From Branchiostoma floridae (lineage: Eukaryota; Chordata; Leptocardii; Amphioxiformes; Branchiostomatidae): DNA of 64,000 bases. This document shows, piece after piece, positions 1-64,000 of this stretch. The notes under the pieces are model-generated. The model was not told the origin of the DNA and searched no databases. It saw nothing but the letters and a program-made list of their open reading frames with translations. A program made the translations under genes and the position numbers. Every line of letters begins with the position of its first letter. Position 1 is the stretch's first letter. The stretch covers positions 17,287,617-17,351,616 of the forward strand of contig NC_049992.1 of the NCBI RefSeq assembly GCF_000003815.2, written 5' to 3'.

Positions 1-105
1 TTTATGGATGACATCTTGGAACCCTAAAACTGATGCATGTGAAGAAAAAAAATTACCTTAACTATACAAAAGTGGTTAGGAAGGTTAAAATAACTAAGCA
101 CAGTA
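1..105 (+). repeat. Dispersed repeat, CATATGGATGACATCC family (partial)
   Basis: This is a partial copy of an unnamed dispersed repeat. The phrases 'tggatgacatc', 'ccctaaaactgatgc' and 'gtggttaggaaggtt' recur in the same order at 47.65 and 48.26 kb and, on the other strand, at 38.3, 53.8 and 63.0 kb. The window starts inside the copy, so its left end is not visible. Confidence 0.6.
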
Positions 106-117
106 TTGTATAAAGTA

Positions 118-295
118 CAGTCAAACCTGTCTATAGCGGCCACTCAAGGGACCGGACAAATTTGGCCACTATAGACAGGTGGCCTCTGTATAGAGGTGGC
201 AACTTGTAGATAAAATACCCAAGGGACCGACAAAAAGTGGCCACTAAGGACAGGTGGCCCCTCTGTAGAGGTGGCCCCTAATACAGGTTTGACTG
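118..295. mobile_element. MITE, TA target site, CAGTCAAACCTGT termini
   Basis: A 178-base element begins CAGTCAAACCTGT and ends with its reverse complement, flanked by TA on both sides. The interior repeats 'gtggccactA-gacaggtggcc' motifs in both orientations, so it can fold almost end to end. A TA duplication with CAGT termini fits a non-autonomous Tc1/mariner-type element. It has no coding capacity. Confidence 0.75.
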
Positions 296-632
296 TATTG
301 TATTATTTCACCTACTTTCTTTAACTTTCGATTTGGCCAATATTTATACAGAAGTTTTCGTTTTCCGATATTTCTTTGCAATTTACAGCATACTAGTAGT
401 CATACAAGAGCGACTGAAGTCAAGGTGGACCTACAATGTAAGATGGACGAAAAACAACAGCAATAATTATTATTTTCTCATTTGTAGCTGCTTTAATTTA
501 CTGTGATTTATATTATGGTCAGAAACTTTCTTTTGGGAATGGAAAAAAAAAACTTGATGCGCACACAGACATCATCCATATATTCCAAGCAACATGGCCT
601 AAAAGATGTTTAAACTGACTGTTCAAACTTAA

Positions 633-1183
633 AGGGGCATTCCACTGCAGAAGGGAGTGTTATTTCCCAAGATAATGTATCAATGAATATATGATCAGTC
701 GACCTTTTATGGAATTCCACTTGTGGCGAATTACGTAACGTGTGTTTGTAAAACAATATGACACTCACTAAACCCATGCAGACCCTACCCATGTATTCCC
801 TATACGTGTAGACACTTCCTTTATCGTGAATATTTTCGGCATAAATGAGGGGCGCTAACCACACCAAGAAGGTCAATTGTTCATAAGATATCAAAGAGCA
901 TACAAAATGTATATCAATACGTGTTTTTCTTAGCACCCCTGAAGTTAGCTTTGTATCCTAACTTAAGTCAGCTGTTGTCAGGCACATTGTTTTCAGCCAT
1001 ACGATGAGATTGATTTGATTTAATTAGAGGGTACTTGGGGAGTTTTGTAGAAGACTGAATGCTTTTTGATGCACGTGGGGCTAATGTCTTCTCTATCGTA
1101 TAATGATACGTAGCATACATTTGTGACTTCTACAATTAATATCTATCGGAAAATAACAGTCCCGTCTGGAGTGGAATGCCCCT
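633..1183. mobile_element. piggyBac-like MITE, TTAA target site (copy 1)
   Basis: The element starts AGGGGCATTCCACT and ends with the inverted counterpart. It is flanked by TTAA at 629-632 and 1184-1187, the piggyBac target site. Related copies lie at 7991-8503 (complete, also in TTAA), 18688-19140 and 55510-55750. No transposase is seen, and the short reading frames inside are not genes. Confidence 0.8.
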
Positions 1184-1590
1184 TTAAGAAAAACAGAATC
1201 CATTAGTTTCAATGTCTGATCCTCACACTTGAAAAAATGTCAACATTGTATTGCTGGCTGTGCCTGTGAAATGTTACTGTATATCATATACCTTCATCCT
1301 TTTTCATTGTTTTTACAAATTCTCAGGAAAATATCTCAGATAAACTAAATGAAAACGTTTCACGCGTCATAATGGTAAGTGATCAAGATATACAGATAGG
1401 GTAAAGCTCAGTTTATTGACGATATTGCAGTGTGTGTGGGTCAATGGAAAGTCATATGCTGTCAGTGCCTCATCATGTAATACTGGAATTTACTTTTAAC
1501 CATACACAGGAAATTTGTAATGAACTTTCCACGAGTAATCGAAAATCATCATACTCCTTTTTTTTTAAATGTCTTGCTCAACACATCCTA

Positions 1591-1850
1591 TGCAGGGACA
1601 TCCAACAGCCAAACTGCCTGTCTGGATGTGCCCTGCTCTTTCAACCGTCACCCTTAGTTCCCTGACCGCCCTGCTTATAAATATTAATGAGGTTACCCTT
1701 ATACATGCGAGACAGCTTTTTGAAAACGGAAAGCCTATTCTCTGATTGGCTGACAGCTGGTTTGGGGGGGACGTCCACAGGAACTAAGAGTGACGGTTGA
1801 AAGAGCAGGGCACATCCAGACAGGCAGTTTGGCTGTTGGATGTCCCTGCG
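1591..1850. mobile_element. Long inverted-repeat element, arms about 73 bases
   Basis: The arms at about 1592-1664 and 1779-1850 are near-perfect reverse complements. They run from TGCAGGGACATCCAACAGCC to CTTAGTTCC, around a spacer of about 115 bases. 'GCTCAACAC' occurs on both outer sides. This looks like a young foldback MITE downstream of the UBE4B stop codon. Confidence 0.75.
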
Positions 1851-2671
1851 TAGAAGGATGGCTCAACACTATGGAATATAGTATACCCAGTTTTATAGAT
1901 TAGTTACATATACAGTCCATCCTTCATTATGATTCATAAACTCAAAGCCATCTTTATGTTTCAGACTGGTATCAGACAAAAATTACTGTTTTGACACTTT
2001 CGTACTGTTAGTCAGTGCAAAGTCAAGAAAAAATAGACATTAAAAGGAAGTGTTTTACTATAGTATGAGTGCAACAAGAATGTCCCATGTTTCTTGATAA
2101 ATCGACCTCAAACCTTCCTTACAATCTCACCTGAAAAAAATCCACCTTCTTCCCCATAGTTGACTTTACTGTATTTCATAGATCAGTTCTTGTGAATTCA
2201 TATCAATGTACTGTGGATCACTAGTCATTATCATTCTTACATTTGTCCGTCTGGCTCCAATTTCTGGTGTTTTACATATTGACCAATAATTGTATGCTTC
2301 ACAGTATCCTTCTGATGACTATACAATGTAAGCTTACAGTATGAGTAAAGAAAGACATAGAAGGACCTACAGCAAACATCAAGAGTAAAACTGGCTGCTC
2401 TCATTAAACATATGAGAACACGTTCAGAGCATTCAAAACATTGGGAAGTACTAGTCAAATAACAGAATATTTGGCAAACATTTACTGACATTTGGGTCGA
2501 TACACTGTAGTAGAGGGGTACACAAGCACTGTGAGTGACTTCATAACCGTGTGCAGCAAGCAAGCAAATATTGCTCAAGGAAACACTGAACATTGGAGCA
2601 GGACCGTAATGTTTTCTCTTCCCGTTGAGATTTCGTTTGTTGTCTCTGGAATCTTCCTATTAAGCACTCTC
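1851..2671. other. UBE4B 3' flank / likely 3' UTR
   Basis: This stretch lies downstream of the UBE4B stop codon in the gene's direction and probably contains the 3' UTR. I see no AATAAA on the minus strand close to the stop. The nearest one (TTTATT on the plus strand) is near 1408, so the transcript end is unresolved. No other gene is visible. Confidence 0.4.
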
Positions 2672-2724
2672 TCACTGCATCTTCTCCCTCTTCCAATCTG
2701 CTATCCTTTGTTTCAGCTCATCGG
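2672..2724 (-). CDS. UBE4B: UBE4B exon 24 (end of U-box, stop)
   Basis: The last coding exon encodes residues 1150-1166: [17 protein letters not shown], then TGA. It is the C-terminal helix of the U-box, and vertebrate UBE4B ends in an equivalent ELK..I..W.REK helix. The acceptor is a cccaacag tract on the minus strand. It enters in phase 1. Confidence 0.93.
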
Positions 2725-5700
2725 CTGTTGGGAGATAAAAACAAGTATGAACAATATCGTTCAAACATATCAGCCTCCCAGTATATAGGATACGACCAGA
2801 GCTACATTTTGTACCTGAAAGACGTGTCCTATGCTGAGACAGAAAGAAATTCACTCAATTTGTATGGAATTAATGAAAATGTATTTCCAATGACAGATTT
2901 TTAAACGAGAACTAACAACATTGCGTAGATCACCCTGAGACTGAGCCAAATACCACATCTGAAAAGAGAACATTGGCCAAGGCTGAGCTTTATTCATCAA
3001 TTTGAACAAAAGAACTGACCATGTGCCTGTTTGGTTGAGAGAACAGTTGTTTGAATTTTTGACAGGGGCAAACGCAAGCGAGTTTGAGAAGCCCCAGGCC
3101 GTACCATTAAACACCGATACCGAACGGAAATATGGCTCTGGTACAATACAAATACAAGTAAAGGAAAGTGATCTCGATTTAGTTTTAGCTCACTGAAGAG
3201 CTAGCCTTCCACTGGCCATGACAGTATTTACAGGTTCACTTTACAGACATATTGTACAGTGGACAACAGTTTAACGTCCCATCCTAATACCCCCCTCACA
3301 TTAGGCGCGATTTCTAAATTACGAGCTCTAAATTACGAGGAGGCATGACCCTGACGGGAAGGGGGGAACTCTGCAATTTCTTCGTCGGCATCAGGGTCAT
3401 GCCTCTTCGTAAATTAGAGCTCGCAGACTCGTCGTCCGATCGAATCGCGCCTAATGTGAGGGGGGTATAAGAACTGCAAGCCTTTCTGGTAGTAAGAGTG
3501 CATGTCAGGTGAGCCACAGCCGGAATTGAAATCATGGCTTTTAGTTCCAGAGGCAGGGCGCTGTGAACCACTGGACTAGGCGCTAACCACTGGAATAAAC
3601 ACGCTAACTACTCAGTACTGACCAGGAATGAGTTCGTCCTCCCTGAGACTCTGCCTGTTGAAGGGGTCTGTCTGTGAGTTCAGGAGGTGGCGAGTGATGA
3701 TGGCACGGTCCATTACCGTTCCAGAGGGGAGGATCACGGGGTCCTCCATCAGGGTGTCCATCAAGGGATCTGTTTTTGGAAAAAAAAAAAAAAAAACAGA
3801 CAATATTTACATTTACATATATTTAAGTTTGCATCATCAGAACCTATCTTGATTTAGCTCACTCCCATGGGCGCTGCCATGTTTGTTTCCCATCATGCTA
3901 ATAGAGTGATGGAAAGGGGTACCCATATGATTGGGTTTCGGTATTGGTTTAGCTCACACTTGTGGGTTCAGCCATGTTTGGACTGCAGTGCTTGTTTCCC
4001 ATCAGCTTAAAAAATTAGTTATGATGGGGATAGGAGTGGCCAACACTGTGCTCTAGACACAGCATATAACAACCTACATTTTTCCAACACGTTGAAAAAA
4101 AAAGGAAGATAAATACCTTTGAACTCATCAGGAGCATCGCTGAAGTCAGCTTCACTCTTGAGTTTCTGGACCAGAATCTTCTCCACCCTCTCTGCAAGGT
4201 TAGCGAAGTGTTCGATCTCCGACTGTGTCTTAATCATGGCCCGCATCATCACCCCACAGGCATCCTCAAACACACCTTTTCTGTAGGAGCGCTACAGAAG
4301 AAGGGACAAAGGGGAGTGGTTAGACTAGTGGATACAGATGAACGGGTTTGATTACTGGCATTTAGGGCAAGATACTGGTCCCTTGGGAAAGGTACTTATA
4401 ATAAGACAAATCTCCTTTTAATCTGCTCGGGTGTCAAAACGGGCACCCAATTTTGGTTGGGGAAATAAAAGGCGGTGGAAGGAGAGTAATGGGCTCTATC
4501 TTCACACAATGGATTACCAGACCATTGCTCTTTCTGCTTCAAAGACGCCATACGTAAAGGACTTAAGCATTTACCTAATTACTTTACCAAGGGCTTTAAA
4601 TTCATTTTTGGAAAAAATTGGGTGCACCAAAAATGTTTTGGGTGTACCACATAAAATAAAGTAGAATGTCAGAAAAACCTAATATATACAATTGACCCAA
4701 ATACCCAAAACATCAAATTCTTGACAGACATTCTGTATCTTTCTAAAACTAATATGTCAAAAATATACATGTTTTGTAGTTTATACATGTACCAGTATAT
4801 TTTGATATCTTTAGATACATTAAGTGGGTACCTGTGCACCAGTGCACCACAGAAAAAAAATTGGGTGCACAGCTCCAACTTTGGGTGCACCAAGGTGCAC
4901 ATATACTCAGAATTTTCAGCCCTGCGTTACCTCATCATTTGCTATGGCATCTGCGAACTTCTCACAGTCCAGGTGCAGGTAGATGTCAATCAGCTGTCCC
5001 AGAAGTCTCTTGGGTTCGAAGCCGAACTTCTCTGGGTTCTGCACTTTCAGGTCCTTACACTTGGGTCCGCACAGCTGCTGAAGGTTAAAGTTCAACATGG
5101 CCGCCAATCTGTCCGCTAGCTCCTGTAGGGATGGGGACACATGGAGAAAACAATGTTAACAAGATATCAAAACTGGACATCCCATTGCAGCACAGTCACT
5201 GTAGAAAGCCTACAGGTGGGTCACACCTGCGTATATATTCAAGTCCGTTTGAGGTGCGTATGAAGCTTTTAGTCTCTACCAGGCTCCACAGGTAGCGGGA
5301 AAAATAGTAGAAATTGGACAAATATAGATACATAACATGCCAGATGAGTTAGCTGACCGAGAAGTATGGTTAGCGACCAGCTAACTCGTCTGACATGTTA
5401 CCTGTTTACGTTTGTCCAATTTTCACTATTTTTACAACGACCTGTGACATATTACCTGTTTACGTTTGTCCAATTTTCACTATTTTTACAACGACCTGTG
5501 GAGCCTGGTGGAGGCGAATACTCCCATGCGCGCCTCATACGGACTTAAATATATACGCAGGTGTGACCCCACCTTAAAGGAGACTAACCTTAAGTTTCAA
5601 GACCCTTACTAACTTGGGGGCCTTACCAACACGAAAAATTAATATGATAAACTTAACGACCCATTACTCTGCTGTCACACAAAAACACACACAAATGGCA

Positions 5701-8700
5701 CAACAACAAAAATACAGTACCCTAAGTGCCATAATTCTTAAAGCTGGTGCATGGAGGACTTGCTACCGATTTCCCACCGCACATGCACCCAAACTTCATG
5801 ACCGCCCCACTATCAGGCCAGCCCGATTATCCGTTTGCCTCAAGATTTTGGAAATGGTAAGACATGTCAGGTAGCAAAGTTATAGTTACTTGCAAAGATC
5901 AGTACATTTTTCTAGCTTTGCCTCAAATTATCTTCACATTAATACTACATGTACACTTTGCCAACCTCGTGTCAATTTTCAGTGCTCAAAGAATGATGTA
6001 ATAGAATCTTTTTTACACAACCGGCCAGTGCCTCCATTGGTTACGTTTTGATGCCTCTCAGACACCTTTGTCAGGGCTCCTAACTGGAGTTCTGCTTCTC
6101 ACCGCTATATGTAACCGATGTAGGTGGCGCTTTTGCGGTGAGAAAACAATCCCAAACGTGGCTAAGCCTATATCCCCCCTTGTCCTGGTTCATCACAGTG
6201 GCTGGTTATTTAAAAGGAATTTTCGTAGGCTATATCCTATATTCTACCAACCCGATGAAACTATTTTTGGAAAGTTGTAATATTCATTACCCCTCAGGGC
6301 TTGAAATACTGGGTGCATGTGCACCCAGGTGCACCCAAAAATTTCCTTAGGTTTATGTATGGAAAGATATCAAGTATACTAGTATATACTAGTATTCTTG
6401 ACATCTAAGTCTTAGAAAGATAATAAAAATGTCTGTCATGTTACTTGTTTAAGAATTTGACAGGTTATAACTAAGTTTTGTTATTAGTTTTTTCTTACAT
6501 TCTACTTAAATTTAAGTGGTGCACCCAAAAATTTTTGGTGCACCCAATCTTTTAAGCTGGGTGCACCAGTGCACCTAATCCCAAAAATGAATTTCGAGCC
6601 CTGCCCCCAGATGTAGCATCAGACACTTACAGGTCTAAGGAATGGCTCTTTGATCTGCACAGTGAGGTAGTGGAACATGTCCACTGTCTCTGTGGCTAGT
6701 GTTAGGTACGACCGGCACTGGCGCTCATCAATATTCAGCTGGCGTCGACGGCTCTCCTGCATATCCTGTTTGTAACAATAAATAAATAAACAAAGAAACA
6801 GATATAGGTTAGACTGTTGATAAATGTAAAAACAGTTGTTGTTATTGGGCGGGCCGACTACTCACTCTTTGCAGCCAGGAGCTGAATTGTAAGTAGCTTA
6901 CAATACGCTGGGCTAAATCGGAAGGGTCTGGAGCGAGATGTCATTTCAGCGCCACTCATCAGGTGACCTCAATAAGACAGTGAACAATTTGACGTTCACA
7001 ATTATAAAGTACAGTGTTAGACAAAATTTACATTGACAAGTGCTTCTGTTTCGCTCTACAGTCAAGAAATTGTTCCGAACATTACCATAGCTGTAACATA
7101 CATTTATGTCTCAATCTACATGTAGATGCAACATCTCTTTAATACAGGGCTGTCTCAAGGACCTGTCCCTTTGTCCTGGGATAGAAATTTGCTTGCTGGA
7201 ACACACAAAAATTTCATCCCGTCCATAAAAAAAATGTGTACTTCATCACATGAACCTTCATCAACATATTTTTGTTTAGTTTGTTTTAGTTTGAAATGAC
7301 ACTATGAAAATCAATAACATGCGATCCTAACCAATGAGTGGCACCAAAAAAGCTGGAGACGTGTTATTCCCTTGTTTTCTTTTACGAATTCAAAGATATA
7401 CCTGTCCATTTCCCTTGACAGCTTCCTCCTTATATGGAACATTGCTTGTCAGTGGCAAAGTGATTTCAAACGTATTCAACTGTACTTGTCAAATGTCAGA
7501 ACCAACAGCTTTAAATAGTATTCTTATCCCGTCTTGTGAGAAGAAGCTTTTTTCTTGGATTCAGCGTGAGAAAGTGATTTCAATGGGGCTGTGATTGAAC
7601 TTTGTAGCAAATGTCTTCTTCATTCGGATTTTGTGATTAATGTCAAGTTGTCAACAGTCGACAGCTGTCTATATTGCGTACATGCTCATCCGGTCTTTTA
7701 ACAGGAGGCTTCCTCCTTGTGCATGATTTCAATAGCTTTGTGGGAAATGTCAATCACTGCGCATGCCCGCAGACATCCTGTCTTCGACTTTTCTCACAAC
7801 AGGTAGTTTCCTTCTTCTGACTGTAATTAGGCTTTACTCATAGAACGGTAGAAAACCCAGGCAAAATTAACTCCTATCACTGGTTGTCATCACAATCATG
7901 ACAATAAGTATTTCTGGTACAGGTAAATGCCTGGACCTGCATCTTACACTATAGGTACAGTGTTAATGTTGTGTTTACAGTTACTGTTAAAGGGGCATTC
8001 CACTCCACACGGGAGTGTTATTTTTAGATAGATATTAATTTTAGGAAGTAATAAATGCATACTACTTCACATTATACGATAAAGTACCCATTTGCTCCAC
8101 GTGTCTCAAAAGCATTCAGTCTTCTACTAAAGTCCCCAAGTACCCTCTAATTGAATTAATCCTATGGCTGAATACAATGCAAAACTTTTAGGGAAGGTTA
8201 CAAAGCTAATTTCAGGATCGCTAAGAAATCTAGTCTTGTTATGTGTTCTTTGCTATCTTATGAGCAATTTGCCTTCTCGGTGTGCTTAGTGATCCTCATT
8301 TATTCCGAAAATATGCACAATAAACATAGTGTCTATGCGTATAGGGAATGCATGGGTAGGGTCTGCATGGGTTTAGTGAGTGTCATAATGTTTAACAAAA
8401 CACACATAGCGCAATGTGAATTCCACAAAATTCGGCTGATTATGTATTCATTGACACATTATCTATTAGAAAGCACCACCCCCTTCTGGAGTGGAATGCC
8501 CTTTTAAGGTCCCTGAAAAAATTGGGTTGAAAGGAATGGATTCTCTTTTTCTCTGTCATTTTTTAGATTTTAGCAAAAGTAACCCACTAAATACACTCTT
8601 AGTTTAACAATGTTAAACTGAAACTTCAGGTTCTGATATTTTCAACATGTTTTCCTTACTAAACATACTGTAAATACATTTAAGTTTGCGGAGATTTAAT

Positions 8701-11700
8701 TTCGCGGTAGCGGGAAATGGACTTTTTGCTGTGGTTTTAATTTTGTGGTAGCACCATGCACTGTAGTCTCTTACTGCCATGAAAAAAATGTTCACAGTGG
8801 ACATGAGAAAAACATTAATCCACCGCAAAAGTTTCTGCATTTACAGTAACTGACAACTAGTGGTGCGCACCTAAACTCATATTCAGGTTCAGGTCCGGAT
8901 TCAGGTCCAGCAGTTCAGGTTCAGGTCCGGACTTTAAGTCTGGACTTAAACCCATCATTGCATATTATGTGTGCTAGAATTTTTTTTTGGAGGTGGTGGT
9001 GCATATAAAATTGCATGAATTGAAATGCAATGTGAAAAATACATGCAAATTATATACAGCCAGTGTAAACATGAAATGCTTTTTGTCTTTTTCCAGTGCA
9101 AATTTCACTGTCTATGGAAGGTTTTAGATGGTTTAGAACAATAAAAGGGAATATAAGTGACAGATAGCTTTTTGCAAGTTTTTTTTTTGACTTGGACCTA
9201 AACATTTTTAGGTCCAATTCCAAGTCCGGGCTTTAGGTACGCACCACTAATGACAACCCTTACCCTCGGCTGTGACTCCCATGTGGCCACATCCTTCATG
9301 GCTTCTTGTGTCTCGTGGATTCTCTTTAGCGAGTCCAAACTCTCGTCCAGCAGGAAGGTGGTGTCATTCATCAACATGTTCACAAAACGGACAAAGTCCT
9401 TCCCAGTGCTGGAAACGAACAAAAAGATGTACAAGGCATTACTGGAAAATTTACATTTCTAGTGCAATTAGACAAACCATGTATTCTAAACTCCACCTGC
9501 AACTACATTTACAACTGTCTTAAGAAGCGATAAGAAGTTGAACCTGTACATACTAGTAGTAGTAGTACTAGTATACTATAGACTTTGTAGTTCCAGTCAT
9601 GTATCACAGTTTACACAGATTGTATTTAGAATCACTAGGAGATGTACCCTATTCACCTTGACCTGTACTTAGCTTGTTAGAAAGCAATAACGTACAATAA
9701 AGGTCTTCATTCATTCATTCATTCATTCATTCATTCATTCATTGAATCAAGAGCAAGATTTGCTAAGAAGGAGAAAGGAGTAGCCACAAAACATGAATGT
9801 GATTAGAGTGGCCGAGTACAAGCACCAGTGAATCTATGACAACTACATGTGCAAAGCACCATGATGTGAGAAGCACCAAGTGTTCATGTATAGTGGAGAA
9901 ATAGACATAAAACAAGGACTACTATCTGTCTGAGTAGACATTTGCATTTTTTTCTGATGTCCTTTTCGAAGAAAGAAACAAATAAAATCCTTTCTCGTTT
10001 TAACCATAGTCCCAAATACGTAAATATATTAGACGGTAAGTGTATCAATAATTGTACAGCAGACATTATGCTCAAAAAAGAAAACAGGGGCTAAAGAAAT
10101 ATACAAAGAGAAGAAACAGCCAGACATTTCAGGTATCATTTACTACCTTGTCAGTAACTGAGGTTGAAGGTGCTACTTGAAACATCTGACCGTTTACAAA
10201 ATCTACCCAGTTTCTGGAGAAACTGTCACCTTGCACATCACTAGGATGTCTAATTATAATTGATATACGTTTGTGAAGATTATACATCAAGGAATATAAT
10301 GAAATAATAATAATATAAATTTGATTTATCCAGAAGTAGAGATTCAACTTTCATCTATTCTTTATAATTGATATAATTGAAGATTATACATCCAGAAATA
10401 TAATGAAATAATAATAATATAAATTTGATTTATCCAGAAGTAGAGATTCAACTTTCATCTATTCTTTATAATTGATATACTTTTATTGCAAACTCATGCC
10501 TGAAGGCTACATTGCAAAAATACATGTATGAAAGTACAACAATGATAATGGTACAATAACAAAGTGGACATTAAGTGAAATAGAGGTCATCAACTAGTGA
10601 TACTTCTAATCTAAAATAAATGCTATTGGGTTTGATTTCTTTTCTGTATACAGTGGAGGATGAAATTCCAGACATTTTGGGAGACATATGCATTGGGTGG
10701 TGCTAACAGGAAGTAGTTTGGTACAATGTGCAAAGCTGGGAAAAATTTTGTTGACTAGTTTAAATAGTTTGTCTCTTTTGGTATTGTAGTGTGGACAATG
10801 ACAAATAATGACCTTCCTTGGTGTTGAACTTACTTGCTCTCCTCTATGATAGTTCTCTGGTGAGCTGGGATCTTCCAGAGTGTCTTCAGGATGATACTGA
10901 TGTGGTAGCGGATGCTGAACTTGTCATAGAACTCACTGCTGGCTCCCGTTGTCTCAACATCTACAGCAATGGACAGACAGCAATATGTTGTTATTGTTGT
11001 TCATCTGTATTGCCTAGTGGTAGAGCTGTGTATCTAAAGAAATTTTAGGTACAGGTACATGTACAGGTACACAGGTTTAGGTACAGGTCCAGACCTTTAC
11101 CTGTACCTAAGCAAGTTTGATCAAATATCCGTAAGTTATAAATGTGGCAAACTGCCTTTTTTAGTGAGAAATTGTCATATTTGTATGACGATTTAAATAT
11201 TTAAACCTGGCAGAATTTATTTCTAAGGGAATAGTTGCTAGCTCTTTCATCTTAAATGTGCTTGAGGAACCTCCATGTACACGTGACCCCCCATTTTATG
11301 TCCCTTCTGCAAAACAGGTGCAACCCTAACTCAGATACAATGTACATACCCAGGATTTGAACCGGGGTCTCCCAATAACCATTAATAGGAACCATGGAGA
11401 GGCTCCATTGTGAAGCTGCTAGTGATTGCCTAAAGTTGTGTGGCCAAAGGGATTCAGAATGGAGATTGGCAGTGCCATAGACACCATCTTGGACTTTAAC
11501 TTAGGCCCAATCTATACACAGTTTTTGCCGATATCTGTGGATGTGTCAGGAGGGATCTGGAACGTTGGCCGTGGGACACCCGTGGCGCTTGCAGTCATAA
11601 ACAGCTATATAGCCTAATGAGCCCGTGTTATATGCTAATGAGCCCTCCCGAAGTCGGGACACATCTACACGCGCGCGGAAGCTGTCGGGGACCCCTGCTA

Positions 11701-14700
11701 AGCTATCGGGGACCCCTGCTAAGCTATCGGGCGAATGCTCCGGACCTTTCTGGAGAAAATTTGCCGATATCTTTATGGCGATATTGCAGTTTCATCTAGA
11801 CGCTGAAAAAAAGCTGTCAGCGAGAGGTTGTCGGCTTGCCGATATCAGCAAAAACCGTGTCTAGATCGTGCCTTAGACACCATCTTGGACTTGAACTTAC
11901 CTGAGTAGAACCTGATGAGTGCGGGTGCCAGGTACGGCGCTGCCAGAGGGTGGGACACGATCATCTCGTGGATCCTTTCCGTACGTGGCTGTACGGCGGG
12001 ATTGGCCACAAACATCACCTCTATGAGTTTGGAGGTGAGGTAGGGGTTCCGCATGTACTTGGGCGTGGCCACCATCAGCAGCAGGAAGAGAACTATATCC
12101 TGGGTACAGGGGTCTTCCAGGACCTGGGGGGCATGTCTGGGGGAGAGGAGGAGGTGGTAATTGCCGGTAAACAGCACATTTTTATGAGTACTTTCATGGC
12201 AGGGAAACATGTTGTTTTTTCTCAGTTTCTTCCTCTTCTCCAAAGAAATTAGGTCAATGACCTGTACCAGATGGCTATCACCATGGTTACTAGTAAGGTT
12301 ATATCCTGAGGTGTTCAATGATGTAAGTAAGCAAATGGCAGGGCAGAGCTCGAGGGGCTGATTATCATAAGTGTAAATAGAGCAGTAATTTGTTAGGATT
12401 GACCATGTGAAGGTAAACATTGTGTACATGCATTTCCTTGCAAATGCTACCCTAAATCTAGAGTCTTTTCGTTTTTCAAAAATCTTAGATTTAGAATAGT
12501 GTCTGAAGTGAAGGTACTTAACTCGGCTTTACCTTGATCTACATTGTTCTAAAAATGATTCTTTTGACAGATATATAATTATATGGATATAAGACTAATA
12601 AGAGGTAGATAAAATTATATAGATATAAGAGGTAAATGGTACTTCATCGTCCATACTACAATAAAATATTAATAAATATGGGCTGCAGATGCTGTCTACT
12701 CAAAACTCAGCCCATGATATAGTTCTGGAAGCACAGAATATAAAATAGCTACCTGTAAATTCCTGTAAATTCAGCTATTTCACAACATAGCATTATACAT
12801 GTAGGCTGATCCTGACTGTCAATCATAATTAGCAGCTCCACCAATAATAGCATTTTTTAGGAATCAGTGGTTAAACCAATGAACGAGTGACTGCATGTTC
12901 ATTTGCATTTTTATGTTTTTATCTTGCATTTTTACGTTTTGACAGAAGTGAGTACGGATATGAGATAGGTCTATTGTATAAGTTCCTATTTATAGCCAAA
13001 CACAGTCATGATGTGTTTCTTTCTACTCCAAAGTTGGTCAACAGAAAACCACTTACTGTAGCACAAACATGAGGAAGTCAGCCAGGTCTTCCACATAGAA
13101 TTCTGGCAGAGCAGCAAACGCCATGGGTACATCTTCTACCAGGGGTAGGGTTGGTCTGGGAGGTCCGAAAAAAAAGGCATCATCATGTCTCAATGAACAA
13201 ACAAGTTCTAAAAGACCTCTAACGACCTGACATCACTGTGTAGATGTAGCCATTAATCATCTTGTTTTTGAACTTGAACACCATTGGACCATACCCAAAC
13301 CATACTTCCAATCTAAAGGAGCAGCACTAGTAGTAGTAGGAGTACATGTGCAGTAGTAGTAGTATAGAAGTATAGTAGTAGTAGTGGTGACATTGTTTAA
13401 AACTTCTTTGCAATGTAACCATCACAGTATCCATCAAACTTTGTCCATACTGTATAGTGAATACTAGAGGTGGGTACTATCTTTTTCTTTCCAGTGGGAG
13501 TCGGATACTCCACCAAATGGATTCCTTTGTAGAAAACTGCACCATTGTTTTGACTTTAAGTATTGCCCATTCACTAGTTTTCACAAATAATTAGATCCAG
13601 GTTCAGGTGTGGACCTGATCCTCTGGACCTTAATTGTATCTGTACCTGAATGTTATGTGCTTGTACCCACCCCTAGTACATAACCCATGTTCTAATAAGA
13701 AACTCTTTCTACCTGGGGTTCTTGGGGTCAAGAATCTTGAAGAGCAGCATGACTTCCATCCCGTAGAAGTGCAAGCACCTTCGCAACATGGACTCATCGT
13801 GTAACACTGCTTCTGCACATGCCTTGCTTCTGGTCAGTTTCTGCAACAGGACAAGATTCATAGGCATAAATCATCAGCTTTATATATGCATGTATTGATG
13901 GTGTTCTCAAGTAGTCATGAAAATTTCAGTCTGGTACAAAGTGGTACTGGTAGCATCAAATATCCAAGTGGCTATGGCAGAAGTAATGACAAGGTGTGAC
14001 ACTGTTCAATTCCAGTCCAAGTCCAACTTTTTCTGACAATGTATGCTGGAAAAATTGCATTGTTTTCATGTACAATCTTACTTCACAGTGCATTCTGTGA
14101 AAGGAGAAAAGTTTTTGCAGGGATTTCATTTCGAGGTGGGTCAAAAATGGAAGGTTTACGGTGGTTTTAAGGTTGCAGCTGAAACAAAAGGGGTTGGAGG
14201 GCAGAACACAATAACAAATTTTGGGGTTTTTTATAGCTTGGTGAAGAGGTCACCAGGGAAATTGTAAACATAAAAAATGTACTGCAAACCAGTGTTCTAG
14301 CCAGCCTAAAATTTTTTTTGCTGTCAACCTGGATTTTCAACGGAAATCCTGTCGAGCACAAGAAGCTTCCACGCGATGGTCCTAGAGGGTTCTGGAAAAT
14401 TTTGAAATCTAAGACCCCCCGAAACACTATTTCCTGCATTTTCAGGAACAAATTTTGCTAGTAGAATAGACTCAGATTGGTTTAATGGCATTTGTGCTGA
14501 ATTTCTGGAGATCTTTGCAAAATGTCATTTGTTCAATATTTCTACATGCCGATTTTTGTCTGTCACAGAGGACGGAATGGTCACATTTTTTTCCCATCCC
14601 CAGCTGCAAAATTCCATCAAAGGATGGAAGGACGGATGCTGGCTAGAACCCTGCCGCAAACATTTCCTTTTTTACAGTATCTACCTTTTGCTGTGCTTTC

Positions 14701-17700
14701 CATCTCTTTAAGTTTAACGTACCGCAAACATTTTGGTTTTTACAGTATCTACCTTTTGCTGTGCTTTCCATCTCTTTAACGTCTCTCTGTGTCTGTTGGC
14801 AGTGGGCAGGTTCCTCCACAGGGGCTCCTGGGCCTGCAGTTCCTCCAGGGCCCGCTGGAGGTCTCTGATGGCACGTGCCCGGCGCATGTAGTTCCTGCAG
14901 GCCGGTAACAGGGCCAGGTGGTGGCAGTGGAGCGTCAGGAAGAAACACTCTGTCGGGAACTTGGGGTCCACCCAGTTGGAAGGCTCCTTATCTGCAAACG
15001 GAGAAAAAAGGAGTAAACTGTTTGTAATTTGTAATAACTGAGTTGTAATTACATTCACAGTGTGCAAAATACCCATTTGCACACTGTAACCACTTTTTGC
15101 TTGCTGCAACTTACTTCTTAACTCAGGTTGCACAGGGCGCAACTTTGATTTTGAGCCTCAGAACTCGATTTTGTTGTCAATGTACATGCAAGAAATAAAT
15201 GGAATGAGGCAGCTCCGTTTCATAGCAACCAAACATGTCAATAATTGCAGATTTCTTGGCAGTCTTGGACATTTTTAATAGTGAATTCTAGGTGGTGCAA
15301 CTTGAAATTCAGCTGTGCAACCTAGTTTTTGCCCCAGGTTGCACACTGTGCAAACCGGCTCAGAAAAATATTTTGTACACTGCATTCAATATGGGTGTTT
15401 TGGACAGTCTGTTCTCTATGTAACATTATATTATACTCGGGCCATATCTACACTTGATATCAGTGTTCCATACTTTGATTCAAACACTTGGATCTCGCTT
15501 GCGTGTACCGTTGTTGAAAATTTAAGCCATTCAACTTTTTGCCTGGGTCTTTTGCTCAAATTGACAAATAAAGTTGTTGATGCAATCAATGTGTATTGAT
15601 GTCACTTCCTTTCCTCTTTTTTTTGTGGATAAACTTGAGTTTGCTCAGGTTGGCATGAGATAATAAAATGCATCGCCCTTGCTCCCAGCCCTCCCATGGG
15701 TCGTATTGCTCTCCGGTCTTCATGTGACCCTACCCACGGTTGGGCCTTTCCTCGGGCAATACAGAATACCTGTGTTGTATTCAAAATTTATGTCATACCT
15801 GTGACGCAAAAACGTTCGATACGGGTGTTCCGGACCGGGCCTGAAGGTTTCCGTATGGCACAGGTTCGAAAGGCGTATCACACAGGCTCCATTTGAATAA
15901 ATCCAACTGTTTCGAGCGGGCCGAATACGGCACGGTTGGCAATTTGAATACCTAATTCGGACGTTGGGACATTGCTGTTGCAACACGTTTTGTTCGAGGG
16001 CACCAAATTTGTTCAACTTCTGGCGCATTTCGCATCAAAACATGGGTTTTCTCAGGTGGGTATGACATAAATAAAATACAACACGGTGTATTCCGTATCA
16101 CCCTCGGTCCCAGCCCTCCCGCGGGTCGGATCACCCTCCGGCCTTCGGGTGATCCGACCCGCGGTCGGGCTGGAACCTCGGGTGATACAGAATACACCAT
16201 GTTGTATTCAACATGTACCACATGGTCTTTTACTTGCATCACATGTGCTTCCTTCCAATTTAAAACAAACTTTGTGTGCACCTTAAATATTTGTACCACG
16301 TTTGTACTGTCTGATGATGAGACATCACAAAAGAAAGGGGCTCATACTTAGTTCTTCCGTCCATGTCTTGCACTCCTCAGAAGAACATCTAAGCCTTGTC
16401 TCTTCCGACAGGTCAATACGGGACTTGGGATGGTGGGGGTACAGGGCATCCACCTGACAAGAAAAAATTAATTCATAAACACAATATTTGCAGAGCACTG
16501 ACTGTTGAAGGACTAAAAGTAGCTATCATGAGGATACTTTTTATAACTGCAAATCCACATTTACTATCTTTGGCCACACAAATTTTCCTTGGTTCACTGA
16601 ATATCTAAAGAAGACACAATACGAATGTATGAGTCATACATTTGTAGATATTAGGTTTTCTTTAGATAGTCACAATATGACTAAACACAAATGGCTGGCT
16701 ATCTAAACCCTAGGGTAAAATATACCCTGACTGAGTCATACATGTTGTACATTCCTTATGAGAAAGAGTTTGGAAATTGAACACACAGTGCAACCACAGT
16801 GACCTAGCCCTTTGCTGTAGTATGATCTGCAGATGTAGAGCAGTGTGGTTCATGGGCTAACAAAAAGGGGATGGGCACCACCCTATACACCATATAGTAT
16901 GAGAAGCACTTGAACAGGCTGTTAATTCTCTAAGAGAAGTTAGTGTAAAGGTTGGTTGAAATAGTCACCTACCCCAACTTTCCCACATTCACAAGCAGAA
17001 AGCCACTTTTATCTTAAAATCAGATCCCATAACTTATGGAAAAAATCAGGCTTTTTGTTTTCCTCTTCTTCCAAAGAAGTTGAACTCAATATCCCTATGT
17101 TTCCTACCTTGTCCATTTTGACCTTAACACTGAGTTGCTGCAGGACAGTCATGATGTTGAGCATGAACCCGTCCTGGGCGACCATCCGTTCGTCAGCCTG
17201 CATCTGTGCTCGCTTGTGGTTACGGGCGATCACGGCCTGCAGGTACGACATCATGGCGTCCCTGGTCTCGCTGTTCACCAGAAGACTGTGGATGATCTTG
17301 AACATCTCGCCCTGAGTGGAAACATTACAGTTATTACCTTAGTAGGAGGTTATGCCTTCGGTAAGTTATGTTTGATGATGATGATGATGATAATGATTTT
17401 GGTAGCATTCATATGTAAATCTGTCTGTGAACACAATATCTTGGGAAGACGGATTAGATGGATTGTCTTGATATTTGGTATGTGGGTAGTTCTTGGTGAA
17501 ATCTTGAAGAGATTTTGTGCTCTCAAACATCTTGTTGTTGTACTGTAGTGGAACTTCTGACTTTGATATTTTGTGTCTTCAGGTGACTTTGATTCTTTGA
17601 TGGCAGCTAGCTTTTGATGTTAATAAAAACTGGTGTACATGTACAAAGTCATGTTTATTGTACATGTAGGTTTGGCCCAACTGGCAGCTTGTTTTGCCAA

Positions 17701-20700
17701 ATAACATTCTACTGTATTTTCTTTTTCTTAAGGTATGTGACTAAAAGACAAAAAAATATTAGTTTGAGTAGTTTGAAGTTGAAGGTGAATAGTTCAGTGC
17801 AATAAACACTACCATAAAAAAATGGCAAAAATTAGCATCTACAGTATAGCTCACCCTGGCAAAGTCCAGCGCTTGTTGTAAGGAACTGTTGATGAGTCGT
17901 GTACTGTCTTGAGTCAGCATTGGGCCAGCAAAGAACCTCTCTGCAATCTTGGGCTGAAAATACACAGTAAGAGATCACCAGGCATACTACAGGTGAAAAC
18001 ATCATCTCCAGCACACTTTCATGCTGTCATGAAGCTTACATTTCAAGCAACATAGTAGTGGTTTCAATTTCAAGTTTAGCTCTCTTTTAAAGAATCTATT
18101 ATGCTTTTATATCTTTTAAAATTCAATTTTGCAAGGGGGTGATTTATATGCAAACTCCATTTTTTTTCAGTGGAACTCTTTTTGAACTAGTCCATCTTAA
18201 CTTGAAGTACCCCACGAAGAGTTCATTCTTGCATGGGGGTAGACTTTTTCAATGTTGACTTATGGAACAGTCCATTTTTAGCACGGGGTGAGAGATGGTT
18301 GAAATATGCTGTATTTACTTACAGATGTTCTAGTTCCCATAATTTTTTCCTACACAAATGGAGTGAAAATAACCCTGGAACACTTGAAAATAACACTGCA
18401 GGCAAGGGTAAAGGCAAAGGCAAGAAGTAGGAGCTCCCCCTTGCAGCTCAGCCCTGAAGTGCACCCAAGAGGACAGTTGTCTTCAAAATAAATCTCAAAT
18501 AAACACTGGAGCACTTACATCATCCTCAGCAAAAGCTGAAAGACTGAGGAACTGGCCCAGGAAGGACAGCTTCTGTATCTCCCTCCCTCCAGCCTGGGTC
18601 AGGGTCTCAGGGAGCCAGGTGGTCTGCAGGGCAATCTGGGGGGCAGAAATGTACAATGTAGGTCTGGTATGGTCCCATAGCCTTTAAAGGGGTACTAAAC
18701 TCCAGAAGGGAGTGTTATTTCCAATAGATTATGAATCAATGAATACATCAGCCGACTTTATGCAGAATTCCACTTGTGGTGAAATACGCAATGTGTGTTT
18801 GTGAAACAATATGACACTCAATAAACCCATGCAGACCCTACGTATGCAATACAGTATTTCCAATATGTATAGACATATATGTATAGACAGATATTAACAT
18901 TTTCGGAATAAATAGGGGACGATATTCACCCAAGAAGGCCAATTGTTCAGATTATATCAAAGAACACATAACATGACAAGTTTTTCACATTGCTCCTCAA
19001 ATTGGTTTTGTAACGTAATTTTTAGTATTCAGCCATAGCTTGACATTAGTTAATTCAATTAAAAAATACTTACAGGGCTACTCAATGCTTGATCTACTCA
19101 GGTTGATGCTATTGTGTTGACGGTAATTTTCTAAGTGTTTTAGTGTTACTAAGAATATGATGTTCTTACCAGGTTACAGACAGGTCTGTGGGAGGAAGTC
19201 CCCTTCCGTAGTTCACATAGTTCTGTCAGGGCCTGCAGTTTGTAAAGACAGCATTTTCATATACATCAGCAAAATGTAAATCCTCACTCTGACTCTTAGG
19301 AGAGGGCTTTATAGTGTTCTTTGTTTGGATACAAATCCTATCTTGCTATTTACAAACAGTTGTTGTTCCTGTGGTGCTTGTAGTGCATTGACATATAAAA
19401 GCACATAGAAGACAGGGTGACTACAAAATAACAATTATTGTTCATAAGATACATCACCAGAATATGAAATAAAACAGTAGTTGTTCTGATAAAGTGTCTT
19501 CATTTATAAGTTTCAAAATTGCATTTTCTTGCTTGGTTTAGAGGCACAAGGAACAAGGCAATATGAAATTTAGGCAGGCAATCAGCAAAGAAACAAAACG
19601 TTTGGCCCTGGAAAACACTACTACAAGCCTTACCATGAGAGGGTACTTGTAGTTGTCGTTCTCCATTGAAAACTCAGACATGGTCTGTTGTAAGTCTTGC
19701 AGAACGACACCAATAACCTACAACAGGAAAAAGTAACAAGAATGCATTACAGTTGCCTATCTGAATGTGATGTTTGTTAAAATGAACAGGCTTCAAGAAA
19801 TACTTCAGCTCTAAGTTTCAGTATTAGGACTTTGCTGTTATGATTTCAAAACCCCTAATCTTTAGTTTCCTAATCTTAAGTGAACCAAAATTGTAAAATG
19901 GATGTTTTTTCTTTAAAATTATCTGTTTAATACTAGTTAGACAGTGAGAAACATACATGTACAGAATGTACACCAACAAGCCAATAGCTAATACAAAAGG
20001 CTATAATCATGTAGCTCTGGGGACAGTAACAATACTAAGTCTTGGTCACTGACTCAGTTAGCCATTAGTCTTTCAAGAAGCCTTAAAACACCCCATTTTA
20101 TCTTTAGATCAATTCTCATCAGCTCCATACTACTACTAGAAATCCACACCATCCCCCTACTCTTTCCCTCCTATTTCTAAATGCCTAAGGCTTCATTAAA
20201 TTTTTCCCCCAATAAAATCTGACAGAAGATATGTATGACACTACTGTAATTCATTTCCCGGTACCAAAATTTCACGGCCTAAGAAAAATTATTGTTCTTG
20301 GGACTAAAAGTTCACTGAGGCAGCAGGTGGACATTAAAACATCTCATGTATTATTTGTTATCAGTAATGATAAGTTCACGTTACAGTCATCACCACAAAA
20401 ACCCTGAACACAAAAAATTGAAAAATCAGGAATTACAACTTACTAGTATTTAAAATTCCTTCTCACCCAGGCTTTTAGCCAGGCATGCATCAACGCGTCA
20501 TCTGGATGCACTTTTCTTAGAATAACAAGAAATTTGATGCCCCTGGATGTCCTACACTGGGGAGAAAATCCTCTGACAAGCATGAAATTCTGATTGACCA
20601 GGGATGCTACCAGGTCATCTGTGGTCACAGTCTTCTATTGTGACATCTGTAACAGTATTTTTGCCTCCTTGGATACCTTAGAATGCACTATTTTAACTTA

Positions 20701-23700
20701 AAATCATCAAGAACTCTGCACCATGGAAGGTGGATGCCCCCAGACCCCTCTACAATAGTCACTTATACCGCGACTCACCAATAAGTTTGGACTCCCTATA
20801 ATAAATTTCTAGCTAAAAGCCTGTTCTCACCCCCTGGAAGTCCTCAGGATCCTGACATGCCATCATGACCAGCTCGTGCAGAAACCCCCGCGGCAGGTTA
20901 CGACACAGCAGGTACGGCACCAGGTACGACTGCTTGCCCGGAGCCCGCGGTTCCGTGAAGGCCCCCCGCAACACCAGGATGGCGTGGGTACAGCACTGGG
21001 TCCTCAGGTCGTTCAGGAGAGAGCACACGGGCGGCTGGCTACACCGCTGTTAAAAAAGAAAAGGCATGTTTTGTAAATCTAAATGGCATCATCAGGTTGG
21101 TGGAAGGAAGGTTAAGTATTTGGTAGCGTTTGCTTGGTTGAGTATGTGTATGGATGAACAGCATAACTCAAGAAGCTATGGATGGATTGTCAAAAAATTT
21201 ACTTTTAAAGTTTTACCAACACAAACTTTCAACTTAAAATCAACAGTGTTCATTAGATGAATATGTCAAATTACCAAAATGTAATTACAGTTCATAAACA
21301 CTGTTTGTATTGTCATTTTTTGTAAATAGTATTCCCTTATACTATAACAAGTCAGGGCTCAAAATTCATTTGGGGGATTAGGTGCACTGGTGCACCCTAC
21401 CCAAGAAGCACCACCTAAAATAAAGTAGAATGTCAGAAAAACCAAGTTTGAAACCTACTGAATTACTGCTCTTCAGAGTTTGGTGAACCCATACTCCAAC
21501 TTCAAATTCTTAAGACTATGACAGAACTTTTACTACCTTTGTAACACTTAGTTGTCAAGAATATGGTGCATACTGGTATACTTTGATATCTTTACATACC
21601 TAAACCTTCAAACATTTGTGTGCACCGGTGCGCCCAAAGAAAACAATTGGGTGCACAGTTCCAATTTTGGTGCACTAAGTCGCACCAGTATTTCAAGCCC
21701 TGCAAGTACATCCAAAAGCTAACCTTTGGAGCTGTCCTCTCTTCCATGCCCACCCTGTCAAAGCACTCCAGTAGATAGTTGAGGATCTCTGTCTCCCTAC
21801 AGGCTGGGATATGGAACCTGTCACTGGTGGAGGAGGACGAACTAGCAGAGGCTGTAGCACCTTCTGCACCGGGGCTGGGCAAACTGCAACATCAACAGCA
21901 CAGTGTTCACAAAACATCCCTTACAAGATATTGTAAACACCGCATGAACCAACCATCCATGTAGCAGTGGATACCGTTTTGGACAGGTTTTGACTGGTAC
22001 AACAAGCAAGAAGAGAGTTAAAAATGAAAGTCGTGAGTCATTCTTTTTTTAAGTTGCAGAGGCTGTAGCACCTTCTGCACCAGGGCTGGGCAAACTGCAA
22101 CATCAACAACAACAGCACCACATTTAAAATACTTTAAATGCAGAGACTTTTGTGGCAATTTTGAGTTTGAAGTTTTCGCGTTGCCAGGCCTTTTGCTTGA
22201 CCACAAATTCAAAACCACTGAGAACATTTTCCTTCTGTTTTCTACTTGTGGTGCCTGTGACTCACCCTTCTCAGTTCATGTACATACTATACATTGTAAC
22301 AGTGTTGTAATTACAATATTTCTGAGGTACTGTAATTCCTGATTTTTTCAATGTACTATTATGTTCACGGTTTTCACAGTGACGACTGTAACGTGAACTT
22401 ATCATTACCGATAAAAAATAATTCACAGACTTTTTTCATGCGCACTTGCCTCGACAGTGAACATTTAGTTCCGAGAACAAGTTCAATTTTCTCAGACCGT
22501 GAAAGTTTGGTACCGTGAAGATAAAGTCAATTACAGTACTTGCAACGATGAATACAAACAAATCCTTGCAAGACACACAATTACCCATACTATGTACTGT
22601 AAAACACCATGATAGAAATGTAGTTCTGTACTACGTATCATGAGGGTAACGGTTAGATAAGTGACAAAAGATCACACCAGTACTGTCAAAGTGAAAACCA
22701 GGCTTTTAGCCAGGCATGCGTCAACGCGTCATGTGGACACACTTTTCTTAAGAATAACAAGAAATTTTATGCCCCTGGACGCCCTTACAATGGGGAGAAA
22801 ATCGTCTGACAAGCATGAAATTCTGATTCACTAGGGATGCTACCAGGTCATCTGTGGTCACAGTCTTCTACTGTGACCTCTGGAACGGTATTTTTGCCTC
22901 TTGGGATACCCAAGAATGCACTTTAACTTAAAAAATCATCAAAAACTCTGCACCATGGAAGGTGGATGCCCCCAGACCCCCCCTACAATAGTCACTTACC
23001 GCGACTCACCAATAAGTTTGGACTCCCTATTATAAAATCCTAGCTAAAAGCCTGCTTAAAAGTCATTTATAAAAAGAAACCAGTATCTGGTATATTGGCT
23101 TACCCATGGAAGGGACTGGTACCAAACTTCTTACTGGTGATACTAGACAGGGACTGGGAGGGCGTGGCCGTCAGACTGGCAAAGGGATTGTGGGATTGCG
23201 CCTGTGGCATGGTCAGCACTTCCACTAAGATCTGACTAACCAGGTCCTGTAGACTGTTGTATACTACAGAAGAAGTTGAAAAAAAAGAGTTAGAGATTTA
23301 ATCAACAGCATTACATTTAAAACATGGCAAGGTGGTCCTGTGGTAATCTCCAAGCAGATCCTACGGTAGCATAAGATAGTATCAAAAGCTGGCAGAGGGG
23401 TGTAGCCGGCTTAGGGGTGTGTTTGGCTTGGAGATTAATGCCGACGAAGAAATGGCAGAGTTCTAATCTCCAAGCAGATCCTACAATGGCATATGATAGT
23501 ACCAAACTGGCCAAGGAGTGTAGTCAGCCAAGAGGTGTCCATTTGCCATGTCAAGCAGATCCTACAATGGCATATGATAGTACCAAACTGGCCAAGGAGT
23601 GTAGTCAGCCAAGAGGTGTCCATATGCCCCGGTAGCCAAACACACTCCTAAGCTGGCTACCCATCTGCCAGCTTTTGATACTATCTTATGCTACCGTAGG

Positions 23701-26700
23701 ATCTGCTTGGAGATTATTCCTGTGGTTAGGATCGTAGATTTTTTTAGTACAAAGGTTCAGGGTTCCAATCTCTTTGACATTGTACCCTTCGGAAAGCAGC
23801 CTGGTCCTATTTCTACTGAGGCTCCTTACACTCGCTACCCTAAAAAAAGTTTTTACGGTAGCAAGTGTAAGAAGCTCCGGTAGAAATAGGATGGTACTCA
23901 GGCTATCAGAAAGGCACTTTACACCTATTTTCTCAAAGGACTCTGGTCAAAATGAGTACCTAATATGCACTGAGTCTCTTGTCCTTTACTGTATACCCTT
24001 TATCCCTTTACACCCCCCTCACATTAGGCGAAAATCGATCGGACGACGAGTCTGCGAGCTCTAAATTACGAGGAGGCATGACCCTGACGGGAAGGGGGGG
24101 ACTCTTCCATTTCTTCGTTGGCAGCAGGGTCATGCCTCCTTGTAATATAGAGCTCGCAGACTCATTGTCCGATCGATTTTCGCCTAATGTGAGGGGGGGT
24201 ATTACTGGATATGCAAGCAAACAAATATAAATAGAAGTTCCCACCTTGTTTTGGGTCCTGTTTGAACTCAGCAGCCAGCCCAGGAAGGAAGACAACGTCC
24301 TGTTCAGGTTTCTTCCATGAGACCCGCAGGATCCGACACACTATTGCTAGCAGCTGCTCTTCATTCAGCTCAGAACTACAGCTGGGCTCCTATAGTACAA
24401 GTATAACAGGGAAAACTGCGGTTAGAGACACAGTATCAGGGAAAACTGCAGTTAGAGACACTTGCAGGGTTCTACTTCTAGCCAGCTTGATTTTTTTTCT
24501 GTAATCCTGATAACCATAGTTGGAAAAGGGCAGTGACCCTAATTGACGGCTGTGCAGAAGGTCCCCGGTGAGTCCATACAGAATTGATTTTTAAAAGTAA
24601 CAGAAGATGTGTTTTTCTTTGGAAATGTTGGCATTTCGGAGCTGTATTCTACAGGTAAGGGTTGTAGGGTTTTTTTTATGTTGAAAAACCAGACTTTTAA
24701 GCCTGTTTTGGGTGCCTAGAACACTAGAAAGAAGTTTGTTTTGGTGCTGTGATTCTAATGCCAGATGGGGTCAAAGGTCACCAGGTTGCGTTTGGCTGCA
24801 AATCACGTGTGACCCAGCGGTCAGAAAGTTTCCAAAAGTTGGGAATGGACATTTTAGAGGCCGGGCTACCCTCTCAATGTTAGTTTTTCAAGGACGAAAT
24901 TTCAGGTAGGTGACTTTTGACAGCATCTTTTTGCCATTAAATGCATTATAAGGATAGGGAAGACTGATTGGTGTTCACTGCTCAAAAGTTCTATCAACTA
25001 TAGTCAGTTTAAAGACTTATTTTTTTCCTGCTTTCATGTACAAATTTCTGTCATGGTGTAAAATTCTCAGGCTGGCACTTAAACATGGTTTGTTCAAACT
25101 TGGACTTACTTTTATACATCTTTATCCACTGCCTTTTGTCTGCCATTTGTTGACAGAGTGGTCTCAAAATTGTTCCATCACACGAAGGAAAATTCTTTTA
25201 CATGGAGGAATGATGGGTGGACCAGAGGAACAACAGTCTTCTAAGACTTAATTCTCAAAGAAAGAAGAAAAATCTTCTTTCTTTGAGAGTTAAGTCTTAG
25301 AAGACTGCTGTTCCTCTGGCGGAGTGGTTTCTACTGTTAACAGTTATTGATGCTTTACTGTATACGTGCATGAATATATTTCAAGCCTGGTAACCACAAA
25401 CTCACCCTCTGGGACACAGCACCATCCTTTCTATCTACCTCCTCCACTTCCATGTTCTCTATACCTGAGTCCACATCTATCTGGGACAGAGTCCTGGAAA
25501 AAACGAATCAGACAATCATGATGTGAGTTTTCATACATTGACTCATTCCCTACCTACACATTTGTATCATTATCAGTACTGTAAAAAATGGAGCTATATT
25601 TTTTGGCCTGTTATGTAACCTATACGTGTATTATATTTTATCTGACCCTTACCTCCCTCATGACCTCAATGAAAAGCGGCCTGCTGGCCGATTTGAGCTT
25701 CTCATGAATAAATAAAGGTTCAAACAAACAAACAAACTGTTTGTCTGTGTGCGCATGTATCCGACTCAGGGTTCTCCCCAGAATTTTTTAGTATAGTGAA
25801 GGGGCTGGCAAAAATAAACCGCACCAACGCGTTGCGCTTTCATGAAAATGGGTTCATTTTGCATGACAGAGGGTGTCAAATATTACAAGTATAATATACT
25901 GTTGTGATTCCTTTGTTGTAAAGTGGCAAAACGACTATTGTTTTGATCATTGCTCATTCACAAGTTTTTGCAGACAATGCTGACTGGAAAAGTGATGCCA
26001 CTTGGTACAAAAATCTGTGAGTTGTCATTAATTTTACCAAAACTAACAAAGAAAATAGGGAAGAAACACACTAAATTTGAAAAATAGTATAGTGGAGCTG
26101 GCTGAGAGTATAGTGGAGGGCCTCCCTTATTCCACCCTTTCGGGAGAACCCTGCGACTCAATATCAGATTCTGAAGAATCTCTGGATGGACTGTAATGAT
26201 ACTTGGTACAAACAAGGAGGTTAAAAAAGACAAAGGTATGTGTTGCTATGGTCTTTTTTAACCTCCTTGGTACAAAGGTATGTGTTGCTAGTTAACCTCC
26301 TTGATGAGATGCACCGTGAATCTCCTTATTCCTGCCTTACCCTTTTTCACTATCTGTATCCATACTCTGACTCTGAGACGACTGAGAACCATAGTCTAGA
26401 GTGGCACTAGCCCCAGCCCTCTGTCTCGGCCTGGCGCCTGTCGGGGTGACCGGAGTTGTGGGGGAACTGGGGGTCCGTGGGGAGCGATCCCCCGGGGTCA
26501 GAAACCCAGACTGCAGGGGTGACTGAGCACCCTGGGCAGGAGATGTCAGCTGGCTGCTGGGACTCTGGGAAGGAGAAGTGAGTTGGCTACTGGCAGCTTG
26601 GGTGGGGGAGGTGGGGGTGCTACTCGAGGGGGAGGGGGTGGGGGTGGTTCCTGAGCCCTGGGGAGGGGATGTGGAGAGACCCCCAGCAGCTAAACGTGCC

Positions 26701-27879
26701 AGCCGTCTCCGGCGCATCTGGTAGGGAAGAGAAAGAAACAAAATTTTAGCTACATATCCAAAACTCTGCTCTGCATTATAGTATATCAATTGTAAGCCAT
26801 TTCATGGGTCCAACTAAGACAATTTTAGATGTCCAATTGTCTTACAATGTTTCCTATTGGACATATCATTCTTCATCGACCTAAGCTGTCTATATCCTAT
26901 AGGATATTTTGTAAGACAAGCCAAAACCGTTTTGATGATTTTTTGCATCATGCTACGGCCCCGTGGCACATTGGTACACCCGATCCCTCGATCTCGGAAG
27001 TTAAGCAACGCGCGGTCCGGACAGTTCTTGGATGGGGACCAACCAAGGATGACAGGATTGCTGTAGCCTCACGAAGCTTTCCACGAAATCGTCTTCCGGG
27101 AGGGACGTAAAACGGGGGTCCCGTGCTCGAGGAGGTGCCTCGAACCATGTTTAACAGCCTCGTTACTCATAATTTGGGTACCTACTGGCTGGCAAAATAC
27201 ACCTGGTGATTATTATGGGGCCCTGGGGTTTGTTGTCTCAGTGTCTGTGCAGTTTGCACTGTGTCACCATCTGAAACTGATTAGTAGGTACAAATCGTAC
27301 CCAGATGACGTACAGGGTGACCTTGTCACTTAGAGTGATTCATACCGTCATCAATACGCGATATGATTTAGGAAAACAACAGGGAACAAAATTATATGGG
27401 TCAAGGGCGGGCAGCTATGAATCCGTGAACTCACTACATGAATTTCAGCTCAACTACGGTGGGTGTAGGACTTACTTCATTCTCATTAAAACATAACACT
27501 AGTATTATGGTACTGTTAAACTCAAGGCAGAAAATAGTGCAGTTCCGATTCCGCAAAAAATTGTGCATTTTCATTTCCTGAGTTGCCCCCCACCCTCCCT
27601 ACGCTGGCCGGTTCGTTCCAAACAGTCGGCTTTTTCTCTGGAAGAGCCAAAACAGAGTCTGATTGTTTCTTAACCTTTGTAAATGGCTGCTGATGCGTGT
27701 ACACATTGAGGAGTTGAGAGCACTGTAAACGAAGTAGTTCCACTGAAAAGGGAGGTAGTCGTATAATACTTTATCATAAGCTGTTGCACTGGTGACTCGA
27801 CAGGTTATTTTGACAAAGGGCCAACGCAACAACGCAGCAAAATAAAACAACCTACCTCGTCCTGAGAAAGCTCACTCAT
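2672..27879 (-). CDS. UBE4B: Ubiquitin conjugation factor E4 B (UBE4B/Ufd2), 24 exons, complete
   Basis: This is an E3/E4 ubiquitin ligase that extends ubiquitin chains on pre-ubiquitinated substrates and works with the p97/VCP pathway (family knowledge). Coding exons in transcript order: 27879-27856, 26717-26341, 25493-25406, 24389-24245, 23263-23104, 21874-21724, 21046-20831, 19717-19634, 19232-19170, 18635-18519, 17953-17855, 17311-17108, 16453-16348, 14991-14753, 13840-13713, 13155-13057, 12136-11901, 10960-10834, 9408-9264, 6756-6631, 5122-4931, 4291-4117, 3769-3623, 2724-2672. All junctions are GT-AG, phases agree, and the total is 3,501 bases (1,166 residues). Residues 1-135 start MSELSQDEM then basic RRRR, as in vertebrate UBE4B. 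The Ufd2 core spans roughly 285-1095 and the U-box 1101-1166. The length is close to the shorter vertebrate isoform; the long Ser/Pro insert of the longer isoform is absent. Identification rests on remembered family sequence, not on a search. Confidence 0.96.
3290..3465. mobile_element. Foldback MITE, CCCCCCTCACATTAGGCG termini (copy 1)
   Basis: A 176-base element flanked by TA on each side, with TIRs CCCCCCTCACATTAGGCG. An inner inverted pair, 'aattacgaggaggcatgaccctga', makes most of it a hairpin. It lies in UBE4B intron 23. Another copy is at 24011-24199, and the window's last 17 bases begin a third. Confidence 0.85.
3468..3600 (-). mobile_element. Degenerate tRNA-headed SINE fragment
   Basis: Read on the minus strand, an A-box-like TAGTCCAGTGGTTCACAG is followed about 45 bases later by a B-box-like TTCAATTCCGG. 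The rest of the tRNA fold is not kept, so it is not a tRNA gene. It abuts the MITE on its left. Confidence 0.45.
3623..3769 (-). CDS. UBE4B: UBE4B exon 23 (U-box)
   Basis: Encodes most of the U-box, residues 1101-1149, a zinc-free RING-like fold that recruits the E2. [21 protein letters not shown] and TDPFNRQ (Pro1136, Phe1137) are the conserved segments; the proline lies in the E2-contact loop known from the family. The exon is preceded by a run of T and cagATCC on the minus strand. Confidence 0.96.
4117..4291 (-). CDS. UBE4B: UBE4B exon 22
   Basis: Encodes residues 1043-1100, the helical linker into the U-box. It starts [11 protein letters not shown] and ends SDAPDEFK. The 'DYSDAPDEF'-type phrase just before the U-box is a UBE4B hallmark. 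The donor is AAAG|gtattt and the exon leaves in phase 1. Confidence 0.95.
4590..4924. mobile_element. hAT-like MITE, AGGGCTxGAAA termini and GGTGCACC repeats (copy 1)
   Basis: Ends are AGGGCTTTAAATTC on the left and TTTTCAGCCCTG on the right. The interior carries repeated GGTGCACC blocks in both orientations. Related copies lie at 6295-6603 and 21353-21702. The right end lies 5 bases from the donor GT of exon 21 (GT at 4929-4930). Flanks CTTTACCA and CGTTACCT match at 6 of 8 positions and may be an old 8-base duplication. Confidence 0.65.
4931..5122 (-). CDS. UBE4B: UBE4B exon 21
   Basis: Encodes residues 979-1042, starting [17 protein letters not shown]. It contains the highly conserved [20 protein letters not shown] stretch of the Ufd2 core and ends IANDE. 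Both boundaries are phase 0. A MITE end sits just past the donor. Confidence 0.97.
5214..5574. mobile_element. MITE, AGGTGGGTCACACCTGCGTATATATTCAAG termini
   Basis: Terminal inverted repeats of about 40 bases (GGTGGGTCACACC and its complement, then TATATATTCAAGTCCG). Inside, a 55-base block (about 5392-5501) with 'acctgtttacgtttgtcc' and 'cactatttttacaacgac' is tandemly duplicated. A relative with the same subterminal sequence lies at about 59610-59825. It is in UBE4B intron 20. Confidence 0.65.
6295..6603. mobile_element. hAT-like MITE, CAGGGCTTGAAA termini (copy 2)
   Basis: Starts CAGGGCTTGAAATACTGG and ends TTTCGAGCCCTG, with repeated GGTGCACC blocks. It ends 27 bases from the last base of exon 20. 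No convincing target-site duplication remains. Confidence 0.75.
6631..6756 (-). CDS. UBE4B: UBE4B exon 20
   Basis: Encodes residues 937-978 of the Ufd2 core. It contains the family phrase '[16 protein letters not shown]' and ends with PFLRP. Both boundaries are phase 0. Confidence 0.96.
6757..7990. other. UBE4B intron 19, proximal part, no further gene
   Basis: Intronic sequence. A lone hAT-like end (CAGGGCTGTCTCAAGGACC near 7146) may mark a decayed element, since no matching right end is seen. Short reading frames here (for example 7334-7594) have no codon or motif support. Confidence 0.4.
7991..8503. mobile_element. piggyBac-like MITE, TTAA target site (copy 2)
   Basis: A 513-base element flanked by TTAA at 7987-7990 and 8504-8507, with AGGGGCATTCCACTCC termini. 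It is inverted relative to copy 1, as the internal 'atgggtagggtctgcatggg' reads the opposite way. Confidence 0.82.
8667..8848. mobile_element. MITE, TACTGTAAATGC termini
   Basis: Begins TACTGTAAATACATT and ends GCATTTACAGTA. Inner 'gcggagatttaatttcgcgg' resembles the interior of common chordate MITEs of this type. It directly abuts the target duplication of the next element. Confidence 0.65.
8858..9249. mobile_element. hAT-like MITE, TAGTGGTGCG termini (copy 1)
   Basis: A 392-base element starting TAGTGGTGCGCACCTAAA and ending GGTACGCACCACTA. Flanks are CTGACAAC (8850-8857) and ATGACAAC (9250-9257), an 8-base duplication with one change. The interior repeats 'ggttcaggtccgga'. A second copy is at 40326-40746. 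It ends 14 bases before exon 19's last base. Confidence 0.88.
9264..9408 (-). CDS. UBE4B: UBE4B exon 19
   Basis: Encodes residues 888-936, including [20 protein letters not shown] and '[12 protein letters not shown]'. This is one of the most conserved blocks of Ufd2-type E4 proteins. Confidence 0.97.
9600..9745 (+). mobile_element. LINE 3' end with (ATTC)n tail
   Basis: 'agcttgttagaaagcaataacgtacaataaaggtcttc' runs straight into a run of ATTC repeats (about 9711-9742). A short 3' UTR ending in a simple-repeat tail is typical of CR1-like non-LTR retrotransposons. No coding part remains. Confidence 0.55.
10275..10485. repeat. Tandem duplication, unit about 104 bases, A/T-rich
   Basis: A block with 'gaagattatacatc' then 'aaatttgatttatccagaag' occurs at about 10275 and again at about 10379, nearly identical. 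It is intronic (UBE4B intron 18). Confidence 0.8.
10834..10960 (-). CDS. UBE4B: UBE4B exon 18
   Basis: Encodes residues 846-887, with [20 protein letters not shown] in the core. It enters in phase 1 and leaves in phase 2 (AGCAA|gtaagt). Confidence 0.96.
11472..11899. mobile_element. MITE with 32-base flanking direct repeats, abutting exon 17 donor
   Basis: TIRs of about 34 bases (core ATCTAGACACGGTTTTTGC, then GATATC) lie at 11501-11536 and 11840-11876. A 32-base direct repeat containing AGACACCATCTTGGACTT flanks it at 11472-11503 and 11868-11899, with two mismatches. The right copy runs to one base from the G of exon 17's donor. Inside, a 21-base unit (GCTATCGGGGACCCCTGCTAA) is tandemly repeated near 11684-11730. 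Confidence 0.65.
11901..12136 (-). CDS. UBE4B: UBE4B exon 17
   Basis: Encodes residues 767-845, with [15 protein letters not shown] and [20 protein letters not shown], both landmarks of the Ufd2 core. The open frame continues upstream past the acceptor, but the AG at 12137-12138 and phase fix the boundary. Confidence 0.97.
13057..13155 (-). CDS. UBE4B: UBE4B exon 16
   Basis: Encodes about residues 734-766: [20 protein letters not shown] then [13 protein letters not shown], matching the vertebrate '[14 protein letters not shown]' block. It enters and leaves in phase 2. Confidence 0.96.
13320..13385. repeat. (AGT)n microsatellite
   Basis: Imperfect AGT/GTA trinucleotide runs within UBE4B intron 15. 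Confidence 0.75.
13465..13675. mobile_element. hAT-like MITE, TAGRGGTGGGTAC termini (short copy)
   Basis: Starts TAGAGGTGGGTACT and ends GTACCCACCCCTA. The interior has 'caggttcaggtgtggacctgatcc'. It belongs with 51851-52248 and 56470-57004. No clear target duplication. Confidence 0.65.
13713..13840 (-). CDS. UBE4B: UBE4B exon 15
   Basis: Encodes residues 692-733, with [20 protein letters not shown] then [15 protein letters not shown]. This matches the vertebrate '[25 protein letters not shown]' region in spacing. Phase 0 in, phase 2 out. Confidence 0.95.
14290..14653. mobile_element. hAT-like MITE, CAGTGTTCTAGCCAGC termini
   Basis: A 364-base element ending GCTGGCTAGAACCCTG. Flanks CTGCAAAC (14282-14289) and CCGCAAAC (14654-14661) are an 8-base duplication with one change. 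It is inserted in the outer copy of the exon 14 donor duplication. Confidence 0.85.
14653..14782. repeat. 68-base tandem duplication covering the exon 14 donor
   Basis: The last 28 bases of exon 14, its donor and about 30 intron bases (plus-strand landmarks ACAGTATCTACCTTTTGC and TGCTTTCCATCTCTTTAA) occur twice, 68 bases apart (acag at 14674 and 14742). The copy nearer 14721-14780 is the functional one by phase. Use of the distal donor would add 68 bases and shift the frame into a stop. Confidence 0.88.
14753..14991 (-). CDS. UBE4B: UBE4B exon 14
   Basis: Encodes residues 612-691, with [20 protein letters not shown], then [20 protein letters not shown], ending [11 protein letters not shown]. 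'[14 protein letters not shown]' is a hallmark of the family. The donor is duplicated downstream (see 14653-14782). Confidence 0.97.
15055..15357. mobile_element. Probable MITE, TTTGCACACTG / AGGTTGCACACTG ends
   Basis: 'atttgcacactgtaacc' near 15073 and 'aggttgcacactgtgcaaac' near 15340 are inverted or repeated 'tgcaac' motifs spread across the block. Ends are not exact, so the limits are approximate. It lies in UBE4B intron 13. Confidence 0.4.
15625..16225. repeat. Two GC-rich palindromic repeats in direct tandem
   Basis: The units at about 15630-15795 and 16045-16225 share a 'ctcaggt-gg-atga-ataaaat' lead-in and the phrase TCCCAGCCCTCC. The second has a near-perfect palindrome around CGGCCTTCGGGTGATCCGAC and ends AATACACCATGTTGTATTC, the inverse of its start. 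They look like related foldback elements about 415 bases apart; the GC content stands out from the AT-rich intron. Confidence 0.65.
16348..16453 (-). CDS. UBE4B: UBE4B exon 13
   Basis: Encodes residues 577-611: [20 protein letters not shown], then [15 protein letters not shown]. It matches the vertebrate VDPTYIFHPRCRI..LPNDETR region and is one of the less conserved exons. Phase 0 in, phase 1 out. Confidence 0.95.
17108..17311 (-). CDS. UBE4B: UBE4B exon 12
   Basis: Encodes residues 509-576: [20 protein letters not shown], then [20 protein letters not shown] and [13 protein letters not shown]. It aligns throughout with the vertebrate protein. Both boundaries are phase 0. Confidence 0.97.
17855..17953 (-). 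CDS. UBE4B: UBE4B exon 11
   Basis: Encodes residues 476-508: [20 protein letters not shown] then [13 protein letters not shown]. Both boundaries are phase 0. Confidence 0.95.
18519..18635 (-). CDS. UBE4B: UBE4B exon 10
   Basis: Encodes residues 437-475, with [20 protein letters not shown] then [14 protein letters not shown]. Vertebrates have 'YLGAFFSFSVFAEDD' here. Both boundaries are phase 0. Confidence 0.96.
18688..19140. mobile_element. piggyBac-like MITE (copy 3, right end decayed)
   Basis: The left end AGGGG follows a TTAA at 18684-18687. The interior matches copy 1 in order ('gacactcaataaacccatgcagaccctac'). The right TIR is not recognisable. It sits between exons 9 and 10. Confidence 0.7.
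19170..19232 (-). CDS. UBE4B: UBE4B exon 9
   Basis: A 63-base exon encoding residues 416-436: [20 protein letters not shown] plus L. It is too short to stand out as an open frame; it was found by homology, GT-AG sites and phase 0 at both ends. Confidence 0.95.
19634..19717 (-). CDS. UBE4B: UBE4B exon 8
   Basis: An 84-base exon encoding residues 388-415: [20 protein letters not shown] then DNYKYPLM, like the vertebrate LDSDYFKYPLM. Both ends are phase 0. Confidence 0.94.
20242..20438. mobile_element. MITE, TACTGTAATTC termini (copy 1)
   Basis: Starts TACTGTAATTCATTTCCCGG and ends near 'ggaattaca'. It shares 'taatgataagttcacgttacag' in inverted orientation with 22328-22540. The right end is imperfect. 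Confidence 0.6.
20468..20823. mobile_element. hAT-like MITE, CAGGCTTTTAGC termini (copy 1), target site = exon 7 donor
   Basis: A 356-base element starting CAGGCTTTTAGCCAGGC and ending CTAGCTAAAAGCCTG. A perfect 8-base duplication TTCTCACC flanks it at 20460-20467 and 20824-20831. Read on the minus strand this is GGTGAGAA: the last base of exon 7 plus the first seven intron bases. A related copy is at 22699-23054. Confidence 0.93.
20831..21046 (-). CDS. UBE4B: UBE4B exon 7
   Basis: Encodes residues 316-387, with [20 protein letters not shown], then [19 protein letters not shown]. The vertebrate '[21 protein letters not shown]' aligns here. It is GC-rich relative to neighbours, and both ends are phase 0. 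Confidence 0.97.
21353..21702. mobile_element. hAT-like MITE, CAGGGCTCAAAATTC termini (copy 3)
   Basis: Starts CAGGGCTCAAAATTCATTTG and ends TTTCAAGCCCTG, with the GGTGCACC blocks of copies 1 and 2. It ends 21 bases before the last base of exon 6. Confidence 0.78.
21724..21874 (-). CDS. UBE4B: UBE4B exon 6
   Basis: Encodes residues 265-315: a Ser-rich start, then [20 protein letters not shown] and [13 protein letters not shown]. This begins the conserved Ufd2 core. In vertebrates a 129-residue optional insert precedes this point; no such exon is seen in intron 5 here. Confidence 0.96.
22056..22110. repeat. Intronic duplicate of the exon 6 acceptor and first bases
   Basis: Plus-strand GCAGAGGCTGTAGCACC, then TGCACCAGGGCTGGGCAAAC, copies 21846-21900 with one clear change. 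It duplicates the exon 6 acceptor and about its first 28 coding bases, some 200 bases upstream in the intron. There is no donor, so it is a dead or decoy acceptor. Confidence 0.85.
22328..22540. mobile_element. MITE, TACTGTAATTC termini (copy 2)
   Basis: Starts TACTGTAATTCCTGATTTTT and ends GTCAATTACAGTA. It is inverted relative to copy 1 at 20242. Confidence 0.68.
22699..23054. mobile_element. hAT-like MITE, CAGGCTTTTAGC termini (copy 2)
   Basis: Same length and orientation as 20468-20823 and highly similar to it. The flanks show no 8-base duplication. Confidence 0.85.
23104..23263 (-). CDS. UBE4B: UBE4B exon 5
   Basis: Encodes about residues 212-264, with [20 protein letters not shown] then [18 protein letters not shown]. 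It matches the vertebrate [24 protein letters not shown]. Phase 1 in, phase 2 out. Confidence 0.95.
23344..23716. mobile_element. Long-TIR element, TAATCTCCAAGCAGATCC, 9-base target repeat
   Basis: TIRs of about 55 bases (TAATCTCCAAGCAGATCCTA, then GGTAGCATAAGATAGTATC). Flanks gtcctgtgg and ttcctgtgg match at 8 of 9 positions, which with long TIRs recalls Mutator-like elements. The interior holds a tandem duplication of about 75 bases carrying CAAGCAGATCCTACAATGGC (near 23471 and 23555). Confidence 0.78.
23798..23904. mobile_element. Small foldback element, AGCCTGGTCCTATTTCTAC arms
   Basis: The left arm AGCCTGGTCCTATTTCTACT and the right arm ending TAGAAATAGGATGG-ACTCAGGCT fold around a short T-rich loop. 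A related fragment may be near 49465 ('cactcgctgccctaaaggta'). Confidence 0.6.
24011..24199. mobile_element. Foldback MITE, CCCCCCTCACATTAGGCG termini (copy 2)
   Basis: Close to copy 1 at 3290-3465, with the same paired 'gaggcatgaccctga' arms. The right flank is TA; the left is less clear. It ends 46 bases from exon 4. Confidence 0.85.
24245..24389 (-). CDS. UBE4B: UBE4B exon 4
   Basis: Encodes residues 164-211: [20 protein letters not shown], then [20 protein letters not shown] and EFKQDPKQ. Vertebrates have '[20 protein letters not shown]' here. Phase 0 in, phase 1 out. Confidence 0.95.
25221..25319. repeat. Near-perfect 47-base hairpin
   Basis: Arms from CCAGAGGAACAACAGTCTTC to TTCTCAAAGAAAGAAGA pair with the following sequence at 45 of 47 positions around a loop of about four A. 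It sits in UBE4B intron 3 and would be transcribed. No TIR family was recognised for it. Confidence 0.85.
25406..25493 (-). CDS. UBE4B: UBE4B exon 3
   Basis: Encodes about residues 134-163: [20 protein letters not shown] then RKDGAVSQR. Vertebrate [20 protein letters not shown] aligns almost exactly. Phase 2 in, phase 0 out. Confidence 0.95.
25620..25742 (+). mobile_element. LINE 3' end with (CAAA)n tail
   Basis: 'ggccgatttgagcttctcatgaataaataaaggttcaaacaaacaaac' is a CR1-like 3' UTR and tail. A relative ('aaggccgatttgagcttattgtgaata') occurs near 41335. Confidence 0.6.
25767..26153. mobile_element. hAT-like MITE, CAGGGTTCTCCCCAGAA termini
   Basis: Starts CAGGGTTCTCCCCAGAATTT and ends TTTCGGGAGAACCCTG. 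'AGTATAGTG' repeats lie near both ends. Flanks share only 'cgact'. Confidence 0.75.
26210..26306. repeat. Hairpin plus direct repeat
   Basis: CAAGGAGGTTAAAAAAGAC pairs with GTCTTTTTTAACCTCCTTG around 'aaaggtatgtgttgctatg'. The loop phrase and AACCTCCTTG then repeat once more. It lies about 35 bases from the exon 2 donor. Confidence 0.75.
26341..26717 (-). CDS. UBE4B: UBE4B exon 2 (Ser/Pro-rich N-terminus)
   Basis: Encodes residues 9-134: [13 protein letters not shown], then a long low-complexity Ser/Thr/Pro/Gln stretch ending [13 protein letters not shown]. The vertebrate N-terminus has the same order ([12 protein letters not shown] ... SRSQSMDIDG). This part is probably disordered. Its first Met is an internal codon, since exon 1 supplies the start. 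Confidence 0.94.
26950..27165 (+). mobile_element. SINE with 5S rRNA-derived head
   Basis: GCTACGGCC ... CGATCTCGGAAGTTAAGCAA ... TTCTTGGATGGG-GACC ... GCTGTAGCC follows the order and spacing of 5S rRNA with changes. It is followed not by a gene end but by a tail ('gggagggacgtaaaacggggg', 'gaggtgcctcga') that also ends tRNA-headed SINEs here (39.0 and 39.3 kb). So it is a 5S-derived SINE, not a 5S gene. It is in UBE4B intron 1. Confidence 0.8.
27856..27879 (-). CDS. UBE4B: UBE4B exon 1 (start codon)
   Basis: Only eight codons: MSELSQDE, then GT. Vertebrate UBE4B starts MEELSADE, which settles both the start and the junction to the RRRR block in exon 2, some 1.1 kb away. Confidence 0.93.
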
Positions 27880-28060
27880 CTTTCACCGTCCTGTATGGCT
27901 TCTTATGCTTTCTCTACTACTAAAATATGAAGTCTGATATCGATATATCTGCCACGATAGCGAGAAAATCGAGTCGAATTCGAGGACTGCGAAATTTTCA
28001 ATGAAAAACACAGTTTTCCGCCATCTTGGATATGACGTCATATGAAATGGTCACATGACT
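27880..28060 (-). promoter_or_regulatory. Probable UBE4B promoter: YY1-like motif and CRE
   Basis: About 140 bases upstream of the start codon lie CCGCCATCTTGG (28018-28029; CCAAGATGGCGG on the coding strand, a YY1-type promoter motif) and TGACGTCA (28033-28040), a perfect cAMP response element. No TATA box is evident. The site matches are direct; promoter function is inferred from position. Confidence 0.65.
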
Positions 28061-28867
28061 TTTTTTTTGCCCACGCCTCAGAGGCGATGCCACTCATGGG
28101 ATCGAGAGGACAAAATGCCCTTGACGCATCATTGGTCGTCGCCTCAAAGGTCATTCAATGATGGTAGGGAAGTCATAGATGTTTGGATCCCTCCTCATAA
28201 TTGCCCTCCTCCGCGTCACAATTGCTCATCTAGAGAAGTGTGTTGGTTGCAGGAGTTTGATACCCGAGGGTCCACCATGTTTGGACGTCTCATCCAGACT
28301 ATCTGATCGTTATTGTGACGTAACCATTGATATTGAATTACTATTTGCTGTTTGCACAATCACTTGTTATGTTTATGTTTATGACGATTTTACCTAAGGC
28401 AATGTTGCCAAATATGTATTCATGTTTATATTTGTGGTGTCATTTTTAAAGAACGGTTTAACAAGACAGAAGTCTCTGTGATTGCTTTTTGCAGAAGACC
28501 TACAGAAGACGTGTGTTTTCCCAAGCGCTTTTTGTAAGAGAGGGACAATTTCTAACACAAGTAAAGATAACTGTAAATTGTGAAACAACTGTTAGTGTCC
28601 CGGGAAGTATAGGATGGAGGGAACTTTTTTTTCAATGGATTCGTGTCACCTACCATATCAATAATCGATTATTGCATTTGATAGGATAAAGCAGAATTAG
28701 CCTTAGGTCAGTTAGGAACTTAGGACATACACGGAGGGCGGACGATTCACCATTTCACAGCGTCACCTAGCGAAAAAATAGCTCACTACACAACGACACC
28801 ATACATAGTATTCCGGCATACATACACAAAACAAACACCAGATGAAATATGTAAATGTAACTGAAGT

Positions 28868-28873
28868 TTTATT
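28868..28873 (-). terminator. Candidate Vax poly(A) signal AATAAA
   Basis: TTTATT on the plus strand gives AATAAA on the coding strand, 242 bases past the Vax stop codon. It is the first such signal downstream and would put the Vax 3' end about 1 kb before the UBE4B start codon. Confidence 0.55.
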
Positions 28874-29114
28874 CTCAATTCCTTAGCAACGATTAATTTC
28901 AACTTGCCAGAAATGTCTCGTTGAAGAATTTAATACAGAAGCTACTCGATAAAACGGTGAAATTGAACTCCTATTGCTAAAGATTAAACCAACAGCTAGC
29001 GCTTATAAAACAATATAACCAACTACTAGTATCTGTAAACAAACGTTTCACAGATTGTCCGATATCTAATGGAAAATATTTTTCACAAATGTACTACCGA
29101 AAAATGCAGTATCT

Positions 29115-29492
29115 TTAATGGACATTATCGTAGTTTTGTTTCGATATCAGGGAGAAATTTGGCCACGTTGAAGGAATAGCTGGCCGTGGACGGATATCTT
29201 GATGTACTGAAGGCTGCCAGCCTGCATCTGTGTACGTAGGAACATAATTCCCCTCAATTCGCGAGACGCACACGTTACTGACAGGTTGTTGTTCCCGTCT
29301 TCCCAGATCTCGCACCTCCGACGATCTCGCGAGAGTATGCACAGGGGTTAGAGGGTCGCTAGGCGGCGCCGTTTGCAGGAGTTTCCAAATGTTCAGGGCG
29401 GCGAGGGTTTCGGAGTTGGCTTGTGTCTTCTCGGCTTCCCGGGCCTTCTCACGCTTGTATTTCGTCCTCCGGTTCTGGAACCACACTTTGAC
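29115..29492 (-). CDS. Vax: Vax exon 3
   Basis: Begins [20 protein letters not shown], recognition helix residues 45 on, and ends [10 protein letters not shown] before the stop. The acceptor is ctccacag|GTC in phase 0. The tail is otherwise poorly conserved. Confidence 0.92.
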   Translation of the reverse strand, partial: VKVWFQNRRTKYKREKAREAEKTQANSETLAALNIWKLLQTAPPSDPLTPVHTLARSSEVRDLGRREQQPVSNVCVSRIEGNYVPTYTDAGWQPSVHQDIRPRPAIPSTWPNFSLISKQNYDNVH

Positions 29493-32400
29493 CTGTGGAG
29501 CATAAGATTCTTATAAAGGGAGATATATTTTCTGATGCAGCTCATTCGACGACTTAACTTTATTCTTCTTGAAGAGCATTGAATAATACATTGTATTTAT
29601 GTGAAATGTTTTAGCTTTCTTGGATGCTTGGATACTTAATTAGATGATTCAACAGTCTTCTTAATATTGCCAAACAAATGTTGATTTTAAAGTGGTAGTC
29701 CCCTCTGTTCCTTTGAAGTCAATTAGAACATCATGTCGACCGCACAGGATTATATCTCATCTAGAAATCGTTTTTAAGTTCATGTGCTATTCTTTGCTTT
29801 ATCTTTCTACCGGTAGGAGGTATGACACGCAAACCATGTACTAACATGTATACATCTAATTATCTACTTACTAGTATTTGATTATTCATTGACCTGCTAT
29901 TAAAAAAATTGATAATATTGTATAATATATTGTTTTCAATATTTGTACAAGTGGAGGCGCTTCGTGTTCGTACTTTTATTTGTATCACTTCTTGTAGTCT
30001 AAAGGTGCACTCTCACTGCACTTGCGTCAGGCTTGCGTCACTGCGGGATTCGAAAGATACTCAACGAATTTCAGAGGTACAAAACGAATTTTTTTTTACT
30101 TTTTGTGTATTTTGTCGTCTTCTAAGTCATACTTTTACGTATTACGCAATTTCTAAATTATAAAAGAAAAATGGAAAAAACAACAAAACAGTAACGCAGT
30201 GAACGAACCCCGCAATGACGCAAGCTTGGCGCAAGTGCAATGAGAGTGCACCTTTGAATAAAAACGAATGTTTACCTGTGTTTCCGTAAGTCGCAGTTGC
30301 CTGGCCAGCTCTGTCCTGTCTTGACCAACCACGTACTGGCTGCCCTGGAAGGCCCTTTCCAGGTCCTTCAGTTGGTCAGCGGTGAAGGCGGTCCGGGCTC
30401 TCTTCGGCCGGTCGATGTCCAGTGCCCGGGGCAATACCATCTCCTTGACCTCACCCTTCGGCGCTTAACAATATCATAATGATAAATTAATTTTTTTTGC
30501 ACAATTCATCCTCGTATAGGCTAATTGAAAGTGAAAAAACAGTCAATGATAATGCATAAGCATAAATTTAAAGCCAAGTAATGGTGGTATCTCACTGCAC
30601 GTGTGACACTGCGGGGTACAAAATCATTCAACGAATTTCAGAGATAAAGAACAAATTTTCTTACGTTTTTTTTTATTCTGCTGTCTTCTAAGTTATACTT
30701 TACGCATTACCCAATATCTGATTATAAAAAAAATGGCTTAAATAACAAGTACCGCAGTGAACGAACCCCGCAGTGTCGCACTGGTGCCCCAAGTCAGTAA
30801 GACAGACAACGTTTCTGGATTATTTTACCTATCATGTCCTACATCAACGTTACTAGAATTAAATCAATACTGGGTTTGACTTCTAACTTGAAGGCAGTGG
30901 GTAATACAAAGCCAATGCTGATTTCAGAATGAATGCAGTTTTATTCAAATTCTTACCCAAAAAGCTCGTTGACATTTTGAACAAGTAATCTATTTCTTTT
31001 AAACTCGAATTGGAGAACATTCGCTGATTAAATGCGTTTCATTTTTCACTGCATTCTTTGCAAACTGTTTTAATATTGTACGACGAACATGTTGCGTTTT
31101 CAAAATATATATATTTTCTCTATTTCTAACAATAAACCATAGTACTAAGAACATAATATCCTGGTTGCAATATTCGTATACTGGAAATGAATACACGTAG
31201 ATTTCATTATAAGGTAAAAGAATGGACACAACTAACGACAGTCTGAGGAAGATCCGTTTAGTATGCACAATCAAAACAAAACCTTTTGTGTATATTTAGA
31301 TATGTATAATATAGTTATATGTACATTGTAAAAATATATCAGTATGTTGAGCCACAGACACATGTATGTGTTATGTATGTTCTGTGCAGGGAAAAATAAC
31401 ATAAAGGTCCAAACGTTTTTTGAAACTTGGATTATCGTTTTAACAACTATGCTATTTTATATTTGTTAACTAAAACAAAGTTTGATCGCTGTTTAGTATT
31501 ATTGAGCAAGATGTGGTGGGGATAGACGTTGCACAACTTGAGATCGTCGTTTGTCTTGCCTACCTAAGCTTATATTTGTATGATATCTTGCGACTTTAAA
31601 AGTTTCAACCTACACATATATACATGGCAATGCTTTTTACCAAGTTTTTTTACCGAGTGAACAAAGTAGATCCTAGTCACCTAGTGGTAGACGTTGATAT
31701 AAATTCGTTACCAAATTCATCATGAAATTTCTCTTTATTTTTAACGTAACGGGCATGTACGAAACATTTACCGTATTGTATGCTCTGGCCCTATAAGGTG
31801 ATTTATTTTCAAAGACGAACTGGAGTTAGCGGCTTTGAATAAAGATATGTTTGTCCTGGCAAAATTATTTTGATATTCAGCATGCTAGTTGTTGTCACAT
31901 CCAAGATTCATCTGTACATATATCAGTTTGCCAAGAAAGTAACTAAAACGGAGAAAGTCTTGGTTCCAAATGTGAGCTCATCCAAGTTGCGACGTTTTCA
32001 TCCTTAGTTTTATTTTTAAAATTTCATTTCTATGACTTCTATGTTTTTGCAAATTGTTTTTTTTTTGTTGTTGTTTAATATACTTTTGCATGAATATTGT
32101 TTCCTCTGAGTAACGATTGCTGTCTTTATATTATATTCTCAGGTTGGGGTAACTTAAATCCGTAACAAAAACAAAAATCATATTTTTAAAAAAAAAATCG
32201 AAATTTAAGAGTCTCCTCATAAGTATTCTAGTTCAATTCTAACTGAGACGAAAGTTCCGCGCTTAACTATACATACTTAACGTTACCCCCGAAGGAGGAA
32301 TGTACTCGTAGAACATTCGATTCAGCCTACCTTTTACAAGTATCCTCCTGTAGTTTTGAGTCGTCTCTTCCTGTTCTGAAGCCATTCTTTCTCTCTTCCT

Positions 32401-32805
32401 CTCAGAAGTTTCTACTCTGGGAAGTTCCTGTCCTTCTTTGTGACAATTTGAAGAACAGAACGGCCGTGCTCCTGACTTTACCACGGTGACAGATGTCCTC
32501 TGATGCACCCCTGTCACCGCGTCCCTAAGTGTCCCATCTGTCATATTCTGCACAGACGAACTCCTGACTACCTGTGTCCGTTGTCCCCATACCCCCGGCA
32601 GACTGTTGTCAAAACGTTGTGAAGACAGCATGTTGTTTGTACAAGCTGGAAGAATCGTTGGAGTGAGGACCGGGTCATGAGTACGTACGGAGTTTTCGCG
32701 ACTGCAGACGACTTTGAAGTTTTCCCGCCAATCGTTGCTACTACTACCATGACAGAAAGTTCTGTCACCAAACTCCCGCCAACTTCCATACCTCAGCCAA
32801 CTCAT
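29115..32805 (-). CDS. Vax: Vax homeobox transcription factor, 3 exons
   Basis: Exons 32805-32331, 30463-30276 and 29492-29115 join in phase to 1,041 bases, 346 residues. The homeodomain is residues 178-237 ([13 protein letters not shown] ... [15 protein letters not shown] ... [10 protein letters not shown]), with Gln at position 50 and an intron between positions 44 and 45. The pre-homeodomain phrase YRRILVK, then [15 protein letters not shown], matches the vertebrate Vax signature RRILV...EIILPKGLDLDRPKR, and ALNIWKLLQ after the homeodomain resembles Vax SNILRLLEQ. Emx and Not are the main alternatives; they lack this upstream phrase. The protein is expected to be nuclear and DNA-binding, with anterior-ventral neural roles in vertebrates (family knowledge). 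The first ATG after an in-frame TGA was chosen; an internal Met (MASEQEE) nearer the conserved block is possible. Confidence 0.88.
30001..30255. mobile_element. MITE, AAAGGTGCACTCTCACTGCACTTGCG termini
   Basis: A 255-base foldback element within Vax intron 2, ending 20 bases from exon 2. The arms AAAGGTGCACTCTCACTGCA and CGAACCCCGCAATGACGCAA are inverted copies. Relatives are at 30582, 57044, 57520 and 60196. Confidence 0.8.
30276..30463 (-). CDS. Vax: Vax exon 2 (most of homeodomain)
   Basis: Residues 159-221: [20 protein letters not shown] through homeodomain position 44 (LRLTETQ). The donor is ACACAG|gtaaac. The first two bases complete an Ala codon begun in exon 1. Confidence 0.95.
30464..32330. 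other. Vax intron 1
   Basis: Apart from one MITE (30582-30800) this 1.9 kb is AT-rich, apparently single-copy sequence within the window. I see no exon. The lack of MITEs over 30.8-32.3 kb contrasts with the UBE4B introns. Confidence 0.5.
30582..30800. mobile_element. MITE of the TATCTCACTGCAC family (right end short)
   Basis: Has 'ggtggtatctcactgcac' on the left and 'cgaaccccgcagtgtcgcac', 'ggtgccccaagt' on the right. The last terminal bases are missing. Confidence 0.75.
32331..32805 (-). CDS. Vax: Vax exon 1
   Basis: Residues 1-158, ending [12 protein letters not shown] before GTAGGC (phase 1). The N-terminal 140 residues show no known domain and are Ser/Thr/Arg-rich. An in-frame TGA lies six codons upstream of the chosen ATG. 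Whether translation starts here or at MASEQEE is unproven. Confidence 0.8.
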
Positions 32806-32879
32806 TGTCTCTTCTTTCTGTCAGAGGCGACAGATCTGTCTGTCGTAACTACCACTTGTTCCTTTACATAGCGCGGTGA

Positions 32880-34130
32880 CATATCAACACACACAAACGT
32901 CTGTGACGTTTCAAGCTTGCCAGAGAATTTGATTGACAATTCAATGGGACAGTTGATTGAAGTGAGTCATTAGTGACCAATTACCAACAGTTTGTGTCGT
33001 GCGGGTGGGGCTCCTTCGGTTATTGCGCATCCTCACATACTGACATAGAGACAAAGAGAGAGAAAACCAGCTTTCTTTGTGTCAACCGCTTTTTGCATCT
33101 TTCTGCAGGTGTTCGGCAGTTTAGGAGCTTAAAGATGGTGAAATTAGGGACCACAATTTAGCGGGAAAACGGTTCGAACTTTTGTGTCACACAACGTGGG
33201 GTCCTGTGGACCACACTCGCGTTCCGTTATTACCTACTCGAACCAGGAACTTATATCCTCACGCGTTAGTTAAAGACGCATTAGCGGTTTGAGCATACAT
33301 TTTTCAGGCAATGCGTCATAGTTTCTGTGTCATTTCAGTTGCTTTGTTGACATCATACAAGCTCGTGATGCTGAATTTTGGAAAGAAACCCCTTTCATGA
33401 AAAATAAAATCAACTGCGAATAACGACAATTCACTTCATCACGAATAACGTATACAACTTTATGATCAACCACTTTCTTTCAATATGGTTGAAAAAGGGC
33501 AAAAATCTTAATAACGATTTACATTTGATTTCAAAGATAATCATAGGATAATTAATTTGTTTACATATTAATAAAGAAACAGTTTGAATTCACGTATCTT
33601 CATAATTGGTAAGAAAGTTCGAAACTGTTAATCATTCCAATGTAATGATCGTGGAGATCCATATTCTTTAAATTTACCTTTTCTTCGCCTTTTACCACAA
33701 TTGCACAAAAACATCCAATTCATGTTTAACATAGTTGTAAATGGGAATGCGTTTTCCTTTCATACGTATTTAAAAGTTAAGATTTTTCAATTATCCGTTA
33801 AATTACTTCTAAAAACTACGGAAACTATGACAAATACTTTTCATAACAAATATGCCACGGCGATGCTGACCTTTAAAGTACTCTCCAGGGTCAATAAAGT
33901 TTCACACTGAAAGCCAAGGAAAAAACCACGATGACAACAACGCAGCTCCGTGTACAAATGATAATAAGTAGAATTTTATTTTCTTTAGACAAAGATTTTA
34001 TTAACAAAAACACATAAAAACGTTGAGAGAGTTTAATAGTTGGCAGATATTTTACGTTTTCAGAAACTGCTGTCTATAACGTTACATGCATACCCGCGCC
34101 CTTGTGATTTATACCAGACTGACTACACTG
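32880..34130. other. Vax upstream region, no gene seen
   Basis: AT-rich sequence with no recognised repeat family and no supported exon. It probably holds the Vax promoter and upstream elements. I identify no specific site in it. Confidence 0.4.
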
Positions 34131-34405
34131 GCTATTAGTATTATAGGGAGAATAATTTGCCATTGAATTTTGCTACCAGGGGAGTTGGTCGGCCGCGAAG
34201 GGGAAACGTGAACCTTAGCTTGGAATGACTCCCCTGGCCAAATTCACGTATCTGAATTCTACGATCTCCGCACCCCCGTAGGGAGGCCTGGTGTATTCTC
34301 CAAGTAGAGGTTGGGCTGCTTTTTAAAAACTTTTTTATATATTTTATAGGGCTTTCTATATTGTCATGTTTCTTGAAGTCCACTTGAGAGAAGGCCTGGT
34401 GGAGA

Positions 34406-34637
34406 CTAGCACCCTTGTCTGACAGACATGGAGTGACATGAGAGACCTCCGGACATGTGCTCACGAACACACCAGCCCACCGGCGGCTCCGCCACTCCTC
34501 CCGGGTCAGGGGCGCCATTCTCCCGCCTGACCTGCTCCTCCTCCCCGCTGGTCGCCTGAATGGGGACGGCTTCCGTGTAATAATTGTCCCTCCCATCGCT
34601 TGTCGATTGTTGAAAAGTTAATCCCCCTGTTGGACGA
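34406..34637 (-). CDS. Candidate terminal exon, unknown product
   Basis: A strong acceptor (gtttcctcccag on the minus strand) opens into 76 residues, RPTGGLTFQQSTSDGRDNYY ... EEEQVRRENGAPDPGG ... ending SVRQGC, then stop. GC content is higher than in the flanks. An alternative frame (34141-34596) is also open. No domain is recognised, so this could be chance. Confidence 0.2.
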
Positions 34638-35353
34638 CTGGGAGGAAACAGGTTGATTGCGAACGGAAAATCGCTAAATGAGCTAGTGAACAAACACGTA
34701 CAGCCTTGGAGAACGAAAAGTATGATATAGAAACACTGAACTACACAATACGCAAAGAAAAAAGTAATTGGCATGTTTTGTGTATACATTCATTATTACG
34801 TATAAATTTCCATTTTTCGTTTCCACATACAGCCCGACCGGGCCCTGATTTAGAAATATGACTCTATAGTATTAGTAAGGCCCTTTTACATAATGAAATG
34901 CAATTTTTGACGTAGCTAAAGTTTGTGGGAAGAAATTATTTTTTTTCACTTTGACTCACCGTTGTGCAGCCTGGTTATTAAACGGGAAAAACGTATTTGA
35001 CTGCAAACTTTTTTCTGACATTTGAAGGGTCTGATAAAGTTCTCCTCGATGCGCTGAAAAGGAATGACATATAAGCTTTTTCTTCACGAGAATAGGAGAT
35101 AAACAACGTCGTTTGTGTTGTTGCAACCAGTTTTATCAGTTACTAATAGTTTAAACCATTTGTTTATTGATGGGCCAACCGAAAAAATGTAGCATTTCGT
35201 GATAATTTTCAAGTCTGTACACATGATTCAATATTCATTGACCTCTTTAGTCTACGTTGCAATTCCTTAGTTTAGCGAGCTTTCTTAAAAGTTTATATGA
35301 GGTATTTTGTAAAGATATACCACTTCCCCCTTCAAAACGTTTGTTGGACCAAT

Positions 35354-35541
35354 TTAGCGTCCAGGCCAGTAAAGGGGTAGACAGGTAGGGTCAAGAGGTT
35401 CGGAAATGGCGCCCGAGCGGCAAAAAGGGTAACCCTTCCCCGCTGTGCCGCTTCCACGCGAGCACACACGGCGGAGACGGGCTCCTGTCCTGGTAAGAAT
35501 AGCACAGCAGGGCGCTCCATCAGCGAAACACTTAGTGCACA
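35354..35541 (-). CDS. Candidate Cys-rich terminal exon
   Basis: After a good acceptor (tccttccccacag on the minus strand) comes a frame with seven Cys in 61 residues: CTKCFADGAPCCAILTRTGA, then RLRRVCSRGSGTAG, KGYPFC, ending LYWPGR and stop. The Cys spacing and GAR phrase faintly recall CART-type neuropeptides, but the match is weak. A second acceptor inside (ttcttaccag) complicates the model. GC-rich against an AT-rich background. Confidence 0.2.
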
Positions 35542-35701
35542 CTGTGGGGAAGGACTACAGTACAGGTGTTCCTGGTTTGCTTGTATTGCATACTCAGTTA
35601 ACAGCCACAAGGCGTAATACACCAGATTTGCACCGAGCAGTACAAGCTGCATATCCGGACAGGTTATTTGATACACTCTCATCGGTTACTTTTTCGATAG
35701 T

Positions 35702-35912
35702 AAGTGTGGTGGGCTGTTTAATATTAACGAATTCAAGGAGTGGCTCTTCTCCTTTTAACGTCCTATCCAAAGGACAACCTAAATCAAAGCTAGGTAGCAT
35801 TTTCACCTGTGAGGAAATTGGTGCCTTTCCCAGGGGCGCTACGTCGGTGGCATGTCAGGAGATCCGAACCCAGGGCCAAACACCCTAACCGTTACGCCAG
35901 AACGACGCCAAT
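35702..35912 (-). mobile_element. tRNA-headed SINE
   Basis: On the minus strand: TGGCGTAACGGTTAGGGTG (A box), GGTTCGGATCTCC (B box), then CCCCTGGGAAAGGCACC, ATTTCCTCACAGGTGAAAAT and a 'ggataggacgttaaaa' tail. The body is the same as 39189-39682. Confidence 0.75.
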
Positions 35913-36824
35913 GTCGTTAGAAAGACAGATGTATATCTCCAAAAACAGTTACTCAAGCATGTAACTGGATATAATTTTGGAAACGGTCAGACGTTTCAGG
36001 CAGTGTCACTGACTGAAACCGTCTGACCGTTACAAAATCATACCCAGTTGCTTCTGACGCAATTAGAAGATGACAAACTGCTTTCAGGCGGAATTGGAAA
36101 ATAACCAACATTAAATCTTTGTAAACTGTATCATCAGTAAAAAGTTTCAACTTGTAATTGTATCAAAGAAAAGTTTCCACACTTCGAAAATTAGGATGCA
36201 TTGGACACATCTTTGTTTTTGATGCGCTTAGACAAACCTAATTTCATATCCACTCATGCACAAAGAAGCAAAAGAAATTGACTCTACTCGGTTAACTTAG
36301 CGTGATACATGAACTACTAGATATCTTTCACGCGTGTCTATATTTTTCTGTACATGTCTGTATGTGTTTGTTAAGTGATGTTATAGATGACCCTACGTAC
36401 CCTTCGAGGCATAAGTGCAAAGAAAGGTATTTTTATTTATGCCACAAGCATCTGTCACAACCGGTATATAGTTGAGATACTCCAGATCAAACAATGAAAT
36501 TTAAAAGCTAACATTTCATTTGCATATACACATATACACCCAAAGTTTTCTTAATGTATAAACGTTATAATCACTACGTATTTCATGACTATATCCAAAC
36601 TTTTACTAGTAAAAACTTACAAGGGGAATGGGAAGAAATATATATATATATAGTTACGGAAGCTTCATTGACACAGCAAAAGTATTTTCGTATGGTCAAG
36701 TACAAACTATAAATCCGAAATACATCATGAATCTATTTATGTATATCAGTATATATATTGCTTGTTTGTTTCGAATAATCTGGAAACCGCCTTGAGGTTT
36801 TTACAGTAAGTACTGTAAGGTTTC

Positions 36825-37070
36825 ATCCACACACATTAGGATGGACCCCAGCATTTCTATTTCTTTAACGTGCTAGGGGTGTGGTTCTCCTCAAATACTG
36901 GACTTCCAGCTTTGCGTCCCATTTGAGCGGACACTCCTAGGTTGAGCTTGGCGCTCATTTTCTCCACTCGAAGCGGGGAAATAGATTTTAAATGACTTTA
37001 AGCCCAAATAATATGTCGATACAGAACCTTTCGTGTAAGTCAACCACCCTAACCACTAGACCACATGATA
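36825..37070 (-). mobile_element. Degenerate tRNA-headed SINE
   Basis: On the minus strand the head ATGTGGTCTAGTGGTTAGGG is followed by a decayed body and a 'cgttaaagaaat' tail. The B box is not clear. Confidence 0.5.
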
Positions 37071-37216
37071 GCCATGTGACTATCACGTGATAGATCCGCA
37101 TCAAAACTTATGTGATGGTCACATGATAGTCACGTGGCTATCACGTGATAGATCCGCATCAAAACTTATGTGATGGTCACATGATAGTCGCGTGACTATC
37201 ACGTGATAGATCTGCA
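37060..37216. repeat. Tandem repeat, unit about 62 bases, CACGTGA palindromes
   Basis: About two and a half units built from GACTATCACGTGATAGATCC and TTATGTGATGGTCACATGAT. Each unit is itself rich in short inverted repeats. Confidence 0.85.
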
Positions 37217-37594
37217 CCCAAACTCCGGCCTAACATGACAGGTGCGTCAACGGTTTCCCTTAGACCGATAAACAGTTACGCTGCCGGTCACGTCTCAAAA
37301 GGTAATGAGCCACTCAGCAACGTAGGGAAGGTAATGTAACTGATTTAAGCGTAGTTCAAAGGCAGCGCCGCGAAAGACAGGCGCCTTAAAATAGGGTAAA
37401 TCACCCGGAAATGGGCAGGTTGGCTCTTCTCGGGTCTTAAAAGTAATAAGTCGTTCAGTGCTTAAGGACAGAAGCGTTATCATCCCCACCACTCTCTCTG
37501 TTGAACATGGATGGAATATTCAAACAGATGTACTCGTAAGAACAAGAACATTTTTCTGGAAAATAACATATCAATAGTTTTTAATGCATAGGGC

Positions 37595-37815
37595 GTGATG
37601 TGGCGTCTGGTGGCAAGAATAGCGGGAACAAGATAGAAAGTTCACAGGTTCAATTCCAAACATTCCTCGCTAAAACTTGTGGCTTGAGAAATGCATTTTG
37701 CATGACTTTCCTCACTCCACTAAGGTGTAAAAATTAATGCCTGACTTGATGAGGACAGTATAAGGGGAGGTTCCGTCTTCCAACACCGTCCTTCGAAACA
37801 CTATGGATAAAAACC
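37595..37815 (+). mobile_element. Degenerate tRNA-headed SINE
   Basis: A B-box-like CAGGTTCAATTCC near 37648 is followed by 'tgcatgactttcctcactccac' and a 'ggaggttccgtcttcc' tail, the SINE body seen at 39.2 kb. Confidence 0.5.
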
Positions 37816-38264
37816 TGTAGCTACTTCCCCTGCGGTCTCAAGAGACAATTTGCAACGAGACTGACTTTAATCACCTTTTACAAACGACGAAAATCATAGT
37901 GGAATGATGCAGTGGAAAAACTGCATAAAACAGCTCCCTCTATCGAATGTACTACGGAATTGCAGAATTTGTAGAAGCAAACCCTTGCTAGGCAAAAAGC
38001 CTTCGTTTTATAGACATATACCAGGGTAAACTGAGAAACTAATGATTCAGAATTAGATGTTTTCATGATGTCCCTTTAGACAATGGTTTCTGAGAAATTC
38101 AAACAAATTAAGAAATTGAGTATTGCTACAAAACATGTCGTAAGTCATTCATACGATTTGTCGTAAAGTTATGTCTTCCAAAGTCTTTAAAAAATGTGAA
38201 AACGAACTGAATATCAAAGTGAGTTCAATATACTATGTTTTCTGAGTTTAGTTATTTATTCAAT

Positions 38265-38400
38265 CTTCCTGGCAATTTAGATTTCATAACGAAGGTTTTC
38301 GCTCCAGATTTTATTTTTTACAAACTGGCATCAAATTTGCAGTGCAATTGGATGTCATCCATATGATCAAATCAGTATGGCCTTAGAAAGGCCTGGTGGG
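38265..38400 (-). repeat. Dispersed repeat, CATATGGATGACATCC family
   Basis: Reverse-strand copy: 'aggccatactgatttgatcatatggatgacatccaat' and 'gttatgaaatctaaattgccaggaag' when read on the minus strand. Confidence 0.65.
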
Positions 38401-38949
38401 GGCTAATGGATGCCCGTCCAATCATCCAATCAAATGCACATTCTCATGGATCAACGAAGTCCATGCTTAAGCCCTTGGCTCCAAGCGGAAGGTCTTATAT
38501 TCCACCGTCCCACTGCGCAGCCATTAACAGATTACAGACGCTAAAGTAACGTTCCGCCATAACGTTTTCCTCTAAAAGCATAATAAGTGCTGACCAGGGG
38601 TCGTTATGATGGATAGGACATGCGTACGGAAACGGTCTTCAAACGAGTCAAAACGATTTTGAAAGCTCATGAAGTAATACTTGGATGCTTCGATACTTTA
38701 TTCAGCCCATTAACTATCGAACATAATGTGTAACATGGCTCCAGTTTTGGTTAAGGCCAAGGCGTATTCGGCAGCTGAGATATGGAATAAAATACAAATG
38801 TAAATGTAAAAATGTAAAACTTAACACATGTTGGCATATATGTGTAGTGAAAATTAAGCCGCTAGGTGGCAAAAATTAAAAATGACGATCATGTTTGCGA
38901 CACCTACCCGCATTAAAAAAATACCATCACATGTTCCAATGTTTTGCCT

Positions 38950-39110
38950 TTTAGAAAAAGGTGCTTTACACCAATTTCCTCACATCGGGTGATAAAGAGT
39001 ACGTAGCTATAGCTTTGGTAAGGGACGGCCCTTTGACAGGATGTTGAATGGAGGTCCCGTGTTTGAGGAGTAACACACCTCGAGCACGTTAAACACCACA
39101 CGTAAAGAAA
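38950..39110 (+). mobile_element. SINE body and tail, headless fragment
   Basis: 'aggtgctttacaccaatttcctcac' and 'ggaggtcccgtgtttgagg', 'gcacgttaaacaccac' match the SINE body at 39.3 kb. No tRNA head. Confidence 0.6.
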
Positions 39111-39188
39111 AGAAAACTGTTCTACCCTGTGTGAGTGGATCAAATAAATCTGCCCGGGAACGCAACCTGTACTGAATCTTCTGAAAGT

Positions 39189-39682
39189 GGGGCCGCGTAG
39201 CACAGTGGTAGTGTATTCGGCCCGTAACCGAGAGGTCGCCGGTTCGAATCCGACTGCCGTGTTGCCGGTCTTGTGCCCTTGGGAAAGGCACTTTACACGA
39301 CTTTCCTCACTTTACTCAAGTGAAAAATGAGTCGTCCCTCGGATAGGACGTTAAATGGAGGTCCCGTGTATGGGGAGAGTCACACCCCATGCACGTTAAA
39401 GAACCCCCACACGTGCGATGGTGCGGTGTGGTTGGAGCAAACCCCTCTGTCCAGAGTTGGTGATTCACTTCAAATCACCCGGTTGTAGGCCTGGCGAACC
39501 TCCATACCGTATCAGCCACACGGTGATTTACATCATTCACCCAGACGGGAGACCTGGCGCATCCCCGTCTTGTAATTAGCCAGCGAAAGGGTATGTCACC
39601 CCGTAAGGGGCGGTATCACCCCGTCGTGTGTAAACATGTGCGAACATGTGTGATCACGTCGACCGACGATGATGATGATGAT
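39189..39682 (+). mobile_element. Full-length tRNA-headed SINE
   Basis: The head GGCCGCGTAGCACAGTGGTA ... GGTTCGAATCC carries both RNA polymerase III boxes. The body is CCCTTGGGAAAGGCACTTTA, 'gactttcctcactttactcaag', 'ggataggacgttaaatggagg', and it ends in (GAT)n. TGAATCTTC flanks it on both sides, a likely target duplication. The acceptor stem does not pair fully, so it is not a tRNA gene. Confidence 0.85.
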
Positions 39683-40325
39683 GAATCTTCAGTACATGTA
39701 CAAACCTGGTGTGTTACACCATGAGGCGGTTTACAGGATATACAATGCAAACAAACAAAATTTGACAGAGTCTGTAAGACAGAATCCTTGATAACGAATT
39801 TAGAATCATATATTCATTACATTACTTCTTTCCAGTTTGCCAAAAGATGCAAAAAAAAAGAGAAAGAAATATGAGGCGATCACTTTTTTCCCACAGGCAA
39901 GATGGCGGTTGGAAGTGGATGCCATTTCCTTAGAGCAGGAGGTTCCTTTAAGACGGATCTGCCTTCCGGTACCCTTCATCCTTCACCGAACACTTAGGTC
40001 ACACGACTAGCGGAAACCATTCGCCTCACGTTCCCTCACAGACCCTCCCAATGTCAAGCTGTGCGCGTAGTTATCAACTGCACAATCTGTGATGAGAGAC
40101 CCCTAGCGATATCTATTTGTACTACAGGACAATGCCATGTTGGGCAATATCGACCATGCAATACATCAACATCCAAACGACAGGCTAAGGCTATGTTGAT
40201 TCGATTAGATGAATGACATCCACGCAAGCATCAATTTTCGTCCTGTAGTTTTAAAAACATCGTTTTCGACAATACTGTAAATCGTACGAGGCAGCTGAAA
40301 AATGAGGAAATATATCTGTCGTAAA

Positions 40326-40746
40326 TTGTGGTGCGTACCTAAACTCAATTTCAGGTTCAAGTCCGGATTCAGGTCCAGCAGTTCAGGTTCAGGTCCGGAC
40401 CTGAACCCATCATTGCATATTATGTGCATTTTTTAAGGGTGAGGGGGTGGGGGTGGGGGGGTGCATATAAAATTGCATGTTAGCATGAATTGAAATGCAA
40501 TGTGAAAAATACATGAAAATGATAGACAGCCAGTGTAATCGCGAACTGTTTTATGTCTTTTTCCAGTGCAAATTCCACTGTCTATGGAAGGTTTTAGATG
40601 GTTTAGAACGAAAAAAGGGAATATAAGTATGACAGATTGCTATTTGCAAGTCCGGACTTGGCTCCAGACATTTAGGTTTTTTTTGGACTTGGACCTAAAC
40701 ATTTTTAGGTCCAATTCCAAGTCCGGGCTTTAGGTACGCACCACTA
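40326..40746. mobile_element. hAT-like MITE, TAGTGGTGCG termini (copy 2)
   Basis: A 421-base element flanked by a perfect 8-base duplication GTCGTAAA (40318-40325 and 40747-40754). Its left terminal base pair is changed (TTGTGG). It is closely similar to 8858-9249, with a G-rich insertion near 40440. Confidence 0.92.
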
Positions 40747-40754
40747 GTCGTAAA

Positions 40755-42055
40755 TTGCTTAAATGATTGTCAACAAAATGGAAATTTCCTCTAAGGGTGC
40801 TATATTCAATCCCAACTTTAATGTAAAAGGTGGTGAATGAGGAAAATGGAGAATCTAATTTTCGATAAATCATACTCTGTTTTTTTAGTTGTTTAACCGC
40901 CTTCATAATGAATGCAGCTTCTTATATTTTACTGCCAGACTTTTTTTCGCACGCATACGTGTACAGTTTTGGTGCTCTAATGGGATGTTGCTCATATAAT
41001 TCAGTCAACATAGCATGGGCTAACGTCAAAGAAGAATTATAGTTAAATAAAACAAAAGGTAACGTAGAGAATGAGCATCTTAATCACACGGTTGTAAATG
41101 CCACGCCCTGGAAGCCGATATTATGTTCCTAGGCCGTACCGGAACGAGAGCCAGTTCTCATACGGATTGGTATCAAAATGGTTCAAGGACAATCACGCAT
41201 CGCTGACGATCTTGAATGTTCCTGCCAGAAGATAAATTGAATCCGTGCCACAGCTTGTGTGATGTGCTCTTCAGTCAGTTGAAACCAGGGAAAAGGATAT
41301 TAGAATTGCCTCTTTGAAAAGCAGACCTTTAATAAGGCCGATTTGAGCTTATTGTGAATAGATGGAGGTTGGAACAAACAAGAAACAGACAACCAAACGT
41401 CCTAATAACATGAAACGTTTGCTCGGATTTTGCTTGTCGAACGTTTTGTGTTTCTCGCGTTAAAGAACTATCATCTGCAAGATTTGTTCAGTTCAAATGA
41501 ATCAAATTCCGTGGATCCATGGGCCTGATATTGATCCTATAGGGTCAGCCCTAAATCGAACATGTTGCAAGGGATTGCATTTGTCATTTCTCTGTTTGTG
41601 TCAGCAGGGCTAGCCCTTTGTTATAGCCACAGGTTAGTCCGATAGCCCTGCCTGTGCGTGCTTTATAGCCAAACCAATAAATAAATTTGTCATTCGGATG
41701 CTTACGTAAAGAAATATATGTGGGAGCTTAGGCGTAAATCTCAAGCATCGACTTCTGCATAAAAAGAACCCAACACACTTATCGAGAAGAGTAGTGTCGG
41801 CCAAGTGTGCTTAGCTTAAGAGCCAGACCAATGTAGCCTCTGTCCATTTGGTCCATTTCCGACAAAACAATGTAGCAGGCTCTCTTGGCCTTTTCTCCTT
41901 ATGATACACAAGAAACCCAGTACAAAATGAACATGCCAGCAAATATTGCATGTATTATGGCTCCGTAAAAAACGAAAAATACCCAGAGAGCCTGCTGAGA
42001 AGTCTCAGCCAAAGCGAAGCCGCATTGTATACATGTACCACTAGCTAACGAAAAA
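40755..42055. other. No gene seen; decayed repeats
   Basis: Contains a LINE-tail relative near 41330-41400, 'ccaataaataaatttgtcattcgg' near 41675-41700, and an inverted pair TAGCAGGCTCTCT (about 41871) / CAGAGAGCCTGCT (about 41976). No supported exon. Confidence 0.4.
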
Positions 42056-42613
42056 GAGCCATGATGCTTCGTCCTCATTTTAAGTTTCCACTGCTTTACC
42101 TGTATCTACGGTCTATCCAGATGGCTTTTTCCAGAGGATTCCTATCCTGGAAAATCCCACTTGTGATGAACACGCCCTGCTGCCGTCTGAAGGCCACGCG
42201 GACCATTACGGACCGGCCCTACCGTGATTGCGGGGGACGTTTCACCACTCAACCCTCAAAGTGAGAACAAGGCCGGACCTTGACTCAGCTGGACATGTGT
42301 GAAATTCATTTCAAACCAGCTAAGATCAGACTTTTTTTTCCATCTGATCTTGCAGACGGACAAAATATTTCACTTGTTAGAATGATACTGGGTAAAGAAG
42401 AGAAGAGGGGGCGGACTGGTTGCAGATATGTGATATATTATAATACATGTACTAACCTTGTTTCCTGTTAAATTGCGTTATGAAATAACTTGTCACAACT
42501 TGTGGTAAAAACGATCTTTAACGCTTTGTTGTCTTTTAAGTCATACTTTATCATTTTGCATGGTACATGGATTCCTATTACGAAATCAATGGTTAATCGA
42601 ACTAATTAGGTCG

Positions 42614-42985
42614 CAGAGGTCGCATCACGGTCGCCGACTAGTGGAAAGGGGAGGGGGTGCAAAAACACAACGTTCAATCCGCTACATTCCGGATTCAGAG
42701 CGCCAACCGTCAGGACAAAATTTCCCATCTATACAACATTGCCTCCCAGACCTTTGATCACAGAGGAAATGAGTCCAGCTTACAAGCGTTTTATATGTAG
42801 ACGCGATCGCTGTCCAGTGGAGTGGGGAGGGGGGCTAAAACACAACATTCAATCCGCTACATTCCGGATTCAGAGCGCCAACCGTCAGGACGAAATTTCC
42901 CATCTATACAACATTGCCTCCCGGACCTTTGATCTCAAAGGAAATGGGAGTCCGGCTTACCAGCGTGTTTATATGTAGACTTTCA
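42614..42985. repeat. Tandem duplication, unit about 180 bases
   Basis: Two adjacent units share 'attcaatccgctacattccggattcagagcgccaaccgtcagga' (split here: CGCTACATTCCGGATTCAGA, GCGCCAACCGTCAGGAC) and 'cccatctatacaacattgcctccc', each ending 'tttatatgtagac'. The array runs towards the assembly gap and may have collapsed there. Confidence 0.88.
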
Positions 42986-43094
42986 TCTGAACTTTTATTA
43001 GGGGTCGCAGGGACAAGTTGGGCGGATTTATATGTAAACACAGGTCGATATAGGCCAGGCGTGTGCTAGACGGGAATGGCATTGCAGATAGAGT

Positions 43095-43744
43095 NNNNNN
43101 NNNNNNNNNNNNNNNNNNNNNNNNNNNNNNNNNNNNNNNNNNNNNNNNNNNNNNNNNNNNNNNNNNNNNNNNNNNNNNNNNNNNNNNNNNNNNNNNNNNN
43201 NNNNNNNNNNNNNNNNNNNNNNNNNNNNNNNNNNNNNNNNNNNNNNNNNNNNNNNNNNNNNNNNNNNNNNNNNNNNNNNNNNNNNNNNNNNNNNNNNNNN
43301 NNNNNNNNNNNNNNNNNNNNNNNNNNNNNNNNNNNNNNNNNNNNNNNNNNNNNNNNNNNNNNNNNNNNNNNNNNNNNNNNNNNNNNNNNNNNNNNNNNNN
43401 NNNNNNNNNNNNNNNNNNNNNNNNNNNNNNNNNNNNNNNNNNNNNNNNNNNNNNNNNNNNNNNNNNNNNNNNNNNNNNNNNNNNNNNNNNNNNNNNNNNN
43501 NNNNNNNNNNNNNNNNNNNNNNNNNNNNNNNNNNNNNNNNNNNNNNNNNNNNNNNNNNNNNNNNNNNNNNNNNNNNNNNNNNNNNNNNNNNNNNNNNNNN
43601 NNNNNNNNNNNNNNNNNNNNNNNNNNNNNNNNNNNNNNNNNNNNNNNNNNNNNNNNNNNNNNNNNNNNNNNNNNNNNNNNNNNNNNNNNNNNNNNNNNNN
43701 NNNNNNNNNNNNNNNNNNNNNNNNNNNNNNNNNNNNNNNNNNNN
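43095..43744. other. Assembly gap (650 N)
   Basis: All bases are N. A round 650 suggests an estimated or placeholder size. A tandem duplication lies on its left and simple repeats on its right, which could explain the break. Confidence 0.99.
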
Positions 43745-44569
43745 CCTTAGGAAGCCACTAGGGGGCCCATTATCGATCTTGACCTTTGTTTTCCTGACCC
43801 CTTCCCACCTACCAAATATCATTGGGATCCATCATGCAAGGCTTTTAAAGCTGATAACACCCCCCCAGTCTGACAGGCAGTCAGAAAGACAGGCAAACAG
43901 TCAGACAGGCCGCCGGAAAGACAGTCAGACAGACAGACAGCCAGACAGTCAGGCCCCCCTGCTTAAAACATAACCTACTTCATAGTTGAGTAAGGTTTTT
44001 TAATCCCGGGAAAGGAGATTTGCAGTGGAAAACATTTTTCCGTGGAAAGGGGGCGGGAAACCTCCTTTCATGGCAAACTTTTTTTCCTGGAATTAGAAAA
44101 CATATTCAACGTTTAATTATTTAAGGCCCCCCCCCCCCCCCCCCACCGTGAAATAAAAGCCAACCTCTCTCGAAGTGTTTTACCTGTCTATCGTAAGTAA
44201 GTGTGGTTGCAAGAAAATATTGGCGAATAAAAAGATAAATGTTACTTGACAAGAGACTCAGCCTAATGAGAAACTCACTTTGTACACTAGGAATGTACGG
44301 AGGAAGATTTGTTGAACCTCCCCACTTCTCATCATACGGTATCATGAAGACGGGCTAGGAGAGTCAGAATCTTGAAGGTCAGAAATTTGTCTCCCAATCC
44401 TCTTTAATGCATCGCTATACTTCTTGAGACCTGAGGTGGATTTAGGTCAACGGACCTGGCGCACTACTTCATGAAGAATTCAGGAAATCGCCTCAATAAA
44501 GTCTGATGTTGCATCGGGCAGACTTTGGAGATGGCGCCAAGACTATTTCTTGAATCGAACATAACAAGG

Positions 44570-45190
44570 CAGAAAGACGGACAGACGGACAGACGGATAC
44601 GGAAACAGAAAACAAAAAATACAGACAGACAAGACAGACAGGCAGAGTAGACAGGCAAACAAGACAGACAGACAGACAGACAGAGTAGACAGGCAAACAA
44701 GACAGACAGACAGACAGAGTAGACAGACAGACAGACAGACAGAGTAGACAGGCAAACAAGACAGACAGACAGACAGAGTAGACAGGCAAACAAGACAGAC
44801 AGACAGACAGAGTAGATAGGCAAACAAGACAGACAGACAGACAGAGTAGACAGGCAAACAAGACAGACAGACAGACAGAGTAGACAGACAGACAGACAGA
44901 GTAGACAGGCAAACAAGACAGACAGACAGACAGAGTAGACAGGCAAACAAGACAGACAGACAGACAGAGTAGACAGACAGACAGACAGAGTAGACAGGCA
45001 AACAAGACAGACAGACAGACAGAGTAGACAGACAGACAGACAGAGTAGACAGGCAAACAAGACAGACAGACAGACAGAGTAGACAGGCAAACAAGACAGA
45101 CAGACAGACAGAGTAGACAGACAGACAGACAGAGTAGACAGGCAAACAAGACAGACAGACAGACAGGCAGACAAGACAGACAAATAAAAT
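44570..45190. repeat. Minisatellite, 36-base unit with GACA core
   Basis: About 16 units of AGACAGACAGACAGAGTAG followed by ACAGGCAAACAAG, some lacking the second part, then degenerate GACA repeats to about 45300. The long Cys/Leu/Ser frames on the other strand (up to 239 residues) are repeat translation, not genes. A smaller GACA-rich patch lies at 43875-43955. Confidence 0.95.
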
Positions 45191-45954
45191 AGACAGGCAG
45201 ACAGACAGACAGGCAGATAGACGGACTTACAGACGAACAGAAAAACCAGACACTAGACAGATAGACAGACAGACAAACAAATAGACAGATACACAGACGG
45301 GTAAAACAATATACCTAGTAGACAGAAAATACCTCCAAGTAGCTACACTCTATGGTGCTAGCAGCTTACGTTTGTATCTTATATGTTCAATCTGTCATGA
45401 CACCCCATGAGTATCTACGGAACCATTCTTTGAATGACGGCGAGACAAGTGAACTCCATTTGTATTGTATTCAAATCGATTTCACGAAAATAAGTCTCAA
45501 AGGGATTAGCATATCGTTAAACTATTCCATTTGGATACCTATACGCCGTATAACTTCAATATAGCCTCAACAAGCAAGAACTGGCTATAGCATCCCGAAT
45601 CTATTCATAGCTTGTACATAACTCACCCTAAATCTAACCACAATATTGGGAAACAATATTACCTGAAATTGGCTATAGATATGTCTTAAAATGGTGGTTA
45701 AGATTAATCCGACGGTGAGCGATATATACCAACTTCCCAACCTTTGACCCATCACTGACGTCACACTCGCAAAAAGTAACGTGTCCAAGGCAATGGAGTC
45801 AGATAGTCGAAGATGACTGAGAAAGGCAATCGGAAATATGGTGAGTTGTAGAATTGCTTTATTTTTTCAAAATTGTGCAAGTGTACTTTCAGGGAAAACA
45901 GTCAAACAAAGACCCATACCTCCGTAAATAGTTTCATCAGGTTGATAGATCAAT

Positions 45955-46103
45955 TGAACAAAGTCTTCTTCGATGCACAACCTTCCTTTAATTCTTCGGT
46001 AAACGTTTTTGTACTGATGAAGAGACGACAGATGATTGCCGAAACGTTTACTGAAGAAATAAAGAAAGGTTGTTGTGCAACGAAGAAGACTTTGTTCAAA
46101 AGA
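45955..46103. repeat. Foldback repeat, about 55-base arms
   Basis: GAACAAAGTCTTCTTCGATG ... TTCTTCGGTAAACGTTT pairs with GAAACGTTTACTGAAGAA ... CGAAGAAGACTTTGTTC. The loop holds CTGATGAAGAGACGACAGATG. No coding capacity. Confidence 0.8.
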
Positions 46104-46159
46104 CCTTCACCTTGTCTTGGGGCACTTTTACCACAGTCAGTACAACGAGCCCGTTAAAC

Positions 46160-47640
46160 CATGATGTGTTTTATATTGGGGATTACCTTTAATATGTTGG
46201 GTTGTTTCTCGCACGAACGGGGTATCAGTAGTAGCGTCTGCAGTTTTTATTACCCGACAGAACGGCTTGTGTTGCGAAACCTTACGACTTGCAGGTCAGT
46301 TGGAAACCAGAATGATGTCATGCCCGAGGATTTAATCGTGATATATGTGTGTGTGTGTGTGAGCGATTGTTGGCGATATCCAGCTGTTTAGAAAAGAGTT
46401 TGGTCAGGTTAGTAAGTCATTTGATAATAAATTTCTTTCTATACTTTATACCCAAGTGGTTTGTACATATAGGTAAATATCCTACGTTGTTATTGCATTG
46501 TAAACACTGCGTTGCACTACCTATCTATGTACAATGTGTGTGCTAAAACGTTAAACGCTTGGGACCGCATCTGTAAGCAGCGACACCTAGCTGCAGTTCG
46601 CAACAGAACCAGCCAGAATTGCTCTGAGGAAGGCCATAGACGGTAATGAATTAACCACATGGTTGGGTAAGAAGAACTTCGTTTTCCTGTTTGGAATTCT
46701 GATAACGTTTTCGCAAGCTAGCAGAATCTCTCGGGCACAAGTGATATCACATCACAAACTATGCCAATCTATAGTTCATGATACTTCAGCTGTTTTGTTG
46801 ATTGTGCATTTGTTTTGTTGAGCAACTCTGCCAAGGATCATTATTTGGCCACCCTTTATAAAAAAAAGTACATTGTATATGTGTATTTGTAAGAATATCA
46901 AATATGAAAATTGTCCATTTTCAGAGTCAGTTCATAGTCATGACCGACTACACCCTATGTCACGCTCATCTTTCCAAACCTCCCTCTTCTAATTCTTTAG
47001 GTAAGAACTGTAATTCCCTGTCTTCATTCGTCGATCCGCCATGGCCATGTCCTTGAATTTCCCCACAATGATACAGAATAGATGCGGAATTAATCAGATA
47101 AGGAAATCCCTTGGTGAATCCTTATGAGAGGATTTACGTGTCCTTGAATTACATGATTGACGAATGAAAAGGCATTCTCAACTAATTGATTGGCAGAAAA
47201 CGGTCACGGTTTTTGAATGTGGGATTTTATGTTTATCTTATCTGTAGGACCAGACGGTTAGACTGTAAGAGGGTCGTCTATTGTAAAGTATCTCTTTTTA
47301 CTGATGTTGAATTCGCCCTGAAGTACACACTATCCAAAATGCCTATAGTCAGTATACCCTGAGTGGTATGGAGATGTTGATAGCTTTTAGGCGAAATGAA
47401 TATTGCCACTAGAAAGGCGTGCTTTTAATCTAAATGTATGAGCCCAGAGGAATGTGGTAATCTAAAGTGTCGTAGTGAAGCTGTGTTGAAGGAAGGTTTG
47501 AGTACAGCAGACGGCTCTTTACAAAGGTTATTATGAAATACGGTGAGTAGAAAATTAGTCTGGAGGGTTGTCTGTTCTGGGACGACAACGTTGTTTGTGA
47601 AAAGACGTTTCACGGTTCAGGATAACGTGCCAAAGCACTA
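46160..47640. other. No gene seen
   Basis: AT-rich sequence with a short (GT)n run near 46345. I found no exon with splice and coding support, and no clear repeat. Confidence 0.4.
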
Positions 47641-47644
47641 AACA

Positions 47645-47800
47645 TAATAAGGCCATGTTGATATGATTATATGGATGACTTCCACTGGCCCATGGGGACC
47701 CTAAAACTGATGCGGGTTTGCGAATGAAAAAGTTTAACAAAAAAGTTGCCTTCATTATGAAATATAAGTGGTTAGAAAGGTTGAACAAATGATTGGACAT
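47645..47800 (+). repeat. Dispersed repeat, CATATGGATGACATCC family
   Basis: Starts AAGGCCATGTTGATATGATT and continues 'ccctaaaactgatgcgggtttgcgaatgaaaaag', 'ttgccttcattatgaaat'. This is the longest copy in the window. Confidence 0.75.
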
Positions 47801-48259
47801 GCAGAATATAGTAAACCGAACAATAGATTCTTTATTTTTGTTCTTTTACATCTTCATTGACCTTGGAATATTTTATTGTATTTTGAAATACACGGCATAA
47901 ATTTGCTTATTTTGAAGTTGTTTTTTTTACGATTTGCAGTGAGGTTGAAAACTTTACATTTATTTTTGGAAACGGTTAAAAAATGATGCGCGCTGGGATG
48001 TCATCCATATTATGATCTCAACAAGGCCCAATCATAGTAGAGATGAGGTTGGGTTTAGGGAGTAATGAAAAAATAGAAATGATTTGACAAGACAGAGTCA
48101 ATACCACAAGAAGCCAAGAAAACTCTCAAACTCGACAAAAAATGGTCTTTGTGTTTGCTGTAAGTGGGAATTTGCATACTTTAAAGGTACAGACCCTCGA
48201 GCTCGTGCTACAAATCACTTGTATGTTATCCATAGTCTTCAACATGCTGCTTATATCAC

Positions 48260-48400
48260 TTAGGCCATGTTGATTTGATCATATGGAGGACATCCACTGA
48301 GAAGCCCAAAGATAATGCGAACGTGCGAATGAAAAAATATAGTTTGGCAAAAATTGCCTTCAGTGTGAAGTTGAAGTGGTCCAGAAAGACTTCGCACCGT
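48260..48400 (+). repeat. Dispersed repeat, CATATGGATGACATCC family
   Basis: Same order of phrases as 47645-47800: 'taggccatgttgatttgatcatatgg', 'aatgaaaaaatatag', 'attgccttcagtgtgaag'. Confidence 0.72.
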
Positions 48401-48525
48401 ACGGTACGGTATACCTAACAATAGATTAAATTTCCGGTCCACTGATTTTTTCAGGGTCATTTGTTCTGGACCGGTTTTAAAAGAAAACCGGTTTTCTACC
48501 GGTACACTGTACCGGTACCCAACTA
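48400..48525. mobile_element. Fragment of CCGGTAC-rich hAT-like MITE
   Basis: 'ggtccactgattttttcagg' and 'gtaccggtacccaac' match the interior and right end of 51851-52248. The left end is missing. Confidence 0.55.
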
Positions 48526-49035
48526 AGTAATGACAAAGTGTTCTGACTGAAAAATGGAGTCCACATCACCCCTAAAGTCTAAGTATGAACCGTCCCTGTG
48601 ACTGATGAAGACTCTGACTAGTTCATTGGGAACCTAGCACCAGAACGGTCGTATTTTACTTCAGACAGCGTGTGCAAGGCAGGCGCTGAGATTTCCACGA
48701 AATTGCGATAAACTGCGTCGCCTCCACACCCCCTCCCCTTCAATCTTGTATCTCTCGCGCGACGTAAACGTTGTAATTCTGCAAAGCGCGTCGCCACGCC
48801 TTAAGACCGTTAACGCCGTCAGCGCGCCGCGGGGAATCTCAGCAGAGGCGGAGTAAAGAGGCGAAAACGATGCCGAGAGATGGCCGTGTAAACTTCGCAC
48901 GACCCAGCTAGCTGAATCGTCAGGTGGCCGCTACCTTGTACGAGACCTGAAAGAAGGCCTTGGGCGAGATCGTAGTACAGGTAGGGTTATCTACAAAGTT
49001 CTTTCATTTGGAATAATCTGTTGGTACATTTTAGG

Positions 49036-49235
49036 ATGTCCACGTAGCTCAATTGGTAGCAGTCTCACAGTTGAGATCCTGGTTCCAATGAGCTGGTAAT
49101 TGAGAGACCCAGGTTCGAATCCAGGGAAGGCCATTCTGGTTTGAACTGTATTGATTTTTCGGAAGGACGTATAATAGGGTTCTCTTTTTCTAAGAGGTAC
49201 CTCGAACACATTACAGTCGCTTGTTGGTAAATTTG
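49036..49235 (+). mobile_element. tRNA-headed SINE, second head type
   Basis: CCACGTAGCTCAATTGGTAG (A box) and CCAGGTTCGAATCC (B box), then 'ggaaggacgtataatagggt' and 'gaggtacctcgaacacatta'. The tail resembles that of the 5S-headed SINE at 26.95 kb. Confidence 0.7.
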
Positions 49236-49239
49236 ATGT

Positions 49240-51140
49240 TTTACTATCTTCTAATTCTGAGAAATGCGCGCGGCGCACAACTAAAAACCATATTAATGAC
49301 TTTATTACAAAGCAATGCAATTTCGTACTTTTCTTATATCACATTTGAATGATATTCTGTATATCGTTGAGAAATTACTATGTCCCCTTACCTAGTCCCA
49401 TTCGCATCCAGAGGGTCGGGGACTATGGTTCCTCCTTGCCTGGGTGCCATCCGATTGTTACAGGGCTCCTAGCACTCGCTGCCCTAAAGGTACTCAGGCT
49501 ATAGCGCTAGCTTCCACCATCCCTCTCTGTTCTTCGCCTTCTGTATACAGTTACTATGTCATCTTTCTCTTAAACGGTAGCTGGAAATGACTTGCCATTG
49601 ACACCCGTTTGGGCGAAAAGACATGTGCAGTTGAATTGCAAAAATAACACGAAGTCCTAAGGCCTGCGCGACCCTCCACTTCGGCGTGTTTGGTGATGTT
49701 TATGTTTACTAATCTCTTTAAAATTCACCAGTTATTACATTTTAGGAGGCGTTTGTCTGTGTGTGTGCCTGTTGATTAACAACAACATAATTCAAATGGC
49801 TGAATCTATTGGTTCTGTATCTGTTATGTTTGTAGATTGTGACAAAGATGAAAATGATTAGATGTTGGAAACCACTCCGGTTTTCCGTGGTACTGCAGCG
49901 GAGCGTCCGGTGTTAGAATCTCATCTCTGATTTTATCTGTTGCTTCCAAGCTTTGACTTAGGTTAAAAATACTATAGGTCATTCGCAATGGTTGCGCGTG
50001 GCCCAAGCCGTTATCGCCACATAGTAAAACGAATGACCGTTACGTTTATATCTTCGCAGTTTTCTTGAAAGCAAGACGCGCGCTGAATTTCTGTATGTCG
50101 TTGATGTTTAACCGAGACAGTTGCCTCTCAGGACATTGATTGAACGGGCGCCAAGATGATTGAGACTACAAAACGATAAAGTCGTTAAGAATTGCATGGC
50201 TGGACAGGAATCGGCGCGTCCCTAACCTCAGTATGCGTACTTACTCTTCTATCTAAGGTAGCTCACATTTCGATCGGGACGATTCCATCACTCGGAAGGT
50301 TTTAGGGGGGTTAAAAGGACGCATAGTCAAATACGATCGAATGAGACGGCGAAATAAATACTGTCCAAAAAAGAAGAAAGCGTCTTCCTTTTCTGTTGAT
50401 TGCAAAAACGACTAACATGAAAAATCCCACCAAGATAGAAGAAGAAGGATAACAAAAGGGACCAAGTATGAATCCTTGGGGTACATCACATGTAATGAAG
50501 CAAACAAACAAGAAGACAAACAATAGATGGTATTTCGACATTCTAAAGCAGAAAGGATACAAGGGGAACACAATCATATTCATCCAGCCTTGCCAAAGTG
50601 CTAACATATAATAGCGACGCCCGGGGCTTAGCGTTTACTGCGCGTCTACACCCCGGGCACGCTTTGTATGATTACCCGTACTTCGCTACCAAGACGGACT
50701 GACGGCGATGAATCTTAATCAATGGCCATGGAACGCCCAGCACATCTCAATGATGCGCGTTTCCGTGTTCTCTTATCAGAACACAAGCATTTGCAGCTGA
50801 CAGTTCGCTACGATGGATCTACAACAAAATGAGCTAACGGATGTCCGACTGAGCACGTACGCTTTCTACTAAGCTAGATCGTAGTCTGGATATCCATGGG
50901 AGTGGGCTTGCAAAATGATTTGGCAACGTTCTGTGAGGAATGCATGATTTCGCCGAGGGTGCTTCAAATTTTGTGTTCATCTCTCAACGTGGTCGGAGAG
51001 ATAGCAAATATTTTGGCAAAGATTCAAGTACTAAGTAGAAAGTTACATCTGCAGGGAAAGACATAATGTTTACTTCATATGGTCTCTTGGTCTACGCATT
51101 AGTATATATGGTAACCAGCTCTGTCCTTCAACTTGATACA
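49240..51140. other. No gene seen
   Basis: Mixed unique-looking sequence with a small palindrome near 50616-50660 (CCCGGG-containing). No exon is supported. Confidence 0.35.
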
Positions 51141-51145
51141 CATTA

Positions 51146-51256
51146 GCCTGGTATCCAACCGTACTGTAGCTCCTTAGTCTCTTCTGTCCTCTCTTCTCAA
51201 ATACAGGAGACAGAAGAGACTCGTGATCTTTAATATGGCTGGATACCAGGCTAGCT
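51146..51256. mobile_element. Small foldback element, AGCCTGGTATCCA termini
   Basis: AGCCTGGTATCCAACC on the left and GGCTGGATACCAGGCT on the right, with inner TCTCTTCTGTCC / GACAGAAGAGACT also inverted. About 110 bases. Confidence 0.7.
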
Positions 51257-51850
51257 AGACAAAGGTTGTCTACTTCTTTTCCAGTAACCATATTGACCAG
51301 CCCCAACCCTGTCCTACCGCTTGCTACATTATGTAATTGAACACCACAGGGTATCTGCTACCTTACCAGTTACCATGGTAACGGCCGTCTGGACAAGGTA
51401 ATCGACCTTATCTGTCTGGAGCGGAAGAAGCGTTCGAAATGCAGCTAAAACAACATTTTCCCCTGCTTTAAACACAATCATAAAGATACAAATGTAGACA
51501 AAGATAAATTTAAAGCTGTAGACGTAAGAAAGTCATTACAGATAAAAGAAAGCATGAAGGAGTATTTATTTAATGTCCCGTCGTCACAATCACCGAAAAC
51601 GAATCAGAAAGGACGGGCCTTTGTGTAATGGTTTCCTCATATCTCTCAGCGCGCTATCTTCTCGGACTGTTATTGCCGGCTTTGGCGGTAAAGTGCAGGG
51701 AAGCGCGGAAAAGTGTCCATCTGTCGCCCTGGCTCCAGACTGAGATGTCTGTGCAGCTCAATCTAGAATTCCACAGGCTTGCCTTCTTTTCACTTACCCG
51801 TGCGTACTTTTAGTTCACAACTAGACTGTGGAAGGAGAAAATATGCGGGT

Positions 51851-52248
51851 TAGGGCTGGGTACAGGTACAGCGTACCGGTACAAAACCGTTTTTTCTTAT
51901 TGGACCGGTCCAGGAAAACCGGACCTGAAAAAATTAGGTGACCGGATGTTGGACCGATTAGAAAATTAATAGATTATTCTATCAGTCATTCACACTTTTT
52001 AGCGCTTGCAGGTGGAAGAAAATAACAAGAGTGAAGTAGAGTAGAGTTTATAGTAAGTTCTACCAAGTTTTACAAACAAAACGCCAGTGTAAGTCTAATA
52101 TTCCACCAAACAGATTTCTTTGTAGTGAAATGGACCATTGGTATGAGTCATACTGCATCAGGTCCAGGTTCAGGTCCGGACCTGGACCTGATCCTTTGGA
52201 CCTGAACCGGACCTGGACCTGAATTTTCTGTACCGGTACCCACCCCTA
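51851..52248. mobile_element. hAT-like MITE, TAGGGSTGGGTAC termini
   Basis: A 398-base element flanked by a perfect 8-base duplication ATGCGGGT (51843-51850 and 52249-52256). It starts TAGGGCTGGGTACAGG and ends GTACCCACCCCTA. The interior is rich in 'aggtccggacctgg' palindromes. Confidence 0.93.
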
Positions 52249-52259
52249 ATGCGGGTGCA

Positions 52260-53585
52260 TTGATAACTGTCTATGTCCCTGGTTCTGAAATATTGACTGT
52301 AACACGCTTCATTGAATTTGGTCTTAGAGCAGACGTTAAACATACTTTCGCAAAAAAAAAACGAAACGTTTTAAACATGCTTTACGTATAAATTTTGTAA
52401 AAACACAAAGCCTTTTAAGCATGCTTTAAGTATACATTTTGTGCGATCGTCCATTATTTTGCTTGTTTAAAGTTTGCTAAAAGAAAATAACAAAGGCACA
52501 TTTTTCAGTACTGCGGTTTCAAGGCGTTACTGATTCGACTTTGTCTTATATATCTTTATCGTAGCCTTTAGAGAATAGGAAAGCATTGCTTTTGCTACAA
52601 TGTTCCCTTTTCTTCGTCTTCTCGAAGAAAATAAGGCCAACGACCTTGACTAGGCGGCGGCCACCATATTTACCGATAAAGAAACAGACACCATGTGGTA
52701 TTCCATTACATTATGTAGCAAGTGGAAGGGCAGAGTTGGAAGGGCCGGTTATTATCTACTAGTAAATGATTTTGTTTGAGTAATAATAAACATAGCGGTA
52801 CTTTGTTATGCTAGACGATGGGAAGGCAAACTTAAGAGTATTTGGTTACAGATAATCTACCCTTCCTATTCATATTTAATTAGAAGAACTTTATTGCGCA
52901 ACGATCGTACACGGTACAATGTATGGCAAAAAAAGAAGAAGAAACAAATTTATCATCCTAATTAGTAAAACAAGTATCAAACTTAGTACATATGCAGATT
53001 ATGAATATAGAATGAAATTGGCATCCTAATTTCTAGAACAATAAGAGCTAGCCTAAATCATTGATATTGTATCACAATCGAGTGGGTCTAATTATGAGTT
53101 TCGGCATTTTTTCTTATGACAAAGCAGTCTTTTATATATTTACCTATTTTAGCATTAATTCCATCGTTGACTAAGTAAAGCAATTTCGTAGTTCCAACAG
53201 CGCTGAGATGCAGTCAAGCTTGGATATCGTTCACGTATGTCTGAGTACACTAATGATCGGTTGGCTGTGTTTGTAAAGATAAGATACGTTTTCTGTGCTC
53301 GTTAATTGCCACGCTATTAGCTCATGTGGATGAAAATAATTGGGATTATAATGATGAAAGTAGTCAAACACGATTGATCTTACTTGTAGAAGGTGGTTAT
53401 TTTTTTCCAAGATAATTATTATGTTCAGTGACGTGTCTGGATATCTTACACTTAGAAAAAATACAAAATTACTTTATATACAATATTTTACCCCGTACAC
53501 TTGGAGGGGGGGGGGGGTCTCAACCTAGTAACATCGCCTTCATGATAAGCCCACTTGGAAGCAACAAAGATGAAGCGTAAGTTAG
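52260..53585. other. No gene seen; LINE-tail fragment
   Basis: 'agaactttattgcgcaacgatcgtacacgg' near 52883-52925 resembles a reversed LINE 3' end. A G homopolymer lies at about 53506-53518. Nothing else is recognised. Confidence 0.4.
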
Positions 53586-53784
53586 GCCATGCAGATGTGA
53601 TAATATGTATGAAAATTCACCATACAATTATGTTGAAAGAAAGTTTACCATACCATAAATCGTAAAAAAAACAGCTACAAAATGAGCAAATATATGTAGT
53701 AAAGTGCGCAGAAAAACAATCAAAAATGACATGAGGCAGAACATAAATGAAGAAAAAAATCAATCTACCATACATGCGTGTTAG

Positions 53785-53935
53785 CCATTTGCGTAACCTT
53801 CTTGACCACTTAGGATTTCATAACAAAAGCATCTTTTCTTGCCAATTCTTTTATCAAACACATTTAGTTTGGGCGTTTCCAGTGGATGCCATCCATATAT
53901 TTGAATTAGCATGGCCACAGATACATTCTAGACCA
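53785..53935 (-). repeat. Dispersed repeat, CATATGGATGACATCC family
   Basis: Minus-strand copy: 'ggccatgctaattcaaatatatggatggcatccactgg', 'gttatgaaatcctaagtgg'. The phrase 'aggccatgcagatgtgataatatg' at about 53586 may be a second, partial copy. Confidence 0.65.
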
Positions 53936-55509
53936 GAATGTACTAGATAGTCACAAGCTGTGGCACGTGTAGCCTACGATTACATGTATTACCTCAAAAA
54001 GAGCTTTAGCGTCATAAATCATTGATAAGTCCCTGTCAAAACAATTTTCTGCCCCGTTGAAGATTTGCTTTTGAAATGTTGTGAGCCATTAAGGTAGGCC
54101 AGAGGGCAAGTATTATCAGGGGATGGGCTACACCTCAAGCAACGTCTTACCGTTTCCAAAATCATATCCAGTTGCTTGAGTAACTGCTTTTGGGCGCAAA
54201 AGCAACATTACATACTCTTCCACTAGGGCGGCGTTCTCTTTGCGACCGAGCGATTTAACAGAACGCTCACGAATTTCAAATGTAGCCCCCCCCCCCCATC
54301 TTTGTACGATTTGTGTGTTTTCATATCATACTTACATCTTACATCTTTTCAGCCATACTTTCATCTTGCAACATATGATGAAGTCAGGGGTTGCACAACT
54401 CCAATTTATGTTGCAGCGAGGATGCGGTACGATCGACGTCTGGTGGTATGCGAAGGGGTCACCACTCTTGTGTGACAATGTTTTTCTCTGCGCTCACTGC
54501 TTCATGGCTTCCGTACGTATTTATCGTGTAATAGCACGACGGATGAAATATCTTACAATGAAATGTGGTATACCTGGAGGACTAACTGGTTGGATTTGAT
54601 AGAGAGAGCGCTCGTCGGTCTGTAATCTTCTCAGCTACCGTAGAATTCCTTTTAGTTCTCTACATTTGTCTTGCATCGTGCTACAGTTACGGTAAAAGGG
54701 GCCCCATCGTGCCGATTACGGGCGGTTTTCCCTATAAGCTTACGTGGGTCCATAGGACACCTTGTGGCTACCGGGCTATTTTTGGGAACGGCCGGACCCC
54801 CAGATTTAAAAAAAAACAACAACTCGCTGTTAAAGATCAAACCGACGACAAGTAGACTCCGTATACGCGTAAGGTTATTGGTAAATGCTAAGAGGTATCT
54901 CCGTATCTAGCACGCAGTCTTCCGGGACAAATTTGTGGCTTCAGAGCCATGTCGGGACTACACTTCTTACGAGTACTCGGTGCAAAAGTGGCTGTTGCAG
55001 CAATAGCTGCCATCAACTGAATAACAATTAGGTAGTTACTGATAAAGTTACGTTCACATTACTAAACCTGGGTCCGGCGTAAAAAAAGTACTAAATAGAG
55101 AGTAAACACATGTAATATCATTCGTGATCATAATTTTGGTAAATTTCTGGATCAACCTCCCTTTTTTTGTTCCCGTAGACCAGGAACTTTGATCGTAGCA
55201 CTAGCAAGGACCAGAACAGTTTAGATGACGAGCAACCATAACAAAACTATCCAGCAATTATTTTTCCTAAGCCTTTTCTAAACGTCACAAACAGTAAGAT
55301 CAAAGGAAATCACGGTACACAATTTAAAGTAAATTTTGGCATGTTTCCTAGGACCAGGTCACTTACTCCTTTCGCACCACTTTACTCGTTCTCAATTTTC
55401 GTCTCAAGAAGCCGTTACTCTGGAATAATGGTTATTCCATCACTGGTTGCTCTGGCCATTACAAACTTGAGACGCTACTTTTGCCATGTCTTTGATTTAA
55501 AACAGTCAT

Positions 55510-55750
55510 TAACTCCAGACGGGAGTGTTATTTTGCAATGAATAATAATTTCAGGAAGAAAAATGCGTACTTACTTCATAGTACAGTATACGATAAAATA
55601 CCTTCCAGTCCTGCACTGATAAAAAAATCATTCAGTATTCCACTAAAGTCTCCAAATACCCTCTATTCAAACTCAGCAATCTCATGTTATTGCCGAATAT
55701 TGTCTAACAATACATGAAAAAAAGGTAGGTTCCAAAAACAAGTTTCGGGG
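55510..55750. mobile_element. piggyBac-like MITE (copy 4, fragment)
   Basis: 'aactccagacgggagtgttatttt' and 'atacgataaaatacc', 'actaaagtctccaaataccctct' match copy 2. The outermost TIR and right half are missing. Confidence 0.65.
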
Positions 55751-56469
55751 AGGGAGGGGGGTGAAGGTCTTTGGAAAATGTGTCTTCTTATGTGACGGAG
55801 ACGTGAGCCCTGTGAACTCTGGCGGACATTGTGTATCCTTCACACTTTAGGAAGGGAAAATGTATCTACCATCTATTTCAACACCGTCACTTCTGAGAGG
55901 GACTTTGTTTAGTATAACACGAGACGACGTCCGTTTGAATTGAAACGCAATCCCATCGTACAGTCTCAGCCTCATGGGGACATAGACTTCATCTTGCCCG
56001 CCAGCAGAGTCTAAGCCTTCCCGTTATCTTACCCAGACACAACTCATCGGTTCCGTGGTAAACGCTTCACTACATGCAAATAAGCTATAAAGGCAACATT
56101 TTCTGCCTAGTGTGAAGGTCATGTGCCCCCCTCCCCCCCATTCCACTAGAGAGTACGGCGATTGCGCTGTGATCTCGTTGTGACCTAAATCGGACTTGCG
56201 TAACCCTTGGATTCACAGTTAGAATAACAAGCAAAATGTAGTAAGTATGCTTGTGCTGAAAAGATACAAAACGTACAAAGCGTAAAATGTTAGATTTTTA
56301 TTCATAACTTTTATTGAGCTCTCTTTGGAATCGCTCGGTCACAACGTTAACGTAGCCGCCGCCCAAAAAGATTGAAGGTAAGAATATATGATATCTTATA
56401 ACAGAGAAATCATGGTCAATGGAATCTTTAATTTCTGGTGACGTATCTTGAAGATACACAGGACCATAC

Positions 56470-57004
56470 TAGAAGTGGGTATCGGTACAGAAAATTCAGA
56501 TACAGGTACAGTTCAGGTCCAGAGGACCAGGTTCAGGAACGGACCTAGAAACCTAGACCTAATTATCTGTAAAAACATGTGAATGGGCAATACTAAAAAG
56601 AATTGTCCATAGTGAAAAGTTTAAACTTTGTTCCAACACAAGGGAAGAAACTCACCATAAATTTTCGGCCGAACACTCTGACCTTCATCAGATGTCCACT
56701 TTGCTACAAATGAATCTGCTTGATGGATTATCCGAATTCTACTGGCGTAAACGTAAAAAGATACTAATGTCTCTAATCAAGACCAAGTTTGAATGTAGAA
56801 AATTGGTGAAATGGCTATCGACATTCCTCTACTTCGCTCGTCTTCTTTTATTAGGACGATAAACCCCCAAACACGTGTATGTCTGCCGGTATAATCTGTG
56901 CATTTTCTAATCGGTCCAAAATCCGATGCACTAGTTTTCTTAGGTCCAGTTTATCCAGACCGATCCAACGGTTTTGTACCGGTACGGTGTGCCGGTTCCC
57001 ACCC
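56470..57004. mobile_element. hAT-like MITE, TAGAAGTGGGTA termini (long form)
   Basis: Starts TAGAAGTGGGTATCGGTACA and ends GGTTCCCACCC. It is 535 bases, about 140 longer than 51851-52248. It contains CTGATGAAGG on the minus strand near 56690. No clear target duplication. Confidence 0.6.
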
Positions 57005-57043
57005 GTACACTTTATCATTTAATACCGCTTTTCCGTCCTGCGT

Positions 57044-57287
57044 CTAAAGGTACAGTACTTGGGGCACCGGTGTGGCACTGCGGGGTCCGAAAGATTATTC
57101 AGCGAATTTCAGAGATAAAGAACGAATTTTATTACGTTTTGTGCATTTTGTCGCCTTCTACGTCAAACCTTCACGTATTACGCAATATCCAAATTACAAA
57201 AAATATACTACTATAACACAACAGTGCCACAATGAACGAACCCCTCAGTGCCGCACCAGTGCCCCAAGTGCAGTGAGATACTACCTT
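57044..57287. mobile_element. MITE of the TATCTCACTGCAC family
   Basis: Arms 'ggggcaccggtgtggcactgcggggtccg' and 'cgaacccctcagtgccgcaccagtgcccc' are inverted copies. It ends with GTGCAGTGAGATACTACCTT. Confidence 0.8.
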
Positions 57288-57519
57288 GACGTTGTCCCCG
57301 GCGGCTTACAGATAAGGTAATCAGGAACTTATAAGTCTCCTCACACGCGTTTTGAGGAACGTTTTCGGGTTTATGAGATCGGTAATATAGATCCACGAGT
57401 GACCGCCGGACTGAATAATAGGACCATAAGATAAGATAAAGTATGTATGAGTGAGGTTATGAGAATTCTACTAACATAGAGCTCGGTAGATAGTCAATCT
57501 GATATGACTGTGATGGAAA

Positions 57520-58193
57520 ATGTACTTGGGACACTGTTGCGGCACTGCGGGGTTCGTTCACTGCGGCACTGCTGTGTTATTTTATCCGATTTTTCATAAT
57601 TTGAATCTATTTCAACACCATTGTATTGATTATCCTACATGTAAATGCGGCTATCATTGTGAAACAACTGAACATTATCTACTACACTGCACACTCTATA
57701 CCAGCTAAAGAAGTTCTTTGTTATCGGCTGTCTCCAATATTATAGTAGACCTAAAGCACCTCAACCTCAGGATCAACATCTCTCTCACATCAACAGAACT
57801 GTAACATTTTTGATCTTGTCAATACCTATATCCATTGCACAGGCAGGTCCTCCTAATTGATTTTGCACCAACTTGTCTTGTCTAAATTTACTTTTCTGTT
57901 ATCCATTTTGTACTTATGTATGTATGTGGTTTACTATTCTTGTTTTATGCGTATGTACTTGAGTAGAAGGCTTGATATAAGCAATTTGTGCTTTCTGCCT
58001 CATACTCTCAAAATATATGTGAATAAATAAATAAATGATTTGAATATTGCGTAATACGTAGAATTATGACTTGAAAGACAACAAAATAAACAAAACCTAA
58101 GAACATTTGTTCTTTATCTGTGCCATTCGTTGAGTAATCTTCTCAACCCCTCAGTGCCGCACCGGTGCCCCAAGTACAGTGAGATATCACCTT
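57520..58193. mobile_element. MITE of the TATCTCACTGCAC family, split by a LINE
   Basis: The left half is 57520-57606 and the right half 58038-58193, which ends CAGTGAGATATCACCTTA. The interruption is the LINE fragment below. The order of insertion is clear: MITE first, then LINE. Confidence 0.85.
57607..58037 (+). mobile_element. 5'-truncated LINE 3' end nested in a MITE
   Basis: Flanked by perfect 8-base ATTTGAAT (57599-57606 and 58038-58045), it encodes the C-terminal tail of a non-LTR retrotransposon protein (PTCKCGYHCETTEHYLLHC, a Cys/His knuckle common at this end), followed by a 3' UTR and an (AAAT)n tail. About 430 bases remain. Confidence 0.85.
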
Positions 58194-58199
58194 ATTCAA

Positions 58200-59600
58200 G
58201 CATAGCCAAAACGATGAGGCATAAGTCATCACCTTATGAAACATACCCTTACTAGATAAATGATATATGTCCTTTGCAGTTAATAACCTAAGGGCAACTA
58301 TATATTAGGTTCGTGAAGTATTTTGTACATTCCCTGTCTGTCATGTTATATTGTATTTAAATCTAACAGAAATGCCAAGGTTATTGTAGATCCAGTCAAG
58401 GTCAAAGTCAATGTCCACTATCGAAATAGTTGCTCATTATCTTCGCCCTAGGTTAAGTTGACGGGTGCGTGTGTCTGTGAGTGCGTTTGTCTGCCGGCTG
58501 TGAATGCAATACGTCGAAAGTGCTTGTGTGGATTGTCTTGGTATTTGATATATGGGTAGTTCTGCGATATTTGTCACCCTAGCGACTTTCCCTCTAATAC
58601 TGCGGCGGAAAGTCCCGTTTTGATATCTTATGATCTGAGTATGATCATGATTTTTAAATAGCAGATAGCTATTGGCAGGGAGAGTAATACGTGTAGGTTT
58701 GGCCGGCCCCTAGCGACTTTTTTGAAACTGTAGCGGCCAATTTTGTTTCAGAATTTGAAACAAAAAACATTCAATAAGGGTTTGACTTTTGGTGTACTAA
58801 GTCTTCTATTTTTCCTTTCCATGTAATATATATAATATGTATATATAGTTGTTTTAGAATCAGTATGGTGAAAGCACGCTGTCCATTGACTTCTTGATCT
58901 TATAAGAACATGGGAGGATCTTGCAAAGAATGTGTACTTGGAAAGGCAATTTTCTTCATGTAATGAGTACCCAGGATTGCACCATGTAAGCGTATAAATC
59001 TTTCTTTGACGTCATCATAGTAAAGAGGATGATATTTGATAAGCTATGGGAGCAGTAATAGGGTTGGTTTTATAGATGTCAAGTTGAACCTTTGTTCGTC
59101 TGACTGCAAATGTTGGTTGGAGATATTTAGTGAGGATACCCTACTGTACTTGAATGATGGCAACAAATTCCACTCAGTGATAGAAAAGAAAGAAAGAATA
59201 ATTTATTTGAATCAATCCTTGGTTGGAAACTTTGGTACTTGATGGCATGACCATTTCTTGTTCTTTGTCTGCGTCGGTTTAAGATACTCAGCAGTTTGGT
59301 ACATTTATCGAATTTATTTGTCATGCTGTACATCATGCATAGCCTGGATATTTTTTTCTGTCTTCTAGTGACATTCATTTTCGGTCTTTTTGGCGACGCC
59401 TCGGCAGCTAGCCAAACAGTATAGCGTGCGTCCGTTTGACAAGAATTCCCAAAATTTCGCAGGCATGTCAGGATTTTTCCCCCGCCTGCGCAGTTGCATC
59501 ATCCCTTTAGAGGGGAATAACTTGGTAATGGGTTGTTTGATATTGGTGTCAATATATATAGCTAGCACCCTTGTCACAGTTTTACGTACAGAATCTTGCA
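58200..59600. other. No gene seen
   Basis: AT-rich sequence; (TATA) near 58830. Short open frames around 59036-59631 lack splice or domain support. Confidence 0.35.
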
Positions 59601-59609
59601 GAAAATAGG

Positions 59610-59825
59610 AGAATTTGAGAAATATAGACACATGATACGCCAGAGCAGTAAGCGAGCCGTGAAATATCGTTTGCGAGCAGGTAATTCCGCTGTCGACATG
59701 TCATGTTATCTGTCTGTATTTGTCAAATTTCTATTTTTCCAGTGACCCGTTGTGTCTTGTAGAGGGTATAAGACTTCCATACGGACCTCATACGGATTTG
59801 AATATATACGCACCCTATAACGCTA
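59610..59825. mobile_element. Relative of the 5214 MITE
   Basis: 'cagagcagtaagcgagccgtg', 'catgttatctgtctgtatttgtcaaatttc' and 'cggatttgaatatatacgcaccc' follow the order in 5214-5574. The left terminal repeat is missing. Confidence 0.5.
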
Positions 59826-60195
59826 GATCGAGCCAAAAAAAAAACACTGATCTCAATGTCAGTATGTTGTCTTCCATTCTACAGGAAAGACACTTAGTTC
59901 TAGTACAGTGTTTTAAAAAAAAGGTCTTAAACTAACAAAAAAGACCTCTAAAAATTACTGCTCCTCTGAGAAGACGTGACGTAGGCTCAGACATTTACTT
60001 AAAGGTCATGGTTTGGTCTTAAGCCTTGCGATGTAATCTTTCTAATTACAGTGATGCCCCCTGAGTAATTAGAATTACGTACAGCCTTGGAGAAATAGCA
60101 AGAGATATAGCAGAGGGCGATCTCTTGTAAAGTAATGTTTGGGGAGGCTCGTAGGGAATCACTAGAATGATCCTATTAGTTGGTTCTAACGGTAA

Positions 60196-60461
60196 GAGTG
60201 GTATCTCACTGCACTTACAATTGGGGCGCTGGTGCCACATGTACTGTAGGGTTAAAAAAAATTACTCAACGAATTATGGAGACGAAGAACGAATTTTCTT
60301 ACGTTTTGTGTATTTTGTTGTCTTGAAGTCATGCTTTTACGTATTACGCAATATCTAAATTACATTGTATAAATAATTGCCGAAACTAACGCAACAGTAC
60401 CGCAGTAACCGAACCCCCGCAGTGCCGCACCAGTACCCTAAGTGCAGTCAGATAACACCTT
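60196..60461. mobile_element. MITE of the TATCTCACTGCAC family
   Basis: 'gagtggtatctcactgcactt' on the left and 'gccgcaccagtaccctaagtgcagtcagataacacctta' on the right. The inner 'tacgtattacgcaatatctaaatt' is shared by all copies. Confidence 0.78.
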
Positions 60462-60467
60462 AAGCTG

Positions 60468-60560
60468 TAGGGGTGGGTATCTTAATGGTAAACCGGTTCC
60501 TTTTCGTGGACAGGTCGAGAAAATCTGGACCTGAAAAAATCAGAGGACCGGATTTTTGAC
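60468..60560. mobile_element. Left end of TAGGGGTGGGTA hAT-like MITE
   Basis: Starts TAGGGGTGGGTATC and contains 'ggacctgaaaaaatcagagga' like 51851-52248. Its right end is not found. Confidence 0.5.
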
Positions 60561-61539
60561 AAAGAGCTCTGTTCAACTTCAAATTTCAAAGTCAACAGTG
60601 TATACATACGTAGTCCTTCTTTACATACTTCCAAAAGAGCAGTGCAGAAATCATTGACTAGAAAGCAATAGCAGAACATGAATCCCAAGGGGTGTATTTT
60701 GGGTAATGTTTGTCCTTGAAAAAATCGCTCAACTATAGACATCTATATTCAAGCATCCCGTGAATGATATAAAAGTGATTTCTTACTTATTTTCAGGTTA
60801 TCATATAGAGCATATCCAGCCGTTTATTTTATGTGTTGTTCAATATATACCGTTCGGAGATAGCCTTCTCTTCGATTTACAATAAAAGAAACGAATCTCA
60901 GTAAAAGGATGGACCTATGTGCGGAAATCCTTGTCTTATAAATCTGCAAGACAGGACGAGATTTTTATTTTCCTTATGTTAGACTATGTTGATTTGATTA
61001 TATGGATATATCAGTGAACGCAGCAATTTTTGGTCGTTTCCAAAGCTAAAAAAAAGTTTGCAATCATACTGCAAATCGTACAAAGCAGCTTTAAAATAAG
61101 CAAATGCATATCGTGGAGTGAAAAAGCAAATATTTGAAAACGTATGCAAATGTCATAGAATATTTCAAGGTCAAAGAAGATGTATAATGTATAGAGGATG
61201 AATAATGATGATATATAGAGGATGTGTAAAGGATGAATAATGATGATGATGATAATGAAAGAAGATGTAAAAGAACAAAATGAAGAACTAGAGTTCCACG
61301 AACACATTCCTTCGCCAAATAATCATGCCTTTGTTCAAGACTAAAAAAAAAAACACGACTGCATGAACATGTGTTCCCCACAAACCCACAAAAAATACCA
61401 AAAACATAAACATCTTTTTCTCAGTTACATATGTGACAAGTTTGAAAGTCCTATCATGGAAAGAAGTGGATTTGTAAACTTTCCTCATTGATTATGTAAA
61501 TTTGCTGTTAATTTGCATAATAAGCATCTCAATATGTTT

Positions 61540-62990
61540 GTTTGTTTGTTTATTTTTATTTAACCGGGGATACATATCGCCTATTTAGGCGTTTTTCAAA
61601 GTTCCCTGGGGTACTAACGAAAATTAACACAACTTGGCATACAAATGATAAAGTAAAACAAATCAATTATACAACGTAAGCATAATATAACTCGAAATCA
61701 TTATCAAAATGAAATAAATGGAAATGAATAGAGATTTGCATACCAATGTGAAACAAGAAAAGACATAATAGTTACGTTTTAGACCATGTGGTATTCTGTT
61801 TTGTATATGGTTTTGAAGGTGGAGATGGATGCTGTTGCTCTTAAGTGTGGAGGTAGCGAGTTCCACAGGGATGCGCCGGAGAACGAGAGAGACTTTTTCT
61901 TGTATTGTAGACGTGTTTTGGGTAGTTGAAGCCCCCCCCTGTGTACTGTGCCGGGTGTGGTGTGAGTGTGTTTCAGCAGATGTGGTGAAGAGTTGGGAAA
62001 TGTGTGGAGGAGACATTCCATTGAGTGCTTTGAACATGAAGACAGCCTTATTTCTCTTGTGATGCTGCGCTACAGGGGTCCAGCCCAGTGTGTTCAGAAT
62101 GGTCTCTCTTGGAGTGTGGTGGTCGCACCCTAGCACTACCCTGCCCGCCCTGTGTTGCAACTTTTGTAGTTTGTCAATGCCCCCCTTCCCTCCCTGGTCC
62201 CATATGGTGCTACAATATTGAATGTGCAGGAGGAATAGTGTAGTATAAATTGTCAATAGCGCTTGCCTGTTCAGATATGGCTTTAGGCATTTCATGATGC
62301 CGATTATCTTAGACAGCTTTTTGCTAATGTGGAGAAAGTGGTAGTTCCACTGCAGGGCCTTGTCTATAACAACTCCTAAATACTTAAAAGTGTCCACCTG
62401 CTCCAGTTCAGTATCATCTAGAAGGAGCTGTAGTGACTGGTCAGTAGCTTTGGACTTCTGTGACCCAACCAACATTGATTTGCATTTTGAAGGGTTTAAG
62501 GATAGTTTGTTGGCGACGAACCAGTGCATGAGGCGGTTGCAGTCATTCTGTAGGGTCTCCTGAATTGTCTGTATGCTGCGATGGGAGAAGTACACGATGG
62601 TGTCGTCCGCGTACATAGCTACTCTACATGACTGTAAACAGTTTGGCAGGTCGTTGATATATACAATAAAAAGGAGGGGAACAAGAATGGACCCCTGAGG
62701 AACTCCACAAGTCACGCAAGACGTGTCAGATAGGACTGAGTTGACACATGTGCATTGCAGTCTACCTGTGAGGTACGATTTAAACCAACTACAAGCCCTT
62801 TCGTTGACACCGTAGGCTTTGAGTTTACTCAACAGTATGTCGTGGTTTAGAGTGTCAAGGCTCTGGATAAGTCACAGAATATCACACTTGTTTGTTGTTT
62901 TTTATCAATTGAGTCTATCCAGACCTCGACTACAGAGTGCAGTGCAGTCTCGCACAATATGTAAGTCTTCACTTGGTAATCAGCTAATTG
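61540..62990 (-). pseudogene. 5'-truncated LINE, reverse transcriptase fragment
   Basis: A 389-codon frame (62832-61663) carries the C-terminal half of a non-LTR reverse transcriptase: CGVPQGSILVPLLFIVYIND (usual PLLF block), the catalytic YADDT motif, LSLNPSKCKSM, FKYLGVVID, then the thumb and C-terminal region. Upstream of 62832 the same protein continues in another frame (VIFCDLSRA; ETALHSVVEVW), so a single-base shift near 62860 breaks it. The endonuclease and first ORF are absent. A 3' UTR and a (CAAA)n tail lie at 61540-61662. The clade is CR1/L2-like, not settled. Probably dead. Confidence 0.9.
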
Positions 62991-62994
62991 TTGT

Positions 62995-63175
62995 TCGGAA
63001 TACTATATGTGTTCAGTCATATGAAATTGTTCAACCTTCCTGGCTACTTAGATTTTATAATGAAGGCAACATTTTTTCGTCAAACTTTTTAATCCGCACG
63101 CTGGCATCAAATTTTTTTTGTTCGAGACGAACTCTGTCTCTCTGTCAACCCGAGGTCTCATCTTGGAGTTTCTCT
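62995..63175 (-). repeat. Dispersed repeat, CATATGGATGACATCC family (part)
   Basis: On the minus strand 'gttgccttcattataaaatctaagtagccaggaaggttgaac' matches the 3' part of 47645-47800. It follows the point where LINE homology ends. Confidence 0.6.
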
Positions 63176-63983
63176 GTCACATGACGTTTGATGGACATCG
63201 TCACGTGGCAAAACACAGTTATACACAGGTCTAAGATAGTGGCGCCCTCTGTCCCTGTTCAAAGTGCTCTTCAGTCGACATGGCCTTTGGTGTCCAAATT
63301 GTCAGTAATTCTTCAAATTTATATCGTCACTACAGGCGCTAATGTTGTCAGTCAATCTGAGACAGAGCGGTTTACCTAAGGGCGATAATAATACGTTGAA
63401 ATGGAAGGGTTGGCTATATCGCATATAGACTAAGTGGAAAAACCCATTTGTGATATCATATCTATGAGAGTAGAAGCAGGTTCTTTATTGAGCCTGCGTC
63501 TACACTAGACAGCGATACGACATCACCATTCTATTAGCTATAGGGTGGCGACCTCATGCGACTGCGCTGCGAACTCGCTGCAACTGAGCTGGGACGTTGC
63601 CATTTGGCAGGGTTCTAAGTGAATTTCATAGATGAATTTTTTAACGCTTTGTGCATTTCCTTGTGTTTTCGGTCATGTTTTAACATTTTTGCATGATATT
63701 TTAATCATGAAGTCAAGATCAAGGGCTACACGAATCTAATGTATGTCGCAGTGAGGTCGCAGTGCGACATTTTTTTAAATTTTGCTTTTTGACAGACAAG
63801 GACAATGTAGCACTGCACTCAAGCTAGTCACGTTATGTAACAGTGCCACAACCAAAGTACAGACAGAAGGTAAAGGTAGTCTTTTTTTCTCCCCGACAGA
63901 CGTCAGGTACCCATTTTTACCCCTGGGTGAAGTGATAAGGTGCCTTTGACAATGGTACAGCGTCGGGGGCACGGCGAGTAATG

Positions 63984-64000
63984 CCCCCCTCACATTAGGC
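63984..64000. mobile_element. Foldback MITE, CCCCCCTCACATTAGGC (cut by window end)
   Basis: The first 17 bases of the TIR seen in full at 3290 and 24011. The rest lies outside the window. Confidence 0.7.

Follow-up and report, generated by a model that had tools for sequence, protein, structure and literature searches.

In a 64,000-nucleotide stretch of Branchiostoma floridae DNA (hereafter the window), the splice donor octamer of an exon of the gene that we call UBE4B stands on both sides of a short transposable element. We consider it very likely that a hAT transposase acting in trans put this non-autonomous element into an existing UBE4B 5' splice site, the donor being duplicated as the target site. 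Staggered target cutting is known hAT biology. The empty target site would have had the sequence CAGGG-GGTGAGAA-GGAATTTT; cutting of this target with an 8-base stagger, followed by repair, would leave GGTGAGAA on either side of the element. The duplication itself is visible in the sequence, with GGTGAGAA on both sides of the MITE. The octamer covers -1 to +7, which left the exon with a complete donor, and the MITE forms part of the intron from +8 onward. The locus would be a clear example, found in nature, of a transposase whose staggered cut duplicates a splice site and so preserves it.

The duplicated splice donor of UBE4B

The element occupies positions 20468-20823 (plus strand) and, as written, is antisense to UBE4B. 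Its length of 356 bp follows from ends that were set by the terminal inverted repeats (TIRs), by a second copy in the window and by copies elsewhere in the genome. The TIRs, CAGGCTTTTAGC at 20468-20479 (plus strand) and at 20812-20823 (minus strand), match perfectly over 12 bp. An exact octamer, TTCTCACC on the plus strand, lies at 20460-20467 and at 20824-20831 and encloses the 356 bp. A sequence-only reading of this DNA had proposed an 8-base duplication around 20468-20823, and its coordinates proved exact to the base. The octamer occurs four times on the two strands of the window, compared with 2.44 occurrences expected from shuffles, and two of the four lie exactly at the ends of the MITE. 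Exact 8-base repeats at the same spacing start at 34 of 62607 window positions (approximately 0.0005).

On the gene strand, the exon-proximal copy of the octamer (20824-20831, minus strand) consists of the last base of a UBE4B coding exon and of +1 to +7 of its donor, which is what the same reading had held. This exon (20831-21046, minus strand), putatively exon 7 according to the sequence-only reading, comprises 216 nt or 72 codons in an open frame, with the acceptor TTTTTTAACAG and the donor GTGAGA; it closes with the codon GGG, and GTGAGAA comes next. The 72 codons up to 20831 run in one frame into the next exon (19634-19717, minus strand; 84 nt, acceptor TTCCTGTTGTAG), so that the frame is intact over the junction. 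The insertion point, described earlier as six to seven bases into the intron, is after +7. The distal copy (20460-20467, minus strand) is the identical octamer and constitutes a potential second donor 364 nt downstream, in agreement with the distance that had been given.

The name UBE4B was assigned through other exons of the gene. In Pfam, exons on the minus strand of the window gave matches to the Ufd2 core, with E values from 1e-29 to 2e-14, and to the U-box, at an E value of 2e-21; the best PDB matches of the U-box are UBE4B chains. When the 216-nt and 84-nt exons were joined, the pair gave no Pfam or PDB match at E values up to 10. The 216-nt exon is called UBE4B by its place in the gene and by its likeness to the human protein, whose sequence aligns without a gap at the junction of these two exons. 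A motif search of 26500-31000 for the first UBE4B coding exon gave no match. Upstream of UBE4B, pieces of a homeobox gene are present on the minus strand at 29118-30464.

An allele lacking the element was sought by searching this assembly with the exon and its adjoining upstream intron (477 bases). Among the best 40 of 128 candidates, which were scored, the only exon-wide match was the locus itself, and the other 39 fell on a repeat at window positions 21103-21215; none of those scored was a haplotig lacking the element. This repeat lies in the intron before the 216-nt exon, and related sequences with identities of 75-95% are present at 39 or more places in the genome. By eye, the start and acceptor of the preceding UBE4B exon (minus strand gttgatgttgcag|TTTGCCCAGCCCC) also appear repeated approximately 210 bases upstream in the intron, the two stretches being 21850-21902 and 22060-22110; the repeated stretch holds a second possible acceptor.

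A family of related elements

The genome, 513,431,437 bases in 431 contigs, was searched with the MITE. This yielded at least 40 scored matches, the element itself included, out of 1587 unscored first-look candidates; the 39 other scored matches are 93-95% identical to it. The second window copy (22699-23054, plus strand) is 90.6% identical and lies two introns upstream in UBE4B, with the similarity ending at the element ends. It was added to the 39 scored matches in a survey of the flanks of 40 other copies. Its own flanks, GTGAAAAC and CTTAAAAG, agree at five of eight bases, and this copy therefore lacks a clean duplication. An exact 8-bp duplication flanks 31 of the 40 copies, and four more match at seven of eight positions; in the remaining five, the flanks match at 6, 5, 4, 3 and 1 of 8 positions. 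The copies with three and four matching positions have a truncated right end, and the copy with one is apparently shifted by one base. Exact direct repeats of 3-7 or of 10-12 bases were found in none of the 40, while repeats of two and of nine bases occurred once each.

The full 356 bases were matched in 37 of the 40 other copies. A consensus built from 41 copies spans 354 bp, and its longest stop-free frame has 55 codons; the family is thus non-coding, multi-copy and uniform in length. The 41 copies diverge from the consensus by 1.1 to 4.0%, the UBE4B copy being the most distant at 3.95%. Because 39 of the 40 others were picked for their likeness to the UBE4B copy, the family is perhaps older than these values suggest. 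Amphioxus heterozygosity is reported as 3.2-4.2% (PMC12500494); set against the 3.95% divergence of the UBE4B copy, an insertion of such age may have gone to fixation or may still segregate in the population. Folded as single-stranded DNA, the MITE goes slightly beyond its shuffles (z -1.95; 4 of 100 shuffles equally good). The first 20 bases had no exact counterpart in viral contigs.

The two window copies, at 20468-20823 and 22699-23054, are in direct orientation and bracket two UBE4B coding exons. Recombination between them would remove both exons.

Assignment to the hAT superfamily

The hAT TIR tip has the consensus YARNG; the tip found here, CAGGC, fits at four of five positions, the fifth being C where the consensus has G. 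The perfect 12-bp TIRs lie within the length range of 5-27 bp that is given for hAT elements (PMC3517528). The 8-bp length of the duplications, exact in 31 of 40 copies and matching at seven of eight positions in four, is likewise that of a hAT MITE, and the Drosophila MITEs Mar and Vege were first placed in hAT by 8-bp duplications and short TIRs (PMC3517528).

We also examined the base preference of the duplications, counted over the 35 with at least seven of eight matching positions. T was present at position 2 in 18/35 and A at position 7 in 18/35 (36/70 pooled), which corresponds to a weak nTnnnnAn preference, one of the two hAT target patterns considered (nTnnnnAn for Ac/Hermes, nnnTAnnn for Buster). 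Compared with flank composition, which was taken from 41 loci of which one is not a MITE copy, P was 0.008 at position 2, 0.008 at position 7 and 0.0002 for the two pooled, as calculated after the counts had been seen. Position 3 is nearly as biased, with T in 15/35, and the UBE4B octamer fits nTnnnnAn at one of the two positions only, on either strand. The nTnnnnAn target preference is reported for the hAT element Hermes (PMC10368747). From the 12-bp TIRs, the 8-bp duplications and the lean towards nTnnnnAn, we conclude that the element at 20468-20823 is, by its sequence features, a non-coding hAT-type MITE, and the earlier description of it as hAT-like is borne out by these duplications and this preference.

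The two donors

In the distal donor, TGG|GTGAGAAG, position 20467 is the last base on the exon side; from -1 to +7 this donor does not differ from the proximal one. In a simple duplex calculation, pairing with the 5' end of U1 amounts to -9.3 kcal/mol for each. Use of the distal donor would extend the exon by 364 nt, from 216 to 580 nt, and would add the five codons VRTGF before an in-frame TAG inside the TIR at 20812-20823, which would terminate the read-through exon. When the RNA of the region was folded, the result was no better than for shuffles (z 0.02). The probabilities of being unpaired at +1/+2 were 0.30/0.50 for the distal donor, 0.18/0.21 for the proximal donor and 0.26/0.56 for the joined empty site; given a fold no better than that of shuffles, the greater openness of the distal donor carries little weight. 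RNA folding, as modelled here, does not support the choice of the proximal donor.

Judging from the sequence, we expect use of the proximal donor, with the distal donor silent or feeding decay. Splicing most likely continues at the exon-proximal donor, and the element and the distal donor would leave with the rest of the intron. If the distal donor were used, the 580-nt exon with its stop after five added codons would presumably give a minor product destined for nonsense-mediated decay. Two donors that share the same bases from -1 to +7 within one intron, 364 nt apart, would permit a direct test of the choice made by the spliceosome.

Alternative explanations

Identity of the two donors and their equal pairing with U1 would also suit a MITE that works as a tandem-donor switch, in which both sites are used and the distal one gives a poison exon, with less UBE4B output as a result. 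The early stop in the extended exon and the slightly more open distal donor point the same way. However, differences in a fold that is no better than shuffles weigh little, and the switch would require an exon of 580 nt in place of 216; we regard this reading as unlikely. Slightly less likely still is a live 5' splice-site switch in which the distal donor is active in some tissues or alleles, the MITE poison exon tunes UBE4B and the insertion is perhaps polymorphic.

Creation of the intron by the insertion, an introner-type gain, would be suggested by the finding (PMC9860276) that the duplication can supply introners with a 5' splice site. In such a case the element alone makes up the whole new intron, whereas here the intron extends approximately 740 bases past the distal duplication, outside the MITE, to a frame-fitting acceptor at 19718, which makes an intron gain highly improbable. 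The octamers at the UBE4B site might finally match by chance, with no real duplication behind them, and the second window copy, whose flanks agree at five of eight bases, could be taken to favor this. Against it stand 31 of 40 other copies, whose corresponding ends carry exact 8-bp repeats, and the rarity of exact octamer repeats at this spacing in the window (approximately 0.0005 of positions), and we give chance almost no credence. Insertion into an existing donor by a hAT transposase remains our preferred explanation.

Chance or targeting

An insertion copies the whole donor core (-1 to +6) only if the 8-base target starts at one of two positions. Assuming approximately 200,000 introns in 513 Mb and a family of approximately 1600 copies (unscored candidates), approximately 1 insertion in 1300 would be expected to copy a whole donor core, that is, about one per family of this size. 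We also considered, and rejected, a preference of the family for inserting into splice donors. GTRAG on either strand was present in one of 41 left-hand flanking octamers, compared with 0.6 expected at equal base frequencies, and the single octamer was that of the UBE4B site itself; there is therefore no sign of targeting. The UBE4B insertion has the appearance of an accident that is rare but to be expected, and preservation of the donor by the duplication may be why it was tolerated.

Relation to known systems

The Drosophila hAT MITEs Mar and Vege resemble the lancelet element in being short and non-coding and in having 8-bp duplications and TIRs of 11-12 bp (PMC3517528). As reported there, the Mar TIR reads CAG(G/A)GGTAGGC, and copies of Mar are also found in or near genes. 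In the same account, Mar and Vege measure 610 and 884 bp, compared with 356 bp here, and the duplications of Mar lean towards nnnTAnnn (Buster), whereas those of the lancelet MITE lean towards nTnnnnAn.

Introners, as described in PMC9860276, share with the UBE4B insertion a MITE-like DNA element and a 5' splice site inside the target-site duplication. They make a new intron, whereas the UBE4B MITE only lengthened an existing intron and doubled its donor. The drawing of splice sites from duplications by introners is the better-known relative of the donor-doubling process. A MITE is also linked to a change in gene structure in the amphioxus PRHOXNB intron with LanceletTn-2 (PMC5802833); that case is reported as an intron gain, whereas no intron was gained in UBE4B. 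We found no description of the UBE4B MITE insertion among the titles and abstracts listed by searches of open-licence papers. The insertion neatly illustrates a known process and does not represent a new kind of element.

Another repeat, recognized by eye, is present in two copies of opposite orientation at 20225-20445 and 22327-22535. It contains the stretch gttcacgttacagtc and has ends like tactgtaattc, and it appears to belong to a MITE family other than that of the neighboring element.
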